From Alkalihalophilus pseudofirmus (GTDB lineage Bacteria > Bacillota > Bacilli > Bacillales > Bacillaceae_D), in assembly GCF_029094545.1 (NCBI RefSeq), contig NZ_CP117835.1:2274001-2338000 (forward strand): DNA of 64,000 nt, in the 5' to 3' direction. Positions 1-64,000 of the stretch are shown here, piece by piece. The notes beneath the pieces were generated by a model. That model was not told the DNA's origin, made no database searches, and was given only the letters and a program-made list of their open reading frames with translations. The position numbers were made by a program, and so were the translations under genes. Within the stretch, counting starts at the first letter, position 1. The number at the start of each line of letters is the position of its first letter.

Positions 1-14
1 AAGAAGGGGTTACG

Positions 15-182
15 ATGCTGATGCCTGCTGGTGATGATGATTATGATAACAACATGAACAACAATCAGCGTCAATATCCTTATGGCTATTATGGCCGTTA
101 CCCTAGAAGATTCCGCAGATTTAGACGTCAATTTTTCCCTTTCTTCTTATTAAGCAGTTTATTCTTCCCTTACTTTTATTAA
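15..182 (+). CDS. small Tyr/Arg/Phe-rich hypothetical protein (55 aa)
   Basis: I do not recognise a family. The 55-residue product has an acidic/Asn-rich start (three Asp in a row, several Asn), a middle full of Tyr, Gly and Arg with RRFRRFRR, and a hydrophobic aromatic end finishing FFPYFY. The ATG is preceded by AAGAAGGGG with 5 bases of spacing, so the gene looks complete although it lies at the window edge. A strong terminator follows directly. Small proteins of this composition in Bacillus are often sporulation or coat associated, but nothing in the sequence proves that here. Confidence 0.5.
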   Translation: MLMPAGDDDYDNNMNNNQRQYPYGYYGRYPRRFRRFRRQFFPFFLLSSLFFPYFY

Positions 183-187
183 TAGAG

Positions 188-217
188 AAAGCCGCAGCCT
201 CGGGCAGCGGCTTTTTT
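188..217 (+). terminator. rho-independent terminator
   Basis: Stem AAAGCCGC/GCGGCTTT followed by a T run, just after the 55-aa gene. Confidence 0.85.
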
Positions 218-304
218 CTATTCATGTTTCTGTCTTCTATAGTAAGGGTACAATATGAATGATACGATAATGATGCGTTAAAGGAAAAGAAAGGAAGGGT
301 AGCA

Positions 305-709
305 ATGGAAAAAACCTTACATATCGATACAAACAGCCGAGATCAGATGATTGATATCACCTCGCAAATTGAACATTGGTTAAAAGATGTTGGAGTAGGT
401 GACGGGATTGTGATCGCTTCATCTCTTCATACAACAGCAGGAATTACGGTCAATGAGAATGCGGATCCTGATGTGAAAACAGATTTCCTAAGAAGACTAG
501 ATGAAGTATATCCGTGGGAGCATGAACTTGATCGTCATGCAGAAGGAAATACGGCCGCTCACTTAAAGACAAGCACTGTCGGCCACGCGCAAACCCTTAT
601 TATCTCAAATGGACAGCTTGTTCTTGGCACATGGCAAGGTGTGTATTTCTGTGAATTTGACGGCCCGAGAAAAAACCGGAAAATACATCTAAAGGTTATT
701 TCCTCATAA
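305..709 (+). CDS. yjbQ: YjbQ family protein (UPF0047)
   Basis: This 134-aa protein is full length for the YjbQ/UPF0047 family, a small trimeric cytoplasmic fold. Members have been linked to a weak thiamine-phosphate-synthase-like activity, but the physiological role is unsettled. Visible signature features are the [12 protein letters not shown] block (about residues 40-51), a conserved His in the middle (HLKTSTVGH) and the C-terminal [15 protein letters not shown]. The ATG follows AAGGAAGGG. It is a single-gene unit with its own terminator. The family assignment is firm; the function is not. Confidence 0.9.
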
Positions 710-713
710 GAAA

Positions 714-744
714 AGAGAGCTGCATTTTCGCAGCTCTCTTTTTG
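714..744 (+). terminator. rho-independent terminator of yjbQ
   Basis: Perfect 10-bp stem AGAGAGCTGC/GCAGCTCTCT with a short T-rich loop and a T tail. Confidence 0.9.
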
Positions 745-752
745 TGTTGGAA

Positions 753-920
753 GTGACGCAATAATAAGGTGAATCAATACAATTAGACTTATCACTGACG
801 CATATCCTGGCTGAACAGGCGCAATACACTTGAAGCGACGCAATAATGAGGTGTACGAATACAAATAATTATAACACCCGCGCAATAAGCGCTGACATTG
901 ACACATAAATCGTCTGAATG
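753..920. repeat. degenerate 21-bp periodic repeat, locus 1
   Basis: The stretch between the yjbQ terminator and ku contains GACGCAATA-like cores near 755, 797, 818, 837, 879 and 900, with weaker cores near 776 and 857, so the period is 19-22 bp. Most units also carry TGAA about 5-6 bases before the next core. The same pattern recurs at 34653-34790. I know no named repeat family that fits. Confidence 0.6.
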
Positions 921-960
921 TATACCATGGCTCCCTAGCCCTACCTTGCCAGCACCAGCC

Positions 961-1791
961 TTATGCGTTTTTCTTAGCTTTAGCCGTTGTCCGCTTCTTT
1001 GGAGCAGGCTTTTTCTTTTTCGTCTTATCAATCGATGCTTGCAGCGCCGACATTAAGTCAGTGACATTCGATTCTTTCGGCTTTTTATCTGTTGCTGTAA
1101 CGGTCTTCTTGCCCGTTTTCTTCTCTTCAATAAGATCCATCAATGCGGTTCTGTACTCATCATGGTACTTTTCAGGGTCAAACGTGGTCGTCAGCTGTTC
1201 AACTAACAACAAGGCGGTGTCTAATTCCTTCTTCACAATCTTCTGCCCCTCAGGCAAGTTTGGTACATCTTCTATATTTCGAACCTCATCTGGAAAATGA
1301 ATGGTCTCCATAATCAGGCCCTCTTTGTATACACGCACAACAGCTAGCTGCTCTTTAGAACGTATGATAATCTTGGCGATGCCAATTTTTCCTGATTCAT
1401 TCAATGCTTCTTTTAGAAGACTATATGCTTTTGCCCCGCCTGCATCGGGTGCCATGAAATAACTTTTTTCAAAATAAATCGGATCTATTTCCTCTAACTT
1501 CACAAAATCAATAATTTCTACTGCTTTTTCTTCCTGTTCTTTTTTTAATTGCTCAAGATCCTCTGCGTCAAGGACGACAAATTTATTTTTGGCGTATTCA
1601 TAGGCTTTGACGATATCCTCTTGAGCTACTTCCTCTTCACAATCGGGGCACCTTTTTTGGTAATTGATCGGTGTGTGACATTTTTTATGGAGCTGTCTTA
1701 ATTTGATATCTTTGTTTTCAGTTGCTGTATGCAGTTTCACTGGTATATTGACAAGTCCAAAACTAATGCTTCCTTTCCATACTGTATGCAT
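961..1791 (-). CDS. ku: non-homologous end-joining protein Ku
   Basis: Bacterial Ku forms a homodimeric ring on double-strand break ends and recruits LigD. The 276-aa protein begins with the family hallmark MHTVWKGSISFGLVNIPVKL and has the usual Ku core. Cys38, Cys48 and Cys51 form a possible metal-binding cluster. It ends in a Lys-rich tail (about residues 257-276) that in other bacteria aids DNA binding. The ATG is preceded by GCAGGTGAG. It is divergent from ligD across about 120 bp, the same pairing as ykoV/ykoU in B. subtilis, where the system protects spores and stationary cells. Confidence 0.97.
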   Translation of the reverse strand: MHTVWKGSISFGLVNIPVKLHTATENKDIKLRQLHKKCHTPINYQKRCPDCEEEVAQEDIVKAYEYAKNKFVVLDAEDLEQLKKEQEEKAVEIIDFVKLEEIDPIYFEKSYFMAPDAGGAKAYSLLKEALNESGKIGIAKIIIRSKEQLAVVRVYKEGLIMETIHFPDEVRNIEDVPNLPEGQKIVKKELDTALLLVEQLTTTFDPEKYHDEYRTALMDLIEEKKTGKKTVTATDKKPKESNVTDLMSALQASIDKTKKKKPAPKKRTTAKAKKNA

Positions 1792-1857
1792 TTTCTCACC
1801 TGCTTTTTTTCTTACTATGCAGAAGTTTGTCTCGAATTATGTATAGAAGAATGCATT

Positions 1858-1883
1858 TATCAAACGATACTATCAAACGATAC
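1858..1883. repeat. 13-bp direct repeat between ku and ligD
   Basis: TATCAAACGATAC occurs twice, head to tail and without a gap, in the divergent ku/ligD promoter region. It could be an operator or a slippage duplication. Confidence 0.7.
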
Positions 1884-1912
1884 CAATATAAAAGAAAAGG
1901 CAGGTTTTACAC

Positions 1913-3742
1913 TTGAAACCGATGCTTCTTCACTCTAATCCAACCATACCCCGAGGCACCCAATGGCTCTACGAAGCAAAGTACGATGGTTATCGCTGCC
2001 TGTTGGTTTGGGAAAATGAAACGCCGAGACTTTATAGCAGGAACGAAAAAGAATTAACCGCAAACTTTCCAGAAGTCATTGAGTGGTGCCGCACTAAATA
2101 TGAGCTAGTAAAAGAATATCTCCCTCTTATATTAGACGGCGAGTTGGTTCACCTTTTGAACCCTTATCAAAGTGAATTCACATTAGTGCAGCAGAGGGGG
2201 AAACTGCGGACAAAAGAAACCATCACTCATCACAGCAGGATTCATCCGATGAATTTTATCATATTTGACCTCCTAAAAATCAGCGGCACATCTCTTATGG
2301 AGAATCCACTTTTCACACGAAAAAAACAGTTAGATAAGCTATGCAAAGTATTAGGCATAACAAAAGATACGTCTCCTCTGCAAATCATCGAAACATTTAA
2401 GAAAGGAGAGGAACTCTTTGACTTTGTTACAGAACATAATGGCGAGGGTCTTGTAGCAAAGAAAAAGACGAGTACGTACCGATCTACCCGCTCAAAAGAC
2501 TGGTTGAAAATTAAAAACTGGCGCTATGTTCAATTAATAGTGACCGCCTATGATAAAGGAAACGGATATTTTGAAGGCAGCGTTTTAAAAGATGGTGAGC
2601 TGACTGCTGTAACTCATTTTAAACACGGAATGAAGGATGAGGAGTACACGACTCTAACTGAATTATTTAAGGAGAATGGCGAAAAAAGAGGGAAAGAAAC
2701 GTGGACCCTGCCACCATCTATCGTGGTGAATATAGCTTCTATCGGCTTTGATGGAAAACAGCTTCGTGAACCTCAGTTTGATTCATTTTTGATGGACGCA
2801 GAACCGGATGATTGCACATGGAATTCTCTACAAAGACAGCTCCACCCTATCCCTAAACAAGTTGAAATCACTCATCCTGACAAGCCAGTTTGGCCATCTA
2901 TTCATCTAGTGAAGGATGATTATCTTTTGTATTTGCAAAAAGCAGCTCCATTCTTGCTTCCCTTTTTACAAGACAGACTGTTAACTGTTATTCGGTTTCC
3001 ACACGGAGCAGAAGATGAGTCATTTTACCAGAAAAACACGCCTGATTATGCCCCATCGTTCATTCAAACGGCAGTCGATGAGGATATTGAATATATACTT
3101 TGCAATGACCTTAAAAGCTTATTGTGGCTTGGTAATCAATTAGCACTTGAGTTTCACATCCCGTATCAGACGATTCATCAAACCAAGCCTGCAGAATTAG
3201 TATTTGATCTTGATCCGCCCAGTGTAGATGAATTTGGACTAGCTGTTCAAGCAGCCTTACAGATGAAGGAGATCTTTGATCAGTTTCATCTCACCTCTTA
3301 TGTGAAAACGTCAGGGAATAAAGGACTTCAGCTTTATCTCCCGCTGCCAGAGGAAGCATTTTCATATAAGCAAACTAGAGCATTTAGTGAGTTTGTCAGT
3401 ATTTATTTATGCGAACAAAACCCTGAGATATTTACCATTGAGCGGCTGAAGAAAAATCGTGGCGGTCGTTTATACATTGATTACATTCAGCATGATGCTG
3501 GAAAAACAATCATTGCTCCATACTCAACCAGAGGTCATGGACGGGGACTTGTGGCTACTCCACTTTATTGGGAGGAGGTTGGTGACAAACTTACACCTGA
3601 TGACTTTACGATTCCACGAGTAATCGAGCGGTTACGTTCGGAAGGTGATCCTTTCCGCAACATACGTGAAAATCTTGATGAGCAAGGAGAGGCGTTTGCG
3701 GCAGTGCTTGGAGAGTTAAAATCATTAAAAGCAAACACTTAG
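1913..3742 (+). CDS. ligD: ATP-dependent DNA ligase LigD (ligase-polymerase)
   Basis: LigD seals and fills in broken ends held by Ku. This 609-aa form has the ligase domain first: adenylation motif EAKYDGYR with Lys23, then DGELV, FDLL, EGLVAKKK and DWLKIK. An OB-fold follows, then a C-terminal primase-polymerase domain starting near THPDKPVWP, with FDLDPP and SGNKGLQLYLP. The phosphoesterase domain of Pseudomonas and mycobacterial LigD is absent, as in B. subtilis LigD of nearly the same length. The start is TTG at 1913, about 12 bases after AAAGGCAGG; an ATG three codons downstream is the alternative. It is divergent from ku. Confidence 0.96.
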   Translation: MKPMLLHSNPTIPRGTQWLYEAKYDGYRCLLVWENETPRLYSRNEKELTANFPEVIEWCRTKYELVKEYLPLILDGELVHLLNPYQSEFTLVQQRGKLRTKETITHHSRIHPMNFIIFDLLKISGTSLMENPLFTRKKQLDKLCKVLGITKDTSPLQIIETFKKGEELFDFVTEHNGEGLVAKKKTSTYRSTRSKDWLKIKNWRYVQLIVTAYDKGNGYFEGSVLKDGELTAVTHFKHGMKDEEYTTLTELFKENGEKRGKETWTLPPSIVVNIASIGFDGKQLREPQFDSFLMDAEPDDCTWNSLQRQLHPIPKQVEITHPDKPVWPSIHLVKDDYLLYLQKAAPFLLPFLQDRLLTVIRFPHGAEDESFYQKNTPDYAPSFIQTAVDEDIEYILCNDLKSLLWLGNQLALEFHIPYQTIHQTKPAELVFDLDPPSVDEFGLAVQAALQMKEIFDQFHLTSYVKTSGNKGLQLYLPLPEEAFSYKQTRAFSEFVSIYLCEQNPEIFTIERLKKNRGGRLYIDYIQHDAGKTIIAPYSTRGHGRGLVATPLYWEEVGDKLTPDDFTIPRVIERLRSEGDPFRNIRENLDEQGEAFAAVLGELKSLKANT

Positions 3743-3836
3743 AGCTGTCTATATATCTTTAGCTGCAAAACGATCCATTCATATAATTCCACCTAGGCAA
3801 ATATTATATTTCAGAAGAAAAAAGGAGGGTTTATGA

Positions 3837-4517
3837 ATGGATCAGCCACATCAAGAAATCCCACCAAAGATAGGTGACCTACTCCCTACCTTTGTCGTTC
3901 AGACGACTCAAGGGAAAAAAACACTGCCCGATGACTACGCAGGGAGCTGGGTCATGCTGTTCAGCCATCCGGGAGACTTCACTCCAGTTTGTACAACTGA
4001 ATTCTATTCTTTTGCTACGAATGAACAGGCATTTCAGCAGCTGAACACACAGCTCATCGGCTTGTCGATTGATACTGTATTTGCGCATATGAAATGGATG
4101 GAGTGGATTCAAAATAACTTAGGAATTCAAATTAACTTCCCAATCATAGCAGATGAATTGGGTAATGTGGCAAAACGTCTCGGCATGATTGCCCCAGAAC
4201 GCGGCACGACAGCGGTTCGGTCTGTTTTTATCATTGATCCAACAGGTCATATTCGTATCATTTTAAATTATCCTGCAGAAGTCGGCCGTAATACTAATGA
4301 ATTACTTCGGATTATTCATGCTCTGCAGCTAGCAGACGGATACGATGTGAAAATGCCGGCAAACTGGCCAAACAATGAGTTGATTGGGGATAAGGTCATT
4401 TTAGCTCCTCCATCTGATGTGATGAAAGTACAAAAGAGGATTGAGGAAGCAGAAGCTGGTGAGGTTGAATGTTTTGATTGGTGGTTCTGCTATAAAGACC
4501 TGCCTGAAGAGTCCTGA
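3837..4517 (+). CDS. peroxiredoxin, Prx6/archaeal-type
   Basis: A thiol peroxidase of 226 aa. The peroxidatic Cys52 lies in HPGDFTPVCTTE. The C-terminal extension carries a second pair, Cys212 and Cys218, in CFDWWFC. That arrangement is typical of the long 1-Cys/Prx6-like peroxiredoxins of thermophiles and archaea, where the C-terminal cysteines resolve the sulfenic acid. It differs from the shorter AhpC and Tpx usual in Bacillus. The ATG is set by AAAGGAGGG 7 bases upstream; a nearby ATG at 3833 is out of frame. It is a monocistronic gene, and I saw no obvious PerR box. Confidence 0.9.
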   Translation: MDQPHQEIPPKIGDLLPTFVVQTTQGKKTLPDDYAGSWVMLFSHPGDFTPVCTTEFYSFATNEQAFQQLNTQLIGLSIDTVFAHMKWMEWIQNNLGIQINFPIIADELGNVAKRLGMIAPERGTTAVRSVFIIDPTGHIRIILNYPAEVGRNTNELLRIIHALQLADGYDVKMPANWPNNELIGDKVILAPPSDVMKVQKRIEEAEAGEVECFDWWFCYKDLPEES

Positions 4518-4528
4518 TAAACAATCAC

Positions 4529-4649
4529 GCCGCTCCCGAAATATACTACGTTTTCCATGAGAAGCTGCTGAGCCTCCTCGGGCTTATGCCATATGGAGTC
4601 TCAGCTTTGCTTTAGTTCCTATTGAAGTCTAAGTATATTTCATCCGCTT
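4529..4649. repeat. interspersed palindromic repeat, family B, copy 1
   Basis: An imperfectly palindromic element of about 120 bp. It starts GCCGCTCCCGAAATATACTACG and ends AAGTATATTTCATCCGCT, with an inner CCTCCTCGGGCTT and GGAGTCTCA. It matches copies at 21860-21979 and, inverted, at 32196-32314. It has no coding capacity. Confidence 0.75.
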
Positions 4650-4683
4650 GTTTATATTCCATTTAATCACAACACTTTAAAAA

Positions 4684-5142
4684 CTACAGTATATTTTCAA
4701 CAAATTGTTCTTCAGAAATCACTCGGAAACCATTTCTTTTAAGTAAAGCTGAGGTAACCTCATTTCCTGGAATTTTTTCACCTTTAAATTCACCGTTATC
4801 TATCTTTGTACTACCACAGGAAGGGCTGTTTTCTTTAAGAATCACTATTGTTGCATTGATATCTTTAGCTGTTTCTAAAGTGGCATAAGCTCCTTTTAGG
4901 TATAGACTTGTTACATCTTCACCACATCTATTGATCACCTTAGCTTTTCCATCAAGCACATTTTCACCCTCGCCTCCTAATATTTCGGCTGGTTCTCTAG
5001 GTGTTGAAAATCCACCAAGCAGTTCAGGGCAAATAGTAATAGCTTGATTCTCCGCAACTAATTTTCTTATTCTTTTATCTAAACTATGTTTGCTGTTATA
5101 TCTTACTTCTAACCCAGCCAAACAAGAGCTAACCAAGATCAT
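4684..5142 (-). CDS. DUF523 family protein
   Basis: A 152-aa protein of the DUF523 (YbbK-like) family. It begins MILVSSCLAGLEVRYN, with the family's near-N-terminal SSCL cysteine, then CPELLGGFSTPREPAEI and the central ILKENSPSCGS motif. The conserved cysteines suggest metal or Fe-S binding, but no function is established. I place the start at the ATG at 5142, 8 bases after GAGGGG; an upstream GTG and ATG overlap that ribosome binding site. It is a single gene facing the preceding repeat. Confidence 0.85.
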   Translation of the reverse strand: MILVSSCLAGLEVRYNSKHSLDKRIRKLVAENQAITICPELLGGFSTPREPAEILGGEGENVLDGKAKVINRCGEDVTSLYLKGAYATLETAKDINATIVILKENSPSCGSTKIDNGEFKGEKIPGNEVTSALLKRNGFRVISEEQFVENIL

Positions 5143-5229
5143 AAACATCACCCCTCAAAAAGAAATTTAAATGACATCGTATGTTCGAATAGCTAATTAT
5201 ACCACTCAACCCCTAAAACGATCATAGAA

Positions 5230-5262
5230 AAATAAACCGAGCATCCTTCACTCGGTTTATTT
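5230..5262 (-). terminator. terminator of cydDC
   Basis: Perfect 12-bp stem AAATAAACCGAG/CTCGGTTTATTT about 9 bases after the cydC stop. Confidence 0.85.
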
Positions 5263-5270
5263 ATATAGGT

Positions 5271-6980
5271 TTATCCAACCATCTCTCTTTCCACTTGTTT
5301 CATCTCATAGAAGTAATCCTTTTTCGCCATAAGCTCTTCATAGCTTCCTGATTCCACGATTTCCCCGTGGTCCATCACAATAATTTGATCCATATATTCA
5401 AGCCCTGTCAGGCGATGTGTGATGAAAATCATCGTATCGTCTTTTGCTTGTTGGAATAGATGGCTATAGATGTTCTTTTCTGTTAGAGAATCGAGTGAAG
5501 AGGTCGGCTCATCTAACAGCCATAGAGACTTTCCTTTTAGCATCGCTCTTGCAATGGCAAGACGCTGCTTCTCGCCGCCAGATAAGTTTTCTCCTTTTTC
5601 ATATACCTGATCCTTTAGCTGAAACCCGCTTAGTTCCACTTTGCGCAAGACTTCAATCAGCTCTTCATCTGATGTATCATCTTTAGCGATTAATAAATTA
5701 TCTTTAATTGTGCCGTAAAAGAAATGATTTTCTTGAAGAACAACATTTGCATGTGTCCATATACTCTCGTCTGATACATCGTTAATCGATGTTTCGTTAA
5801 AAGCAACCTCACCTGAGTCTGCTTTTTGTACCTTTAACAAAAGCTGCATCAAGGTTGATTTTCCAGAGCCGCTTGCACCGACAATCGCTGTTTTGGAGCC
5901 TCTTGGAAAGACCGCTGAAATGTTTCTTAATGCCGGCCTAAAATCTCCCTCAAATGAAAATTGCAGATTGTTCACTCGAATAGATGGTGCACCAGTTAGT
6001 GACAATGGGCTCTCTGGATTTTCTTGCTTATCATCCTTCACCACTTCATTTAATCTGCTGCTAGCTTTACGGCTCTCCTCATAATGGTTCGGAAAAACGG
6101 CCATTGGAGCTGCATTTTCAAATGCTGTTAACGAAATCATCACGAGCATCGCAAGAAACACTCCATCTAGCTGTCCGCCGCTTACAAGATAGGCACCTAA
6201 AAGAAGGACGCCCCATGAAATCATAAGAGAGGCAGCTTGATGAATTGTTTGATTGACCATTGCTACATTCCCTTCAATCTGCTGTTCCCTAACATAGGAG
6301 GCAGCTGATTTCTCAAGCAGACCTTGTTTCTCATTTAGCTTCTGATAAATTTTCAAGTCGCGATACCCATGCATGAATTCAGTGGCATCGGTTGATAGCT
6401 TTGCCCGTTCCACTCGCACGGCATTTTTCTTTTTCTTCAGGCTGACTGCAAAAAGAGCTGGGAGAATAATGCCTGTTAACAGCAAGCCAAATAAAAGCAA
6501 TAAGGCAATATAGAATGAGTAAAACATTGAAAACATGATTGTTGCTAAAAAAACGAGCCCAAGCACAAGGGGCGGATAGAATACACGCAAGAAAAAGTTC
6601 TGCAGGCTTTCCACATCACCGACCACTCGCGCAAGCAGGTCACCGCTCCGGTATTTAGTAAATAAATTAGGGGCATGCGGTTCAAGCTTCTCATAAAAGG
6701 ACACTCTCAGGTCCCCTAGCATAGTAAATGTTGCTCGGTGTGAGAACAGCCGCTCGCCGTATCTGGCTGCTGCTCTTGATATACTGAACAACTTCAATAA
6801 CGCAATCATGATGGATAATGCATAAAGCGGAGGGGCGAGGGCTGCTTTGGAGATTAAATATCCACTTGCAGAAAACAACCCTATGGCAGCAAGACCCGCT
6901 AAGAAACCTAAAAGAACTGAATAGACAATGTCTCTTTTTTGTGAAAGCAATAAAGCCGCCACATTCGCTAATTCTTTCAT
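5271..6980 (-). CDS. cydC: ABC exporter subunit CydC
   Basis: One half of the heterodimeric CydDC exporter of the cytoplasmic membrane. The complex is needed for cytochrome bd assembly and is reported to export reduced thiols and to bind heme. The 569-aa subunit has an N-terminal six-helix ABC transmembrane domain and a C-terminal ATPase with Walker A GASGSGKST, signature LSGGEKQR and Walker B LLDEPTSSLD. Its start overlaps the end of cydD by 4 bases, so the two are translationally coupled. A terminator follows. No cydAB lies in this window. Confidence 0.93.
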   Translation of the reverse strand: MKELANVAALLLSQKRDIVYSVLLGFLAGLAAIGLFSASGYLISKAALAPPLYALSIMIALLKLFSISRAAARYGERLFSHRATFTMLGDLRVSFYEKLEPHAPNLFTKYRSGDLLARVVGDVESLQNFFLRVFYPPLVLGLVFLATIMFSMFYSFYIALLLLFGLLLTGIILPALFAVSLKKKKNAVRVERAKLSTDATEFMHGYRDLKIYQKLNEKQGLLEKSAASYVREQQIEGNVAMVNQTIHQAASLMISWGVLLLGAYLVSGGQLDGVFLAMLVMISLTAFENAAPMAVFPNHYEESRKASSRLNEVVKDDKQENPESPLSLTGAPSIRVNNLQFSFEGDFRPALRNISAVFPRGSKTAIVGASGSGKSTLMQLLLKVQKADSGEVAFNETSINDVSDESIWTHANVVLQENHFFYGTIKDNLLIAKDDTSDEELIEVLRKVELSGFQLKDQVYEKGENLSGGEKQRLAIARAMLKGKSLWLLDEPTSSLDSLTEKNIYSHLFQQAKDDTMIFITHRLTGLEYMDQIIVMDHGEIVESGSYEELMAKKDYFYEMKQVEREMVG

Positions 6981-8710
6981 CGAGTCTCCCCTCCTCGTTG
7001 AATCTGAACCATCTCACGGTACTCGCGAGACGTTTGTAATAACTCCTCATGACGACCTTCTGCGATCTTTTCACCCTTTTCTAAGAGAATAATGCGATCT
7101 GCATGGCGTATCGTATGAAGACGGTGAGCGACTGTAATTACAGTTGATGTTTTAGAAAGATCCTCGATTGACGCTTGCAGGATTCTTTCTGTTTTCAGAT
7201 CCAAGCCGGTCGTAGGCTCATCAAACAGAATAATTTTGGGCTGCTTTAAGAACGCACGAGCGATTGCGAGCCGTTGCTTCTCACCGCCAGAAAGTCCTCG
7301 TCCGGCTTCACCGACTTCTGTATCATAGCCATTTTCTAACTCGTTGATTAACTCAGTTAAGCCTGCTTTTTCGCATGCCTCAACAATATCATTGCGAGTT
7401 ACCTCACCACTTGTTCCAATCGCAATATTCTCAGCAATAGTGCCAGCAAACAAGTAAGGGTTCTGTGAAATATAGGAAACCTGATCAAACCATTCCGACT
7501 CTTTATATTTTGATTGTGGCAAACCGTCGATCATGATCTCTCCCGCAGTGCGTGGAAGCAGCCCGGCGATCGTATGAAGCAATGTTGTTTTTCCTGATCC
7601 GCTGCGTCCGATAATGGCTACTTTTTCATATGGTTTAATTGTTGTATTAATGTCCTGTAAAGTGAAATCTCCATCACCATATGTGACCTCAAGCTGATGC
7701 AACTCAATTTTAGGCGGCACTTCATCACTCTTCATTTGAGCGTCACCCCAGTTTACTTTCCCGCTTTCTTCCTTCAGTTCATCGGTAATTTTTTTAGCAG
7801 CCCCTTGACTGCCTCGCCCTGTATGAAAGGCACTGCCGAGGTCTTTTAGCGACATATAAAATTCCGGTGCCAATACGAGAACAAAGAAGGCTGCATGAAA
7901 CGTGATGCTCTCAAAAATGATTAAACGTAATCCTACTTCAAGAGCAATTAAGCCAATTCCCAGCATGGAGATAAATTCGAGCATTAATGAGGAGATGAAG
8001 GCAATTTTTAATACATCCATTGTCGCTTCGCGAAACCCCTTGCTGCTCTCACGAATCGTCTCTTTTTGCTTTTTAGCCTGACCAAATAATTTTAATGTCG
8101 TCAACCCTTGAAGTGTATCTAAAAAGCGCCCGGAAAATGAGGCGAGCTTATCCATTTGCTCTTCTGACTTTTGCTTTGTTTTTAACCCAATGATCACATA
8201 GAACAATGGAATAAATGGTGCTGTTATAATCATGATCAGCGCGGTATAGATATGCGCTTGAAAAACGGCAATCAAAATCATCAGCGGAATAACAGAGGTC
8301 TGGATGACCTGCGGGATATACTTGCTGAAATAACTATCCACCTCATCCACTGAATCCATCAGCACACTGACTTTTCTTCCAGACTGTCCTTTTATCGATG
8401 CTTGAAGCGGATTCGCTGCCAGCCTGTCAATTAATGTTTTTCTAAGCTTGGCTTTAGCTGATGCAGCCATTTTAACACCAAGTAATCCGTTTATATGAGT
8501 CAGGACCACTCTCCCAATAAGTGCCGCAAGAAGCCAGCCGAATAGTGGGATGAGTTCTGTAAATGCACTGCCCTGTACAAATACTTCATCGACAATCGTG
8601 ACAATGAAATAGGCTTGGGCAATCACTGTTGCACCAGTTAAAATCGCTGTGATAATAAGAGCAAGCTTAGTCATTTTATATGATTTTGCAATTTGTTTAA
8701 GTTCAGTCAT
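6977..8710 (-). CDS. cydD: ABC exporter subunit CydD
   Basis: First gene of the cydDC pair, 577 aa. It has an N-terminal membrane domain with about six helices and a C-terminal ATPase: Walker A GRSGSGKTT, signature GLSGGEKQR, Walker B LFDEPTTGLD, and the H-loop in TVAHRLHTI. It pairs with CydC to build the exporter required for cytochrome bd oxidase. The 5' region contains a good Rex-type operator, so expression probably rises when the NADH/NAD+ ratio is high under low oxygen. In B. subtilis these genes sit downstream of cydAB; here they stand alone. Confidence 0.93.
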   Translation of the reverse strand: MTELKQIAKSYKMTKLALIITAILTGATVIAQAYFIVTIVDEVFVQGSAFTELIPLFGWLLAALIGRVVLTHINGLLGVKMAASAKAKLRKTLIDRLAANPLQASIKGQSGRKVSVLMDSVDEVDSYFSKYIPQVIQTSVIPLMILIAVFQAHIYTALIMIITAPFIPLFYVIIGLKTKQKSEEQMDKLASFSGRFLDTLQGLTTLKLFGQAKKQKETIRESSKGFREATMDVLKIAFISSLMLEFISMLGIGLIALEVGLRLIIFESITFHAAFFVLVLAPEFYMSLKDLGSAFHTGRGSQGAAKKITDELKEESGKVNWGDAQMKSDEVPPKIELHQLEVTYGDGDFTLQDINTTIKPYEKVAIIGRSGSGKTTLLHTIAGLLPRTAGEIMIDGLPQSKYKESEWFDQVSYISQNPYLFAGTIAENIAIGTSGEVTRNDIVEACEKAGLTELINELENGYDTEVGEAGRGLSGGEKQRLAIARAFLKQPKIILFDEPTTGLDLKTERILQASIEDLSKTSTVITVAHRLHTIRHADRIILLEKGEKIAEGRHEELLQTSREYREMVQIQRGGETR

Positions 8711-8749
8711 CGTTTCATTCCCCTATTTTTTAACTTGAGTAAATCGAGT

Positions 8750-8767
8750 TAGTGAAATGATTCACAA
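8750..8767. promoter_or_regulatory. Rex-type operator upstream of cydD
   Basis: TAGTGAAATGATTCACAA differs at one base from the Rex consensus TTGTGAAnnnnTTCACAA. It lies about 40 bp upstream of the cydD start, where a redox repressor would act. Confidence 0.7.
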
Positions 8768-8853
8768 TATCTTTATTGATGTCTATTATAAACAACCTAT
8801 TAGTAAAATGCACTTAATCTGATTGAACGAAACGTGAACATTTTTATAGAAAA

Positions 8854-8878
8854 AACTGCCAGTACTAGACTGGCAGTT
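8854..8878 (-). terminator. terminator of the DEAD-box helicase gene
   Basis: Perfect stem AACTGCCAGT/ACTGGCAGTT with a T run on the minus strand. It lies between the helicase stop and the cydD promoter. Confidence 0.88.
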
Positions 8879-8881
8879 CGC

Positions 8882-10345
8882 TTATTTTTTCGCAGGGTGA
8901 ACTTTTAATTGCTTGCCTTTGATCGTACGATGTTTCATCTCTTCAAGAACGAGCGGGCCTTTTCCATTTAAGATCTCAACATAAGCTTCTCTTTCTTGAA
9001 TGATAATAATCCCGATATCATCTGACTGTATGCCATTTATGGAAGAGAGAGTTCCTACAAAATCAACCGCACGTAATTTCTTTTTCTTTCCACCATTAAA
9101 ATACAATTTCATAATATCTTGATTCAGGTTTTTTGCCTTGTTTTCTTTTAGTTGCGGTTTCTTTTCTAATTTATTCTGAAACGCCTTCACGGCTTTTCTT
9201 ACTTCTTCTTTTACAGGACATGGTACTCGTGTAATTTGCTCACCAATAAAATCTTCAATATCATCAATGTATCCATGTTCTCTCGGAGTAACAAGGGTTA
9301 TCGCTTTTCCTTTTTTCCCTGCACGGCCTGTCCGCCCAATCCGGTGCACATAATTTTCTTTTTCGGCAGGTACATCATAGTTAATGACAAGGTTTATATC
9401 AGCGACATCAATTCCTCTGCCAGCAACCCCTGTTGCCACCAAATAACGAAAAGCACCTTCTTTAAACCGATCCATTACATCAAAACGGTCTTCCTGCTTC
9501 ATTCCCCCGTGTAATTTTTGTACAGGATATTGGCTTCTTAAAAGGGATTTTTCAAGCTTATCTACCTCTACTTGCGTTTGGCAGAAAATGATGCAGCTAT
9601 CAGGATTTTCTACTATTAACACATCTTTTAACACGTCTTCTTTCTCAACAGCATCTATTTCAATTAAAGCATGGTTAATATTTGGCCGGCTTGCTTCTGT
9701 TGATGTAATTTCGATATATTCAGGAAGTCTCATATGGCGCTTAGAAAGCTCCTCTACTCCATCAGGAAACGTAGCTGAAAATAACATTGTCACTCTGTCA
9801 GCTGGGATATGCGCGATAATGGCCTCCACTTGATCAATAAATCCCATATTCAGCATCTGATCAGCTTCATCAATGACCAAATATCGAATATTTGTTGTAT
9901 CAAGTGACTTCTTCTCGATATGGTCAAGAACTCGTCCTGGAGTGCCAGTTACGATATGATTTTTTTGCTTTAGCTCTATTTTTTGTCTTTCGTAGGATTG
10001 TTTTCCATAAACCGCTGCTGCTTTCACTCTTTTAAAACGGCCTATATTAATGATTTCTTCCTTTACTTGGGCCGCTAACTCTCTTGTCGGTGTTAATACT
10101 AAGGCTTGCGGTTTATTCTCCTCCCAAACCACTTTCTCGCACAATGGAATGGCATAAGCAGCCGTCTTTCCACTTCCAGTTTGCGCTTTAACGATCACGT
10201 CTTTTTCAGCTAAAGCAACTGGTACAACTTTTTTCTGAACGTTCGTCAGCTTTTTATAATTCAAGAGGTCAAGCGCCTTTTGAACTTCTTTACTTATTTG
10301 AATTTCATTGTTTATTTGATTTCCCTTGCTTATTCGATTCTCCAT
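8882..10345 (-). CDS. dbpA: DEAD-box RNA helicase DbpA/YxiN
   Basis: An ATP-dependent RNA helicase for 50S ribosome assembly. The 487-aa protein has all DEAD-box motifs: [25 protein letters not shown] and [10 protein letters not shown]-terminal DbpA RNA-binding domain of about 75 residues starts near [10 protein letters not shown]; in YxiN/DbpA this domain recognises hairpin 92 of 23S rRNA. I place the start at 10345 (MENRISK), 6 bases after GAGGG; an ATG 12 bases earlier lacks a ribosome binding site. It is monocistronic with a terminator. Confidence 0.93.
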
Positions 10346-10419
10346 AACATCCCTCATCTTTTCTTTTGTCCATATGATTAGGTTGCACTTTTATAGGCAC
10401 CTAAATGTTTTTTATTTTT

Positions 10420-10449
10420 TTGTATAGAAAATAATCCTTTGGCTATAAT
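10420..10449 (+). promoter_or_regulatory. candidate sigma-A promoter with no gene behind it
   Basis: TTGTAT, an 18-base spacer and TATAAT, reading rightward into the 355-bp gap between the helicase and the membrane protein. Confidence 0.45.
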
Positions 10450-10455
10450 AAATTT

Positions 10456-10709
10456 TGAGGGCAGCAGTGCTCTCATTAACCATACCCCATCATTTTAACA
10501 TGATGTTAGCTATACAAATTGGATGTTTTTCGATTATCCCTTTTATGAGGTGATTGCATTGTACAGTAACCAGAAATTTCAAGATTGTTTTTAACAAGAA
10601 TGAAATGAGGTGTCTGTGGCAGATAATAATCGTTACGACCCCAGATTGTAAGTTGTTAGGGTAAGGTAGAAGGAGATGACCGCCAATGCGCTGGTCATCT
10701 CCTTTTTTT
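10456..10709 (+). ncRNA. candidate small RNA (promoter to terminator, no clear ORF)
   Basis: The gap 10346-10712 holds a sigma-A-like promoter and, 250 bp on, a strong plus-strand terminator. No protein-coding gene on the plus strand explains either. In between are a CATCAT/ATGATG hairpin and other short inverted repeats. The only ORFs are two tiny ones (11 and 19 codons) of doubtful value. It matches no RNA family I can recall, so this is an inference from the promoter-terminator pair. Confidence 0.3.
10670..10709 (+). terminator. rho-independent terminator, plus orientation
   Basis: Stem AAGGAGATGACC/GGTCATCTCCTT followed by seven T on the plus strand. On the minus strand the tail is poor in T, so it suits a rightward transcript better than the leftward membrane-protein gene. 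Confidence 0.7.
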
Positions 10710-10712
10710 CCT

Positions 10713-12083
10713 TTATAAAAGCAAATAGCCGATTAACGTGCCGACCCCGCCGTAAAAAATAGCGAACGGCATATTTCGCAAGGTGATACGATAAGGATTT
10801 TGGACAGTGTTCATCGAGGTCATCGTGACGGTGATCCCGTAAGCTCCAACTGTAGCTGTTGCTAGCGCTCCTGTAATTAATACCATGCCAACGCTCATTG
10901 GATTAATGACTGAATATAAAGGCTGCATCACCTCAGCTAAAATGCCAATTGTCGCTACCGGATGGACACCGATCATACTCATCAATAAGTATGTACCTTG
11001 AATAAGCAGTAAAATGACTAAAGGTGTTTCAGAGGCAGCTAAAAACGGCTGCTGGATCATTCCTAGAAAAGGTGTTTCGTTTAAGCTGGAGGAGAAAAAG
11101 GCAAGTGATAAAAACAACACAACAAAATTCTGCATGTGGTTTGTTCGAAATTTCCACGTCCCCCATCCAATCGCAAGAAAACTCCGCATCCTGTTCATCA
11201 CAAGAGCCCAGCAGAAACTAAATGGCAAGATGACAAGCGTAACAGATAAAATAAAGTTTAAGTTGTAGGCATTCCCTAATGTCACCACAATGAGCAAAAA
11301 GGCAGTTAATGCAATAACCAGTTTTGTGATTTTCCATGCAATGATGCCAGGTTCAATCGTTCGCTCGGGATGGTAGACAGCTGCTTCATAAGGTACCGAC
11401 TTGAATCGCCTGGACCCCCATAACCAATCCACCATTAACACAATGAATGAACAAAGAATGAGCCAAGGAAGATAAGCTAGATAGCTGACACCTGTCGCAT
11501 CCACTGTCATCGCCACCATAATCTCCATCGGACTCCAGCAGAGTGCAACGGCAAACGCTCGCAGCGTCGTTTGACTTATAAAAGAATCCTTGATTTTTTT
11601 CTTCATTTTAGCCATATTCTCTAGCAGAACTTCTTGAGAAATCGATAAGGCGGATAAATTAATGAACGAACATAAAGTGTACGTCGTAAACGAGCTTCTG
11701 ACATACAGCTTCCCCAAGTCCGATACATTTGCTTTCATTAATTCATTAATACGACGGTCAAAACGTCCTGCACGAACGATGCTGTTCATCCAAGGTAACA
11801 CGATGAAAAAGGCGAGTAACGGCATAGTGGATGTAAAATACAGCGGGACTTGATAGAGCGGCAGTCCAGAATAGATATACATCCCCGTACCGACAGCAAT
11901 AAAAATACTGCCTAAAATACGAAATAGTTTACTCGCTCCTAATAAGGATATGAGAAGCATCGGAATGGCAAGGATCCCGATTACATAATGAATTGATTCA
12001 CTGCCTATAAAAGTATTGGCTATATACATAAGTAAAATGACAGAATAAACAACATATAAATGTTGCTTCAAAAAATGATTCAT
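10713..12083 (-). CDS. polytopic membrane protein, probable transporter
   Basis: A 456-aa, very hydrophobic protein with roughly 11-12 predicted transmembrane segments and no signal peptide. Residues near SWSPMEIM-like and HPVATIGILAEVM recall the re-entrant hairpin regions of ion-transporter (IT) superfamily permeases, and the N- and C-terminal halves look weakly duplicated. I cannot name the substrate. There is no co-transcribed neighbour to give a hint: the downstream gene dbpA is separated by 355 bp. The start ATG follows a GAGGGGAAA-type site. Confidence 0.6.
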   Translation of the reverse strand: MNHFLKQHLYVVYSVILLMYIANTFIGSESIHYVIGILAIPMLLISLLGASKLFRILGSIFIAVGTGMYIYSGLPLYQVPLYFTSTMPLLAFFIVLPWMNSIVRAGRFDRRINELMKANVSDLGKLYVRSSFTTYTLCSFINLSALSISQEVLLENMAKMKKKIKDSFISQTTLRAFAVALCWSPMEIMVAMTVDATGVSYLAYLPWLILCSFIVLMVDWLWGSRRFKSVPYEAAVYHPERTIEPGIIAWKITKLVIALTAFLLIVVTLGNAYNLNFILSVTLVILPFSFCWALVMNRMRSFLAIGWGTWKFRTNHMQNFVVLFLSLAFFSSSLNETPFLGMIQQPFLAASETPLVILLLIQGTYLLMSMIGVHPVATIGILAEVMQPLYSVINPMSVGMVLITGALATATVGAYGITVTMTSMNTVQNPYRITLRNMPFAIFYGGVGTLIGYLLL

Positions 12084-12255
12084 AGGTTTCCCCTCTTACT
12101 CTCTTTTTTCCATTCCTCCACTTTACTCCTATTTAATAATAGAAGCAATGAGAATGTTTCGCATATAGAAATATTCTAGTTCTTTTTTATTCAGCAGCTA
12201 CCTTCCTAGAAAAAATATCCAACTACATACCTACTGCTCGTTAGGAAAATAGCAT

Positions 12256-12292
12256 TAATTATTTCAATAACCGAAATAATTAGTATACTAAT
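12256..12292. promoter_or_regulatory. two overlapping palindromes upstream of the LVIVD gene
   Basis: TAATTATTTC and GAAATAATTA form a perfect 10-bp inverted repeat with a 7-base spacer. The adjoining ATTAGTATACTAAT is a perfect 14-bp palindrome that includes a TATACT -10-like box. These are likely operator and promoter of the downstream gene. Confidence 0.5.
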
Positions 12293-12363
12293 AAAGGTTT
12301 CTGCTTTAGTATATTGAATTGTGAAAAGGTGAAATATTCTAATAATTATTGGAGGTTATTCGA

Positions 12364-13782
12364 TTGAAAAAAATGAGACATGTTGTTCTTAAATCTACAT
12401 TAGCAGGCGCTTTAGTATTATCGGCTGCAGTACCTGCAGTACTTGCACATGATGCACTAGATGAGTCTGGACTTCAAAAGGGTGAGCGTATTGTCTTCTC
12501 AAATGAAGAGTTAGCCACGCTTGGTGAGGCGAAAAATGAAGGGACAGGCAAAGTGTCAAGCTTACAAGAAGCAGCATCTGTACAAATCGAGAAAATTAAT
12601 GGAGATGCTCAAAACAACACCGCTGATGTGTATGCACATAAAGGATTCGCTTATTTAGGAACACATACAGCTGGCGGAGCGAACGGCGGGGTTCGTGTTT
12701 TTGATATGAAAGATCCTTCAAACCCTGTTGAAGTAGCTGCATTTGCCAACGATGATGTTCCTGGTACATGGCAGGAGAAAGTCATTGTAAAATCAGTGAA
12801 TACACCTGAATTCAAAGGAGATCTTGCGGTTGTAAGTGTTCAGCAGCGCAATCGTAATGCCGACACTGCTGGAGGATTCTTGCTTTATGATGTAACCGAT
12901 CCATACAGTCCCGAGAAACTTGGTTTCTATGAAGTGTATGATAATACAGCAGGTACCCATGAGCTTTATTTAGCGACTCAAGGAAATCGCGCCCTAGTCT
13001 TTGCTTCAAACCCATATGCTGACTACTACAGCCACGGTGAAGAAAAAGACTTCCAAATTATTGATGTCACTGATCCTGCAAACCCTGAAAAGTTGTGGGA
13101 GTTTGACCCTCGTGATCTTCCTGAAGTAGACGATTCCTTTAATGGATACCACTGGAACGCTCCGGATGGTAAAACTAGAGCAGTATTTAATCATTCAGTC
13201 ATTACAGACAATAATGCACAATATGCATATGTGTCTATGTGGGATTTAGGAACAGTCATTTTTGATGTACGTGACCCTGAAAACCCTGTATACCTTGGTC
13301 GCACAGACTTTTCTTCTGAGCAGCAAGGTTCTGCTCACTCCGCTGCACTTGCTCGTGGCGGCAACGTCTTAATTGAAACAAGAGAAGTGTATGTTCCTGT
13401 ACGCGCGGGCTATGAAGAGTCTTATGGTTATACTCGTATTTTCGATGTGAAGGATAAGTCCAATCCAAAGCTTTTAAGTGAGTTCAAAACGGACTTAACG
13501 GAAAAAGTAGAAGATGGTACGACATTTGCCAATACTGTTCATGACCCTAAAGTACAAGGAAATACGCTTTACTTAAGCCACTATGCTGGCGGCGTGTACA
13601 TGGTAGATATTTCAGACCCAGCTAACCCAGAGCAAATTGGTCAGTATGTACCAGATCAAGGCGATGTATGGGGCGTATTCGTTGACCGAAATTACGTACT
13701 AGCTTCTGATATGGGACAAGGATTAAAAGTTCTAGTTCGTGGAAATGGGCAGAATAATGGCGGTAATACACGTACTGAATAA
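12364..13782 (+). CDS. secreted LVIVD-repeat (beta-propeller) protein
   Basis: An exported protein of 472 aa. It has a signal peptide (MKKMRHVVLKS, a hydrophobic core, then AVLA before His-Asp, cleavage near residue 28). The mature part carries six recurring DxxDPxNP blocks (for example DMKDPSNP, DVTDPYSP, DVTDPANP, DVRDPENP, DVKDKSNP, DISDPANP), the mark of LVIVD repeats predicted to fold as a propeller. Its function is unknown; it is probably an extracellular binding protein. I start it at TTG 12364, 7 bases after GGAGGT, rather than at an upstream TTG that overlaps the ribosome binding site. It is a single gene with a terminator. Confidence 0.88.
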   Translation: MKKMRHVVLKSTLAGALVLSAAVPAVLAHDALDESGLQKGERIVFSNEELATLGEAKNEGTGKVSSLQEAASVQIEKINGDAQNNTADVYAHKGFAYLGTHTAGGANGGVRVFDMKDPSNPVEVAAFANDDVPGTWQEKVIVKSVNTPEFKGDLAVVSVQQRNRNADTAGGFLLYDVTDPYSPEKLGFYEVYDNTAGTHELYLATQGNRALVFASNPYADYYSHGEEKDFQIIDVTDPANPEKLWEFDPRDLPEVDDSFNGYHWNAPDGKTRAVFNHSVITDNNAQYAYVSMWDLGTVIFDVRDPENPVYLGRTDFSSEQQGSAHSAALARGGNVLIETREVYVPVRAGYEESYGYTRIFDVKDKSNPKLLSEFKTDLTEKVEDGTTFANTVHDPKVQGNTLYLSHYAGGVYMVDISDPANPEQIGQYVPDQGDVWGVFVDRNYVLASDMGQGLKVLVRGNGQNNGGNTRTE

Positions 13783-13792
13783 CTGCAAAAAT

Positions 13793-13836
13793 AAATCCCG
13801 GTGGACAGCGACTAGCTGTGCCTACCGGGATTTTTT
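13793..13836 (+). terminator. terminator of the LVIVD gene
   Basis: Stem AAATCCCGGT/ACCGGGATTT with six T following. The convergent cobT gene ends about 25 bp further on. Confidence 0.88.
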
Positions 13837-13862
13837 ATGGTGAGATCATTTTCCTATAATAA

Positions 13863-14903
13863 TTATTTTGAGATACCAGCCGATTCAAAGGTAGCCATCT
13901 CATTCAGCATTCTGCATGCAGATTCAATAATTGAAAAAGCTACCGCAGCACCAGAACCTTCACCAAGCCTTAATCCCAAATTAACTAGCGGTTTCTTTTC
14001 GAGGGCTTCCACTGCTGTTAAGTGTCCTGGCTCAACCGACTGATGCCCGACAATCATGTAATCTTCACATACTGGTGCCATACGGACAGCAATCAGTGCA
14101 GCGACCGTGGAAATAAATCCATCTAAAATAATCGGCACGCGACGTTCAGCCGCACACAGCATGGCTCCTGTCATGCCTGCAATCTCAAGACCTCCTAGCT
14201 TCCTCAACACATCAATCGGATCTGCTGCATTTGCTTTTCTGTTCTCGATTGACTGATTAATAACCTCTATTTTATGCTGCAGGCGTTCATTTGTGATACC
14301 CGTCCCATATCCAACTAAATCTTTAACGGGCTTGCCAGTCAATACAGCTAGGAGCGCACTGCTTGATGTTGTGTTGGCAATTCCCATTTCTCCAAGAATG
14401 ATGCTCTCAATGCCTTCTTCAATGAGTTTTTCAGCCTGCCTTCTTCCGACCGCAATGGCTTCAACTGCTTCGTCGTATGTCATCGCATCTTCTTCTAAGA
14501 AATTACGAGTGCCGTTTCGTACCTTATCCACAATTAACGCGTCATGATCGATCTCTCCTGCTACACCAATATCTACAACCTTCAATGCAGCACCAATTTG
14601 TCTTGAAAATACATTAATCGCAGCTCCGCCATTAAGAAAGTTCATGACCATTTGCTCGGTCACTTCTTGCGGGAATGCAGAGACCCCTTCAGCAGCTATT
14701 CCATGGTCAGCCGCAAACACTAGAACGCCCGCAGGGGATACTTTAGGAAATGGATTATTTTTCATTTCGGCTAACTGAATCGCTAATTCTTCTAATCTTC
14801 CTAAGCTTCCTGGCGGTTTCGTTAAAGTGTTAATATAACCTGAAACCTGCTCGCCTAGCTCTTTATTTAGTGCTGGGATTGTTGTTGGATGTATTGTATT
14901 CAT
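13863..14903 (-). CDS. cobT: nicotinate-nucleotide:dimethylbenzimidazole phosphoribosyltransferase CobT
   Basis: CobT makes alpha-ribazole phosphate from nicotinate mononucleotide and dimethylbenzimidazole, for the lower ligand of cobalamin. At 346 aa it is full length. The catalytic Glu is present (about residue 315 in LRLGEGSGAA), as are the glycine-rich phosphate-binding stretches. No other cob gene, transporter or cobalamin riboswitch lies nearby, so it probably serves salvage, or the rest of the pathway sits elsewhere. The B12 link does not obviously fit its neighbours. Confidence 0.95.
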   Translation of the reverse strand: MNTIHPTTIPALNKELGEQVSGYINTLTKPPGSLGRLEELAIQLAEMKNNPFPKVSPAGVLVFAADHGIAAEGVSAFPQEVTEQMVMNFLNGGAAINVFSRQIGAALKVVDIGVAGEIDHDALIVDKVRNGTRNFLEEDAMTYDEAVEAIAVGRRQAEKLIEEGIESIILGEMGIANTTSSSALLAVLTGKPVKDLVGYGTGITNERLQHKIEVINQSIENRKANAADPIDVLRKLGGLEIAGMTGAMLCAAERRVPIILDGFISTVAALIAVRMAPVCEDYMIVGHQSVEPGHLTAVEALEKKPLVNLGLRLGEGSGAAVAFSIIESACRMLNEMATFESAGISK

Positions 14904-14964
14904 GATATGCCCCTCTCCAATTATATAAAAGACTCCTATAATTGAAATATATCATAAAAGCGTT

Positions 14965-16350
14965 CTATTCAGCAGGAATTTCGATTATAAACGTTGTCCC
15001 CTCCCCCATTTTACTAGAAACGGAGATCGACCCGTTGTGGAGATGAATGATCTCTTTCGTAATGGCAAGACCTAAACCGCTGCCGCCAAGTTTAGTAGAA
15101 CGAGAAGAATCTACTCGGTAAAACCTTTCCCAAATGCGATCAAGATCTTTTTCGGGTATGCCTGTGCCATTATCGTGTATTTCAATCATACACCTCTGAT
15201 TTTCACGAGTTAGAGTAACATTAATTTCTCCCCCAGGTTGAGTATGACGAATCGCATTAGATACAAGATTCATTACCGCCCTCTCAAACTGTCCTCTGTC
15301 AATAAATACATACATATCATCATTAGGTGCATGAGCCTTTAAATTTAGCTGTTTTGATTGGATATCAAGCTTCAATTTTGTTTGTATTTGATCAAAAAAA
15401 CCTTTCAGATCCGTTCTTTCAACATCCAAATGGAATGAACCCTCTTCATATTTCATTAAATGAAAGAGATCTTGAACTAAATGCTCCATCCGGGAGGCTT
15501 CTTGATAAATAATGTTGGATTGCTCTTTGACTACAGGTGGTTCAAGCTGCTGATCTTTTAATAACGCGGAATAGCCCTTTATGTAAGTTAAGGGGGTTCT
15601 AAGATCATGAGAGATATTCGTTAAAAATTGCTGTCTTTCATCTCGATACTCTTTTAAACTTTTAGCCATAATTGAAATATCGGAAAGCAATATGGAGACC
15701 TCATCTTTACTAGTCGATATAGGTACGTCTACATCTAATCGACCCGAGGCAATCTCCCTAGTTAGTTCTTGAGCCTTCATAATAGGATTGGTCAGCCGCT
15801 TTGATAAATAGAAACTTACGATGACAGCTAAACACATGGCAAGGAAACCTATGCCTAATGTTAATAAGAAGATATGTTTTCTCGTCTTCTCGAAGCTTCC
15901 AGTATCTTGATCAATAAATAAATACCCTCTTTCTCCATCTATTGTCGCAAAGGAAGTGTAAGACCAAGCATGAGGGATATGTTCTTCCATTGTGTCGATA
16001 AATTCAGTTTTGATGTTCTGATGAATCTTCTTTGATATCCATAATTGGTAATTAGCTAAGACCTCATCAGAAAAATACCTCGAACTGTTGATGACTTGTA
16101 GTGATTCATCAAAAATAATGAATGTATTTTCTTCTTGCCCTGCCTCCATCATCATGACATGCGCTAAGGTTGTCTCATCAGAGTGCGCGCCTAATATTTC
16201 GGCATGAGAAAGCAGCCGGTTTTCCACGTCTTCTTGAAGTTGATGTTTATAATAAGACTTAGAAAAATGATAAAAAGATAGACTCATTACGAGGATGACA
16301 AAAACAATAGAGAAGAAAATAGCTATTAATAATTTTGTAGCCAGCTTCAC
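14965..16350 (-). CDS. sensor histidine kinase
   Basis: A membrane sensor kinase of 461 aa. TM1 spans about residues 7-27, an extracytoplasmic domain of about 125 residues follows, then TM2 at about 159-182 and a HAMP linker. The HisKA domain has the phospho-acceptor His248 in NISHDLRTPL. The HATPase has an N box (NLVSNAIRHT), DNGTGIP and GGSGLGLAI. It follows the response-regulator gene directly (stop and start abut), so the two form one operon. The stimulus is unknown; the neighbouring His/Met-rich lipoprotein suggests a metal or envelope signal. Confidence 0.92.
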   Translation of the reverse strand: MKLATKLLIAIFFSIVFVILVMSLSFYHFSKSYYKHQLQEDVENRLLSHAEILGAHSDETTLAHVMMMEAGQEENTFIIFDESLQVINSSRYFSDEVLANYQLWISKKIHQNIKTEFIDTMEEHIPHAWSYTSFATIDGERGYLFIDQDTGSFEKTRKHIFLLTLGIGFLAMCLAVIVSFYLSKRLTNPIMKAQELTREIASGRLDVDVPISTSKDEVSILLSDISIMAKSLKEYRDERQQFLTNISHDLRTPLTYIKGYSALLKDQQLEPPVVKEQSNIIYQEASRMEHLVQDLFHLMKYEEGSFHLDVERTDLKGFFDQIQTKLKLDIQSKQLNLKAHAPNDDMYVFIDRGQFERAVMNLVSNAIRHTQPGGEINVTLTRENQRCMIEIHDNGTGIPEKDLDRIWERFYRVDSSRSTKLGGSGLGLAITKEIIHLHNGSISVSSKMGEGTTFIIEIPAE

Positions 16351-17043
16351 CTAGTCCAGCTCCTCTAATGGCATTTTATACCCCACACCCCACACGGTTT
16401 CAATTAAGGGTCTTTCTATGCCAGCTTGTACTAACTTGTCTCGAATATGCTTGATATGGACATCTACATTTCGGTTGAAGCGTTCTTCTTCCTCTTCCCA
16501 TTCAAGTGTTAGGAGTTGATCTCTGGTATATACTCTTCCTGGATATTGAAAGAACCTAGAGAATAATTGATATTCTTTATTTGTAAACGGGATGACCTGT
16601 TCATTATATGTGAAAATTCTTTGAGATGGGTTCCTATTAATTCCGAACCTGCTAATAATTGTATCTTTCTCAAATAAGTGTTCTGTTCTCTTGATAACTG
16701 ATTGAACTCTAGCCTTTAATTCTCTAGGCTCAAACGGTTTTGTGATAAAGTCATAAGCGCCAAGCTCAAGACCCTTAACAACAGCTTCTGTATCATCCAT
16801 AGCGGTAATTAAAATGACCGGAATTTCTTTTTGTAATTCATTTATGCGCTTCAAAAATTCAAAACCCGTCATCTCTGGCATCATAATATCTAATAAGATG
16901 AGGTGGACATCCTCCTTGTTTAAATAAAACTCTGCCTCAATGGCGCTTGATAACGTTCTAATATCATAGCTGCTTGATTGAATGCAGAGTTCAAGTAACT
17001 TTTGCATTTCCCTCTCATCATCAATAATTATTATTTTCTTCAT
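16351..17043 (-). CDS. OmpR-family response regulator
   Basis: The 230-aa partner of the downstream kinase. The receiver domain has acidic residues Asp8/Asp9, phospho-acceptor Asp52 (LLDIMMPEMTG) and a conserved Lys in TKPFEPRE. The C-terminal winged helix ends in the typical WGVGYK motif. The gene starts the two-component operon and is divergent from the Met-rich membrane protein gene across 150 bp holding an inverted repeat, a plausible target site. Confidence 0.93.
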   Translation of the reverse strand: MKKIIIIDDEREMQKLLELCIQSSSYDIRTLSSAIEAEFYLNKEDVHLILLDIMMPEMTGFEFLKRINELQKEIPVILITAMDDTEAVVKGLELGAYDFITKPFEPRELKARVQSVIKRTEHLFEKDTIISRFGINRNPSQRIFTYNEQVIPFTNKEYQLFSRFFQYPGRVYTRDQLLTLEWEEEEERFNRNVDVHIKHIRDKLVQAGIERPLIETVWGVGYKMPLEELD

Positions 17044-17143
17044 CTATTCTCACCAATCTCTTCTTTTCGTTTTTAGACATATTTATTAAGACAAACTAAT
17101 ACTAGTGTACAAACTACCTTTTGAATAAAGGGTTATTCATTGT

Positions 17144-17162
17144 ATTTACATAGTACGTAAAT
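17144..17162. promoter_or_regulatory. inverted repeat in the divergent regulator/membrane-protein promoter
   Basis: ATTTAC and GTAAAT flank a 7-base spacer, with further flanking near-symmetry (TGTA/TACA). The site is about 35 bp upstream of the plus-strand start, a candidate operator for the adjacent regulator. Confidence 0.4.
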
Positions 17163-17193
17163 GTACATTTTGAAATAGAAGGGAGAATTCGTC

Positions 17194-17781
17194 ATGCAGT
17201 GGTATTTACTATGTCTCCTCGTCATTTTACTGGCCATCATTGGTTTTATTGTCTTTGTTTATAAATCTCATTTATCAAATATGCTCGGAATGTGCACAGC
17301 TATGGCAATTGGAATGATGATAGGACTTTCATCGGGTGTTGTCCTTGGAATATTATTTTCAGATGCCTTTTTTGAGACGACCATCATCAGCATGTTTATC
17401 GGCGCTTTAATAGGCGTTTTATTTGGCTATCCATTCTCACTTATTGCTGTAGTGGACGGATTTATCTCAGGTTTAATGGGAGGTATGATGGGCACTATGC
17501 TTGCCGTAATGGTGCCCACGCAGCATCATTTGCCACTCACTCAAGTCATGCTGCTGCTTTTAGTCGGCACCCTGTTTATTCTTTATTTAGCACTGGCTCA
17601 AGAAATAAAAAACAACACCCAAAAGACCTTATCTCTCAAGACTATCTGGTATTTCTTATTCATTTGTGCAAGCTTTATCTGTATTCATTTTATCGAAGCT
17701 CCAAGTCTCGCTCCAAATGAAGATCCCCATTCCAATCATCATCATGCTATAAAAACAACTGACCATTTAGATATCTTCTAA
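17194..17781 (+). CDS. Met/Gly-rich multi-pass membrane protein with His-rich tail
   Basis: I do not recognise a named family. The 195-aa product has about five to six transmembrane helices. The middle ones are unusually rich in Met and Gly (GMCTAMAIGMMIGLSSG, GLMGGMMGTMLAVMVP). It ends in a cytosolic or exposed His-rich tail (HSNHHHAIKTTDH). Such Met/His enrichment is typical of copper or other soft-metal proteins. It is divergent from the two-component genes and convergent with the Asp-box lipoprotein. A metal-related role is inferred from composition and context only. Confidence 0.6.
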   Translation: MQWYLLCLLVILLAIIGFIVFVYKSHLSNMLGMCTAMAIGMMIGLSSGVVLGILFSDAFFETTIISMFIGALIGVLFGYPFSLIAVVDGFISGLMGGMMGTMLAVMVPTQHHLPLTQVMLLLLVGTLFILYLALAQEIKNNTQKTLSLKTIWYFLFICASFICIHFIEAPSLAPNEDPHSNHHHAIKTTDHLDIF

Positions 17782-17789
17782 ATGGTCAG
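17759..17789. terminator. bidirectional terminator between convergent genes
   Basis: Perfect 12-bp stem CTGACCATTTAG/CTAAATGGTCAG, overlapping the stop of the Met-rich protein gene. The T run is better on the minus strand (TTGTTTTT), so it mainly serves the leftward lipoprotein operon. Confidence 0.75.
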
Positions 17790-17798
17790 CTTATTGTT

Positions 17799-18695
17799 CT
17801 ACGGAAGAAATTTTCCATTTTCCGCTAATTGCGTCCAAGTGTCTCCAAAATCACTTGTATGATAGATCGCCTCTTGCATGGAACCTAAAATGATTTCATT
17901 ATCTTGGCCTGGATGTTGACTAATATAAGAAATCATATCATTTTCTAAAGTGAAATCGAGGGACTCCCATGTTTGTCCAAAATCTTTACTGAAATATAAC
18001 CCTTCTAATTCACCTACAAAGTAGGCCATTAATTCTTCGTTATCTCCGTTTAATGATTCAAGTGCAGTCGCTGTAGAATTGCTCTCCATTTCTTCCCAGG
18101 TCTGACCGCTATCTAATGACATATACACTCCCTCTTCAGTACCAGCAAGTACATGACTAGGAAACTGAGGATGTGACGTTAAACTGTACGTATGACCAAT
18201 TGGCTCTGGCAACCCTTCTGTTTCAACCTGTTCCCATGAATAACCACCATCTTCCGAGTGATAAAAGTGAGAGTTGTACGCATCTATAGCATAAACTTGG
18301 TTTGAGTCTCCTTTATTTGCATGAAGAAGATGAAAATCCACTTCTGGATAAAGAGCAATCGGTTCCCACGTTTCTCCTTGATCGGTACTTTTCATCACCC
18401 CAAGAGGATCTTCTAAATTTGACGAGTGACTCGGGTGACCACTTGAGAGCATTGTATTCTCATCCAGAATAGCAAGACCCATAAAATCATGTTTCTCTGC
18501 TTCTTTATTTACATCTATCCACTCCCCATCTGCATGCTTAATTAACCCGTGGTGAGTAGCAACATAAAAAGCATCTTCATGATGGGCATACTCAAGTCCA
18601 TGGAGGTGAGAAAACTCTTCTACTTCACTTCCTGCAGTTTGACATCCCGCAAGGATACTTACGAAACCCGCTCCTAGTAACAACCATTTTTTCAT
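17799..18695 (-). CDS. Asp-box (BNR/sialidase-like) lipoprotein
   Basis: A 298-aa lipoprotein with the lipobox SILAGC near residue 18. Five Asp-box motifs follow at roughly even spacing (DQGETW, DGGYSW, DSGQTW, DFGQTW, DFGDTW), which predict a beta-propeller like the F510_1955-type proteins annotated as glycosyl hydrolases. No catalytic sialidase residues are evident. The mature N-terminus is His-rich (FSHLHGLEYAHHE), which may bind metal. It lies 17 bases downstream of the His/Met-rich lipoprotein gene and is probably co-transcribed with it. Confidence 0.75.
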   Translation of the reverse strand: MKKWLLLGAGFVSILAGCQTAGSEVEEFSHLHGLEYAHHEDAFYVATHHGLIKHADGEWIDVNKEAEKHDFMGLAILDENTMLSSGHPSHSSNLEDPLGVMKSTDQGETWEPIALYPEVDFHLLHANKGDSNQVYAIDAYNSHFYHSEDGGYSWEQVETEGLPEPIGHTYSLTSHPQFPSHVLAGTEEGVYMSLDSGQTWEEMESNSTATALESLNGDNEELMAYFVGELEGLYFSKDFGQTWESLDFTLENDMISYISQHPGQDNEIILGSMQEAIYHTSDFGDTWTQLAENGKFLP

Positions 18696-18712
18696 TTTAT
18701 TTCTCCTTTTGC

Positions 18713-20056
18713 TTAATGTTGACCATGACCGTCTCCATCAGCTGAGACAATCTCTAATTTTTCATCTAGTATTCCTTGTGTATTGAATGATATTGTATCA
18801 AAGGTACCTAGCAGATATCCATGATTATAAGGTCCTTCTGTTGGATCTTCCTGAAATTCAGGCTTTACTTGAGCCAAATAATTGTAAAGATCTTGAGTAA
18901 GTTCTCCTTCATCGAGCCAGATCATTGGAGCATGTTTGCCTAAATGGGCAAATGGTGCCGCTGCAATGGCGAGCTCTGGTGAGGCAGTCGAAGCAAACAC
19001 TAAGCCGTGTCCAGGTTCTGTGATCCCCCACCCAAAACCAGTCTCCGTGTCTTTAAAAGAAGCCATTTCAATTGATTGACTGACCGCATTCTCACCTTCT
19101 ATACGTACAACATCACCATACTCTTCTAGTGCGCTTACAACTGATTGATTAATCATTTCTTCTGGTCCTAACACATATATTTGGGCCGAACCTTCTCTTT
19201 GTGCTAAGGCTTCTTTTGTTTCTTCTGGAATCGTATCACTATTCACATACAAAAGTGATTCATTCATATGAGAAATCCAATTCGCTGCAGTGAGCGTATA
19301 TTCTTTTGCAGTGTCTTCCATCGAACCAATGATGACTGCCTCTTCTACAGTATCAATTGTTTTTGAAAACTCTTCTTCTACCATTTGTGCGAACGCCGCT
19401 GGGTTGTTCTCGTTAATCGTTTTCACTTCAAATGCAGTTAATTTACTTCGTTCAGACTCGCTAAGCTCCCCGACAGCTAACACTTCAATTCCTTCATTAT
19501 TACCTTTTGGATTTAGACGGTTTAATTCATTTAATACATCATCATTTATTTCCTCATCATAATAAAGAATAGGGCCGTCATTTGGATGATGTACTAAAGT
19601 TAAAGCAGCTAAAGAATACTGCCAATTATTAACTGGAGCTAAAATAACGGTGCCCGGTTGATTTTCCTCATGTGTAGAAGGCCAGATCATCTGAGATACA
19701 TGAATAGACAATGTTATCGGATTATCTTCATTTAACCTTGTAATATTTTTTGTGTTTGATACGAGTAACTGTTCGGTTGCAGCCTCGTTAAATGAATGTG
19801 GTTCCTCTGCATCATCCGTTTTTTCACCTTGATTATTATGACTTTGATGGGCATCTTCATTGGAGTCGTCACTGTCCATTTGATCATGATCCATATCACC
19901 GTGATCCATTCCCTCATGTTCTATTTCTTCGTTCATATTCTCATCCATCTCTTGTTCCATAGCAGGCTCATGGTCCGTATGCGTTTCCTCGCTGCAGCCT
20001 GCTACAAATATGGAAGCACCTAATAAGGCAGATGCTAGAAAAGTTGCTTTTTTCAT
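18713..20056 (-). CDS. His/Met/Asp-rich lipoprotein with cell-wall-binding-like repeats
   Basis: A 447-aa lipoprotein with the lipobox FVAGC at about residue 20. Just after the Cys comes an acidic region of about 60 residues with HEGMDHGDMDHDQMD, resembling the MDH-type copper-binding stretches of PcoA/CopA proteins. The rest resembles cell-wall-binding repeat type 2 modules (for example EEAVIIGSMED and SAQIYVLGPEEMI). The C-terminus is DGDGHGQH. I start it at 20056, 9 bases after AGAGAGG; upstream starts overlap that site. It is first in a two-gene operon, and a TATAAT box lies upstream. Metal binding is inferred from composition. Confidence 0.7.
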   Translation of the reverse strand: MKKATFLASALLGASIFVAGCSEETHTDHEPAMEQEMDENMNEEIEHEGMDHGDMDHDQMDSDDSNEDAHQSHNNQGEKTDDAEEPHSFNEAATEQLLVSNTKNITRLNEDNPITLSIHVSQMIWPSTHEENQPGTVILAPVNNWQYSLAALTLVHHPNDGPILYYDEEINDDVLNELNRLNPKGNNEGIEVLAVGELSESERSKLTAFEVKTINENNPAAFAQMVEEEFSKTIDTVEEAVIIGSMEDTAKEYTLTAANWISHMNESLLYVNSDTIPEETKEALAQREGSAQIYVLGPEEMINQSVVSALEEYGDVVRIEGENAVSQSIEMASFKDTETGFGWGITEPGHGLVFASTASPELAIAAAPFAHLGKHAPMIWLDEGELTQDLYNYLAQVKPEFQEDPTEGPYNHGYLLGTFDTISFNTQGILDEKLEIVSADGDGHGQH

Positions 20057-20129
20057 TATTTTCATCCTCTCTAAGTAGTTGATTATAATGTACAAGATAA
20101 ATATTAAAATTTAATTAAGAACAAAAAAA

Positions 20130-20154
20130 CACCTGAAGTTTTTCACTTCAGGTG
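20130..20154 (-). terminator. terminator of hemAT
   Basis: Perfect stem CACCTGAAGT/ACTTCAGGTG with seven T on the minus strand. Confidence 0.9.
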
Positions 20155-20161
20155 CTTTCTG

Positions 20162-21472
20162 TTAGTCAAGATGATGCGTAATCATATTCAATTCATTAGC
20201 AGTTGTTGCAAGCTGATAGGCTGCATCATTAATCTCTTCAATAACATGAGCGATCTTCTTAATTTCTTGATCGACATTCCGGTTCTGTTCTTTCGTCGTT
20301 TCTGTTTGAGTGACAATACGGTCGAAAAATTCATTCGTACTAGATAAACCATTGGCACTATTTTTAACAAGTTCATCAATGGTAGACATATAGGACGATA
20401 CAGAACCTATCCGTTCTTTTGTAGACACGATTAAGCCAGACACTTCACTTACGGACGCTTTCGTCTGCTCAGCAAGCTTTCTGACTTCACTTGCTACAAC
20501 AGAAAAGCCTTTACCCATTTCTCCTGCACGGGCTGCCTCAATCGCTGCATTTAACGCAAGTAAATTCGTTTGATCAGCAATAGATTGGACAAGCCCTACA
20601 ATATCATTAATTTTTTCTGAAACGTCTTTTAATAATTCCATTTCAGATGAAATTTTCTCCATGTATTGATCGACTTCTTTTACTTTTAAATACTGTTCTT
20701 GAAGCTTATCCTTTCCTTCTTTCGATAGGCTCTCCACTTGAGATGAGGCAGCTGTCCCCTCCGTGCTGTAACGATGCACATCTTCTGACTTTGCTTTCAA
20801 CTCGTCAATCGACGCACTCGTTTCCTCTGAGATCGCTGCAAGCTCTTCAGCAGTCGTATTCACTTTCAACTGAAGCTCGTGGCGTTCTTCAAGATCTTTC
20901 TGGCGGTTACGCTCATTTTCATTTTCATAAGCCTCAAGTACGAGCTGCTGCTCAATATTTAAAATTTTGGATACAGAGAGCATTGCATCCAGACATTCAG
21001 AAGTATCCACCGCATGCTCTTTGATCATTACTGCAATCGATGTATACAAATCTTGAAATGCACACATATACCACTTCGGCTCAAGACCAATTACTACATG
21101 CGCATGAGCAATCCGATTTCTCTGCTCTATGTAAGCGGCATCCATTTTCCCAGCAAACATTTCCTCAATATGTCTCTTCAATGTTTTCTTTAGCCGGTCT
21201 ACAGAGCTGTGATCTTCAATAATCGATGTAAGTGAAGGATTTTGATATAGATTTTTATAGAACTGATCGACAATCTCTTCAATATGCTCATGAATAAGCG
21301 GTTGGATTGCTCTAATTCGAACTAAATCTTCTTTTGTTAAATGAATCATTTTTAATTGGAGTGCCACTTCTGGTGATACATCTAGCACTACATCATCATA
21401 GGTAAGTGTATCCATTTCTTCTAATAATTCAGATTGCTTTTTACGTTGTTTAAATAACAGCTTCAACGTCAC
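20162..21472 (-). CDS. hemAT: heme-based aerotactic transducer HemAT
   Basis: A soluble oxygen sensor for aerotaxis. Of 436 aa, the N-terminal half is a globin-coupled sensor domain with candidate heme His residues around [13 protein letters not shown]. It joins a methyl-accepting signalling domain whose hairpin tip reads [25 protein letters not shown] and contacts CheA/CheW. There are no transmembrane segments, and the length matches B. subtilis HemAT (about 432 aa). It is a single gene with a terminator. Confidence 0.95.
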
Positions 21473-21756
21473 TCTCTCCCCTTATCACCCTTTTTTATAT
21501 ACCTACACTCATAAACATATAACAGACATTTTTCACATTACATTAGACCTAAACTTTATTCATCTTACACCATTCTTATCCATTTGGAAATAAGTCTTTT
21601 TAGCAATTTAATGAAAATAGTGATTGGACAGATCGATTGGTTTTGATTTAAGGGGAGAAGGTGTTAGTGGGAGGCGTACTTCTTCTCAAATAGAGTGCAT
21701 TTTTCACGGGGGCTGGTGAGTGAACAATTAATACCAAAAGAGTTCAATGTGGGATT

Positions 21757-21780
21757 GCCGCTCCTGAAATAAACTACGCT
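21757..21780. repeat. fragment of family B repeat
   Basis: A truncated copy of the left end of the family B element (GCCGCTCCTGAAAT then AAACTACGCT), about 80 bp before a full copy. It lies in the 600-bp gene-free stretch 21473-22069. Confidence 0.6.
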
Positions 21781-21859
21781 GGGTTATTATTAGGTGAAGT
21801 GGTGATGTAGTGATAGATTCAAAATTTAAAGCACCGCAAACATGGGTTATAGCAGGCTC

Positions 21860-21979
21860 GCCGCTCCTGATCGATACTTCGATTTCCGTGTGGAGCTGGT
21901 GAGCTTCCTCGGGCTAAAGCCCTGTGGGATCTCACCCCTGCTCTAGTCCACACAGGAGTCTACGTATCGTTCATCCGCT
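21860..21979. repeat. interspersed palindromic repeat, family B, copy 2
   Basis: A full element in the same orientation as copy 1. It opens CCGCTCCTGATCGATACTTCG and closes CTACGTATCGTTCATCCGCT. The end bases co-vary (ATCGATAC/GTATCGTT here against AAATATAC/GTATATTT in copy 1), which suggests that a hairpin is under selection. Confidence 0.75.
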
Positions 21980-21984
21980 AAAGT

Positions 21985-22032
21985 TATTGCGGAAGCTCCC
22001 GGTCCGCCCGCGGAAAGCGAGTACCTGCAGCG
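21985..22032 (-). repeat. partial family A repeat (minus orientation)
   Basis: The first 35 bases of the family A element (CGCTGCAGGTACTCGCTTTC onwards), inverted, fused to the end of the family B copy. It matches the full family A copy at 31929-32048. Confidence 0.65.
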
Positions 22033-22069
22033 AAAATTACAACCATTGTGCAGTGACAGACCCTAGTAA

Positions 22070-22837
22070 TTATTTCATCTGCATTCGAATGGCCCCGTCC
22101 AGCCTGATCACTTCCCCATTTAACATCGGGTTTGTAATAATATGCTGAACGAGATCGGCATACTCTTTCGGATGACCGAGTCTATTGGGGAATGGGGTCA
22201 TTTGACCTAGTGATTGCTTAGCGGCCTCTGGAAGCGTAGCAAACATCGGCGTTTCAAATATTCCTGGTGCTACCGACATCACTCGGATGCCAAATGCGCT
22301 AAGCTCTCTAGCTAGAGGCAATGTCATGCTGACTACTCCACCTTTTGAGGCAGCATAGGCAGCTTGCCCAATTTGTCCGTCAAAAGCAGCAACAGATGCT
22401 GTATTAATAATGACTCCTCGCTCTCCTTCACGGTTCGGCTCATTCTCTTTCATCACCTCTGCTGCATGTTGAATCATTGAAAAAGTACCGATTAAATTCA
22501 CCTGCATGACCTTTTGGAAGGTTTCGACCCCGTGAAGCCCTCTCTTACCTAGCACTTTTTTGGCGATTCCTACGCCTGCGCAATTGATGAGACCGTGCAA
22601 CGTTTGAAAATGGGAAACAGCATGAGCGACTGCACTTTTTGCATCTTCATCGTTTGTCACATCTGTTTTGACAAATGTGACTGCTTCTCCTAGTTCAGTT
22701 ACTAAGTCTTCGCCTTTCGTCGAATCTAGGTCCGCAATCACCGCTTGACCTCCATTTAAAACGATCATCCGTACTGTCGCCTCGCCAAGGCCTGATGCGC
22801 CTCCTGACACTAGAAACGTTTTGTTCTTTACTCTCAT
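22070..22837 (-). CDS. short-chain dehydrogenase, 3-hydroxyacyl-CoA dehydrogenase type
   Basis: A 255-aa SDR enzyme close to type II (HSD17B10-like) 3-hydroxyacyl-CoA dehydrogenases. It has an NAD-binding [13 protein letters not shown] near the start, a catalytic Ser region [12 protein letters not shown], catalytic YAASK, and PGIFETPM after the active site. It is last in a leftward operon behind an acyl-CoA dehydrogenase, a CoA transferase and a thiolase. It therefore most likely oxidises 3-hydroxyacyl-CoA to the 3-oxo form. No enoyl-CoA hydratase is present in the operon. Confidence 0.88.
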
Positions 22838-22889
22838 TTTCTCATGCCCCTCCTCTAAGTTAATTCATCGAGTTAATCCATCGAAAAGA

Positions 22890-24044
22890 TCAGTCTAGTC
22901 GTTCAATAATCGTCGCATTCGCCATTCCAAAACCTTCACAAATGGCTTGCAGGCCGTAGCGTCCTCCTGTACGTTCAAGCTCATGGAGCAAAGTCGTCAT
23001 CACACGAGCACCGCTTGCTCCAAGCGGGTGGCCAAGAGCTATCGCTCCACCGTTAGGGTTTAGTTTATTTAAGTCCGCCCCTACTTCCTTCGCCCAAATA
23101 AGCGGCACGGGAGCGAAGGCTTCATTTACTTCATAAAGGTCCATGTCCTCAATCGTTAAGCCCGCTTTCTTTAATACTTTTTGCGTAGCTGGGATTGGTC
23201 CGGTCAGCATAAGTGTTGGATCAGAGCCGACTACGCTCCGTGCTGTAATTTTACAGCGTGGTTTAAGACCTAAAGCCTCTGCTTTTTCACGTGACATGAG
23301 TAGAATTGCTGCCGCCCCGTCGCTCATTTGACTTGCATTTCCCGCTGTAATGGTGCCGCCCTCTTCTTTGAACACTGTTTTTAAAGATTGCAATGCTTCA
23401 AGTGTTGTATCTGCTCTTGGGCCTTCATCTTTTGTCAGCTCAATAACTGATCCGTCTTCTGCCGTATACTGAATCGGCATCACTTCACGGTCGAAATGGC
23501 CAGCTTCCCAAGCACTTACTGCTTTTTTATGACTGTTTAACGAGAACTGATCCAATTCTTCTTTTGTTAATTCCCATTTTTCGACCATCCGTTCACATGA
23601 TACTCCCTGATGAAGGAGTTCATATTTGTCGCTTAGCTTTTTACTGTAAGAGCTTCCTTGAACATTTGAAAACATTGGAACCCGCGTCATATGCTCAACT
23701 CCGGCTGCAACGACGACATCCATATCACCGCTAGCAATCGCTTGCGCAGCAAAATGAACGGCTTGCTGGCTTGAGCCGCATTGACGGTCGATCGTCACAC
23801 CAGGTACTTCAATCGGATAGCCTGCAATAAGCGCTGCCAGCCGTGCAATATCTGGTGCCTGCTCTCCTACTTGCGACACACAGCCGGCAATTACATCTTC
23901 AATTTCTGCCGGATCAATGTTCGTCCGCTCAACAAGCTCTTTTAAAGGCAGCGCCAATAGTTCATCTGCACGGAGGTTTGATAAGGCACCTTTTCTTTTT
24001 CCTAGGGGAGTTCTTACTGCTTCTACAATAACTACTTCTCTCAT
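22890..24044 (-). CDS. acetyl-CoA acyltransferase (thiolase)
   Basis: A thiolase of 384 aa that cleaves 3-oxoacyl-CoA with CoA. Motifs are the nucleophilic Cys in DRQCGSSQQAV (about residue 87), NEAFA, GHPLGASGAR with the catalytic His, and a C-terminal Cys in AICEGFGMANA, where most relatives have C-x-GGG. The start overlaps the end of the CoA-transferase gene by 4 bases, so the two are coupled. It could also serve the thiolytic step of the lysine pathway encoded 14 kb away, but that is speculation. Confidence 0.92.
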   Translation of the reverse strand: MREVVIVEAVRTPLGKRKGALSNLRADELLALPLKELVERTNIDPAEIEDVIAGCVSQVGEQAPDIARLAALIAGYPIEVPGVTIDRQCGSSQQAVHFAAQAIASGDMDVVVAAGVEHMTRVPMFSNVQGSSYSKKLSDKYELLHQGVSCERMVEKWELTKEELDQFSLNSHKKAVSAWEAGHFDREVMPIQYTAEDGSVIELTKDEGPRADTTLEALQSLKTVFKEEGGTITAGNASQMSDGAAAILLMSREKAEALGLKPRCKITARSVVGSDPTLMLTGPIPATQKVLKKAGLTIEDMDLYEVNEAFAPVPLIWAKEVGADLNKLNPNGGAIALGHPLGASGARVMTTLLHELERTGGRYGLQAICEGFGMANATIIERLD

Positions 24045-25117
24045 ATTGATCGTTCCTTTCTTTTGTTAGGTTGGTTAGCTGGTGATGTGCGAATTCTTGC
24101 TCTCTCTTCTGTAAGCATCTCAATCAGCCCTCGTTCATGAATAAGCGGCGAAGACACCGCCTCGTTTATGGTCAGGACTGGGGACAAGCAGCAATCGACT
24201 TTCTTAGCAAATTGCGTCCATTCATCTAACGTCCTGCTTTTAAACAGAGCAGTGACTTCACTTGCAATTGAATGCACCTCATCCCGCCGGTCTTGTCCTC
24301 TATGTCTCCAGTTCGGCTGGTGAACAGCTGTACAAAAGTTACTCCAAAATTTCTGCTCAAGCGCCCCTATTGCCATATAGCGCCCGTCCTTCGTCTCATA
24401 AATGGAATAACATACATACTGACCGTTCAGTTCATCTACTCCGTCAGTACGTCCAGTTTCCCGGTAAATTAACTCATGGGCACCAAGCATTGAAAATAAG
24501 GCATCGACAAGACTGATATCTACATATTGCCCGTATCCATTCACACCGCGGCTGACTAGGGCCGCAAGAATTTGCTCAGAAGCATACATTCCGCCCATAT
24601 AATCGGCAAATTGAATATGGGGATGAACAGGCTTCTCATTTTCATCAGATAACAAAGATAATATCCCGCTCTCTGCCATGTAATTAATATCATGGCTGCC
24701 AAACCCGCTTTGATGATCTGTATGCTGCCCGTAGCCAGAGATTGAACAATATATTAAGCCAGGATTCATTTCTTTCAGCCGTTCGAAATGAAGGCCGAAT
24801 TTCTCCATCACACCAGGCCTGAATGACTCAATTACAACATCCGCATTCTTAATGAGCTGCAGGGCTCTTTCTTGATTTGCGGGGTCCTTTAAATTAAGGT
24901 GAATCGATTGTTTATTCCAGTTCGTTGCGGCATAAATAACTCCCACGCTTTCATGCATCGTAGACAGGTGCCGGGCAGGATCACCATGCGGAGGTTCTAC
25001 TTTAATTACTTGTGCCCCCATGTTTCCAAGCCGTAAAGAGGCAAAAGGACCAGGGAGATAATTTGTGAAATCAATGATTTTTATTGAATCAAGTATTCCT
25101 TGTTTAGACAGAACCAT
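24041..25117 (-). CDS. CaiB/BaiF family (class III) CoA transferase
   Basis: A 358-aa class III CoA transferase or alpha-methylacyl-CoA racemase-like enzyme. It begins with KIIDFTNYLPGPFASLRLGNMGAQVIKVE-type sequence and has the Asp nucleophile candidate in QFADYMGG (family III Asp). It is probably the acid-activating or CoA-moving step of the operon. It sits 2 bases from the acyl-CoA dehydrogenase stop and overlaps the thiolase. The substrate cannot be read from the sequence. Confidence 0.88.
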   Translation of the reverse strand: MVLSKQGILDSIKIIDFTNYLPGPFASLRLGNMGAQVIKVEPPHGDPARHLSTMHESVGVIYAATNWNKQSIHLNLKDPANQERALQLIKNADVVIESFRPGVMEKFGLHFERLKEMNPGLIYCSISGYGQHTDHQSGFGSHDINYMAESGILSLLSDENEKPVHPHIQFADYMGGMYASEQILAALVSRGVNGYGQYVDISLVDALFSMLGAHELIYRETGRTDGVDELNGQYVCYSIYETKDGRYMAIGALEQKFWSNFCTAVHQPNWRHRGQDRRDEVHSIASEVTALFKSRTLDEWTQFAKKVDCCLSPVLTINEAVSSPLIHERGLIEMLTEERARIRTSPANQPNKRKERSI

Positions 25118-25119
25118 CT

Positions 25120-26268
25120 CTATAACCCCATTTTTTTCGCGATGATCGTTTTCATAATTTCATTCGTCCCTGCATAAATTGCTGACACAGGAATATCTCT
25201 AGAACGCCTTGCTACTTCATACTCTTCCATGTATCCATATCCTCCGTGCAGCTGGACACACGTACTGACTGTCTCTTTCGCAAGATCAGTAAGCCACCAC
25301 TTTGCCATAGACACTTCTTTAACCACATCCTCGCCTCTCATATGCCGCTCTACTAAGGAGTGAAGGAAGGTACGGCCAATTTCCCCTTTTGTTGCTAGTT
25401 CAACTAAAGTAAATTGATTATGTTGAAACGATCCGACCGGTTTTCCAAATGCTTTTCTTTCCTTTACATACGTAAGAGTAGAATCAAGCGTCACTTCAGC
25501 TGCTGTAACGGCTGCGATCGCTACGATCAGCCTCTCCTGTTGCAGCTGCTCCATTAAGTAGTAGAAACCCTTCCCGGCCTCTCCTAATAGATTTTCCTTT
25601 GGTACACGGACATCTTCAAATGTGAGTTCAAGTGTGTCTTGAGATCTGAGTCCGACCTTATCGAGTTTTTTCCCTTTAATGAATCCTTCAGAATTTCCAT
25701 CTACGACTAAAAGACTGATTCCTGCTCTAGCTGGCTCTGCTTTTGGATCTGTTTTACAAACGACGACAAATAGATCCCCGTGGAGGCCATTTGAGATAAA
25801 CGTTTTAGAGCCATTTAATACATAGGAATCCCCATCTAATATTGCGGTTGTTTTAATTGCCTGAAGGTCAGAACCTGTCCCTGGTTCTGTCATCGCAACG
25901 GCTGTCACTGCCTCCCCTGTAGCACACTTAGGCAGCCAGCGCTTCTTTTGCTCTTCATTACCGTAATGCCATAAATAAGGAACAACCACATCATTATGCA
26001 ATGGAACTCCTACTAGACTTGAACCAATGCGTTCTAGTTCTTCGATTAGGACAAAGGAGTAGCCAAAATCAGCTCCCATTCCGCCGTACTCTTCAGGAAG
26101 CCATGGACATAAAAGTCCTTCTTTACCAAGCTTGTACCAAATATCCCTAGGAATGAGTCCATCCTTCTCCCATTTTTCATAATGAGGTTTGATCTCTTTT
26201 TCTAGGAAACTCCGAACCGCTTTACGAAAAATCATATGCTCTTCTTTTAAAAAAGATGCTGTACCCAT
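25120..26268 (-). CDS. acyl-CoA dehydrogenase
   Basis: An FAD-dependent acyl-CoA dehydrogenase of 382 aa, first gene of a four-gene degradation operon. It shows AMTEPGTGSDLQAIKT (FAD and substrate contacts), QERLIVA, the LHGGYGYMEEYEVARR signature, and YAGTNEIMK near the end. The preceding ribosome binding site is AAAGGGGGA. A cre-like catabolite site overlaps the leader. The catalytic base probably lies in the GYMEE region, as in long-chain and isovaleryl types, but the substrate is uncertain. Confidence 0.93.
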   Translation of the reverse strand: MGTASFLKEEHMIFRKAVRSFLEKEIKPHYEKWEKDGLIPRDIWYKLGKEGLLCPWLPEEYGGMGADFGYSFVLIEELERIGSSLVGVPLHNDVVVPYLWHYGNEEQKKRWLPKCATGEAVTAVAMTEPGTGSDLQAIKTTAILDGDSYVLNGSKTFISNGLHGDLFVVVCKTDPKAEPARAGISLLVVDGNSEGFIKGKKLDKVGLRSQDTLELTFEDVRVPKENLLGEAGKGFYYLMEQLQQERLIVAIAAVTAAEVTLDSTLTYVKERKAFGKPVGSFQHNQFTLVELATKGEIGRTFLHSLVERHMRGEDVVKEVSMAKWWLTDLAKETVSTCVQLHGGYGYMEEYEVARRSRDIPVSAIYAGTNEIMKTIIAKKMGL

Positions 26269-26280
26269 GCATATCCCCCT

Positions 26281-26294
26281 TTAAAACGCTTTCA
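26281..26294 (-). promoter_or_regulatory. cre-like CcpA site upstream of the acyl-CoA dehydrogenase operon
   Basis: TGAAAGCGTTTTAA on the minus strand matches the Gram-positive cre consensus (TGWAANCGNTNWCA) at 13 of 14 positions. It lies 13 bases before the start codon, a position suited to roadblock repression by CcpA. Confidence 0.55.
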
Positions 26295-26425
26295 TTTCTA
26301 CTTAACTTACTACCTTATCGCTATTACTTTATGCAACGTTCACCTTTCTCATTAACATAATATTCTTACTACTATACTTTTACATTCGTCTAGTAAACAG
26401 GTTTTTCCTGCTTATTCAACAAAAA

Positions 26426-26456
26426 TCCCCCATGAATGATAATTCACTCACGGGGG
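26426..26456 (-). terminator. terminator of the epimerase gene (contains a FadR-like palindrome)
   Basis: Stem CCCCC/GGGGG continued by TGAATGA/TCACTCA with two mismatches, and an ATTTTTG tail on the minus strand. The inner palindrome at 26433-26450, TGAATGATAATTCACTCA, resembles the Bacillus FadR operator. Confidence 0.75.
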
Positions 26457-26471
26457 TATATAGTTTTGAAG

Positions 26472-27440
26472 TTATACATGTTGAATATACCATTCTATCG
26501 TTTCCCTCAAGCCCTTATATACATCTACTTTAGGGTTATACCCTAAAATCTTCTGTGCTTTTGATATATCAGCTTTTGATTGTAAGATATCCCCTTCTCT
26601 TGAAGGACCATAGATTGGTTTAATTTCTTTGCCAAGTAGAGAGCTCACATAGAGATATAGTTCATTTATAGAAATATTTGTACCATATGCAATATTAAAA
26701 CTTTCACCATTAGCTGTATCTGTTGATAAACAAGATAATAAATTTGCTTCTATGACATTATCAATGTAGGTGAAATCTCTAGTTTGTGTTCCATCTCCAT
26801 TAATTTTAGGAGCTTTATTTTCTAGTAAATATTTAATAAATATAGGGATGACTGCTGCATATGTTGAGTGTGGATCTTGCCTCTTACCAAAGACATTAAA
26901 ATATCTTAAACCAATTGTCTGAAGACCAAACAAATCAAAATAGTTCTTTGCATAAAGTTCGTTGACTTTCTTTGTGATTGCATAAGGAGAAAGAGGGTTC
27001 CCTTCATTTCCTTCAACTTTGGGCAATCTAATATCATCACCGTAAACAGATGAGGAAGATGCATAGACAAACTTATTTATGTTATTTCGTTTTGAAGCCT
27101 CTAACATATTTAATGTACCGTGTATATTAATTCGATCATATATTAAAGGTATTTTTATTGACCTTGGTACAGACCCCCAAGCAGCCTGATGTAAGACAAA
27201 ATCAATATTCTCTGTTGCTTTCAAACACACATTAAAATCCTCAATTGTCCCATTAATAAATTCTATATCAAATTTTGATTTTAGGTAGTCTATATTCTCT
27301 ATTCTTCCATTTGAATAATCATCTAAAACCCTAACTTCAAAACCATTATTTAAAAGAAATTCTGCAATATTACTTCCAATAAAACCAGCACCACCAGTGA
27401 CTAAGAAACGCGCACTTTTATTAAACCTTTTAATATCCAT
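26472..27440 (-). CDS. NAD-dependent sugar-nucleotide epimerase
   Basis: An extended SDR of 322 aa close to UDP-GlcNAc/UDP-glucose 4-epimerases of the WbpP/TviC type. It has TGGAGFIGSN near the start, SSSSVYG with the catalytic Ser, catalytic Tyr and Lys in YAITK, and DFTYIDNV. It is more AT-rich than the operons on both sides, like the glycosyltransferase genes at 52-60 kb. The ribosome binding site is GGAGTGAG. A perfect sigma-K promoter motif lies 70 bp upstream, so it is probably expressed in the mother cell for coat or crust sugar synthesis. Confidence 0.9.
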   Translation of the reverse strand: MDIKRFNKSARFLVTGGAGFIGSNIAEFLLNNGFEVRVLDDYSNGRIENIDYLKSKFDIEFINGTIEDFNVCLKATENIDFVLHQAAWGSVPRSIKIPLIYDRINIHGTLNMLEASKRNNINKFVYASSSSVYGDDIRLPKVEGNEGNPLSPYAITKKVNELYAKNYFDLFGLQTIGLRYFNVFGKRQDPHSTYAAVIPIFIKYLLENKAPKINGDGTQTRDFTYIDNVIEANLLSCLSTDTANGESFNIAYGTNISINELYLYVSSLLGKEIKPIYGPSREGDILQSKADISKAQKILGYNPKVDVYKGLRETIEWYIQHV

Positions 27441-27790
27441 CTCTCACTCCAGTTTATATAACGACATATAATGGTTTTTACCCTACAAATAAAGAACCAC
27501 CTATATCGATAGTTTATGAAAGCAAGAAGATTTAGTGACTATTAATAACCTTTAAAAAAATTTTAGGTCTTTGTATGTAAGACAAATTTTCAGTGATAAT
27601 CTTTAACGAATATATTTGGCATTTAAAAGATATTGCAATCTCTAAAAAATTTGTTTATTAATCTGTTGCACAAAAATATCAATTAAAGGGATCTAGCATT
27701 TTCCTAATCCTAGCAAACTAGCCAAGTACTTATCTTTAGAGGCAGCAATTACCGCTATACTTACATAGTAAACCTTTTTATTATAGATTT
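27441..27790. other. 350-bp AT-rich intergenic region
   Basis: Between the divergent epimerase and LysM-CAP genes. The left part holds the predicted sigma-K promoter. Near the right end TATACT (27756-27761) is the best -10 for the LysM-CAP gene. I see no ORF or stable hairpin otherwise. Confidence 0.4.
27510..27536 (-). promoter_or_regulatory. predicted sigma-K promoter of the epimerase gene
   Basis: On the minus strand, AC, a 16-base spacer and CATAAACTA fit the sigma-K consensus (AC, 16-17 bases, CATAnnnTA) exactly. Confidence 0.6.
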
Positions 27791-28417
27791 ATGAGACATT
27801 TCAAACGATTTACCTCACTCTTTTTATTGTCCGTTGCCCTAGTCTTTGGTTTTGGTGGAACAGATGCCGAAGCTTCTACCACACACACTGTTTCACAAGG
27901 AGATACGATGTGGAAAATTGCTGTTCGCTATCAAGTGGGCGTAACAGAAATCATCCAAGCAAACCCGCAAGTATCTAATCCTAATGTGATCTATCCTGGC
28001 CAGCGCCTAACAATCCCTAGCGCATCAAGCTTTGTATCAATGGAAGAAGAAGTGATTCGTCTTGTGAACCAAGAACGTGCAAAACACGGCTTAAATCCAC
28101 TACAAAGCAACTGGGAATTATCACGTGTTGCTAGATTCAAGTCAGAGGATATGCGTGATAAAAACTACTTCAGCCATACATCACCAACATACGGAAGTCC
28201 GCATCAAATGATCCGTAATTTCGGGATTACATACCGCGCTTCAGGTGAAAACATCGCTGCTGGTCAAACTTCTGCACAGGCTGTGTTCAATGCTTGGATG
28301 AACAGCACAGGCCACCGTCAGAATATTCTTTCTTCAAACTATACACACATTGGTGTAGGTTATGCAAAAGGAGGTTCGTACGGTCACTATTGGACACAAA
28401 TGTTCATTGGCCGCTAA
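27791..28417 (+). CDS. secreted LysM-CAP domain protein
   Basis: A 208-aa exported protein. A signal peptide of about 28 residues (MRHFKRFTSLFLLS...AEA) precedes a LysM peptidoglycan-binding domain (HTVSQGDTMWKIAVRY to YPGQRLTIP) and a C-terminal CAP/SCP domain (EVIRLVNQERAKHGL, SHTSPTYGSPHQM, GENIAAGQ, GHRQNIL, YWTQMFIGR) like YkwD and SafA-associated proteins. It probably acts in the cell wall or spore coat. There is no recognisable Shine-Dalgarno before the ATG, which is unusual here. Confidence 0.92.
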   Translation: MRHFKRFTSLFLLSVALVFGFGGTDAEASTTHTVSQGDTMWKIAVRYQVGVTEIIQANPQVSNPNVIYPGQRLTIPSASSFVSMEEEVIRLVNQERAKHGLNPLQSNWELSRVARFKSEDMRDKNYFSHTSPTYGSPHQMIRNFGITYRASGENIAAGQTSAQAVFNAWMNSTGHRQNILSSNYTHIGVGYAKGGSYGHYWTQMFIGR

Positions 28418-28446
28418 AAGCGAGGGGATTCCCCTCGCTTTTTTTG
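28418..28446 (+). terminator. terminator of the LysM-CAP gene
   Basis: Stem AAGCGAGGGG/CCCCTCGCTT with a T7 tail. Confidence 0.92.
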
Positions 28447-28515
28447 TTGCTTAATCATCTCGCTTCTCATCGAAACTAAAAAAGGCTAAGATCATAGGTA
28501 AGGAGTGATTACTAT

Positions 28516-29661
28516 ATGATTATGTGGCTTCTTCTATTTACTTGCCTTTTTTGGCTGATCATTTTAATAGATGCAGCGATTGGAATGAGAAAGATTGATC
28601 GATTAGAAGATGTAAGTGTGGAAATGTTCGATGACGCTCCCCTTATATCCATTATTATTGCTGCTAGAAATGAAGAAACAGGTATATCTGCTAGTCTCTA
28701 TTCACAGCTAAAACAAAGCTACCCAGCACTAGAATGGATCGTCGTGAATGACCGTTCTACAGACCTTACCCGCGAGCATATTGAATCTATTCGTAAAACA
28801 GATGCGAGAATAACCCCTATCCATATAGAGGAGCTTCCACAAGGCTGGCTTGGTAAAAATCATGCGCTGTATCAGGGGTACAAAAAAGCAAAAGGAGTCT
28901 ATCTTTTATTTACGGATGCAGATATTATCTATCAGCCTGATACAATTGAAAAGGCGATGAACTACGTGAAGAAAAACGATATCGATCATCTCACGCTTGC
29001 ACCGAACATGAATGTGAAACGATTTTGGCCTAAGGCGTTTATTTCGTTTTTCTTATTTGGATTTTCCTTCTTTAAAAGACCGTGGATGGCCAATGTTGAT
29101 TCAAGTAAATCCGCCATCGGGATTGGTGCTTTTAATTTAGTTTCAAAGAAGGCTTACGAATCAATCGGTGGTCATCAAGCAATTAAAGAGCGGCCTGACG
29201 ATGATTTGATGCTTGGGGTCCTTTTGAAACAAAAAAGATATAAGCAGAGGATGGTCACGGCGCTCAATCACCTCGAAGTAGAATGGTATGCGACTTTAAA
29301 AGAGGCATTTGTAGGCCTTGAGAAAAACACATTAGCAGGACTCTATTATCGATATTCCATGGTCGCTCTTGCAGTAAGCGGTGTATTTATCACCCATGTT
29401 TTCCCATTATTTACCTTATTTTCAAACTCTGAACTCGTCCGTATGTTATCTATTCTTAGTATCGTGTTGATTGCTAGTGTGTACATGCAGACCGTTCATA
29501 AGATGACAAAAGGGGCCCTTAAGTCTCTTCCTGTCCTCCCCGTTACTGCTCTTCTTTTTATTTACTGTATTGCCCGTGCCGCCTTTCTTACTGCCTATCG
29601 GGGCGGGATTGTATGGAGAGGAACGTTCTATTCGATCAAAGAGCTTCGTCAAAAAAACTAG
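28516..29661 (+). CDS. membrane-anchored family 2 glycosyltransferase
   Basis: A 381-aa GT2 enzyme. It has an N-terminal transmembrane segment (residues 2-22), the nucleotide-sugar domain (PLISIIIAARNEE, VVNDRSTD, FTDADI, a DDDL-like RPDDDLMLG) and two to three C-terminal transmembrane helices. The layout resembles carotenoid or lipid glycosyltransferases (CrtQ- and HpnB-like) of Bacilli, but no pigment genes are nearby, so the acceptor is unknown. The start is fixed by AAGGAGTGA. It is monocistronic and convergent with the GNAT gene. Confidence 0.85.
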   Translation: MIMWLLLFTCLFWLIILIDAAIGMRKIDRLEDVSVEMFDDAPLISIIIAARNEETGISASLYSQLKQSYPALEWIVVNDRSTDLTREHIESIRKTDARITPIHIEELPQGWLGKNHALYQGYKKAKGVYLLFTDADIIYQPDTIEKAMNYVKKNDIDHLTLAPNMNVKRFWPKAFISFFLFGFSFFKRPWMANVDSSKSAIGIGAFNLVSKKAYESIGGHQAIKERPDDDLMLGVLLKQKRYKQRMVTALNHLEVEWYATLKEAFVGLEKNTLAGLYYRYSMVALAVSGVFITHVFPLFTLFSNSELVRMLSILSIVLIASVYMQTVHKMTKGALKSLPVLPVTALLFIYCIARAAFLTAYRGGIVWRGTFYSIKELRQKN

Positions 29662-29687
29662 CCGTGCAATTAACGCATGGCTAGTTT
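29655..29687. terminator. bidirectional terminator
   Basis: Stem AAACTAGCCGTGC/GCATGGCTAGTTT between convergent genes, overlapping both stop regions. A run of A on the left and T-rich sequence on the right suit both strands. Confidence 0.75.
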
Positions 29688-30169
29688 ACTTTACGTCTAT
29701 AAAACTTTCGATCGACATGCACAATTGGGAATGACGAGGGCAAATCTGACTTTGTGATCTCTTCAAAATGATTCTTCTCATAGAACCGATGTGCCGCCTT
29801 AAATTCGTTTGTGGTTCCAAGATAGATTACGTCAAATTCGTTCGCTTTTGCCCATTCAAGTGCATACTCTAAAAGCCTGGCTGCAATGTTGTAACGAGAT
29901 CCTCTATACTCTTTTTTTACAAACATTTTTCTAAGGGCCAACACCCCGTCTTCTACTTTAAGAAAACTGACCGTCCCTACCACTTCATCTTCAATAGCAG
30001 CTGTCCAAAAATTCCCGCCTTCTTTGATGTAATGGCTATAGATATCTAATAAATCTGGCTGGTCAGCCGCGGTAATGGCAACTCCATATTCATCTTGCTG
30101 AATCGGTAAAATTAAGTTTAAAATCTGTTCTTTATTCTTTTCTTCGTATCCCTTGATGTCTACACTCAT
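29681..30169 (-). CDS. GNAT family N-acetyltransferase
   Basis: A 162-aa single-domain GNAT enzyme. The acetyl-CoA loop is in LRKMFVKKEYRGSRYNIAARLLEYAL (the usual Q/RxxGxG/A appears as RGSRYN), followed by NEFKAAHRFYEKNHF. The substrate is unknown. It is a single gene. Confidence 0.85.
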   Translation of the reverse strand: MSVDIKGYEEKNKEQILNLILPIQQDEYGVAITAADQPDLLDIYSHYIKEGGNFWTAAIEDEVVGTVSFLKVEDGVLALRKMFVKKEYRGSRYNIAARLLEYALEWAKANEFDVIYLGTTNEFKAAHRFYEKNHFEEITKSDLPSSFPIVHVDRKFYRRKVN

Positions 30170-30314
30170 GTTCTATCTGCTCCCCTTACACATTTACTCT
30201 TTCTAAATTCTTACATTTTACTATGTAAGCTGCTGTTTTCATAGTCTTTTATAGGATTTTTCTGCTATGTTCGTTATACTAGCAACATATAGCTTTAAAA
30301 AAGGAGTCATTAAG

Positions 30315-30620
30315 ATGAACAAAAAAGAGATAGAAGATAAGATTATTGGACAATATCAACAAGAAGAAAGCATGATGATCCTCGTCTTTGCACAGTGGTG
30401 TGTCAATCACGACCTAGACCCTGCTGACCTTTATAAGCGTGCTTACCCAAATCAAGGAGATAATCCAGCCCTTAAGCATGCCTTAGAATTAACAGTACCT
30501 AAAGAAGAAGCAGGTGAAGTAGATGATCAGACCTTGCTTGGAGTACTCTCTTTATTCGGCAATGATGATTTAGCCTTTGTCGTTACCGAAGAAATGAATA
30601 ACTTAAAGAAACGCAAATAG
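30315..30620 (+). CDS. conserved small hypothetical protein (101 aa)
   Basis: A 101-aa soluble, acidic protein starting MNKKEIEDKI, with no signal peptide, membrane segment or Cys cluster. Similar short proteins occur in other Bacillus, but I cannot assign a role. I start it at 30315, 8 bases after AAGGAG, not at an upstream ATG. A strong terminator follows. Confidence 0.75.
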   Translation: MNKKEIEDKIIGQYQQEESMMILVFAQWCVNHDLDPADLYKRAYPNQGDNPALKHALELTVPKEEAGEVDDQTLLGVLSLFGNDDLAFVVTEEMNNLKKRK

Positions 30621-30638
30621 ACAGCTATTTGCGTTTTT
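30609..30638 (+). terminator. rho-independent terminator
   Basis: Stem AAACGCAAATAG/CTATTTGCGTTT, overlapping the stop codon, with a T6 tail. Confidence 0.9.
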
Positions 30639-30726
30639 TGTCGAGTGAATGACATGCCTCCATCCTCTTCTTCGGAATATAATAAGGAAGAAAACACCAT
30701 TACTTCAAGTGAAGGGGACTAAATCC

Positions 30727-31542
30727 ATGAAGCTCAAACGCCTTCTCTATGTAAACATCCTCCTTATCACCTGCTTACTCATCTTTTCCCTGTATCAAAT
30801 GTATGTCGTAACCTCAGTCAAAGCGGCACTGTACCATGTTCAAAATGAGCTGCAAAACACTCAGTCAGAACTGTCTTATCTGCATTCTGAACTCTTCTCA
30901 TTAAGCGAAGATACTAATTGGCTGTCATACACGGACTATACAGCAGCCTACCCTGAAACATATGGGCCTCCTGTTACGATTACGATAAGCTGGTCTTTTT
31001 CAGAAAATGAATCTGAGTCCTCGGTCTTTTTAAGAAGCAGAGCCGTGGGTGAGTCTGAATGGCACACAGTAGATGCAATCCAATCAGATGAGCTCTTTTA
31101 TGAAGCAAGCTTTGATGTCCTACCTAACCTAGAATATGAATACCAAGTTGTGTCAAAGGGAGCCATAACCAGAAGTTCTGATATTGACTATGTGCCTGCT
31201 GACCTTTACCGACCGCAGCCGTTAACCATGGAGTTTAGCTCTTATACTCATACAAATAATGATATCCTCTCAGCTTACGAGGCAGCGTTTTCTATACCTG
31301 CTAATCAGCCAGACTATTTCAAAGCAACCAAAGCCCAGGCCATTGTGACCGATAAAGACGGAGAGATTTCAAAGGTGCCGCTTACTAAGAATAAGAATGG
31401 AAGCTTAGAACAATGGACTCTTCAGATTAGCGGACTGCAAATAAGAGAAATTAAATTAGAGGTTACGTACGGAAATAGCAAAAGACATACACGGATGATT
31501 TATCCGTATGAAGACTATGAATTTGACCATTTTTATGATTGA
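30727..31542 (+). CDS. membrane-anchored hypothetical protein
   Basis: A 271-aa protein with a Lys/Arg start, one transmembrane segment (about residues 7-27), a short predicted coiled coil (HVQNELQNTQSELSYLHSEL) and an extracellular region of about 200 residues that may be beta-rich. No family is recognised. The start at 30727 follows GAAGGGGAC; a longer reading from 30649 would place an unlikely basic tail before the membrane segment. It may be a signal-anchored envelope protein. Confidence 0.65.
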   Translation: MKLKRLLYVNILLITCLLIFSLYQMYVVTSVKAALYHVQNELQNTQSELSYLHSELFSLSEDTNWLSYTDYTAAYPETYGPPVTITISWSFSENESESSVFLRSRAVGESEWHTVDAIQSDELFYEASFDVLPNLEYEYQVVSKGAITRSSDIDYVPADLYRPQPLTMEFSSYTHTNNDILSAYEAAFSIPANQPDYFKATKAQAIVTDKDGEISKVPLTKNKNGSLEQWTLQISGLQIREIKLEVTYGNSKRHTRMIYPYEDYEFDHFYD

Positions 31543-31624
31543 AGCATCTCTAATATTTCATAGCGCAATTGTAATTTAATGTTAAAACAGGCGTGGAAGA
31601 CAAAAATTCTTAGGGGGACGTTTC

Positions 31625-31849
31625 TTGGAGGAGAAAAAAACAAGGTTATCAGTGACAGGCGCAATCGTTCTATTAAGTATTACGATATTATTTTCTTCAT
31701 GTAATATATCAAGTGCAATTAGAGACACTCAACCAAACTACACAGGCAATGACACGTATTATTATGAATTAGATTATGAATTAAACAGATTCAATGAGAA
31801 TTTTGAAGAACTTATAAAAACCCTTCAAGAGAATAATGAGCGTGAATAA
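31625..31849 (+). CDS. small predicted lipoprotein (74 aa)
   Basis: Starts at TTG 31625, a few bases after AGGGGGAC. An N-terminal hydrophobic stretch ends in LFSSC (a plausible lipobox at about residue 26), then an acidic Tyr/Asn-rich tail of about 48 residues. No family is known. It is close behind the previous gene (82 bp) but has its own ribosome binding site. The short length and uncertain start keep confidence moderate. Confidence 0.5.
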   Translation: MEEKKTRLSVTGAIVLLSITILFSSCNISSAIRDTQPNYTGNDTYYYELDYELNRFNENFEELIKTLQENNERE

Positions 31850-31928
31850 TAAGCTTTGGGTAAAAGAGATGAGTAAAGGAAAAGCTGGGAAGAAAAACAC
31901 ATCATATTCCTATAGTAGTTATTGATTT

Positions 31929-32048
31929 ACGCTGCAGGTACTCGCTTTCCGCGGGCGGTCCGGAAGCCTCCTCGTCGCTTTGCTCCTGTGGGGTCTTCCC
32001 TGGCCACGCACATCCCGCAGGAGTCTCGCACCTTCCGCTCCAATCAAC
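31929..32048 (+). repeat. interspersed repeat, family A, full copy
   Basis: A GC-rich element of about 120 bp running ACGCTGCAGGTACTCGC to CCTTCCGCTCCAATCAAC, with internal near-symmetry (CCTCCTCGTCGC, CCTGTGGGGTCT, CCCGCAGGAGTC). Its first 35 bases recur inverted at 21985-22032. It has no plausible gene. Confidence 0.7.
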
Positions 32049-32195
32049 GGAGTGAGGAAATTGATAAGTGGGACCTCTCATTTATACTAGTCTTTAAAAC
32101 AAAATTACATCCTAAGTTGCAGATAAGAACAATGTTGTTTTGAACTGACTCGTAATTACATCATTCCACTAAATATCTCTACAAAGGAATAATCC

Positions 32196-32314
32196 AGCGG
32201 ATGAAATATACGTAGACTTCTGCAGGGACTAGAGCAGGAGTGAGATCCCGGAGGGCAATAGCCCGAGGAAGCTCACTAGCTCCCCGCGAAAAGCGAAGTA
32301 TATTTCAGGAGCGG
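32196..32314 (-). repeat. interspersed palindromic repeat, family B, copy 3 (inverted)
   Basis: A full family B element in the opposite orientation: AGCGGATGAAATATACG at its left end and TATATTTCAGGAGCGG at its right. With the family A copy 150 bp before it, it fills most of the 560-bp gene-free stretch 31850-32412. Confidence 0.75.
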
Positions 32315-32412
32315 AATACTTCAGCGCCTTTGTCATGTTTTACTCCCCACATAATTTTTGTGTCTCGACCTCGTCATAATATGCTTATTGTTCTTAGTAG
32401 CGCTCCTAAGCT

Positions 32413-33564
32413 TTAAAAGAAATCATAAAAGTAAGGTGTTGATTGTGGGATGAGTAGCTCTAGCTGATTTAGCTGTTCGTCTGTTGCATCAAGCAGGCCG
32501 GATGCGTTTAACTCAGCCGGACGCTTGTAGCCAAAGCAAAGTGCTGCCAGCGATTGAACCGTTAACGTGACACCCTCTTTAATCGGCTTTTGTGATTTAA
32601 CGCCTTTTTTATTGAATAGAAATGATTGATTATTCCACTCGGCAAATGAATCAGTTACATGGATAGTAAGCGGTTCTGCTAACTTAGTGTGATCCCACTC
32701 ATAGTTTGCGATAAATGCTTCCACATCAACAATCCTCACCATAAAGTAAGGCTTCACTTCAGCTTTTACTCTTGGTTCATCTAACGCAAAAAAGAGCGGT
32801 TCTCTCTCATGAGTAGTGAGGCTCACTTCCTCTACCATCGAATCATGCTGGCATATATAATTCCATAACCCCGTTCTTGCTTCTGCATTAAGAGCTATAA
32901 ATTCTTCAACGTCCATCTTTGAGTCCTTCACTGTATAAAGAAGATAACCTTTTGGACTTGTTGCTTTATCGTAATACACAGCGATATTCATATCCTTTAC
33001 AACCGTTTTCCACCAGTACGACTCTCGGATCAGCATACCTGAGAATTGGCTCGCATAGGTATTGTATACTTCAGTTAGGTCGGGATGCTCTTCCTCTGTG
33101 GTGAATCGTTTGATGCTCCCAGCAGTATTGCCGATCCTTTTGAGGTCACTCTTTTTAAGGGTGGTCATTAGACGGTTTGTGAAAAGCTCCCACCCGTATG
33201 TTCGATAAAACGGAACTGAAAAAGGATGAAGCATCGAGATCGTCAAGCCTTTTTCTCTCATCTCACAAAGAGAGTGATGCAGCAGTGCCTTCACATGGCC
33301 GCTTCTGCGATATTCAGGATATGTTGCAACCCCGGCTACCCCTCCCATCTTCCACTTGTTACCTTGCAAATAGATATGATGCGGAAGAAGATGAAGCTTT
33401 GAGGCCAGCTTTTCCTCCTCATTAATTCCATATACAATATGATGATGGTTCATCCTTTGCTTTAATTCCTCTATTCGTTCCTTTGATACTTTATATTGAA
33501 AGGCATATTCTGATAAATTAATAGCTTCTATATATTGCTCACTTTGTATAATCTTAATGTTCAT
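32413..33564 (-). CDS. Eis-like GNAT acetyltransferase
   Basis: A 383-aa protein with the Eis-type layout: an N-terminal GNAT domain (VAGVATYPEYRRSGHVKALL holds the acetyl-CoA loop), a second GNAT-like region, and a C-terminal SCP2/sterol-carrier-like domain ending PYFYDFF, whose terminal carboxylate is catalytic in Eis. Eis relatives acetylate aminoglycosides or protein lysines. The start at 33564 is fixed by GGAGG 7 bases upstream. It is monocistronic. Confidence 0.88.
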   Translation of the reverse strand: MNIKIIQSEQYIEAINLSEYAFQYKVSKERIEELKQRMNHHHIVYGINEEEKLASKLHLLPHHIYLQGNKWKMGGVAGVATYPEYRRSGHVKALLHHSLCEMREKGLTISMLHPFSVPFYRTYGWELFTNRLMTTLKKSDLKRIGNTAGSIKRFTTEEEHPDLTEVYNTYASQFSGMLIRESYWWKTVVKDMNIAVYYDKATSPKGYLLYTVKDSKMDVEEFIALNAEARTGLWNYICQHDSMVEEVSLTTHEREPLFFALDEPRVKAEVKPYFMVRIVDVEAFIANYEWDHTKLAEPLTIHVTDSFAEWNNQSFLFNKKGVKSQKPIKEGVTLTVQSLAALCFGYKRPAELNASGLLDATDEQLNQLELLIPQSTPYFYDFF

Positions 33565-33681
33565 TCTTAATCCTCCGCTGGTTAAATTATGCCGTACCCT
33601 TACTGATTCGAGATGCAGCCTCTCAATTCCTCTTAGCTTTACCAAGTCCTGCCCTTGCAAGAATAGACAACATTCCGTTAT

Positions 33682-33738
33682 AGTAAACTAGCACAACAGT
33701 AAAGTAGCATAATAGTAAAGTAGCATAATAGTAAAGTA
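33682..33738. repeat. 16-bp tandem repeat upstream of the HAD gene
   Basis: AGTAAAGTAGCATAAT occurs twice exactly, preceded by a variant copy (AGTAAACTAGCACAAC) and followed by a half copy. It ends 17 bases before the ATG at 33756, so it forms the leader. Confidence 0.85.
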
Positions 33739-33755
33739 CGAAAGGATTTTTCATC

Positions 33756-34589
33756 ATGACTGATATAAATAAAGAGTATAAAATGATTGTCCTAGATTTA
33801 GATGATACGTTGCTTAGAGATAACCACACGATCTCCAGCCGTACGAAAGAAGCATTAATGCAGGCACAGAAAAACGGCGTAAAAGTCGTACTTGCTTCAG
33901 GCAGACCAACATACGGGATGGTTCCTATTGCTAACGAGTTAAAACTTGCTGATTACGGAAGCTTTATTCTATCGTTTAACGGAGCTAAAATCATTAACTC
34001 CAAAACGAATGAAGAAATGTACAGTAGCACATTATCTCCCGAACAGCTCCATGAGTTGTATCATGTCAGCCAGCGTGAAAATGTCGGGATCCACACATAT
34101 ATGGAAAATGACATTGTTACGGAAGCTAATAACGAATATACGATGATCGAAGGCGAAATTACAGGAATGCCAGTAATTGAAGTCGAGCGTTTTGTTGATG
34201 CGGTTGATGAACCTTGTGTAAAAGCATTAATGGTCGGTCATCCCGATCGTTTAGTAGAGGTAGAAAAGAAGCTTCAAGAAGAGTTTCGCGGCCAGCTTAG
34301 CGTGATGCGCTCAAAGCCTTATTTTCTTGAATTTACAGAAGATGGTGTGACAAAAGGAGCGAGCTTGCACAGCTTGATCACAAAGCTTGGAATTAAGCAA
34401 GAAGAGGTTATCGCAATGGGCGACAGCTACAATGATCAGACGATGATTGAGTTTGCAGGCCTTGGTGTCGCAATGGGCAATGCCCCTGATGACATTAAAG
34501 AGATTGCCGATTATGTAACAGACACGAATATGAATGACGGTGTAGCTAAAGTAGTTGAAGAGTTTGTACTTAATAAGGTTACCAAATAA
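33756..34589 (+). CDS. Cof-type HAD phosphatase
   Basis: A cytoplasmic HAD-superfamily sugar-phosphate phosphatase of 277 aa (Cof/YxeH group). Motif I is VLDLDDTLL with the nucleophile Asp, motif II is SGR, and motif IV is GDSYNDQTMIEFA. A type II cap domain fills the middle. Substrates are usually promiscuous sugar phosphates or FMN. The leader is made of tandem 16-bp repeats. Confidence 0.9.
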   Translation: MTDINKEYKMIVLDLDDTLLRDNHTISSRTKEALMQAQKNGVKVVLASGRPTYGMVPIANELKLADYGSFILSFNGAKIINSKTNEEMYSSTLSPEQLHELYHVSQRENVGIHTYMENDIVTEANNEYTMIEGEITGMPVIEVERFVDAVDEPCVKALMVGHPDRLVEVEKKLQEEFRGQLSVMRSKPYFLEFTEDGVTKGASLHSLITKLGIKQEEVIAMGDSYNDQTMIEFAGLGVAMGNAPDDIKEIADYVTDTNMNDGVAKVVEEFVLNKVTK

Positions 34590-34603
34590 ATAGGTTTATT
34601 ATA

Positions 34604-34638
34604 GAGGCTGCCACAATTCATGCGGCCGGCCTCTTTTT
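34604..34638 (+). terminator. terminator of the HAD gene
   Basis: Imperfect stem AGAGGCTGCC/GGCCGGCCTCT followed by T5. Confidence 0.65.
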
Positions 34639-34652
34639 CATTTCAATCTAAT

Positions 34653-34790
34653 CAGCGCAATAACTCTCTGAATAGCGACAATTCCGCGTAACACTGACAC
34701 ATAGAATGTTTGAATAGGTGCAATACGTTGGGAGTGACGCAATTAAGTAAGGAACCAGCACGAAAGGACAAGAGATAGGCACAATCCCCT
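34653..34790. repeat. degenerate 21-bp periodic repeat, locus 2
   Basis: GCGCAATAA-like cores lie near 34655, 34675, 34696, 34718, 34736, 34757 and 34778, spaced 18-22 bp, with TGAAT before several of them. This is the same unit as at 753-920. It occupies the gene-free stretch between the HAD terminator and yeeI. Confidence 0.6.
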
Positions 34791-34984
34791 CTGCAACCTA
34801 CATATAAAACGCTTAAAACCATACAATTGTTTGATAGTTCACTAGACTATTAGCGTTGCCCTGCCTCTTCATTCACATCCTTTCACCTAAAATTAGGCAT
34901 TCCTTGTTTCCTTCACAAAAGGATGATGTATAATAGAGGACGTATTAAGAAGAAGAAACTTATTTCGGAAAGTGAGTGTTCACG

Positions 34985-35704
34985 ATGGGTCGTAAATGGA
35001 ACAATATTAAAGAGAAAAAAGCGGCAAAAGATAAAAATACGAGCCGAATCTATGCAAAATTCGGCCGTGAAATTTATGTGGTAGCTAGACAAGGCGAGCC
35101 TGACCCGGAATTAAATCAGGCATTGAAATTTGTTCTTGAGCGTGCTAAAACGTACAATGTTCCAAAACATATTATTGAACGCGCGATCGAAAAAGCAAAA
35201 GGCGGAACAGAAGAAAACTTTGATGAGCTTCGTTATGAAGGCTTCGGCCCGAGCGGCTCGATGATTATCGTTGACGCCCTGACAAATAATGTAAACCGCA
35301 CCGTAGCTGAAGTTCGTGCAGCTTTCAGCAAAAACAGCGGAAATATGGGTGTAAGCGGCTCGGTTGCGTATATGTTTGATGAGACAGCTGTTATTGGGTT
35401 AGAAGGTAAAACGGCTGATGAAGCTCTTGAACTATTAATGGAAGCAGATGTAGATGTGCGTGATATCATTGAAGAAGACGAGTCAGTCATTACATATGCA
35501 GCACCTGATCAATTCCACGCTGTACTTGAAGCCTTCAAACAAGCAGGAGTTGAAGACTTTACTGTCACTGAGATTACGATGCTTGCGCAAAGTGAAGTTG
35601 AACTGACTGGTGATGATCTAGTTCAATTTGAAAAGATTATTGACACATTAGAAGATTTAGAAGATGTACAGCATGTCCACCATAATGTGGATCTAGTTGA
35701 ATAA
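34985..35704 (+). CDS. yeeI: YebC/TACO1 family protein YeeI
   Basis: A 239-aa YebC/TACO1 family protein. It begins [13 protein letters not shown], matching the YeeI branch rather than the YrbC branch (which starts MAGHSKW). Family members act as transcription factors or relieve ribosome stalling; recent work links YebC-type proteins to proline-rich stalls. The three-domain layout is intact. I use the ATG at 34985, which agrees with family N-termini, not an upstream codon. A terminator follows. Confidence 0.93.
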
Positions 35705-35709
35705 GGATA

Positions 35710-35737
35710 AAAAACCACGCAGCTGCGTGGTTTTTCT
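35710..35737 (+). terminator. terminator of yeeI
   Basis: Perfect stem AAAAACCACGCA/TGCGTGGTTTTT. It also suits the convergent exoA end. Confidence 0.9.
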
Positions 35738-36492
35738 TATATATTAAGTTCTAAGCCAATTGGACAGTGGTCGCTTCCTAAAACCTCAGCATAGATCGAT
35801 GCTTCGTTAATCTTTTCTTTTAGCTGATTAGAGACAATGAAATAGTCGATCCGCCAGCCAATATTTCTTGCACGGACATCTCTCATATAAGACCACCATG
35901 TAAACGCATCTGTCCGCTCAGGATATAAATAACGGAAACTATCAATAAAACCAGATTCTAAGAGAGTCGTCATTTTTCCCCTCTCTTCTAGAGTAAACCC
36001 AGAATTGCCGAGATTTGATCTGGCATTTTTCAAGTCAACCTCGGCATGGGCAACATTTAAGTCTCCGCAGTAGACAACGGGTTTATACCGATCGAGATCT
36101 AGAAGATACTCTTTTAATGCATCCTCCCATTCCAGCCTTTCTGACAAACGAGATAAATCACGTTTTGCATTAATCGTATACACATTAACTAAATAAAACG
36201 AATCAAACTCCAAAGTGATAATGCGGCCCTCATCCTCTGATTCTAGCTCACCTACTCCGTACCTTACGGAGATCGGCTTTTGTTTCGTGAATACAGCCGT
36301 GCCGGAATACCCCTTCTTCAATGCATAATTCCAAAATTGATGATAGCCGTCAAGCTCTAATTCAATCTGTCCCTCCTGAAGCTTCGTCTCTTGCAGGCAG
36401 AAGATATCTGCATTCTGCTCATGAAAAAAATCAAGAAATCCTTTTTTCACACAAGCTCGCAGGCCATTTACGTTCCATGAAATCAACTTCAT
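35737..36492 (-). CDS. exoA: exodeoxyribonuclease III / AP endonuclease ExoA
   Basis: A class II AP endonuclease of the xth family for base excision repair, 251 aa. It has the start MKLISWNVNGLRA, the catalytic FCLQETK, YCGDLNVAH, WRIDYFIVS and the terminal GSDHCPI with the catalytic His. It is a complete single-domain enzyme like B. subtilis ExoA, which protects spores from oxidative lesions. It is monocistronic and convergent with yeeI. Confidence 0.96.
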   Translation of the reverse strand: MKLISWNVNGLRACVKKGFLDFFHEQNADIFCLQETKLQEGQIELELDGYHQFWNYALKKGYSGTAVFTKQKPISVRYGVGELESEDEGRIITLEFDSFYLVNVYTINAKRDLSRLSERLEWEDALKEYLLDLDRYKPVVYCGDLNVAHAEVDLKNARSNLGNSGFTLEERGKMTTLLESGFIDSFRYLYPERTDAFTWWSYMRDVRARNIGWRIDYFIVSNQLKEKINEASIYAEVLGSDHCPIGLELNI

Positions 36493-36585
36493 TTCTACTC
36501 ACAATCTCCCTTTCTATACGATCGATTAAATCTACCTTTTAAATCCTAGCATATTTTAAGACCGAATAGAATGAGAGTGACTTGC

Positions 36586-37866
36586 TTAAGCTTTTTCTTC
36601 TCCGCACCAATCAATGATCGTGTGCACAATCACTTCAGCACAAGAGAAGACCTTTTCAAGTTCAATATATTCGTTAGGGAAATGTGCTTTCTCTGTTACA
36701 CCTGGACCAAATACAACCGTTGGAATGCTGCCAATTTCAGTTAAGAGGCCTCCATCTGTGCCCCATGGTGAGGCCTCAATCACAGGCGGAGCCCCGATTA
36801 CTTCTATATATTTATCCCCAAGTAACTGCATAAATGAATGATTTGGATCAAGTGAGCCAGGAAGCCATCTGGCCCCGAACCACTCAAGGGTTACTGGAAA
36901 CTCTTCGAACCAAGGATCTTTCTCGGCAAGCCTTCGGATCCATTGCTTCATTTCTTCTTTCGCCTCCTCAATCGTCTCCTCAGGCGACACTCCAAATCTG
37001 CCTTCCACCGTCACTAGATCAGGTACAGAAGACGGCCAGTCTCCTCCTTGAATTTTGCCTATATTGATTGGAATAGGAATAGGAATCGTTTGATATAACG
37101 GGTCCGTAATACGGTCGTTTCGAATCTTCTCCAGCTCTTTTATATGATTAATAACGGTCATGCTTTTTTCAATCGCGCTGACTCCTTCATACCTCGTGCC
37201 GCCGTGGGCAGATAAGCCTTTTACATGCAGCTTAAACCACATCGAGCCTTGCTGCTTAGGGAAAAACTTCATATTGGTAGGTTCCGGAATAATCGCTGCA
37301 TCTGCTTTGTAGCCGCGCAAAAGAGCAGCAAGTGTCCCCGTTCCTCCACTCTCTTCTTCGATGACACTTTGAAAAATGACATCCCCTCTTAAAGAGATAT
37401 TCGCTTCTTGGATGGCTTGAATGGCTAGCAGGAGGGCAACATTGCCGCCCTTCATATCCGTCACACCACGCCCGTACATCTTCCCGTCTTTCACAACACC
37501 GCTGAATGGGTGGTCACTCCATTGCGTGACATCTCCTGCAGGTACAACGTCAATATGTCCATTAAGAATAATGGACCTGCCGCCCCCCGTTCCCTTCAAC
37601 ACCCCGACTACATTCGGGCTGCCTCTGAACTCTGTTCTAGATGACGCAAAATAACGATGGCTTGTAATTTCCTTTGCATCAGGTTCCCACACATCTACTT
37701 CAAGTCCCATCTGCTGCAGTGTTTCAATGACGAGACTTTGAGCCCCTCGTTCATTCCCTTGAGTGCTTTCTGCTTGAACAAAAACTCTAAGCAAATGAAT
37801 GATCTCGTTCTTTTTTGAATCAATACTTTGTTTAATCACTTGAGCCTTATTGATAGATGGCTTCAT
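36586..37866 (-). CDS. yodQ: M20 family deacetylase YodQ
   Basis: A metallo-deacylase of 426 aa, M20/ArgE/DapE family. Zinc ligands are visible in NGHIDVVPAG and YGRGVTDMKGG, the general base in VIEEESGGTG, and a lid domain is present. It is last in the lysine 2,3-aminomutase cluster. In the route proposed for this cluster it would deacetylate 4-acetamidobutyrate to 4-aminobutyrate. The start overlaps the yodR stop by 4 bases, showing coupling. Confidence 0.9.
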   Translation of the reverse strand: MKPSINKAQVIKQSIDSKKNEIIHLLRVFVQAESTQGNERGAQSLVIETLQQMGLEVDVWEPDAKEITSHRYFASSRTEFRGSPNVVGVLKGTGGGRSIILNGHIDVVPAGDVTQWSDHPFSGVVKDGKMYGRGVTDMKGGNVALLLAIQAIQEANISLRGDVIFQSVIEEESGGTGTLAALLRGYKADAAIIPEPTNMKFFPKQQGSMWFKLHVKGLSAHGGTRYEGVSAIEKSMTVINHIKELEKIRNDRITDPLYQTIPIPIPINIGKIQGGDWPSSVPDLVTVEGRFGVSPEETIEEAKEEMKQWIRRLAEKDPWFEEFPVTLEWFGARWLPGSLDPNHSFMQLLGDKYIEVIGAPPVIEASPWGTDGGLLTEIGSIPTVVFGPGVTEKAHFPNEYIELEKVFSCAEVIVHTIIDWCGEEKA

Positions 37867-38540
37867 GAATGTTCCTCCTTCCTCGGGTCAAGGACTTTAA
37901 CCCTATCAGCGATCGTAAGCTCTGCGCCTGTTGCAGCTATCACTTCTTCTATCGTGTGGGGAGCGATAACCTCTTTTAATAGGAGACCAGAAGACGTCAC
38001 TTCAATCACTGCCATATCAGTAATAATCAATGATACACATCGCCTTGCGGTAAGCGGGAAGGAGCATTGCTTCACAATTTTCGGCTCACCGTCCTTATTC
38101 AAATGATTCATCAACACAACAACTTTTTTTGCTTTTTGCGCAAGCTCCATCGCTCCGCCAATTCCTGGCACTCTTTTTCCAGGAACAATCCAATTGGCAA
38201 GGTCTCCGTCTTCGCTGACTTCAAGACCGCCAAGGAAGGTCATATCGAGATAGCCTGAACGAATAATTCCAAAAGCAATCGCGCTGTCAAAATAAGAAGC
38301 TCCGCGAACCGTCGTTACCGGATAGCCTGCCGCATTACATAAAGTAGGGTCTTCTTCTCCTTTTCTTGGTGATGGCCCCATCCCAAGCACCCCGTTCTCG
38401 GCATGAAATAGAACCTCTACTTCCTTTGAAATATGATTTGGTATGAGCGAAGGGATGCCGATGCCAAGGTTAACGATCATGCCTGATTGTATTTCTTTAG
38501 CCGCACGATTGGCCATTTGATTTCTGATATCTACTCCCAT
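37863..38540 (-). CDS. yodR: 3-oxoacid CoA-transferase subunit B (YodR)
   Basis: The beta subunit of a family I CoA transferase, 225 aa. The glutamate nucleophile lies in LFHAENGVLG, and the family pattern NLGIGIPSL is present. It forms the active enzyme with YodS. In this cluster the pair should move CoA onto 3-oxo-6-acetamidohexanoate. I start it at 38540 after GGAAGTGGG; the gene overlaps the end of yodS by 10 bases. Confidence 0.92.
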   Translation of the reverse strand: MGVDIRNQMANRAAKEIQSGMIVNLGIGIPSLIPNHISKEVEVLFHAENGVLGMGPSPRKGEEDPTLCNAAGYPVTTVRGASYFDSAIAFGIIRSGYLDMTFLGGLEVSEDGDLANWIVPGKRVPGIGGAMELAQKAKKVVVLMNHLNKDGEPKIVKQCSFPLTARRCVSLIITDMAVIEVTSSGLLLKEVIAPHTIEEVIAATGAELTIADRVKVLDPRKEEHS

Positions 38541-39226
38541 ACCCACTTCCAATCGACCCCCTCGGTCTTAATAATGAGGTCCACAAAAATACCAGGAGTT
38601 GTAATTTCCTCTGGCGCCAGCTCTCCTGGTTCTACAATCTCCTCTACTTCGGCTATTGTAAATGTACCAGCCATTGCGACGAGCGGATTTGTGTTGCGGG
38701 CACTCGTTTCATAAATAAGGTTGCCAAATGTATCTGCTTTTTTGGCATATACAATGGAAACATCTGCTGTTAAGGCTGTTTCAAGTAAGTATTCTTTATT
38801 ATTTAAGGTGACTTTCTCTTTTCCTTCTTCAATCATGCTGCCAAGACCGACATCGGTTAAAAATGCTGGAATGCCGACACCGCCGGCTCTGATCCGTTCA
38901 GCTAACGTTCCTTGTGGAGAGAATTCAACTTCTAATTCGCCTTCTGTCATCAACTGACCTGCCACTGGATTGGAGCCAATATGGGAAGCAATCAACTTTT
39001 TTGCTTGTTTATTTTTAATAATTTGTCCGATTCCAATATGCGGAAAGGCCGAATCATTCCCTATTAAGGTAAGATCCTTCACGCCTTTTTCTAACATCCC
39101 GCGAATAATGGTCGGCGGATTTCCGATTCCTCCGAATCCGCCAAACATCACAGTTGAGCCATCGTGAATCACAGACAGGGCATCTGATAAGGTACCTATT
39201 TTATTTAACGACCTTTTGGCCTCCAT
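38531..39226 (-). CDS. yodS: 3-oxoacid CoA-transferase subunit A (YodS)
   Basis: The alpha subunit of a family I CoA transferase, 231 aa, with the GGFGGIGNP CoA-binding loop near the start. The ATG at 39226 follows GGGAGGAG. It is coupled to yodR downstream and separated by about 20 bp from yodT upstream, so it is part of the same leftward operon. Confidence 0.92.
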   Translation of the reverse strand: MEAKRSLNKIGTLSDALSVIHDGSTVMFGGFGGIGNPPTIIRGMLEKGVKDLTLIGNDSAFPHIGIGQIIKNKQAKKLIASHIGSNPVAGQLMTEGELEVEFSPQGTLAERIRAGGVGIPAFLTDVGLGSMIEEGKEKVTLNNKEYLLETALTADVSIVYAKKADTFGNLIYETSARNTNPLVAMAGTFTIAEVEEIVEPGELAPEEITTPGIFVDLIIKTEGVDWKWVWE

Positions 39227-39247
39227 CTCCACTCCTCCCATCTTATC

Positions 39248-40594
39248 TCAGCTAGGCATTTCTAGTAGAACCTGCTCTATCGATTGTTTTAACCGGTGAA
39301 CAATCTCATCTATTTCATCTTTAGTAGTAATTAAAGGAGGAGAAATGATTACAGCATCACCGTCCCCTTTTGACCGTGCTGTGCCAGCCGGGTAGATTAA
39401 TAATCCATTGTCTTGTGCGGCTTTAACCAGCTTCTGTGTAAACCCTAATTGGCTGTCAAACGGCTTTTTTGACCAACGGTGCTGTACAAATTCAATGCCG
39501 ACCATCATTCCCGCACCACGTACGTCTCCAATACATGCGAAGTGGTTAAACAGCGACTTTAATTTTGTTTTCAAATATGTCCCATTTTCTTTTGATCTCT
39601 CAATCAGACCATGCTTCCTTACATAGCGCAAAACTGCTAAGGCCGTTGCGGCAGATTGCGGATTGGCACTATATGTGTGTCCGCTCATGATGAAATTGGA
39701 GCCGTTTTTAATCGGCTCGAGAACCGTCTCCGTACATAAGGCCGCAGCCATCGGGGTGTAGCCAGCACTTAACCCCTTTCCTAATGCAATAATGTCAGGC
39801 AATACGTTCCAATGATTGATACCAAGAGGTGTACCGCATCTCGCAATTCCGGTCATCACTTCATCTGCGATAAACAAAATGTCATTCTCCCGGCAAATCT
39901 CCATGATCCGCTCGTAATAGCCAGGAGGCGGAACAATCGCTGCCCCAGCCGCTCCGATAATCGGCTCAGCGATAAAAGCTGCGATATGCTCTGCACCATT
40001 TTTTTCAATTGCCGTAATAAGATCCTCTGCACATTTTAAATGACAAGCAGGATACGTTTCACCGAATGGACACCTGTAGCACGCGGGAGGGGCGACAACT
40101 GGATAATCGGCTAATAAGCTGTGAAACCGCTCGCGCCGCTTTTTATGACCAGACATTGACAGTGCTCCGATCGTAATTCCATGGTAACTGGTCCAGCGGG
40201 AGATAATTTTATTTTTTTGAGGCAGCCCCCTCTCTTGAAAATGCTGAATCGCTATTTTCATCGCTGTTTCTGTTGCCTCTGAGCCGCTGTTAACAAAAAA
40301 CGTATAATAATCCTCGTCTCCACCTGCCCATTCATTCAACTCACGCGCAAGCTCCTCTACAGCATCTGAGGTAAATTGAGACCGGTACACAAAAGAGACT
40401 TTCTTTGCCTGCTCATTCATCGCTTCAATAATCTCCGCGTTGCCGTGTCCAATGCTTGCAGTCACAGCACCTGAGGCGGCATCGATATAAGCTTTTCCGT
40501 CCTTATCATATAAATAGATGCCCTCACCGTGTGAAATGACTGGATAATTTTCATCTAACAACGGTTTAATGACAAGCGACTGATCTTTTTTCAC
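39248..40594 (-). CDS. yodT: class III aminotransferase YodT
   Basis: A PLP-dependent class III aminotransferase of about 448 aa. It has the SGSEATETAMK phosphate loop, the FIADEVMTG Asp, and the PLP lysine in ALGKGLSAGYTPM. In the lysine route it should remove the 3-amino group of N6-acetyl-beta-lysine. The start is uncertain: GTG at 40594 is closest to family N-termini and follows GGGGAGG closely, while GTG at 40618 has no ribosome binding site. Cys-rich CYRCPFGETYPACHLKC in the middle is common in YodT-like enzymes. Confidence 0.9.
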   Translation of the reverse strand: MKKDQSLVIKPLLDENYPVISHGEGIYLYDKDGKAYIDAASGAVTASIGHGNAEIIEAMNEQAKKVSFVYRSQFTSDAVEELARELNEWAGGDEDYYTFFVNSGSEATETAMKIAIQHFQERGLPQKNKIISRWTSYHGITIGALSMSGHKKRRERFHSLLADYPVVAPPACYRCPFGETYPACHLKCAEDLITAIEKNGAEHIAAFIAEPIIGAAGAAIVPPPGYYERIMEICRENDILFIADEVMTGIARCGTPLGINHWNVLPDIIALGKGLSAGYTPMAAALCTETVLEPIKNGSNFIMSGHTYSANPQSAATALAVLRYVRKHGLIERSKENGTYLKTKLKSLFNHFACIGDVRGAGMMVGIEFVQHRWSKKPFDSQLGFTQKLVKAAQDNGLLIYPAGTARSKGDGDAVIISPPLITTKDEIDEIVHRLKQSIEQVLLEMPS

Positions 40595-40636
40595 AAACCT
40601 CCCCACCCCTCCGCACACTCGTTGCTGCTGCCATTT

Positions 40637-40909
40637 TTAAAAACGGAAGTAATTACGTTTTAACAATTTCGGCTCTGCCATAAGTGCTTTATAAGAGATA
40701 CAGTTCGGTACATTTTTGATATTGATTAATACAAGGTGGTCTTCAAGTTCTTCAATTAATTGATCATCCTGATACATCATCCCGCACTCCGTACACTCAA
40801 TGGTCGGAGTGTTGGTTATTTCAATCGCCCTTGTGCCGTCTGGAAGCTCCCAATACACACTAGACGTCGTTTCTTTTGCACTCTCCTCCTCGCACCAAAC
40901 ACATCGCAT
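40637..40909 (-). CDS. yokU: YokU family zinc-finger-like protein
   Basis: A 90-aa protein with two CxxC pairs (CVWC near residue 3 and CTEC near residue 37), probably one zinc site. YokU is a constant small partner of kamA in Bacillus and has no known biochemical role. The type-A toxin-antitoxin-like MqsA N-terminal fold has similar zinc pairs, but no HTH domain is present here. It sits 3 bases from the kamA stop. Confidence 0.88.
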   Translation of the reverse strand: MRCVWCEEESAKETTSSVYWELPDGTRAIEITNTPTIECTECGMMYQDDQLIEELEDHLVLINIKNVPNCISYKALMAEPKLLKRNYFRF

Positions 40910-40912
40910 CTG

Positions 40913-42349
40913 TTACGCCTCCTTCTCTTTACTCTCCTCTTGTTCTGGCTGCTCCTCTTTTGGCGCATTCTTTTTTAATTCTGCTTGGTACTTCTTTTCT
41001 TTCAGCTGGTCACGCTTTTCACGTTTATCTTTTAAAGTTGTATGTTCACCGGTTGACTGATATGCCACGCGACGCTCATGACGCTTTAATGATTTCGGTG
41101 TTAATGTTGGCTGACTGTCGTTTAAAAGAGAAGCAATGCCTACATCTGTATGCTTTAGAGCCGTATCAGGATAAACGCCGTTAAAGTACTCATCAGCTGT
41201 ACCTGCTGTATAATTTTCCGGCTCTGGATAGGTCGTAATTACGCCTTCAAAGTTACGAAGCACCACTTTTTCCGGACTTTGTGAGATCATATAATTTGGC
41301 TGAAGAGTAATTTTGCCGCCGCCATGCGGAGCATCTACGACAAAGGTCGGTACACTGTATCCGGATGTATGCCCTCTTAAGCCTTCAATAATTTCAAGTC
41401 CTTTTGAGACCGGCGCTCTAAAATGCCCGATCCCTTCTGATAAGTCGCATTGATAAATGTAATACGGTCTTACTCTAATTTTCACAAGATCCTGGCATAG
41501 CTTTTTCATAATCGGCACACTGTCATTAATGCCAGCAAGAATAACTGCTTGGTTTCCAACAGGCACGCCTGAATTGACAAGCATTTCACAGGCTTTCTTA
41601 GACTCTTCAGTAATCTCAATCGACGTATTAAAATGCGTGTTCAGCCAGACTGGATGGTATTTCTTTAAAATATTGCACAAATTTTCAGTTATTCGCTGCG
41701 GGAATACAACCGGCGCACGAGTTCCGATGCGAATGATTTCCACATGCGGAATAGCGCGTAAATTCTTCAAAATATATTCAAGGATCGTGTCATTAATTAA
41801 TAAACCGTCACCGCCAGAAATTAAAACATCACGAACCTCAGGTGTGTTTTTAATATAGTCAATCGCCCCGTCTAATTGCTTTTTCGGAACGCCCATCCCA
41901 ATCTGCCCGGAGAACCTGCGGCGTGTACAGTAGCGGCAATACATCGAGCATTGATTAGTTACAAGGAATAACACTCGATCTGGATAGCGGTGTGTAAGGC
42001 CCGCAACAGGAGAATCCTCATCTTCTTCTAACGGATCTTCCATATCATATTTCGTTTTGTAAATTTCTTCTCCAATCGGCACCGACTGCATTCGAATCGG
42101 ACATCTCGGGTCATCTGGATTCATTAATGAAGCATAGTAAGGAGTAATATTTAGCGGAATCGTTTTCGTCGAAATCCGCACGCCCTCTTCTTCTTCAGGC
42201 GTCAGATTGATTACTTGCTTTAAGTCATCTAACGTACGAATGGTATTAGTGAGCTGCCAAATCCAGTCGTTCCACTGCTCATCTGTGACATCTTTCCATA
42301 AAGATATCTCTTTCCAATGACGATCAGGTTTGTATAAATCCATCCACAT
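40913..42349 (-). CDS. kamA: lysine 2,3-aminomutase KamA
   Basis: A radical-SAM, PLP enzyme converting L-lysine to beta-lysine, 478 aa. The Fe4S4 cysteines are Cys134, Cys138 and Cys141 (CSMYCRYC), and the PLP lysine is Lys346 in HGGGKITLQ. A highly charged C-terminal tail of about 60 residues (many Lys and Glu) extends past the catalytic core, as in other Bacillus KamA. The ATG is preceded by GGGGGAGAT. It is first gene of the catabolic operon, behind a sigma-54 promoter. Confidence 0.96.
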   Translation of the reverse strand: MWMDLYKPDRHWKEISLWKDVTDEQWNDWIWQLTNTIRTLDDLKQVINLTPEEEEGVRISTKTIPLNITPYYASLMNPDDPRCPIRMQSVPIGEEIYKTKYDMEDPLEEDEDSPVAGLTHRYPDRVLFLVTNQCSMYCRYCTRRRFSGQIGMGVPKKQLDGAIDYIKNTPEVRDVLISGGDGLLINDTILEYILKNLRAIPHVEIIRIGTRAPVVFPQRITENLCNILKKYHPVWLNTHFNTSIEITEESKKACEMLVNSGVPVGNQAVILAGINDSVPIMKKLCQDLVKIRVRPYYIYQCDLSEGIGHFRAPVSKGLEIIEGLRGHTSGYSVPTFVVDAPHGGGKITLQPNYMISQSPEKVVLRNFEGVITTYPEPENYTAGTADEYFNGVYPDTALKHTDVGIASLLNDSQPTLTPKSLKRHERRVAYQSTGEHTTLKDKREKRDQLKEKKYQAELKKNAPKEEQPEQEESKEKEA

Positions 42350-42385
42350 ATGATCTCCCCCTTTTATCTACTCCCTAATAGTAAA

Positions 42386-42402
42386 AGCAAGGAGCATGCC
42401 AA
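42386..42402 (-). promoter_or_regulatory. sigma-54 (-24/-12) promoter of kamA
   Basis: On the minus strand TTGGCATGCTCCTTGCT keeps the invariant GG and GC with exactly 10 bases between them and is near the consensus TTGGCAC-N5-TTGCW. It lies about 35-50 bp upstream of kamA. The sigma-54 activator gene is adjacent in the cluster. Confidence 0.8.
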
Positions 42403-42544
42403 TTGTTCATCTCTTACCTAAATTGGGCACCTAAGGCTGGTTTATCAATGTTTTTGGTTATACCGAGACGCAAAAGAAATGGGCTGGGTCTTACTTGAAT
42501 GAAAACAGTTGCCGATTTTCTGGCACTCTATAAGGAAAACCAAC

Positions 42545-42591
42545 CAAAAAAAGCTGCCTAATAATCAGCACTCGACTAATTATTGGCAGCT
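42545..42591 (-). terminator. terminator after ablB
   Basis: Stem AGCTGCC(T)AATAAT/ATTATTGGCAGCT with one bulge and a T7 tail on the minus strand. It separates the regulator-ablB unit from kamA, which therefore needs its own promoter. Confidence 0.88.
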
Positions 42592-42610
42592 CGTTTTCCG
42601 CTAGAAAGTA

Positions 42611-43450
42611 TTACGTTTGTGATAAATCCTTTACCCAAATATTCATATCCTCAAGATCCTCGAAAATGTAGCAATTATTCGTCAGCCGGCCTCCATATGA
42701 ATAGCTGAGTTGGAAGAAGGCATCATTCATTCCAAATGATTTCGCCCGCGCAAGAGAGAAGGCACAGTAAATACTTTTTGTCCTTAGCTCATCTTCTAAC
42801 TTTAAGAGCAGATGCTTCATCAACCCATGAGCTCTATGTTCTGGCAAGGTTGCACAATCCGTAAGTTCAGCATGATGAAAGGTTTCATTTACATCAGCCG
42901 ACGCGGCACTGATAATGGTTCCTTCATACTCAGTCACACAGAAAAGACTGCCGCCCGCCATCATTTTGCGGACATACTCTGGCTGATCCATTGGCGTAGG
43001 GTATACAGGAAACACCGTTTTATATAGATGGGCCAATGCTTCTGCATCCACTTCTGTCGCTTTTCGCAATTGGTATAATAGTGGAAGATCATTTAGATGG
43101 GGCTTTACATATTTCTTTTGAACCGCTTTTAAAATATCTTGCTCTTCTTGCCAAGCTGAACTTGTTCTCCTTGCGTCTGTTGTATAAAAAGTCATCACAT
43201 GCGCATCGCTTCCATTAAAAAATCCTTCTAGCACACCTTCTAATTCAAACCCCTGCCTGAGAAATGCCTGCCATTGGCTAGCGGCAGATTGAACAATCAC
43301 CTTTTCATAGTTTCCTGACTTGGCCTCTGTTAAAAGAAAGGCTGCGACATCGTCTACATTGCCTCTAAACGCTTCCACTCTAAGCCGCTTATTAAAATCA
43401 TCTTTTGTAAGCTCCATTGTAAATGAAGCTTTTTGCACGGTTTCTTTCAT
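42611..43450 (-). CDS. ablB: beta-lysine N6-acetyltransferase AblB/YodP
   Basis: A 279-aa acetyltransferase of the AblB family. The N-terminal half is family specific. The C-terminal GNAT domain carries the acetyl-CoA loop in DCATLPEHRAHGLMKHLL. It acetylates the 6-amino group of beta-lysine made by KamA. In methanogens the product is an osmolyte; in Bacillus it is more likely a catabolic intermediate because deacetylase, transaminase and CoA transferase follow. It overlaps the regulator gene by 4 bases, and a terminator follows it. Confidence 0.92.
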   Translation of the reverse strand: MKETVQKASFTMELTKDDFNKRLRVEAFRGNVDDVAAFLLTEAKSGNYEKVIVQSAASQWQAFLRQGFELEGVLEGFFNGSDAHVMTFYTTDARRTSSAWQEEQDILKAVQKKYVKPHLNDLPLLYQLRKATEVDAEALAHLYKTVFPVYPTPMDQPEYVRKMMAGGSLFCVTEYEGTIISAASADVNETFHHAELTDCATLPEHRAHGLMKHLLLKLEDELRTKSIYCAFSLARAKSFGMNDAFFQLSYSYGGRLTNNCYIFEDLEDMNIWVKDLSQT

Positions 43451-44868
43451 GTTCTGCCCTCCTCGTACGTAATGTGTAATTTTTGCAGCTTGTATTGAAG
43501 TGTTTGTCTTGGTATCTCAAGCCGTTTGGCTGCTTGCAAGACATTTCCTTTTGCTTCTTGAATCGCTTCTTTAATTAACGTTCGCTCGGTCTCCTCAAGC
43601 GTTTTTCGCAATGAACGCTTTCGCTCTGGCTGCTCTCGTTTTACGCTTGAATGCTTCATCAACTCTTGTTTTAGATAAGCTGGGAGATGGTCTAGATGAA
43701 TCGCATCTCCTTCTGTCATCATCATTGCGTATTCAACAACATGCTCAAGTTCTCGCACATTTCCGGGCCAGTAGTACCTGCTAGAAAGCTCTAATACATC
43801 CTCGTCAATATGAGTAACAAGCTTTTGAAACGTATAATTATATTTCTTTCTAAAATGCTCCATTAACAAGGGTATATCAGCTTTTCTCTCGCGTAAAGGC
43901 GGGATCTCAAGCAAGCATACATTCAGTCTGTAATAAAGATCTCGTCTTAGGATCCCTTTTTCCATACATACATGAGGATGCTCATTCAGCGCTACAACAA
44001 AGCGTACGTCCGTTTGATAGCTTTGTGAGCCTCCGAGTCTTCTAATTACGCCATCTTCTAATACACGCAATAATTTACTTTGAAAATCAAGCGGCATCGT
44101 ATTTAATTCATCTAGAAATAAGGTTCCCCCATGTGCCAGTTCAATTAAACCCGCCCGGTCCACTGCTCCTGTGTAAGACCCCTTCTTCGTTCCAAATAAC
44201 ATACTCTCTAACAACGTGGATGGCAGGGAGGCACAGTTTTGCGCGATCAGTGTTTCCTTTGCTCTTTTTGAAGATTGATGAATGGATTGGACAACCAGCT
44301 CTTTCCCTGTCCCTGTTTCGCCATAGACCATAATAGGTGAAGAAGTGGCTGCCGCTTTTTTGGCTCGCTCAATCACTTTCAACATCTGCGCATCTTGTGT
44401 AATGAGATCATCCCATGTATAGGTGGCACCTGTGGTCAGACTTGGTTTTTGCTGACTCACCACACTTGACTGCAGGTCGATTAATTTTTGTGAGAGCTGT
44501 TTGACTGTAGAAAGGTCTTTGGCAATCTCGACCGCACCAATTAATTTTGTTCCAGAATAGATCGGAACCGTTGTATTCACGGTATCTATAAGCTTCCCCC
44601 GTATGTTTGTGAACGATTGATGCTGCTGGTAGATAGGCTGGCCGCTTTCAATGACCTTGAGTAAGGTGCTGTTTTCTTTATTTAACGATGGAAAAATATC
44701 AAGCACATGTTTTCCGAGGGCATCATGTATGGAGATTCCATCATTCTGGGCTGCCCTGTCATTATAAAAAATCGTGATCCCACTTGCATCTACCACATGA
44801 ATGGCTTCATCAATACTATGAATAATGGCTTCTAATAATTCTGGTCGTTTTATGGTTTCAATAAACAT
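43447..44868 (-). CDS. sigma-54-dependent activator of the lysine cluster
   Basis: A RocR/NtrC-type enhancer-binding protein of about 473 aa. An N-terminal PAS domain (about residues 10-110) precedes an AAA+ domain (GETGTGKELVVQ Walker A, the sigma-54 contact loop GSYTGA in place of GAFTGA, GTLFLDEL Walker B) and a C-terminal Fis-type helix-turn-helix. A regulator of this kind (KamR) has been described for the kam cluster in B. thuringiensis, from memory. The start is ambiguous: the ATG at 44868 follows GGTGAT, and GTG 44880 is the alternative. It probably activates the kamA promoter in response to a lysine-derived signal. Confidence 0.92.
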   Translation of the reverse strand: MFIETIKRPELLEAIIHSIDEAIHVVDASGITIFYNDRAAQNDGISIHDALGKHVLDIFPSLNKENSTLLKVIESGQPIYQQHQSFTNIRGKLIDTVNTTVPIYSGTKLIGAVEIAKDLSTVKQLSQKLIDLQSSVVSQQKPSLTTGATYTWDDLITQDAQMLKVIERAKKAAATSSPIMVYGETGTGKELVVQSIHQSSKRAKETLIAQNCASLPSTLLESMLFGTKKGSYTGAVDRAGLIELAHGGTLFLDELNTMPLDFQSKLLRVLEDGVIRRLGGSQSYQTDVRFVVALNEHPHVCMEKGILRRDLYYRLNVCLLEIPPLRERKADIPLLMEHFRKKYNYTFQKLVTHIDEDVLELSSRYYWPGNVRELEHVVEYAMMMTEGDAIHLDHLPAYLKQELMKHSSVKREQPERKRSLRKTLEETERTLIKEAIQEAKGNVLQAAKRLEIPRQTLQYKLQKLHITYEEGRT

Positions 44869-45172
44869 GAGCATCACCACTTTTAGGTTGTTTTCTTATG
44901 TATCTACTATATTCACGAGTGATGACAAAAAAACCTCTTCTACAGGGCTGGTCTTTATTGGAAACAATAGATTCTAGTTCTTTTTCATTCGAGAAAGCCC
45001 TTTCCCACCTGCATTCATCATAAATATATTAGTATACTCATAATATAGGAATCTTTTATCTACTTATCCCGAACTTTTGAATCAAGCCTTGATAGATAAC
45101 CTCACACTAATAGTTCTATCCTCCCTAATATTTCGATCCCCAAAACAGTCTTTCTTCCTTATTCACAGATTA

Positions 45173-45201
45173 TTCACTTTTCTTTATTATTAAAATATAG
45201 T
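45173..45201 (+). promoter_or_regulatory. candidate sigma-A promoter of the M14 peptidase gene
   Basis: TTCACT, a 17-base spacer and TATAGT, about 45 bp upstream of the start codon. The rest of the 365-bp gap 44881-45245 is AT-rich; another TTAGTATACT box lies near 45030. Confidence 0.35.
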
Positions 45202-45245
45202 TATTTTTAGTAAGTTACCCATATTTCTTTAGAGGAGGAAAATGA

Positions 45246-46310
45246 ATGAAAAAGATCACAAAGACAATGCTAGCATTATCCTTATCAGGTGTTATGACGT
45301 TTGGTGCACTGACAACGGCAGGCCTTCCTGTTGGAGCGGTGGGAAATGGTCCAAACTATAATGGGAATGAATCCATTCAAACTTCCATCCTTACTACATA
45401 TGAAGAATTAGTTGATTACTTAGAGAAGCAAGAACAAAGACAACAAGCAATGGAGCTTGAAGTTATTGGTGAAACAGTTAAAGGCCGTGACATTTATATG
45501 GCCAAATATATTTCAAATGAAGAAAATCCTACCATCCTATTTTTAACCCAGCAGCATGGAAATGAGCAGTTAACAACTGAAGGTGCAATGGAGTTTATCA
45601 AACATTTAGGAACAGGCAAGACGAGTTCTGTTTTAGATAACGTAAACATTTTAATCATTCCAATGTTGAATGCCGACGGGGCTATGGGTGATGTAAACTT
45701 CTCTACGGATAATTACATTGCAAGCGGAGATCGCCACCTAACACGTACGAATGCAAATAATATTGATTTAAACCGTGAGCATAACAAGCCAATCGATGAA
45801 ATGGAGCCAGAAGCTCGTGCCCTCTATGAAAACGTATTTGAAAAATATGAAATCGATTACTTAATTGACCTTCACCACCAAGGCACTCAAAGCGAGCGTG
45901 ATGGAAAGCTTGTATCAGGTTCTATTCTTTACCCTACAAATCCAAATGTAGATCCTGCTATTGTTGAGGATTCTAAGAAACTAGGCGCGGTTGTCTTCCA
46001 TGAAATTGAATCAAAAGGCTGGGGACATCTTGGCAAGTATAATGGTGGCAGCGGCGACAATATCGGCCGTAACGGAATCGCATTGCGTTATGACATCGCT
46101 ACACTATTATTTGAAATGCGCGGGATGAGTGATCATACGAATCCGACAGCGGTTCTTGGTCAAAAAAGTAACGGCTACTTAATCAGACAAACGGTTAATA
46201 CACTAGATTCAACAGTAAAAGCCATTGCTGATGGTTCGATTGATACAGTCGACACTAGCTTCTGGGAAACACTCCCTTTCCAAACGACTAGACCATCTAA
46301 TGAAGAATAA
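45246..46310 (+). CDS. secreted M14 zinc carboxypeptidase
   Basis: An exported metallo-carboxypeptidase of 354 aa. The signal peptide is MKKITKTMLALSLSGVMTFG with likely cleavage near GAVG (about residue 32). The M14 zinc ligands are in QQHGNEQ (HxxE) and IDLHHQGT; substrate residues are in NIDLNREHN, and the catalytic Glu is probably in LLFEMRGMSD. GAGGAGG precedes the ATG by 7 bases. It probably trims extracellular peptides or cell-wall peptides. It is monocistronic. Confidence 0.92.
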   Translation: MKKITKTMLALSLSGVMTFGALTTAGLPVGAVGNGPNYNGNESIQTSILTTYEELVDYLEKQEQRQQAMELEVIGETVKGRDIYMAKYISNEENPTILFLTQQHGNEQLTTEGAMEFIKHLGTGKTSSVLDNVNILIIPMLNADGAMGDVNFSTDNYIASGDRHLTRTNANNIDLNREHNKPIDEMEPEARALYENVFEKYEIDYLIDLHHQGTQSERDGKLVSGSILYPTNPNVDPAIVEDSKKLGAVVFHEIESKGWGHLGKYNGGSGDNIGRNGIALRYDIATLLFEMRGMSDHTNPTAVLGQKSNGYLIRQTVNTLDSTVKAIADGSIDTVDTSFWETLPFQTTRPSNEE

Positions 46311-46323
46311 TTAATCCAAAACA

Positions 46324-46356
46324 AAAGAAGCTGCCCCTCGGGACAGCTTCTTTTTT
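46324..46356 (+). terminator. terminator of the M14 peptidase gene
   Basis: Stem AAAGAAGCTG/CAGCTTCTTT with a T7 tail, which may also serve the convergent gene. Confidence 0.88.
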
Positions 46357-46374
46357 TAACTATACTTCTTCTTC

Positions 46375-46986
46375 TTACTCATTTCCTCTTTTAATACGTG
46401 AAGCAATGTCAATTGTACGTTTTGCTTGGTATTTTACTGCTTCTTCTACGTCTTCTTTCATGTTTCCATCTTGGTCAACAGTTACACTTGTACCGTATGG
46501 ATTCCCGCCTGATGCGAATGTTACTGGATCTGAGTAACCTGGTGATGCCACAATCGTTCCCCAGTGATGCATCGTAGTATAAAGTGCTAAGATCGTAGCC
46601 TCTTGTCCACCATGTGCATTTTGAGCCGAACTCATTGCACTTGCTACTTTATTAACAAGCTTCCCGTTAAACCAAAGTCCGCCAGTTGTATCAAGGAATT
46701 GTTTTACTTGGCCAGGAATGTTACCGAAGCGTGTAGGTACGCTGAAGATAAATGCATCTGCCCACTCTAGATCATCAAGCGTTACTTCAGGTACGTCCTT
46801 TGTTTCCTCTACATGAGCTTTCCACGCTGGATTTGAATCGATCGCTGCTTGGGGAGCAAGCTCAGGAATCTTAACTAGTTTCACTTCTGCTCCTTGTGCT
46901 TTTGCTCCCTCTTCTGCCCACTTCGCCATCTTGTAGTTAGTACCTGTTGAACTGTAATAAATGATTGCTACTTTTACGTTTGACAT
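46375..46986 (-). CDS. WrbA-like NAD(P)H:quinone oxidoreductase
   Basis: A flavodoxin-fold FMN enzyme of 203 aa (or 221 aa). It has the FMN phosphate loop YYSSTGTNYKMAKW, FSVPTRFGNIPGQVKQFLD with the GN-P motif, and HGGQEATILALYTTMHHWG typical of WrbA. It reduces quinones by two electrons and so avoids semiquinones. The start at 46986 follows AAAGGAG (9-base spacing). An in-frame ATG at 47040 with its own GAGG would add MGFLEKLFGK. Three palindromic operators lie upstream, pointing to a quinone-sensing MarR/MhqR-type repressor. Confidence 0.92.
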   Translation of the reverse strand: MSNVKVAIIYYSSTGTNYKMAKWAEEGAKAQGAEVKLVKIPELAPQAAIDSNPAWKAHVEETKDVPEVTLDDLEWADAFIFSVPTRFGNIPGQVKQFLDTTGGLWFNGKLVNKVASAMSSAQNAHGGQEATILALYTTMHHWGTIVASPGYSDPVTFASGGNPYGTSVTVDQDGNMKEDVEEAVKYQAKRTIDIASRIKRGNE

Positions 46987-47143
46987 CGTTTCATTCTCCT
47001 TTTGGGTTGGTTTCCCGAATAATTTTTCTAAAAATCCCATCCATCTCACCTCAGCATATTTTATTTATGTGATCAGTCGGTAAACTGAGATAAGCAACCT
47101 TTACTTGCTTTACTGTTACCATTTTCCATCCATCTTACACACT

Positions 47144-47159
47144 ATCTTAAATTCAAGAT
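47144..47159. promoter_or_regulatory. palindromic operator 1, quinone reductase promoter
   Basis: ATCTTAAATTCAAGAT, a 16-bp near-palindrome, first of three related sites. It resembles MhqR-type boxes (ATCTCGAATTCGAGAT in B. subtilis, from memory). Confidence 0.6.
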
Positions 47160-47192
47160 ATTATTCTAAAATAAAATATCTTAAGACAAAGT

Positions 47193-47208
47193 GTTTTGAA
47201 TTTAAGAT
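47193..47208. promoter_or_regulatory. palindromic operator 2, quinone reductase promoter
   Basis: GTTTTGAATTTAAGAT, 49 bp from site 1. A half site, ATCTTAAGA, lies between them (47178-47186). Confidence 0.55.
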
Positions 47209-47249
47209 ATTAGTTGAATAATTAACCGATTTTGTCTGTCGGTGCGATT

Positions 47250-47265
47250 GTCTTGAATTTAAGAT
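47250..47265. promoter_or_regulatory. palindromic operator 3, quinone reductase promoter
   Basis: GTCTTGAATTTAAGAT, 57 bp from site 2. Shared core of all three: CTTGAATTTAAG or close. Confidence 0.6.
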
Positions 47266-47312
47266 AATCTTACTCGCTATTGTATTCGCTGTCAACACTT
47301 TTGTGAGAAAAA

Positions 47313-47334
47313 CCGTGCGATTATTTACGCACGG
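47313..47334 (-). terminator. terminator of the DinG-type helicase gene
   Basis: Stem CCGTGCG/CGCACGG with a T5 tail on the minus strand. Confidence 0.85.
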
Positions 47335-47347
47335 CTTCCAATATGGT

Positions 47348-49273
47348 TTATTTCCAGTTCAGTGATACAGGAAAAACTTCTTGAATACTTGCTTCATGTT
47401 TTTCTTTTTGAGCTCGATTCATCCAAATATGCACAGCTCCCTTGTCTTCACTGCTGCGAATCAAACGACCGATCCCTTGACGAAGCCTTAACAGCATATA
47501 CGGTGCATCTACTTCTTCAACAGGATCTAGCGCATGCATTCGCTTCGCTTTAAATACTGGGTCTTGTGGCGGGAATGGCAGGGATGAGATCAATACTTGT
47601 GTTAGTGACTGTCCAGGAACATCAAGTCCCTCCCATAAATGATACGAACATAAGACAGTTGTTTCATTGAATTGAAACTCTTTCACCGCTTCACTTATTT
47701 CCCCGTCACCTTCATAGATCATTTGAAACGACCAGTTTTGTTGTTCTGTAAAGCTCCTAAATCGGTTCATTTCTTCTACAGAAGAAAATAGGATGAGCGA
47801 GCGGCCGCCATTTTCAACAAGCTTACTGCCGATCTCTTCCCATTTTTTTTCTTCATCTTGATCAATATGGCCATAGATATTCATCTGTTCATCATAATCA
47901 AATGGTGATTCGACAGAGAACGAAAGAGACTCGTCAATTCCTAGACTGTTAGACATATATGAAAAATCTTTATTACGCGATAATGTCGCAGAAGAAAAAA
48001 CGAACGGTATGTTTTGAGTAAAGACTTCTTTTTTTAAGATATCTTCAACCAGCCGCGGCATGATAACAAAGGAGGTCTCTGTTGCGTTCTCTTCAAGCCA
48101 GAAAATCCCCTCGTCTTCTTTTAACAAGATCGATAACCCGTAAGAGAAGAACTCTAAGTACTCTTCAATCATTTTAATATGATAATCTTCAAGCACAAAT
48201 AACTCAGAATCAAAAACAAGCTGCTCTAAAATAATCTGCACCTGCTTATCCATTTTAGAAGCTAGAGCTTGCATTTCTTTTGTACGAGGCACCTCACGTC
48301 TTTGTGAGCCCTCTACCTGCTTAGCCGTTTCTCTCAGCACATCAAACCATTCATCATGAAGAGCAAGAAGCTCCTCAATCGCAAATAATGATTCCTCGCG
48401 TACATCCTGGCTCATATAGCCGGTAAGGACAGTCGTTAACGTCTCAGAGTGGAAGCGGTACGTTAGTGCTTTTTGAGCCGCAAATTCTAATAAATGACCT
48501 TCATCAAACACGACACAGCTCGCCTCAGGCAATAGCGGCAGCTGTCCTTCACGTTTTCTTGACTCCTTCGTCCACACATGTTCCATATAAAAATCATGTG
48601 AACAAATGATCAAATCACCAGCATGACGGTAATATTCACGGTTTAACGTCTGCCCGCAGCGATGACGCCAATCACAGGTGGAACATTGCTGCAACGGATC
48701 CCATGCAATCTGCTCCCATTTATCGTTTGGCACCCATGGATACTCTTTACGGTCACCATAGCTTCTAAATGCATTCATTGAGGTTGACTGATCATACACA
48801 AAGTTAGGAATCTCATCATGCACACGCAAAATATCCTCATCATCTGTTTGGTTAGAAAGCGGGTCGAGCTTCTTCATACAGACATATTGTTCACGCGCTT
48901 TTGCAAGACGAACATCGACGTTAAGTCCTAATGCTTTTTGAAGCTTTTCGATGTCTCCGCCTTCTTTCACTAACTGCTCGATCAACGTCTCATCTGCACA
49001 GGAAATAATTGCAGGCTTACGCATATAGCGTGCGTAACAAATCGCATAAAGGAGGTAAACAAATGTCTTTCCAGTCCCTACTCCAGCCTCTGCAAAGATC
49101 GTTTTCTTCTGTTTAAACGCCTGCTCCACTTGAAAAGCCATAAATATCTGCTCATCACGCAGCTCATAGCCCTTTTCAGGCAAGATGTCATAAAAGACAT
49201 CTCCGACATAATCACCTAATTGATCAAAGAAATTTTCTGTTTTTGATATTGTAAATGGTAATGGTTTAATCAA
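47348..49273 (-). CDS. ypvA: DinG/YoaA-type ATP-dependent DNA helicase (YpvA-like)
   Basis: A superfamily 2, XPD-like helicase of 641 aa, the same length as I recall for B. subtilis YpvA. It shows Walker A AEAGVGTGKT, the DEGH box in CVVFDEGHLLEF, a cysteine cluster for Fe-S binding (REQYVCMKK and CSTCDWRHRCG), FSSATLS, and the final motif LRLRQGIGRLIRS. Its role is probably in repair or in resolving R-loops and other structures. It is monocistronic. Confidence 0.9.
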   Translation of the reverse strand: MIKPLPFTISKTENFFDQLGDYVGDVFYDILPEKGYELRDEQIFMAFQVEQAFKQKKTIFAEAGVGTGKTFVYLLYAICYARYMRKPAIISCADETLIEQLVKEGGDIEKLQKALGLNVDVRLAKAREQYVCMKKLDPLSNQTDDEDILRVHDEIPNFVYDQSTSMNAFRSYGDRKEYPWVPNDKWEQIAWDPLQQCSTCDWRHRCGQTLNREYYRHAGDLIICSHDFYMEHVWTKESRKREGQLPLLPEASCVVFDEGHLLEFAAQKALTYRFHSETLTTVLTGYMSQDVREESLFAIEELLALHDEWFDVLRETAKQVEGSQRREVPRTKEMQALASKMDKQVQIILEQLVFDSELFVLEDYHIKMIEEYLEFFSYGLSILLKEDEGIFWLEENATETSFVIMPRLVEDILKKEVFTQNIPFVFSSATLSRNKDFSYMSNSLGIDESLSFSVESPFDYDEQMNIYGHIDQDEEKKWEEIGSKLVENGGRSLILFSSVEEMNRFRSFTEQQNWSFQMIYEGDGEISEAVKEFQFNETTVLCSYHLWEGLDVPGQSLTQVLISSLPFPPQDPVFKAKRMHALDPVEEVDAPYMLLRLRQGIGRLIRSSEDKGAVHIWMNRAQKEKHEASIQEVFPVSLNWK

Positions 49274-49430
49274 ATCATAATCTCCTTACTATACAGTCTA
49301 TCAGCCTTATCTAGTATGCTTTCTGTAAAAGTCCACTCCTTATCATAGCAGAACATACCTTCTGATGCGATATGTAATGTGAACTTTTACATAATAAAGA
49401 GACTACAGCTGCAGCCTCTCTCGTTCATCT

Positions 49431-50627
49431 CTAGAATAACTCTCTAACAAGCTCAAATAATGATTCGACGTCCGCCCCTTTATTTCCTCCGCCTTGAGCA
49501 AAATGTTGATTTCCACCGCCTCTTCCATCTATATAAGGCAGTACCTTTTTCATCATCATATTCGCTTGAACAGAATTTACCGCCTTTCCGACAGCCATAA
49601 CAAGTTGAGTTTTTTCAGCTGTTTCCGATACAAAAAAGACCACAGCCTGATCATTTTCTTCGACAACATCTTTCGCAAGCTGCTGCAGTTCCTTGATTGA
49701 ACGGTCTTCGAAGTGTTTAAATAATCGTGATTGATTGCTCACCACTTCACAGCTATCCAGTAATTCGATTGCTTCATATTTAAATAATTCACCCTTTAAC
49801 TGCTCCAGCTCTTTATCCAATTCTTTTTGTTTCACAATAAGGCTTGTTGCTTTTTCGGGCAGTTTAATGGACGGCGCATTTAGTGTTTGGGACAGTTTCT
49901 GTAGAATTTGATTTTGCTCGGTGAATTGCCTAAACACACGATTCCCGCACAAAAAACTGACGCGAATATGATTTCGCTGCTTTTCCCAGCCCGTAATAGA
50001 CAGCCCCTGCACCTCAAGCGTCTGTTTTGGATGGGTGCCGCCGCAGCCGTTGTAATCAAAATCAGGAATAATCACAAGCCTGATATCCCCTTTAACTGAG
50101 AGTTCTTTGCGAAGCGGATAACGATTTGCTTCTTCCTCACTCACCCACCTTGCCTCGATCGCTCGGTTTTCTTGGATCATTTCATTTGCATAGTGGACCG
50201 CTTTCTCCGCCTCGTCTGTTGTCAGTTGAGAAACTTCTATATCAACGGTTACTTCTTCTGAGCCTAAATGAAACCCCACTGTTTGATAGCCAAACAGTTC
50301 AGCAAAAGCGGCTGATAAGATATGCTGGCCTGCATGCTGCTGCATATGGTCAAATCTCCTATTCCAATCTATTTGACCATGAACTTTTTGACCAGACTTA
50401 AAAACAGAATTCTCTATATAATGTCTTATTTCCTCTTCTATTTCTTCTACCTGGTTAACGTTCACATCATCTAGCAGTCCCTTATCACAAGACTGTCCAC
50501 CTCCAGTCGGGTAAAAGGCGGTTTGATTTAATACGATGTAATCCCCCTGTTCGTCTGTATCCTTCTTTATAACACTAGCTTCAAAATGTGTTAAGTAGGC
50601 TGATTCATAATAGAGTTTTGTTGTCAT
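49431..50627 (-). CDS. alanyl-tRNA editing protein AlaX-L (AlaX with DHHA1)
   Basis: A trans-editing deacylase that hydrolyses Ser- and Gly-tRNA(Ala). The 398-aa protein begins MTTKLYYESAYLTHFEA. It has the zinc site HMQQHAGQHILSAAF (HxxxH) with CGGTHP, and a C-terminal DHHA1 domain ending DGRGGGNQHFAQGGG. It is the long, self-standing AlaX type. The start at 50627 follows GGAAGGAG with 6 bases of spacing; upstream codons are less likely. Confidence 0.93.
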   Translation of the reverse strand: MTTKLYYESAYLTHFEASVIKKDTDEQGDYIVLNQTAFYPTGGGQSCDKGLLDDVNVNQVEEIEEEIRHYIENSVFKSGQKVHGQIDWNRRFDHMQQHAGQHILSAAFAELFGYQTVGFHLGSEEVTVDIEVSQLTTDEAEKAVHYANEMIQENRAIEARWVSEEEANRYPLRKELSVKGDIRLVIIPDFDYNGCGGTHPKQTLEVQGLSITGWEKQRNHIRVSFLCGNRVFRQFTEQNQILQKLSQTLNAPSIKLPEKATSLIVKQKELDKELEQLKGELFKYEAIELLDSCEVVSNQSRLFKHFEDRSIKELQQLAKDVVEENDQAVVFFVSETAEKTQLVMAVGKAVNSVQANMMMKKVLPYIDGRGGGNQHFAQGGGNKGADVESLFELVRELF

Positions 50628-50820
50628 GATAGACTCCTTCCATTCCCCTATTTCCATGGGGAAAATGTAAATTTCCCGGGTAAGCGCATATTTCGACGGA
50701 TGCTGACGTCATCTGCATTCGGTTTGTCAAATCATGTTATATACGTCTAAAAATCTAGTATTCGTAGGCTATTCATAGAATCGTAACGCCTGTTTTTATT
50801 TGTACTAGTCTGAAAACTAT

Positions 50821-50847
50821 ACCAACTTTATCTTAGATCATAGAGTA
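50821..50847 (+). promoter_or_regulatory. predicted sigma-K promoter of the first CotZ-like gene
   Basis: AC, 16 bases and CATAGAGTA. The surrounding CTATACCA and CATAGAGTATAGTA are repeated almost base for base at the second gene. Confidence 0.75.
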
Positions 50848-50893
50848 TAGTATCCCTTTTAAAAAGGGAAATTAATTTTAGGAGGAAATATAA

Positions 50894-51286
50894 ATGGGTA
50901 GATTTAATTCTTTAGATTCAAATTACCACGGCTGTGGATGTGGATCTGGATCACCTGAAACACATCATCACCACCATAAACCGAAGAAAGATAAGCAAAA
51001 ATGTGAGGGGTGCTTCTGTAACGAATTCAAAGGCGAAACAAATGTTGCATTAGCAAAGTTAGTAGTAGACGATAGAAACTTTGTTTTAGATGAAAGAGAT
51101 CCGTTTTTCAGTAGTCCCCCTTTGAACATCTGTCGAATTACACTCGTTAGAATAAAGGATTGCTGTGCTACTTTTAGGATTGTTTCTCGTCCGGGTGGAA
51201 GCCCTTGTGAAGGAGACAACCCTAATATTCAGAATTATACTTTTACAACTGACTGTAAAAATATAGTGTTATATGAAGAGCTATAA
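50894..51286 (+). CDS. CotY/CotZ-like spore coat protein
   Basis: A 130-aa, Cys-rich protein of the CotY/CotZ type. An N-terminal segment HGCGCGSGS is followed by His5 and KPKKDKQK, then CEGCFCNEF and a C-terminal beta-like region with RIKDCCATFRIV. Disulfide cross-linked CotY/CotZ assemblies make the B. subtilis spore crust and the B. cereus exosporium basal layer. The start follows AGGAGGA. It is more divergent than B. subtilis CotZ, so the assignment rests on the CCATFR/CATL pattern, Cys content, paralogue and sigma-K promoter. Confidence 0.75.
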   Translation: MGRFNSLDSNYHGCGCGSGSPETHHHHHKPKKDKQKCEGCFCNEFKGETNVALAKLVVDDRNFVLDERDPFFSSPPLNICRITLVRIKDCCATFRIVSRPGGSPCEGDNPNIQNYTFTTDCKNIVLYEEL

Positions 51287-51331
51287 AGTTAAAAAATCTG
51301 CCGGTTATACTGGCAGATTTTTTAACTTTAA
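51286..51331. terminator. terminator of the first CotZ-like gene
   Basis: Perfect 17-bp stem AAGTTAAAAAATCTGCC/GGCAGATTTTTTAACTT. Within the stem the T run follows GGCAGA. Confidence 0.88.
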
Positions 51332-51632
51332 TTTAATTTCTTTGTCTTTTATTGAGGTACACACCACTTCAACAACAAACATCATTTAATTTAGGTAACA
51401 TATAGTGAATAGTTTCTTGCTCATGGTACATAAAGCAGCATCTCTATAGAACTTACCATCTTCGTTAAAAAGAGTATCAGCTCATATATATCTTTATATG
51501 TAATCTTACTATTTCTGAAAGGTGAGTAATTTTAAGATACAGGATTTACTGTTGATTGTCTGAAATCTAGTAAAAACAGACAAATCACCGCTGCATCTTG
51601 CCTGTTTTTACATTTACTAGCCACAAACCTAT
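51332..51632. other. 300-bp AT-rich intergenic region, no gene seen
   Basis: Between the two CotZ-like genes. I see only scattered short hairpins (for example AAAAACAG and CTGTTTTT near 51570-51608), and nothing codes. Confidence 0.35.
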
Positions 51633-51659
51633 ACCATTTCACCTCCAAAACATAGAGTA
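51633..51659 (+). promoter_or_regulatory. predicted sigma-K promoter of the second CotZ-like gene
   Basis: AC, 16 bases and CATAGAGTA, the same spacing and sequence as at the first gene. Confidence 0.75.
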
Positions 51660-51706
51660 TAGTAACCTTAGTGAAAAGGATTTAAACTATATTAGGAGGA
51701 AATAAT

Positions 51707-52075
51707 ATGAATAAATTCAATTCCATTAAACCTAAACAATACGGATGTGGTTGCGGATCTAGAAATCAAGATGGGCACCCTCAGAATAAATCTAAGAAGA
51801 AAAAAGAAAAGAGATCGTGTGCCTGCTTATGTAACCAATTTGCTAAAGAAACTCCTGTTTACTTTACTTCTTTAGTAATCAATGGAGCGATTTTCAGAGT
51901 TGGTCAAGGTGATCCTGTAGCAGGAGCGGGTACAATTGCTGAGATCATCTTAACAAATATAAACAAAAAAAATTGTTGTACTACTGTTAGAATCATATAT
52001 GCAACTGAAATTTCTACATCTAGAACATACAGAGATATTCCCTGTGACCAACTAGGACCATATATTCTTCCATAA
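51707..52075 (+). CDS. second CotY/CotZ-like spore coat protein
   Basis: A 122-aa paralogue of the previous coat protein, with YGCGCGSRN near the N-terminus, a Lys-rich linker (KSKKKKEKR), CACLCNQF, and KKNCCTTVRII. The positions of Cys motifs and the NxF/KF start match the first copy, pointing to duplication with divergence. It has AGGAGGA before the ATG, and the promoter copy is conserved. Confidence 0.72.
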   Translation: MNKFNSIKPKQYGCGCGSRNQDGHPQNKSKKKKEKRSCACLCNQFAKETPVYFTSLVINGAIFRVGQGDPVAGAGTIAEIILTNINKKNCCTTVRIIYATEISTSRTYRDIPCDQLGPYILP

Positions 52076-52161
52076 TAACTTTGGGTATTTAGCCTAAACT
52101 GTTTTTTTAATTTGTTACATCATTAACTGAGTATTCTTTGAAGATTAATCCTTACCTTCTT

Positions 52162-52188
52162 AAAGACCTGTGCTTTGCACGGGTCTTT
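52162..52188 (+). terminator. terminator after the second CotZ-like gene
   Basis: Stem AAAGACCTGTGC/GCACGGGTCTTT with one G-T pair. It is followed 22 bp on by the -10-like box of the next gene. Confidence 0.85.
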
Positions 52189-52210
52189 ATTCCGTTCTGT
52201 CATGTGTCTG

Positions 52211-52219
52211 CATAGAATA
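52211..52219 (+). promoter_or_regulatory. sigma-K-like -10 box of the CgeB-like gene
   Basis: CATAGAATA fits CATAnnnTA and lies 28 bp before the start. No AC is found at the right distance upstream, so the call is weak. Confidence 0.35.
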
Positions 52220-52247
52220 GAGCAGTATGTAAAAAGGAGGCAGCTAT

Positions 52248-53222
52248 ATGCGTATTTTATATTTACAATCAGGATATGGACGGATCTATCAATCTTTTGA
52301 TAAATCTATTGTTAAAGCATGTAAGGCCTTAAACTACCCTACAATCTTCGACTCCTATCAAAATGCACTTGCTACGATAATGAAAAACAAATTGAACCAT
52401 CAAGATATCATGATCACAATGCTTGGGTTTAAAATCCCTCCACACATATTAAAAGAATGTAAAAAAAGAGGGATTCAAACCGCTGTGTGGTTAACTGAAG
52501 ACCCATATTATATTGATCGAACCCTAAAACAAATCTTCCATTATGATTATATATTTTCAATAGATACAGCAGCAGTTAGTACGTATAAGAAAGCTGGACA
52601 TCAAAATGTTCACTACCTCCCGCTAGGCTCTGATCCAGACATTTATAAGCCTGTTCATCAGACTGAATCACTAACTGATCTATCATTGGTAGGCTACCCT
52701 TACCCCGACCGTGTTGAACTGATAAACTTCTTACTCACCCATACTCCTTATTCCATCCAGTTAGTTGGTGGTAAGTGGAAAGAATATATCAATGACTTAA
52801 ATATGTATAAAACTCTTTCTATCCACCCGCATTGGGTAACACCCAGAAAAGCTAATAAATACTTCAATCAAGCAAAAATCAACCTAAACACACATCGGCC
52901 TTTTAATCTTGCCCAAAATGAAAACACACTGCAAATTCTAAATGAAAGTGTGAACAATCGAACGTTTGATATTGCTACAGCACAGGGCTTTCAACTTATT
53001 GACAACAAAACAGACGTAGGAAAACATTTTGAAGAAGGAAAAGAAATCATCTCTTTTTCAACTAAAGAAGACTTAGTAAGGAAAATCGATCATTTTCTAA
53101 CTCATAATGAAGAACGAAAACAAATTGCTAAAGCAAGCTATGAAAAAGCGATGAATAAACATACGTTTACTCATCGCTTAAAGGAAATGGTCACTAACAT
53201 CATTTTAGCTGAAATGAAATAG
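52248..53222 (+). CDS. CgeB-like glycosyltransferase
   Basis: A 324-aa cytoplasmic enzyme with a GT-B type fold, of the CgeB/DUF3880-type family used in spore-surface glycosylation. The N-terminus is MRILYLQSGYGRIYQSF. The middle has AVWLTEDPYYIDRT, and the C-terminal domain has the NxRTFDIATAQGFQL motif seen in CgeB. CgeB glycosylates the outermost B. subtilis spore layer. AAAGGAGG precedes the ATG. Its place between coat genes and the glycan operons fits that role. Confidence 0.82.
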   Translation: MRILYLQSGYGRIYQSFDKSIVKACKALNYPTIFDSYQNALATIMKNKLNHQDIMITMLGFKIPPHILKECKKRGIQTAVWLTEDPYYIDRTLKQIFHYDYIFSIDTAAVSTYKKAGHQNVHYLPLGSDPDIYKPVHQTESLTDLSLVGYPYPDRVELINFLLTHTPYSIQLVGGKWKEYINDLNMYKTLSIHPHWVTPRKANKYFNQAKINLNTHRPFNLAQNENTLQILNESVNNRTFDIATAQGFQLIDNKTDVGKHFEEGKEIISFSTKEDLVRKIDHFLTHNEERKQIAKASYEKAMNKHTFTHRLKEMVTNIILAEMK

Positions 53223-53476
53223 ACCTAACTGATGTCATCATTGTGGAAATCCGACCCTTCAGTCATGATTAAATTAGGATTTACAGACGTTTCTTTATGA
53301 TTTCTTTTTTGTTCAACTTATAGCTAAGCATAAATCAAATAACATGAACATACCCATAATCTGGCTCAAAACGATAATACACTGAAAATTGTAATAATGC
53401 TATACTTCCCATATCACAGCTTCAAGGGGGGCAACTTATGAAGTGTGGTAGAATTGACAATATTGTGAGTAATTTA

Positions 53477-54151
53477 TCAAGTTGAACGCTTTACTACGTT
53501 AAAACATTCATGGTTCCTTAAATTCATATTGAGCAAGTTAATATAGCCGTCTTTTACTTCTTTAGTAACAAAATTAAAACTTAATTGGTCTCTCTTGCTA
53601 TAATTTTTCACATGCAACCACCAATCATTCATAATGTTTATAACCCCTTGTTCATTATGCCTTCTGATCAGTACGCCACATTCGACTAATCCATTATTTA
53701 GAGGGTAATTCTTAGACTTGTAAAACTCCATTTGTTTGTGAATTATCCTTGGTTCATCTTTTTTTAGCTTTATACAAACCTCGGCTTCTTTGAATATACA
53801 CTTTCTCACAGGGTGGGAAAACAATGTTATAGGAGCTTTTTTTATACTATTTAAACAAAAAGGTCTTGGGTCTGTTAAAATTTTGATATTAGCATCTACA
53901 TACATACTTATTTCATATTCCCTTAAATATAAATGAGGTAAAATTTTATATCTTCTTGATTCTCTTGCATTGTCTAATTTAAGCGTCTCTACTAACACTA
54001 CTTTCCAAATGGAAGAAGTTAGATATTTATCATCAGTAAAACAAATATAATCAATATTTTCATCAATGAAAGCAGGATTAAGTAAAGCGTCGTACTTTCC
54101 AATAATAACTGTATAAATTGCAATTTTTTTAACCTCATTAGCTTCTCTCAT
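53477..54151 (-). CDS. DUF616 glycosyltransferase-like protein
   Basis: A 224-aa protein of the DUF616 family (alkaline-ceramidase/TOD1-like or capsular polysaccharide type). It has KKIAIYTVIIGKYDALL at its start, FTDDKYL, a metal-site-like YVDANIKIL, and NPYPLN-like NNGLVECGVLIRRH. It probably modifies the same spore glycan. The start at 54151 follows GGAGG (8-base spacing); an upstream start lacks one. It is the only minus-strand gene between plus-strand neighbours here. Confidence 0.78.
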   Translation of the reverse strand: MREANEVKKIAIYTVIIGKYDALLNPAFIDENIDYICFTDDKYLTSSIWKVVLVETLKLDNARESRRYKILPHLYLREYEISMYVDANIKILTDPRPFCLNSIKKAPITLFSHPVRKCIFKEAEVCIKLKKDEPRIIHKQMEFYKSKNYPLNNGLVECGVLIRRHNEQGVINIMNDWWLHVKNYSKRDQLSFNFVTKEVKDGYINLLNMNLRNHECFNVVKRST

Positions 54152-54381
54152 GTTAGAAACCTCCACGCAATGAAAATATTTATATACTCCAAAAGTTATG
54201 GATCTAAGATGCAACCCTTTTATAACACAATAGTCACTCTAGTGTGTCCATCCACGTCACTCCACCAATACATGAATAAAATCAGCTATAAATTCCATTT
54301 CCGTCCCCGTTCCATTTATATTATCCATACATAGTATATTAACGGAACTAGAATTAACATTAGGAGAGGAGAACTGCTAGA

Positions 54382-55692
54382 ATGAGCGACGTAGAGAGTA
54401 ATATAGAGTCAAGAGAGGATAAAATAGGTATTGTTGGCCTCGGATATGTCGGGCTGCCGCTTGCCTTATTATTTTCAGATAAAAAGTACACAGTATATGG
54501 CATTGATAAGGATATAAATAAAATAAACAGTTTATTAGCAAATAAAAGTTATCTAAATGAAATAAGCGATGAAGAAATCCTAACCTCTTTCGCTAATAAT
54601 TCGAGACTTGTGAGTAATGAATATGATGTAGTGAAAGATTTGGATGTGATCATCATTTGTGTGCCTACTCCTTTAACAAAGGAAAATGAACCTGATTTAA
54701 CTTATTTAAGAAATGCAGCTCATTCTTTAGTGCCACATTTACAGAAAAACCAATTAATCATACTTGAAAGCTCCACATACCCCGGGACAACACGAGAAGA
54801 GTTAAAACCAATTATAGAGAAAAGCGGTTTAAAGGTGGGTATTGATATCTTTTTAGCATATTCCTCTGAAAGAATAGACCCTGGAAATATTCATTTTAAA
54901 TTAGAAGACATACCTAAAGTTATTAGTGGAGTGACGGATACGTGTTTACAGAAAGTTGAAGATTTATATTCTTCTGTTTTTAAAGAAACAGTAAAGGTAA
55001 CCTCTCCAGAAATCGCCGAAATGTCTAAGGTAGTAGAAAATAGTTACCGCTTCATTAATATATCGTTTATAAATGAGGTTAGTCAGATTTGTGAGAAACT
55101 TAATATAAATGTATGGGAAGTAATAGAAGCTGCTAGAACCAAGCCATTTGGATTCTCTCCATTCTTCCCTGGACCTGGTATAGGTGGTCACTGTATTCCG
55201 ATTGATCCTATGTATCTCCAATGGAAAGCAAATCAAGTAGGTCATGAATCAAAATTTATAGAGTTAGCAAATCAGATAAATGATGAAATTCCATCACACA
55301 TTATCAATAAATTAAAAGAGGCGATGAATGGCTCTTTAGAAAATAAAAACATATTGATTTACGGTGTCGCATACAAAAAAGATGTAAATGATGTCAGAAG
55401 CTCCCCTGCTCTTCCTATTATAAAAGCCTTATTAAACAATAAAGCCTTAGTTTCTTATCACGATCCATTTATTGATTCATTTTCAATTGAAGGTACTGTT
55501 CTAAAAAACAGCCCACTAACAAACAGCGTACTAAATGAAAGCGATTGTGTATTAATTTTGACTGACCATTCTAAGATCCCTATAGAACAAATTATAGATC
55601 AAGCAAAATTAATTTATGACACAAAAAACATCTTAGGAGAGTATAAAGAAGGTGGTAATATCATTCAATTAGGAGATGGAATAAATAAATAG
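54382..55692 (+). CDS. nucleotide-sugar dehydrogenase (UDP-glucose/ManNAc type)
   Basis: A UDP-sugar 6-dehydrogenase of 436 aa, closest in layout to the WecC/VipA (UDP-ManNAc/GlcNAc) group. It has GIVGLGYVGLPLALLFS, PTPL, ESSTYPGTTRE, the active Cys in GPGIGGHCIPIDPMYLQW, and the C-terminal domain. It makes a UDP-sugar uronate for the following glycosyltransferases and heads the operon 54382-59921. The region is markedly AT-rich, which suggests acquisition. GGAGAGGAG lies upstream. Confidence 0.92.
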   Translation: MSDVESNIESREDKIGIVGLGYVGLPLALLFSDKKYTVYGIDKDINKINSLLANKSYLNEISDEEILTSFANNSRLVSNEYDVVKDLDVIIICVPTPLTKENEPDLTYLRNAAHSLVPHLQKNQLIILESSTYPGTTREELKPIIEKSGLKVGIDIFLAYSSERIDPGNIHFKLEDIPKVISGVTDTCLQKVEDLYSSVFKETVKVTSPEIAEMSKVVENSYRFINISFINEVSQICEKLNINVWEVIEAARTKPFGFSPFFPGPGIGGHCIPIDPMYLQWKANQVGHESKFIELANQINDEIPSHIINKLKEAMNGSLENKNILIYGVAYKKDVNDVRSSPALPIIKALLNNKALVSYHDPFIDSFSIEGTVLKNSPLTNSVLNESDCVLILTDHSKIPIEQIIDQAKLIYDTKNILGEYKEGGNIIQLGDGINK

Positions 55693-55709
55693 TTTTTGGA
55701 GGGATAATT

Positions 55710-56672
55710 ATGCGAAAGCATTTACTCATCTATGATAGGATATGGTGGATACAAGGGCAAAGAGCTCTTATTTTACAGAAATATCATGAATCATTAGATA
55801 TTATGTCTTACCACGATTTAATAAACTTAATCAAAAAAATAGGGGCACACAAAATTAATGAAGCATACGAAGTTATTTCAACGCTGAGCTTATGGAGTGC
55901 TAATGCACTTCTTAAACACAATATTAGAATAGACTCTTCAATTGCAGGTTCTTATAGCCACTTCATCAACAATCAAAACGACTTTCGTGAATGGTGTGAC
56001 CATGTAGAACCGAATGAGCTTTTTGTTAATGAAGTATTAAAAAAAATAAAAAAGGTTGGAGCTGTTAATCCAAAGTTATCTCAGACTATAAAAATGATTA
56101 GCCCTGAAACAAATGTCAAATATGTAAAGTCTTTTGTAGATAGCGAAAAATTCAAACCATTATTGTTAAAAAAGACTAATACCAATCCTATTTTTACTAT
56201 AGGTTGGGTTGGTAATTACAGTAAACTATCCAAAAACTATTATACTTTGTATCACGAAGTTAAAAAGGCCTTTGAGAATAATAAAAATGTTAAATTCGTA
56301 GAAGCTACTAAAGCATCACGAATCCCTCATGAGAACATGCCTGATTTCTATAGATCTCTAGATCTTCTTCTTGTTACAGCTTCTAACGAAGGTCTACCAA
56401 ACCCTGCCATGGAAGCCTATTCTACAGGCGTTCCAGTCCTAGCAACAAATATAGGAATTATAAAAGAATGGGCGACTCCGAAAGCAAAATCATTAATTTT
56501 AGACACGGATAGCCCAAAGGAATTTGTTACAAAAATAAAAGATCTCTTGAATAATAGAGAGGTACTAAACGGATTAAAGAATGAATTAAGAATGAATATC
56601 TTAACTCATTGGCAAATTCAACCTAACGTACAAGAATGGTTATCCACCCTATTTGAAATTAATAAAAAATAA
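55710..56672 (+). CDS. family 4 glycosyltransferase 1
   Basis: A 320-aa GT4-type (GT-B) enzyme. The C-terminal half carries the sugar-nucleotide site ASNEGLPNPAMEAYSTGVPVLATNIG with the paired Glu residues of GT4. The N-terminus MRKHLLIYDRIWWIQGQRA is less typical. It lies 17 bp after the dehydrogenase. The acceptor is unknown; it is likely part of a spore polysaccharide assembly line. It is AT-rich. Confidence 0.85.
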   Translation: MRKHLLIYDRIWWIQGQRALILQKYHESLDIMSYHDLINLIKKIGAHKINEAYEVISTLSLWSANALLKHNIRIDSSIAGSYSHFINNQNDFREWCDHVEPNELFVNEVLKKIKKVGAVNPKLSQTIKMISPETNVKYVKSFVDSEKFKPLLLKKTNTNPIFTIGWVGNYSKLSKNYYTLYHEVKKAFENNKNVKFVEATKASRIPHENMPDFYRSLDLLLVTASNEGLPNPAMEAYSTGVPVLATNIGIIKEWATPKAKSLILDTDSPKEFVTKIKDLLNNREVLNGLKNELRMNILTHWQIQPNVQEWLSTLFEINKK

Positions 56673-56958
56673 AAAAATCGGTTTATTAGAAATTTCGTTT
56701 AAAACAATAAGTTTTTTGAATGCTACTTACTAAGCCCCTATTCCATAATCTAACACCAATCAATACTAATACTCCTTTCATTCGAATGCTATCAAACATT
56801 TCATAAATAAAACAGTTTATTGAAGTTTACGCTTAAAGTACAAATACCGTGGCCATCTTTATACTTATAGCATATATTGTAAAATTAATTTAAAAATTTT
56901 AACAATTCACGTTAGAATTATTACTTACTAAATTGATAGAAAGTAATTGAAATAAGGA
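56673..56958. other. 290-bp AT-rich gap inside the glycan operon
   Basis: It has no gene, hairpin or convincing promoter. A CATATATTG box near 56870 fits part of a mother-cell -10 but lacks a -35. Confidence 0.3.
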
Positions 56959-56967
56959 GTGATAATA

Positions 56968-57873
56968 GTGAAAAAAATTCTATTACTTGCTGACCACCCA
57001 GGATGGGCATGGGAGCATCGTGCTCGTGATTTAATGTCATTACAATTTAAAGATTTGACTTTCCAATTAGAGTTCTATAATCAATTACAAGTTTCAAAGA
57101 TAAGTCAATACGATACTATTTATGCACCATCTATTTCAATGGCTAAACAATTAACAAAAAAAGGAATTAACCCTAACAAAATTGCCTCAGGATTAAGTTC
57201 AATTAGGAGTGCAAATAAATTTATTAATGGAGATGGAACAATAAAAAAATCGTTTATAGAATTTTCTGAGACACTTCAAGGAATCAATACGGGTTCATCT
57301 GAAATTTATAATCTTTTTAATCAATCATGTTCCATCTATAAAACAAGAACTGGTATTTTTGAAGATATTTTCAAACCTATTAATACTCCCCTCCAAAATA
57401 AAAAAGTTAAGATTGGTTGGGTCGGTCGTATCGATACTGAAACTCATCGTTCTCACAAAGGAATTGATCTTGTTTACGAAGCTTTGAAAAGTCTAGATGT
57501 GGAATTAGAGCTACGAACATTTAATGAAAAAAAAGTAACTCGTAATGAAATGGTTCAATTTTACCAATCTCTAGATATGTTTATTTGTTCAAGCATTTCA
57601 GAACAGCATCCTATGCCAGTTTTAGAGGCGGCAGCATGTGGAGTGCCTATAATTGCGACTAATGTTGGAATTGTACCAGAATTAATTCAACATGGAGAGA
57701 ATGGTTTAATAGTAGATAGAAATTCTGAAGCAATAAAGAAAGCCGTGCTTATATTATTAAATAACAAAAAAACTTGTGAGAAATTCAGGGAGAATATTCG
57801 TGAAACAATTGTTAATAAATGGACTTGGGAATTGTGTAAAAAAGATTGGGAATTGTTCTTTAAAAACAACTAG
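56968..57873 (+). CDS. family 4 glycosyltransferase 2
   Basis: A 301-aa GT-B enzyme. It starts KKILLLADHPGWAWEHRARD and carries EQHPMPVLEAAACGVPIIATNVGIVPELI as the nucleotide-sugar site. The start is GTG 56968, 8 bases after AAGGAG; the GTG at 56959 overlaps that site. Its sequence is only distantly like the other GT4 enzymes here, so it is probably not a recent duplicate. Confidence 0.85.
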   Translation: MKKILLLADHPGWAWEHRARDLMSLQFKDLTFQLEFYNQLQVSKISQYDTIYAPSISMAKQLTKKGINPNKIASGLSSIRSANKFINGDGTIKKSFIEFSETLQGINTGSSEIYNLFNQSCSIYKTRTGIFEDIFKPINTPLQNKKVKIGWVGRIDTETHRSHKGIDLVYEALKSLDVELELRTFNEKKVTRNEMVQFYQSLDMFICSSISEQHPMPVLEAAACGVPIIATNVGIVPELIQHGENGLIVDRNSEAIKKAVLILLNNKKTCEKFRENIRETIVNKWTWELCKKDWELFFKNN

Positions 57874-57921
57874 TTCTGAGAATATTTAATGCGAATCTTC
57901 TACTAAGAAAGAGTGAAAATT

Positions 57922-59001
57922 ATGAATATACTTTATATAGTTGATCGTCCGCCTAACCTTGCCGGAATACAAGTAACTACTAGTAATAGAATAAAGGCGC
58001 TAAGGAAGAATAAAATTAATGCAGAAGTAATTTTTTTTGAACGGGGTAATGCCGAATATTTATTTAATGACATTCCTCATTATTTTATTGAAAATAAAAA
58101 TCAATTTTATAATCACCTTTCAAAAAAAAGCTATGACATTATTTCCTATATATATTCACTTAAATATATAGATACTATCCCTAAAAAGTTTAAAGGAAAA
58201 ATAGTTTTTGAAATTCGTGGCTGGAGTTCAAGCGTCACAAATGTACTAGAACAAATAAAAAAATCTAATAGAGTAAATGCAATAATTTGTATCGCAAATT
58301 ATATTAAACCATTAGTTGAAAAAAGAGTTAAGAATATACCTGTATATGTAGATCTAAATTTCGTCCCAGATAAATTCTCTTCTAATAATAATGAAACAAA
58401 TGACAATATCCCCATACCCAAAAAAGGTTATAAAGTAATTGGGTATGTAGGCAGAGTAATGAGCACTAAAAATTGGAAAGAGTGGGTTGATATTTGTGGG
58501 TTGCTTAATAAAGACCAGAACATAGAATTATGGGTGATTAGTAATGTAGCAACATGTGAAGTATATAATCGTATTGACCTTTTACAAAATCGATGTAAAG
58601 AATTGGGTATAAAAAAAGAAAATATTAAAATTATACCCCAAATACCAAATGACCTAATGCCCAGTCTTTATTTGACAATTGGTAAATCAGGTGGGTGCAT
58701 ATTATCCACATCTCCAAGTGAAGGACTTGGCAATCATGTTTTAGAACCAATGGCTTGCAGCTGTCCTGTAGTTAGTTCAAATAGACCAGGTAAAAACGAA
58801 ATTATTAATCATTCTTTTAATGGTTTATTGTATAAACTTGGTGATATTGATGGTGCTGTGGAGCAATTATCAAACTTACTTACTAACGATAGTTTCAGAA
58901 AAAAAATTATTAAAAATGCTTTAAAAGAAATCGAAGAAAAATATCGGTCAGAAAGTTACGTAAAAAGATTTCTTGAAATCATATCTAATATTAGAAGCTG
59001 A
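57922..59001 (+). CDS. family 4 glycosyltransferase 3
   Basis: A 359-aa GT4 enzyme. The N-terminal domain begins NILYIVDRPPNLAGIQVTT. The C-terminal domain has SPSEGLGNHVLEPMACSCPVVSSNRPGKNEII. The start is at ATG 57922 after AAAGAG; an upstream GTG overlaps it. It is very AT-rich, as are its neighbours. Confidence 0.85.
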   Translation: MNILYIVDRPPNLAGIQVTTSNRIKALRKNKINAEVIFFERGNAEYLFNDIPHYFIENKNQFYNHLSKKSYDIISYIYSLKYIDTIPKKFKGKIVFEIRGWSSSVTNVLEQIKKSNRVNAIICIANYIKPLVEKRVKNIPVYVDLNFVPDKFSSNNNETNDNIPIPKKGYKVIGYVGRVMSTKNWKEWVDICGLLNKDQNIELWVISNVATCEVYNRIDLLQNRCKELGIKKENIKIIPQIPNDLMPSLYLTIGKSGGCILSTSPSEGLGNHVLEPMACSCPVVSSNRPGKNEIINHSFNGLLYKLGDIDGAVEQLSNLLTNDSFRKKIIKNALKEIEEKYRSESYVKRFLEIISNIRS

Positions 59002-59024
59002 ACTTTCTTAAAGGGGAGAAAAAA

Positions 59025-59921
59025 ATGATCTATGCATATGAAGATAACCGTAATTGGGGAGAATTGTTGTTTCATGCAGGAAAGACAAAAGGGGTTAACG
59101 TTAATATTTTTAAATATTCACATGAAATCCCAAATAACAGTAACAATACAGTCTTTGTACACATGAACCACCATCCAAAATTTAGAGAACAAAATAAAAA
59201 AATGATGAAACAATTATCAAAAAAAGATGTTAAGCTAATTCCTACCCTATTAGAAGCTCAATTATATGATGATAAAGTTGCACAGTATCAATTATTATAT
59301 GAGCACATGCCAAAAAGTTACTATTTACAGTCTGAAGCGAAAGCAAAAGAAATAATCGAAAAAATTGATTATCCATTTATCTCTAAGGCAAAAGAAGGAG
59401 CCGGTTCAAGTAACATCCGATTAATAAATAATAAGCAAGAAGCAATAAATGAAATTAAACTCGCTTTCAGTACTGGAATCCCTTTACATTTTGATCAAAA
59501 TCAAAAGAACTATTTATTTTGGCAACATTTTTGTAAAGATAATAAAGGGGATTGGAGAGTTCATGTTATAGCAAATAAATATGTGTGTGTGTTAAGAAGA
59601 TACAACAAAAATAATGTGCCTTTTGCATCTGGTTCAAATAATGTTGAAACGGTTAATGCCCTTGACCCTTTTACGACAGAATTAATTGAGACTGCCTTTT
59701 CAATAGCAAAAAAGTATAATTTTAACTTATGTGCTATGGACTTTGTTACTGAAAATGGAAAACCTATTTTATTAGAAACTTCAGTTGGTTGGCCGATTAA
59801 ACATTTTCAAAACCGAACTTTCTTTCATAAAGAAAATAATGTGTGGACTCCCTCAAAATATGTTAGTGATAATTTTTTTGAACTGATTATTGATTCAATA
59901 ATGAATAATGATTTCACTTAA
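59025..59921 (+). CDS. ATP-grasp family protein (RimK/YheC-like)
   Basis: A 298-aa ATP-grasp enzyme. The ATP-binding glycine-rich loop is AKEGAGSSNIRLI, and metal ligands are likely in CAMDFVTENGKPILLETSVGWP. Similar proteins add amino acids to peptides or polysaccharides, and YheC/YheD relatives are spore-coat associated. It closes the operon and is followed by a strong terminator. The substrate is unknown. Confidence 0.78.
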   Translation: MIYAYEDNRNWGELLFHAGKTKGVNVNIFKYSHEIPNNSNNTVFVHMNHHPKFREQNKKMMKQLSKKDVKLIPTLLEAQLYDDKVAQYQLLYEHMPKSYYLQSEAKAKEIIEKIDYPFISKAKEGAGSSNIRLINNKQEAINEIKLAFSTGIPLHFDQNQKNYLFWQHFCKDNKGDWRVHVIANKYVCVLRRYNKNNVPFASGSNNVETVNALDPFTTELIETAFSIAKKYNFNLCAMDFVTENGKPILLETSVGWPIKHFQNRTFFHKENNVWTPSKYVSDNFFELIIDSIMNNDFT

Positions 59922-59949
59922 CGATCCAAAATATTGGCTTCATACTAAT

Positions 59950-59991
59950 AAAAGTGCAGAACTCAAATAATTGAGTTCTGCACTTTTATTT
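59950..59991 (+). terminator. terminator of the glycan operon
   Basis: Perfect 17-bp stem AAAAGTGCAGAACTCAA/TTGAGTTCTGCACTTTT with a 4-base loop and a T-rich tail. It is the strongest hairpin in the region. Confidence 0.95.
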
Positions 59992-60090
59992 TACTATAAG
60001 CTAATAATAAAAACAAATAGTTATTGCTAATCATAGCATTGTCTATTTTAATTTTAGTTATCATTTTTAAATAAACTTATCATGTCTTTA

Positions 60091-60546
60091 TTAATGGAAT
60101 CTCGTCACCCAATCAAACCCAATTTCTTTATCATCCCATGGTATTCGCTTTTCATCTGGATTTGTTGGATCGTATGACTCTGTTGTGAAATAAATAATCG
60201 TTGCTGGTTTGTTTCCTAATACACGGTATCCATGCGCTACCCCTTTTGGTATCACTAGAATGATTGGATTGTTCTCACCCATATAATAAACATCCGTATG
60301 TTGATAGGTTTCTGAATCCTCTCTTAAGTCATAGAGCACGACTTGGGCGTTTCCTGATGGAAAAAACCATACATCATCTTGTTTTTCATGGTAATGAAAG
60401 GCTTTGATTACACCAGGATAGCTCATTGACATAGATGCTTGCCCAAATCGTTCTAACAAGTCTTCGTCATCCCGCACAAGTTCGGTAAAGAAACCCCTGT
60501 CATCGCAATGTCTTTTTAACTGCTTTACTTTCACACCTTTAATCAT
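60091..60546 (-). CDS. rfbC: dTDP-4-dehydrorhamnose 3,5-epimerase-like protein (SpsL type)
   Basis: A 151-aa cupin of the RmlC superfamily, last gene of the rhamnose operon. It differs from classical RmlC: the site reads GVIKAFHYHEKQDDVWF where RmlC has GVLRGLHYQ, and it is shorter than the usual 180 aa. This matches the short SpsL type of B. subtilis spore-coat polysaccharide genes. The start is ATG 60546 after GGAGGAG; an adjoining TTG is less likely. It overlaps rfbD by 8 bases. Confidence 0.88.
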   Translation of the reverse strand: MIKGVKVKQLKRHCDDRGFFTELVRDDEDLLERFGQASMSMSYPGVIKAFHYHEKQDDVWFFPSGNAQVVLYDLREDSETYQHTDVYYMGENNPIILVIPKGVAHGYRVLGNKPATIIYFTTESYDPTNPDEKRIPWDDKEIGFDWVTRFH

Positions 60547-61393
60547 CAACCCACTCCTCCTTTTCGATGAATTCTTTTACCGCATCCAGCCAGTACTGAG
60601 GCTTTTGTATGCCACAAGCTTCAAGTCGATCCATGCTTAATACTGAATAAACAGGTCTTGGTGCTAGCGCTCCGTACTCTTCAGCGGTTGTTGGTTTGAC
60701 TAATTCAGGGTCAGCCCCGCTTAGAAGATAGATCGTTTTAGCAAATTCATACCATGAACAGCTGCCGCTATTACTTATATGATAGATTCCATATGGTTTA
60801 CCGATCAGTTGAAGGAGAACCTTCGTTAAATCTTCTACATAGGTCGGTGAACCGGTTTGATCATTCACAACTTGTATTTCTTTGTTCGTTAGTCCAAGCC
60901 TCCTCATTGTTTTCACAAAGTTCTTCCCGCCATGGCCATATAACCAAGACGTGCGGACAATATAATAGGTTGATAAGCTTGCTTGAACAACCCTCTCTCC
61001 TATCCACTTGCTTAATCCATAAACACTTTTCGGATTCGGCTCGCTCACTTCTGTGTAAGCCGTCTGACTTTCCCCGTCGAACACGTAATCTGAACTCATA
61101 TAAAATAGACAAGCACCATACTTGCTAGATTCCTTGGCTACATTTAAAGTACCAACCGTGTTAATGTCATACGCTTTTTTGATTTTTTTTTCACATTCAT
61201 CAACTGCTGTGTAGGCTGCTGCGTGGTATACGTAATCTGGCATTGCTTCCTGAAATGCTCGCCTCACATCTTCCATATTCGTAATATCTAATTCGCTCTT
61301 TGAATAACTATATACATTTGCATTGGCCTCTTGTAATACTTTAGCTAAAGACTTACCAAGCTGTCCCCCGCCACCAGTAATTAATACGTTCAT
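60539..61393 (-). CDS. rfbD: dTDP-4-dehydrorhamnose reductase (SpsK type)
   Basis: An NADPH-dependent SDR of 284 aa, final step of dTDP-L-rhamnose synthesis. It has the TGGGGQLGKSLAK nucleotide site, YHAAAYTAVDECE, SSDYVFDG, catalytic Tyr and Lys in YGLSKWIGE, and the RTSWLYG motif. It overlaps rfbB by 4 bases and rfbC by 8, which shows tight coupling. Confidence 0.95.
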   Translation of the reverse strand: MNVLITGGGGQLGKSLAKVLQEANANVYSYSKSELDITNMEDVRRAFQEAMPDYVYHAAAYTAVDECEKKIKKAYDINTVGTLNVAKESSKYGACLFYMSSDYVFDGESQTAYTEVSEPNPKSVYGLSKWIGERVVQASLSTYYIVRTSWLYGHGGKNFVKTMRRLGLTNKEIQVVNDQTGSPTYVEDLTKVLLQLIGKPYGIYHISNSGSCSWYEFAKTIYLLSGADPELVKPTTAEEYGALAPRPVYSVLSMDRLEACGIQKPQYWLDAVKEFIEKEEWVDD

Positions 61394-62373
61394 AGTTGCT
61401 TATCCTTTTTCAAAACATCACGCACCCACAACTCGTTGTTTACATACCAATCAATCGTTTTCTTTAATCCTTCATCAAAAGTCGTCTCTGGCTGCCAGCC
61501 AAGCTGTTGTTGGATTTTACTAGAATTAATAGCATAACGGCGATCATGACCTAATCGATCTTCTACAAATGTAATCAGCGAGCGGTCTTTTTTTAGATAA
61601 TCTAGAATTGTTTTTACGACTTCAAGATTTGTTTTTTCGTGATTGCCGCCAATATTGTACACTTCGCCAGCTTTCCCCTTCTCGGCAACGTTCCATATAG
61701 CACGGCAATGGTCTTCAACAAAAAGCCAATCACGAATATTTAACCCATCCCCATATAAAGGGATTGGTTCTTCCTTTAAGGCTTTTCTTATGATAGTGGG
61801 GATTAATTTCTCTGGATGCTGATAAGGACCGTAATTATTTGAGCATCTTGTAATCATAACTGGCACTTGATACGTATGATGGAATGCCTGAACAAAGAGG
61901 TCGGAGCTGGCCTTGCTGGCTGCATAAGGATTATTAGGGGCAATCGGAGTGCTTTCTGTAAATGCTTCATCCCCTACGTTCAGGGAACCATACACTTCAT
62001 CGGTGGAAACATGAATCATTTTTGAGGCTTTCCCTTCGAGTACTTTTTTAAGCAACTGATGGGTTCCGAGAATATTGGTATTAATGAAGCTCCCGGCATC
62101 CAGTATGCTTCTATCTACATGGGACTCTGCTGCAAAATGAATGATGAGATCATATGGTTCTGAAAAAGCAGCCTCTACTTCCTCTTCATTTACTAGATTC
62201 ACTTTTATAAATTGATATCTAAGGTGGTCTGCTAGATCAGACAAACTACTCTCATTTCCAGCGTAGGTGAGAGCATCAATATTAGTAATTTGTGCATCAG
62301 AATGGTTAAGGGCATATCGTATAAAGTTCGAGCCAATAAATCCGGCACCACCAGTAACGAGAATTTTTTGCAT
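61390..62373 (-). CDS. rfbB: dTDP-glucose 4,6-dehydratase (SpsJ type)
   Basis: An NAD-dependent dehydratase of 327 aa, the second step of the dTDP-rhamnose route. It shows TGGAGFIGSNFIRYAL, AAESHVDRSI, HVSTDEVYGSL with the catalytic Asp-Glu, YAASKASSD and RCSNNYGPYQHPEKLIP. It abuts the rfbA stop. It is complete. Confidence 0.96.
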   Translation of the reverse strand: MQKILVTGGAGFIGSNFIRYALNHSDAQITNIDALTYAGNESSLSDLADHLRYQFIKVNLVNEEEVEAAFSEPYDLIIHFAAESHVDRSILDAGSFINTNILGTHQLLKKVLEGKASKMIHVSTDEVYGSLNVGDEAFTESTPIAPNNPYAASKASSDLFVQAFHHTYQVPVMITRCSNNYGPYQHPEKLIPTIIRKALKEEPIPLYGDGLNIRDWLFVEDHCRAIWNVAEKGKAGEVYNIGGNHEKTNLEVVKTILDYLKKDRSLITFVEDRLGHDRRYAINSSKIQQQLGWQPETTFDEGLKKTIDWYVNNELWVRDVLKKDKQL

Positions 62374-63099
62374 TTACTCCTCTCCTCCCTGATAAATCAA
62401 CGTATTTGCCTTAAATAAAGATTCATGGGTTCCAGCATCGATCCACCACCCGCTAAGGACATCATAGGTAAGTTGACTTCTCATCATGTATTGTTTATTA
62501 ATATCAGTGACCTCAAGCTCCCCCCTATCTGATGGAGAAATAATAGTAAGCAGATCAAAATAACTTGAATCATACATGTAAATGCCAACCACACAATAAT
62601 TCGAACGTGGTTCTGAAGGTTTCTCTACAATTGATTTGATCTTTTTATTCTCTTGGTCTACCTCTGCTATTCCATATCTATGTGGATCTTGCACCTCTTT
62701 AAGCAACACCTTTGCACCGCTATCTTGTTGTTCAAACGCACGAATATAAGGTGTTAATGACCTTTCGAATAAATTATCACCAAGAACGACAATAAAACGG
62801 TCATCCCCTACAAATTCCTTAGCTAACCCAATTCCTGCTGCTATTCCTGTTGCGGAAGATTGAACTATATAACTAAGTCTTACCCCAAGTGACTCCCCCT
62901 TACCTAGCAGTGCTTTAAACATCGGCATACTTTCCTTTGTTGTGACAATAAGTTGATTTTCGATACCTGCTTCTTTCAATTTCATAACAGACCAATAAAT
63001 CATCGGATATTGTCCTACGGGTAATAAATGCTTGTTAATGATTTTAGTTATAGGTGCTAACCTGGTACCTGTTCCTCCAGCTAAGATGATACCTTTCAA
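62374..63099 (-). CDS. rfbA: glucose-1-phosphate thymidylyltransferase (SpsI type)
   Basis: A nucleotidyltransferase of 241 aa that makes dTDP-glucose for the rhamnose pathway. It has [44 protein letters not shown] and [12 protein letters not shown]. It is the short form, without the C-terminal helices of the 290-aa type. The start is TTG 63099 after GAAGGTG. It heads the rfbA-rfbB-rfbD-rfbC operon, the same gene order as spsI-spsJ-spsK-spsL. Confidence 0.95.
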
Positions 63100-63266
63100 A
63101 CCAAACACCTTCTTTAATCTATATATTGTAAATCTATACATCTCTTTTCTTTATATGCTGCCTTAAATGAATCAGTTCGCTCCCCCCCTAGATTGATGAA
63201 CAAGATTAGTAAATGTTATACATAGTTAGATTAATAGACTGTTCCCAATCTAGCTCGTTAGCCTAC

Positions 63267-63294
63267 ACCGAAAGGATGTTTTGGAAATAGAATA
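63267..63294 (+). promoter_or_regulatory. possible sigma-K promoter of the Cys/Lys-rich gene
   Basis: AC, 17 bases and AATAGAATA, one mismatch from CATAnnnTA, 30 bp before the ATG. Confidence 0.4.
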
Positions 63295-63324
63295 TAAGAG
63301 TTACATTGAAAGGAGGTTTTCCTA

Positions 63325-63591
63325 ATGTTTAATAAATGTTTTATTCATGAAGATCGTATAAAGTCCTATAACCCTGTTGAAGAAGTAGATAAAAAAAGCT
63401 TTTGTTGTAAATGCTGGCTTTGCTGCAGCTGTAAAGAGGAACCAAAGAAGTGTAAAAAGAAGAATCATAAATGTAAGAAGAAAAAAGACAAATGCAAGAA
63501 AAAGCATACATGCTGTAAAGAGCAGCATAAAAAACACAATAAAAAACACAAAAAGAAGAAGAAAGATAAAGGTTGCAACTGTTACAAATAA
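63325..63591 (+). CDS. Cys/Lys-rich low-complexity protein, probable spore coat
   Basis: I do not recognise a family. Of 88 residues, roughly 40% are Lys and over 10% Cys. After a normal start (MFNKCFIHEDRIKSYNPVEEVDKK) comes a CCKCWLCCSC block, then repeats of the KCKKK type interspersed with His, ending GCNCYK. The ATG is preceded by AAAGGAGG. Such composition is usual for cross-linked spore coat or exosporium proteins, and Lys/Cys blocks could also bind DNA or metal. It is divergent from the rhamnose operon and closed by a terminator. Confidence 0.7.
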   Translation: MFNKCFIHEDRIKSYNPVEEVDKKSFCCKCWLCCSCKEEPKKCKKKNHKCKKKKDKCKKKHTCCKEQHKKHNKKHKKKKKDKGCNCYK

Positions 63592-63599
63592 CGACAAAG

Positions 63600-63632
63600 A
63601 GGTCAAGTTCGTATGTTGAACTTGACCTTTAT
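63600..63632. terminator. bidirectional terminator
   Basis: Perfect 11-bp stem AGGTCAAGTTC/GAACTTGACCT between the Cys/Lys-rich gene and the convergent peptidase gene. Confidence 0.88.
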
Positions 63633-63637
63633 TCATT

Positions 63638-64000
63638 TTATATTTGTACGACCTCAACAGGATAAACTTCCTTGCCCTTGAACCGATAACATTTTAATAC
63701 CGGTTTGCCCTTTAAAAAAGAAATAATCAAATAACCCTTTTCTGGATAAGGGTTGTAAATAATATCTTCATGAGACGGATAAGCTTTGGCGGTTGGGTGC
63801 GAATGGAAAATTCCAAGAAATTCTTCATTTAATTTTTCCATTTCTTCAAAAACCCTAAGCATATCTGAATTGCTCATTGCAAAAGAAGTGGGGCTTCTTT
63901 GAATATTTGTCACCGGCCAACACGATGTAATCACACCCTCCGAGCCAGACAACAAACCACACCCTTCATACGGAAGCTCGCTTTGACAATGATTAATTAC
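63638..64000 (-). CDS. JAMM/MPN-type metallopeptidase, truncated at the window edge
   Basis: The gene runs off the right end; about 120 residues are visible, still open upstream. The JAB1/MPN+ zinc motif is complete: IFHSHP, ten residues, then Asp (HSHP...SHED). Upstream the LPYEGCGLLSGSEG start of the fold is readable past 63955, so the frame is longer than the first in-frame start codon suggests. Bacterial members cleave ubiquitin-like sulfur carriers or other peptides. No partner is visible. Confidence 0.85.
   Translation of the reverse strand, partial: VINHCQSELPYEGCGLLSGSEGVITSCWPVTNIQRSPTSFAMSNSDMLRVFEEMEKLNEEFLGIFHSHPTAKAYPSHEDIIYNPYPEKGYLIISFLKGKPVLKCYRFKGKEVYPVEVVQI

Follow-up and report, generated by a model that had tools for sequence, protein, structure and literature searches.

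Gene content and layout of the cassette

The DNA analysed is a 64,000-nt stretch of Alkalihalophilus pseudofirmus (contig NZ_CP117835.1; hereafter the window), for which a preliminary description had listed a sensor kinase, a regulator, a membrane protein and two lipoproteins. All five genes were found in place. The membrane protein is called MEMB and the lipoproteins are called LP1 and LP2 here, and the features of the cassette are as follows.

14965..16350, minus strand: sensor histidine kinase (HAMP, HisKA and HATPase_c matches, sensor alignment and linkage)
16351..17043, minus strand: OmpR/PhoB-type response regulator (Response_reg and Trans_reg_C matches)
17044..17193, no strand assigned: divergent promoter region between the regulator and MEMB, with a weak match to the tandem-repeat motif, TATTCATTGTATTTACATAG, at 17134
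17194..17781, plus strand: MEMB, six-helix membrane protein with a His-rich tail and a Met ladder on helices 2 and 4
17759..17789, no strand assigned: terminator-like inverted repeat of 13 bp where the ends of MEMB and LP2 converge, read in the sequence
17799..18695, minus strand: LP2, single beta-propeller lipoprotein of the F510_1955 family (NF045728 score)
18713..20056, minus strand: LP1, lipoprotein with a His/Met/Asp-rich linker and a three-repeat CWB2-fold domain
20066..20161, minus strand: LP1-LP2 promoter region, with the block TCTTAATTAAATTTTAATATTTAT kept in the sister species as a degenerate form of the motif

The arms of the inverted repeat were read directly as CTGACCATTTAGA (17759-17771) and TCTAAATGGTCAG (17777-17789). 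The LP1 gene starts with the ATG at 20056, with GAGAGG 8 nt upstream, and the gap between the LP1 and LP2 genes is only 17 bp, so the two genes are likely co-transcribed. LP1, LP2 and MEMB are each encoded by a single copy in the genome. LP1 is 96-97% identical to its counterparts in Alkalihalophilus marmarensis and on the chromosome of A. pseudofirmus OF4, and the OF4 chromosome has the same gene order as the window. A csoR-copZ-copA operon and a gene for a Met/His-rich multicopper oxidase lie on the same contig, about 93-97 kb from the cassette. That the cassette does not adjoin the copper operon in this genome counts against a copper reading.

Conserved residues and folds of the envelope proteins

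As judged from alignments, the kinase, MEMB, LP1 and LP2 carry nearly invariant His/Met positions. MEMB has six helices by hydropathy and matches no family in Pfam or NCBIfam. It contains 13 Met in 195 aa, which is moderately unusual (P about 0.004), and the preliminary claim that the His/Met enrichment of these proteins exceeds chance thus holds for the conservation of residues, but on composition MEMB departs from expectation only moderately. We dropped composition as a stand-alone argument because this P value is too modest, and the case for MEMB rests instead on conserved positions. Of 30 relatives, 28-30 retain Met30, 33, 37 and 41 in helix 2 and Met95, 98, 99, 102 and 106 in helix 4, and the same nine Met are conserved with a second set of relatives. 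Both sets are one-sided on their helices (P about 0.02 for helix 2 and 0.008 for helix 4). In several relatives, a C-terminal cupredoxin (Cupredoxin_1/Copper-bind) takes the place of the His-rich tail of the window protein, and no other single finding points as strongly to a putative copper function. If the fused cupredoxin is extracytoplasmic, as is usual, the C-terminus of MEMB would lie outside the cell.

CTR-type copper transporters have three helices and combine conserved Met with Gly-rich helix packing. MEMB resembles them in its conserved helix Met and Gly-rich packing, whereas it differs in having six predicted helices and a C-terminal tail that is His-rich or a cupredoxin, and it gives zero Pfam match, including to the Ctr copper transporter family.

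LP1 is numbered here according to alignment A3 (minus 2 for numbering from the ATG at 20056). Its model has 328 of 449 residues at pLDDT >=90, while the linker behind the lipobox is disordered (pLDDT <50) and rich in His, Met, Asp and Glu, with 8 His and 6 Met in 69 residues. Linkers of the LP1 family average 9.5% His and 6.7% Met, compared with 4.3% and 3.3% in lipoproteins encoded at these loci, LP1 being counted in this background, and the linker of one relative (L207) consists in part of about ten MPMD-type repeats. The folded part scores 26.5 bits against PF04122 (CWB2; gathering cut-off 24.9), although for one repeat only, and the model matches C. difficile Cwp6, SlpH and Cwp8 (Foldseek E 1e-9 to 1e-14; TM 0.56-0.59 by query), which identifies the three-repeat CWB2 fold. 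The earlier mention of cell-wall-binding-like repeats is therefore right as a statement of fold. Three CWB2 repeats form a pseudo-threefold tile, and the CWB2 domains of C. difficile bind an anionic wall polymer (PMC8881574).

LP1 shares three tandem repeats with the CWB2 wall anchors (PF04122; C. difficile SlpA, Cwp6 and Cwp8), but it adds helix-end His conserved as far as archaea and a lipid-anchored linker rich in His/Met. His158, His265, His373 and His377 are invariant in 39 sequences from Bacillota, Halomicrobium and Pontibacter, and His352 is missing in one of them. In the model, the corresponding helix of each repeat (147-161, 250-265 and 369-373) carries His158/159, His265 and His373, respectively, at its C-terminal end. 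The residues that canonical CWB2 domains have at the helix ends before the second strand are replaced in LP1 by His158, His265 and His373/377. Canonical CWB2 relatives from the same order, when aligned with the same profile, lack these His, apart from an isolated exception, and the solved structures compared lack them as well. The "cell-wall binding" label of LP1 is probably misleading.

LP2 belongs by score to the F510_1955 family (NF045728; 261.4 bits, cut-off 175) and gives clear BNR/Asp-box and Sortilin matches. The family name, "F510_1955 family glycosylhydrolase", implies an enzyme, whereas the cluster of invariant His and the copper genes nearby hint at metal handling. His30, His32, His48, Asp70, Met72, His87, Asp120 and His122 are invariant in 23 relatives. 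In the LP2 model (298 aa, single propeller, pLDDT 91), these residues occupy the inner-strand starts of three successive blades and, in two blades, the loops that join the second strand to the third. The usual topology of propellers would put both positions on one face, so the invariant residues may form a single site. GH74 enzymes have two tandem seven-bladed propellers; the GH74 matches of LP2 exceed 700 residues, and the TM by target is 0.25-0.31. Such glycosidases also use a catalytic pair of Asp, and LP2 has the invariant Asp70 and Asp120. Membership of LP2 among GH74-type glycosidases is ruled out by its single propeller, and the "glycosylhydrolase" label is probably misleading too.

These folds bear on the possibility that the names are to be taken literally, with LP1 as a wall anchor and LP2 as a glycosidase that together remodel the wall under metal or envelope stress. 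The CWB2 fold of LP1, the resemblance of LP2 to GH74 and Sortilin propellers and the NCBI label glycosylhydrolase all speak for it. We nevertheless consider it very unlikely, since the LP1 His are specific to the subfamily and are kept in archaea and Bacteroidota with different envelopes, LP2 has one propeller where the GH74 enzymes of more than 700 residues have two, and the neighbouring genes are copper genes.

The kinase, the regulator and a candidate upstream site

In the extracytoplasmic sensor of the kinase, His49, His64, Met68 and Glu69 are conserved in at least 90% of 19 relatives, and the His-His-Met set would suit Cu(I) or Ag(I). The kinase-regulator pair resembles CusRS, CopRS and PcoRS in combining a membrane kinase with an OmpR-type regulator, in its linkage to copper genes and in its His/Met sensor residues. 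It differs from them in its sensor motif, in a tandem-repeat site and in scores that fall far under the family cut-offs: against TIGR01386 and TIGR01387, kinase and regulator reach 190.4 of 292.55 and 126.8 of 279.2 bits, respectively. Membership of the kinase in CusS/CopS is ruled out by these cut-offs. Linkage to copper genes and a His/Met sensor, which together mark a copper-responsive two-component system, are both found, and induction by copper is predicted.

Upstream of LP1 genes that lie near the kinase, 22 less-redundant loci yielded the motif tCTtCATanTTTCTnCAnA, a tandem repeat with an 11-bp period (CTTCAT-N5-CTnCA). Its score was 250, compared with 160-172 in 20 control sets drawn from upstream regions of the same loci. 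The motif is also enriched before LP1 copies outside the training set and before LP2, CcdA, multicopper oxidase, HK* and P1B genes; before MEMB, CsoR and pooled regulator genes there is no enrichment. The best relevant site in the window's genome, TCTTCATACTTTCTAAATAT, lies 68 bp before the multicopper oxidase gene. The window's own LP1 promoter has the block TCTTAATTAAATTTTAATAT, which is kept in the sister species and is a degenerate form of the motif with a score of 4.6. A simplified motif pattern gave 14 matches genome-wide and 13 in the reversed control, showing no enrichment. Because the matches at the window's promoters are weak and the genome-wide count is not raised, we do not accept the general motif as proof of control at these promoters. 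From its linkage, the regulator probably binds tandem sites of the CTTCAT-N5-CTnCA type. The weakness of the general motif at the window's LP1 promoter, its lack of enrichment before MEMB genes and the flat genome-wide count of the simplified pattern also count against a copper reading.

Copper islands and the proposed system

MEMB, LP1 and LP2 were each searched in 150 genomes of the order, and relatives of the kinase were sought with a profile of the sensor domain only. The sensor-profile matches fall into two clear groups (E <1e-30 and E >1e-18), and on this basis the top 86 loci were accepted as true relatives. Linkage was defined as lying within 10 kb, among genomes having both parts, and the expected number was derived from random placement. 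The kinase is linked to LP2 in 36 of 57 cases (0.35 expected), to LP1 in 10 of 23 (0.12) and to MEMB in 14 of 45 (0.23), and LP2 is linked to LP1 in 5 of 15 (0.08). A copper ATPase lies within 10 kb of MEMB in at least 20 of 51 cases (0.32 expected), of LP2 in at least 21 of 67 (0.44) and of LP1 in at least 2 of 17 (0.10). Overall, co-location of the parts among themselves and with copper ATPases is roughly 20-100 times above expectation in these 150 related Bacillales genomes. Binomial P values overstate the significance, related genomes not being independent of one another; the ratios, however, are large and spread over many families, and linkage is also far above expectation in 80 named loci. 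The intact arrangement of the window is limited to Alkalihalophilus and the sister genome G117, and the parts recombine elsewhere, so that of the expected conservation of the four-part neighbourhood the wide co-occurrence stands and the preservation of the block does not. Many relatives of every part sit apart from the other parts, a further point against a copper reading.

The neighbouring gene clusters were identified by Pfam matches of their representatives and comprise multicopper oxidase, DUF326 four-helix bundle, DsbD/CcdA-type, DUF1541 (YdhK), SHOCT and VTT proteins, whereas the P1B ATPase, CopZ and CsoR clusters were named from sequence and then followed by profile. Elsewhere, copZ-copA, csoR, multicopper oxidases and copper-storage bundles accompany the parts in copper islands. 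On the A. pseudofirmus plasmid pBpOF4-01, the order is copZ-copA-LP1 with a 58-bp gap before LP1. This plasmid also has, within 25 kb, LP2, a MEMB relative with a cupredoxin, a multicopper oxidase, a four-helix copper-binding protein and a kinase-regulator pair. A Paenibacillus plasmid has the order regulator, kinase, LP2, LP1, and a multicopper oxidase and a copper bundle are encoded in the vicinity. A DUF4396 gene immediately precedes the LP1 relatives of Halomicrobium, Halobaculum and Pontibacter; Halobaculum and Pontibacter have a four-helix copper-binding protein close by, and Pontibacter also has a multicopper oxidase. In P. aeruginosa, a plasmid gene for an F510_1955 protein comes after the gene of a copper-binding protein and genes for RND efflux. 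Absence of co-occurrence in other genomes had been set beforehand as grounds for rejecting the idea of a cassette, and the parts are instead found together repeatedly, inside recognisable copper islands. The preliminary remark that no copper system could be named was fair, because no family library labels any cassette protein as a copper protein.

These comparisons indicate that the cassette is probably a copper (or silver) response system of the cell envelope. The copper assignment made at the outset is upheld by the cupredoxin fusions of MEMB, the copZ-copA-LP1 order and the copper proteins found next to LP1 relatives in Bacteroidota and haloarchaea; silver and copper are not separable by sequence. 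The main rival is that the system serves copper supply rather than resistance, in that the kinase senses need and the envelope proteins catch copper and deliver it to respiratory copper enzymes such as cytochrome c oxidase. Some loci (L125 and L098) do adjoin cytochrome oxidase genes, and CcdA, ResA and ResB-type maturation genes are frequent neighbours, but most of the informative neighbours are of the resistance type (CopA-CopZ-CsoR, multicopper oxidase, DUF326 storage bundles and YdhK), often on plasmids, and the window's cassette has no oxidase genes near it. We regard this supply role as unlikely. That the cassette answers to a different soft metal, or to more than one (e.g. mercury, cadmium or zinc), with copper incidental, is less likely still than the literal reading of the names. 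The islands are mixed: pBpOF4-01 also carries zinc-type ABC proteins, and ArsR-P1B pairs occur at a few loci (L121 and L132); against these stand the cupredoxin fused to MEMB, the multicopper oxidase, four-helix copper bundle and CopZ neighbours, and the Met ladders and His-Met sensors, which suit Cu(I)/Ag(I).

What is known of copper resistance in Gram-positive bacteria centres on CsoR-CopZ-CopA, and far less is understood about the sensing and holding of copper outside the membrane. CsoR-CopZ-CopA is a frequent neighbour of the cassette parts, and LP1 can directly follow copA; it acts in the cytosol and membrane, whereas the cassette would act outside the membrane under its own regulator. 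In the copper response system that we propose, the kinase would bind Cu(I) outside the membrane through its His-His-Met sensor, and the regulator would switch on the envelope proteins, its target sites including the one before the multicopper oxidase gene about 97 kb away. LP1 would hold copper at the wall side through its flexible His/Met linker and the His of its three-repeat domain, and LP2 would bind copper on one propeller face as a carrier or catalyst. The Met ladder of MEMB would lead across the membrane to the His-rich outer tail (a cupredoxin in relatives), and copper would be passed across the membrane or kept there, complementing CopZ-CopA. We infer copper binding by each protein, the direction of transport, copper induction, wall storage and passage from sequence comparison.

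A fuller joint reading is put forward tentatively, as a possibility somewhat short of probable. LP1 would represent a copper-binding branch of CWB2 in which the repeat His may form a metal site, LP2 a copper propeller and no glycosidase, and MEMB a new Met-ladder copper conduit; together they would make up an extracytoplasmic system for cells without a periplasm, with a dedicated kinase and a definable DNA site.

We found no description of LP1 or MEMB in literature titles and abstracts, with most subscription papers outside reach, so on this weak evidence the parts look undescribed. The cassette offers three families that are widespread and unstudied, in which precisely defined residues can be mutated, together with a sensor motif and a predicted site for the regulator, and the copper reading would correct the misleading automatic names "glycosylhydrolase" and "cell wall-binding repeat protein" on many genes of copper islands and plasmids. 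A. pseudofirmus OF4 carries the same chromosomal block and a second LP1 behind the plasmid copZ-copA, and a test organism therefore exists.

The multicopper oxidase and relatives of LP1

L136 4028-5635 (C1 about 2190028-2191635), minus strand: multicopper oxidase lipoprotein of the window's own genome
L207 9992-11410: LP1 relative, Salsuginibacillus halophilus

An MDHGNMND-type repeat similar to the linker of the CWB2-fold lipoprotein LP1 is inserted in the multicopper oxidase, and a site 68 bp upstream of its gene matches the tandem-repeat motif strongly. The linker of the S. halophilus relative consists of about 10 repeats of DMPMDEE/DGMPMDEE, in which Met replaces His. In haloarchaea and Pontibacter (L236, L237, and L238), a DUF4396 gene is located directly upstream of the genes for LP1-type CWB2 proteins, and this order is a different, second operon form.

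Cupredoxins and the LP2 family

L138 6516-7283 and L140 4173-4829: stand-alone cupredoxin lipoproteins
L154 8959-9864: F510_1955 protein, P. aeruginosa conjugative plasmid

Both lipoproteins comprise a cupredoxin alone, of the type fused elsewhere to the Met-rich membrane protein MEMB, and they occur in the same islands. Because the plasmid F510_1955 gene adjoins genes for RND efflux and a copper-binding protein, the family of the propeller lipoprotein LP2 extends to Gram-negative metal resistance.

Genes flanking the cassette

12349-13782, plus strand: secreted LVIVD/choice-of-anchor-B type propeller protein
13863-14903, minus strand: DBI_PRT family (CobT-type) phosphoribosyltransferase
20162-21472, minus strand: protoglobin plus methyl-accepting signalling domain protein, a HemAT-like soluble oxygen sensor

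The LVIVD propeller gene is conserved beside the cassette in the sister genome G117. Between it and the kinase gene lies the DBI_PRT gene, besides which the ORFs viewed include no further cobalamin genes. The HemAT-like sensor gene is immediately upstream of LP1, a position kept in Alkalihalophilus and G117.
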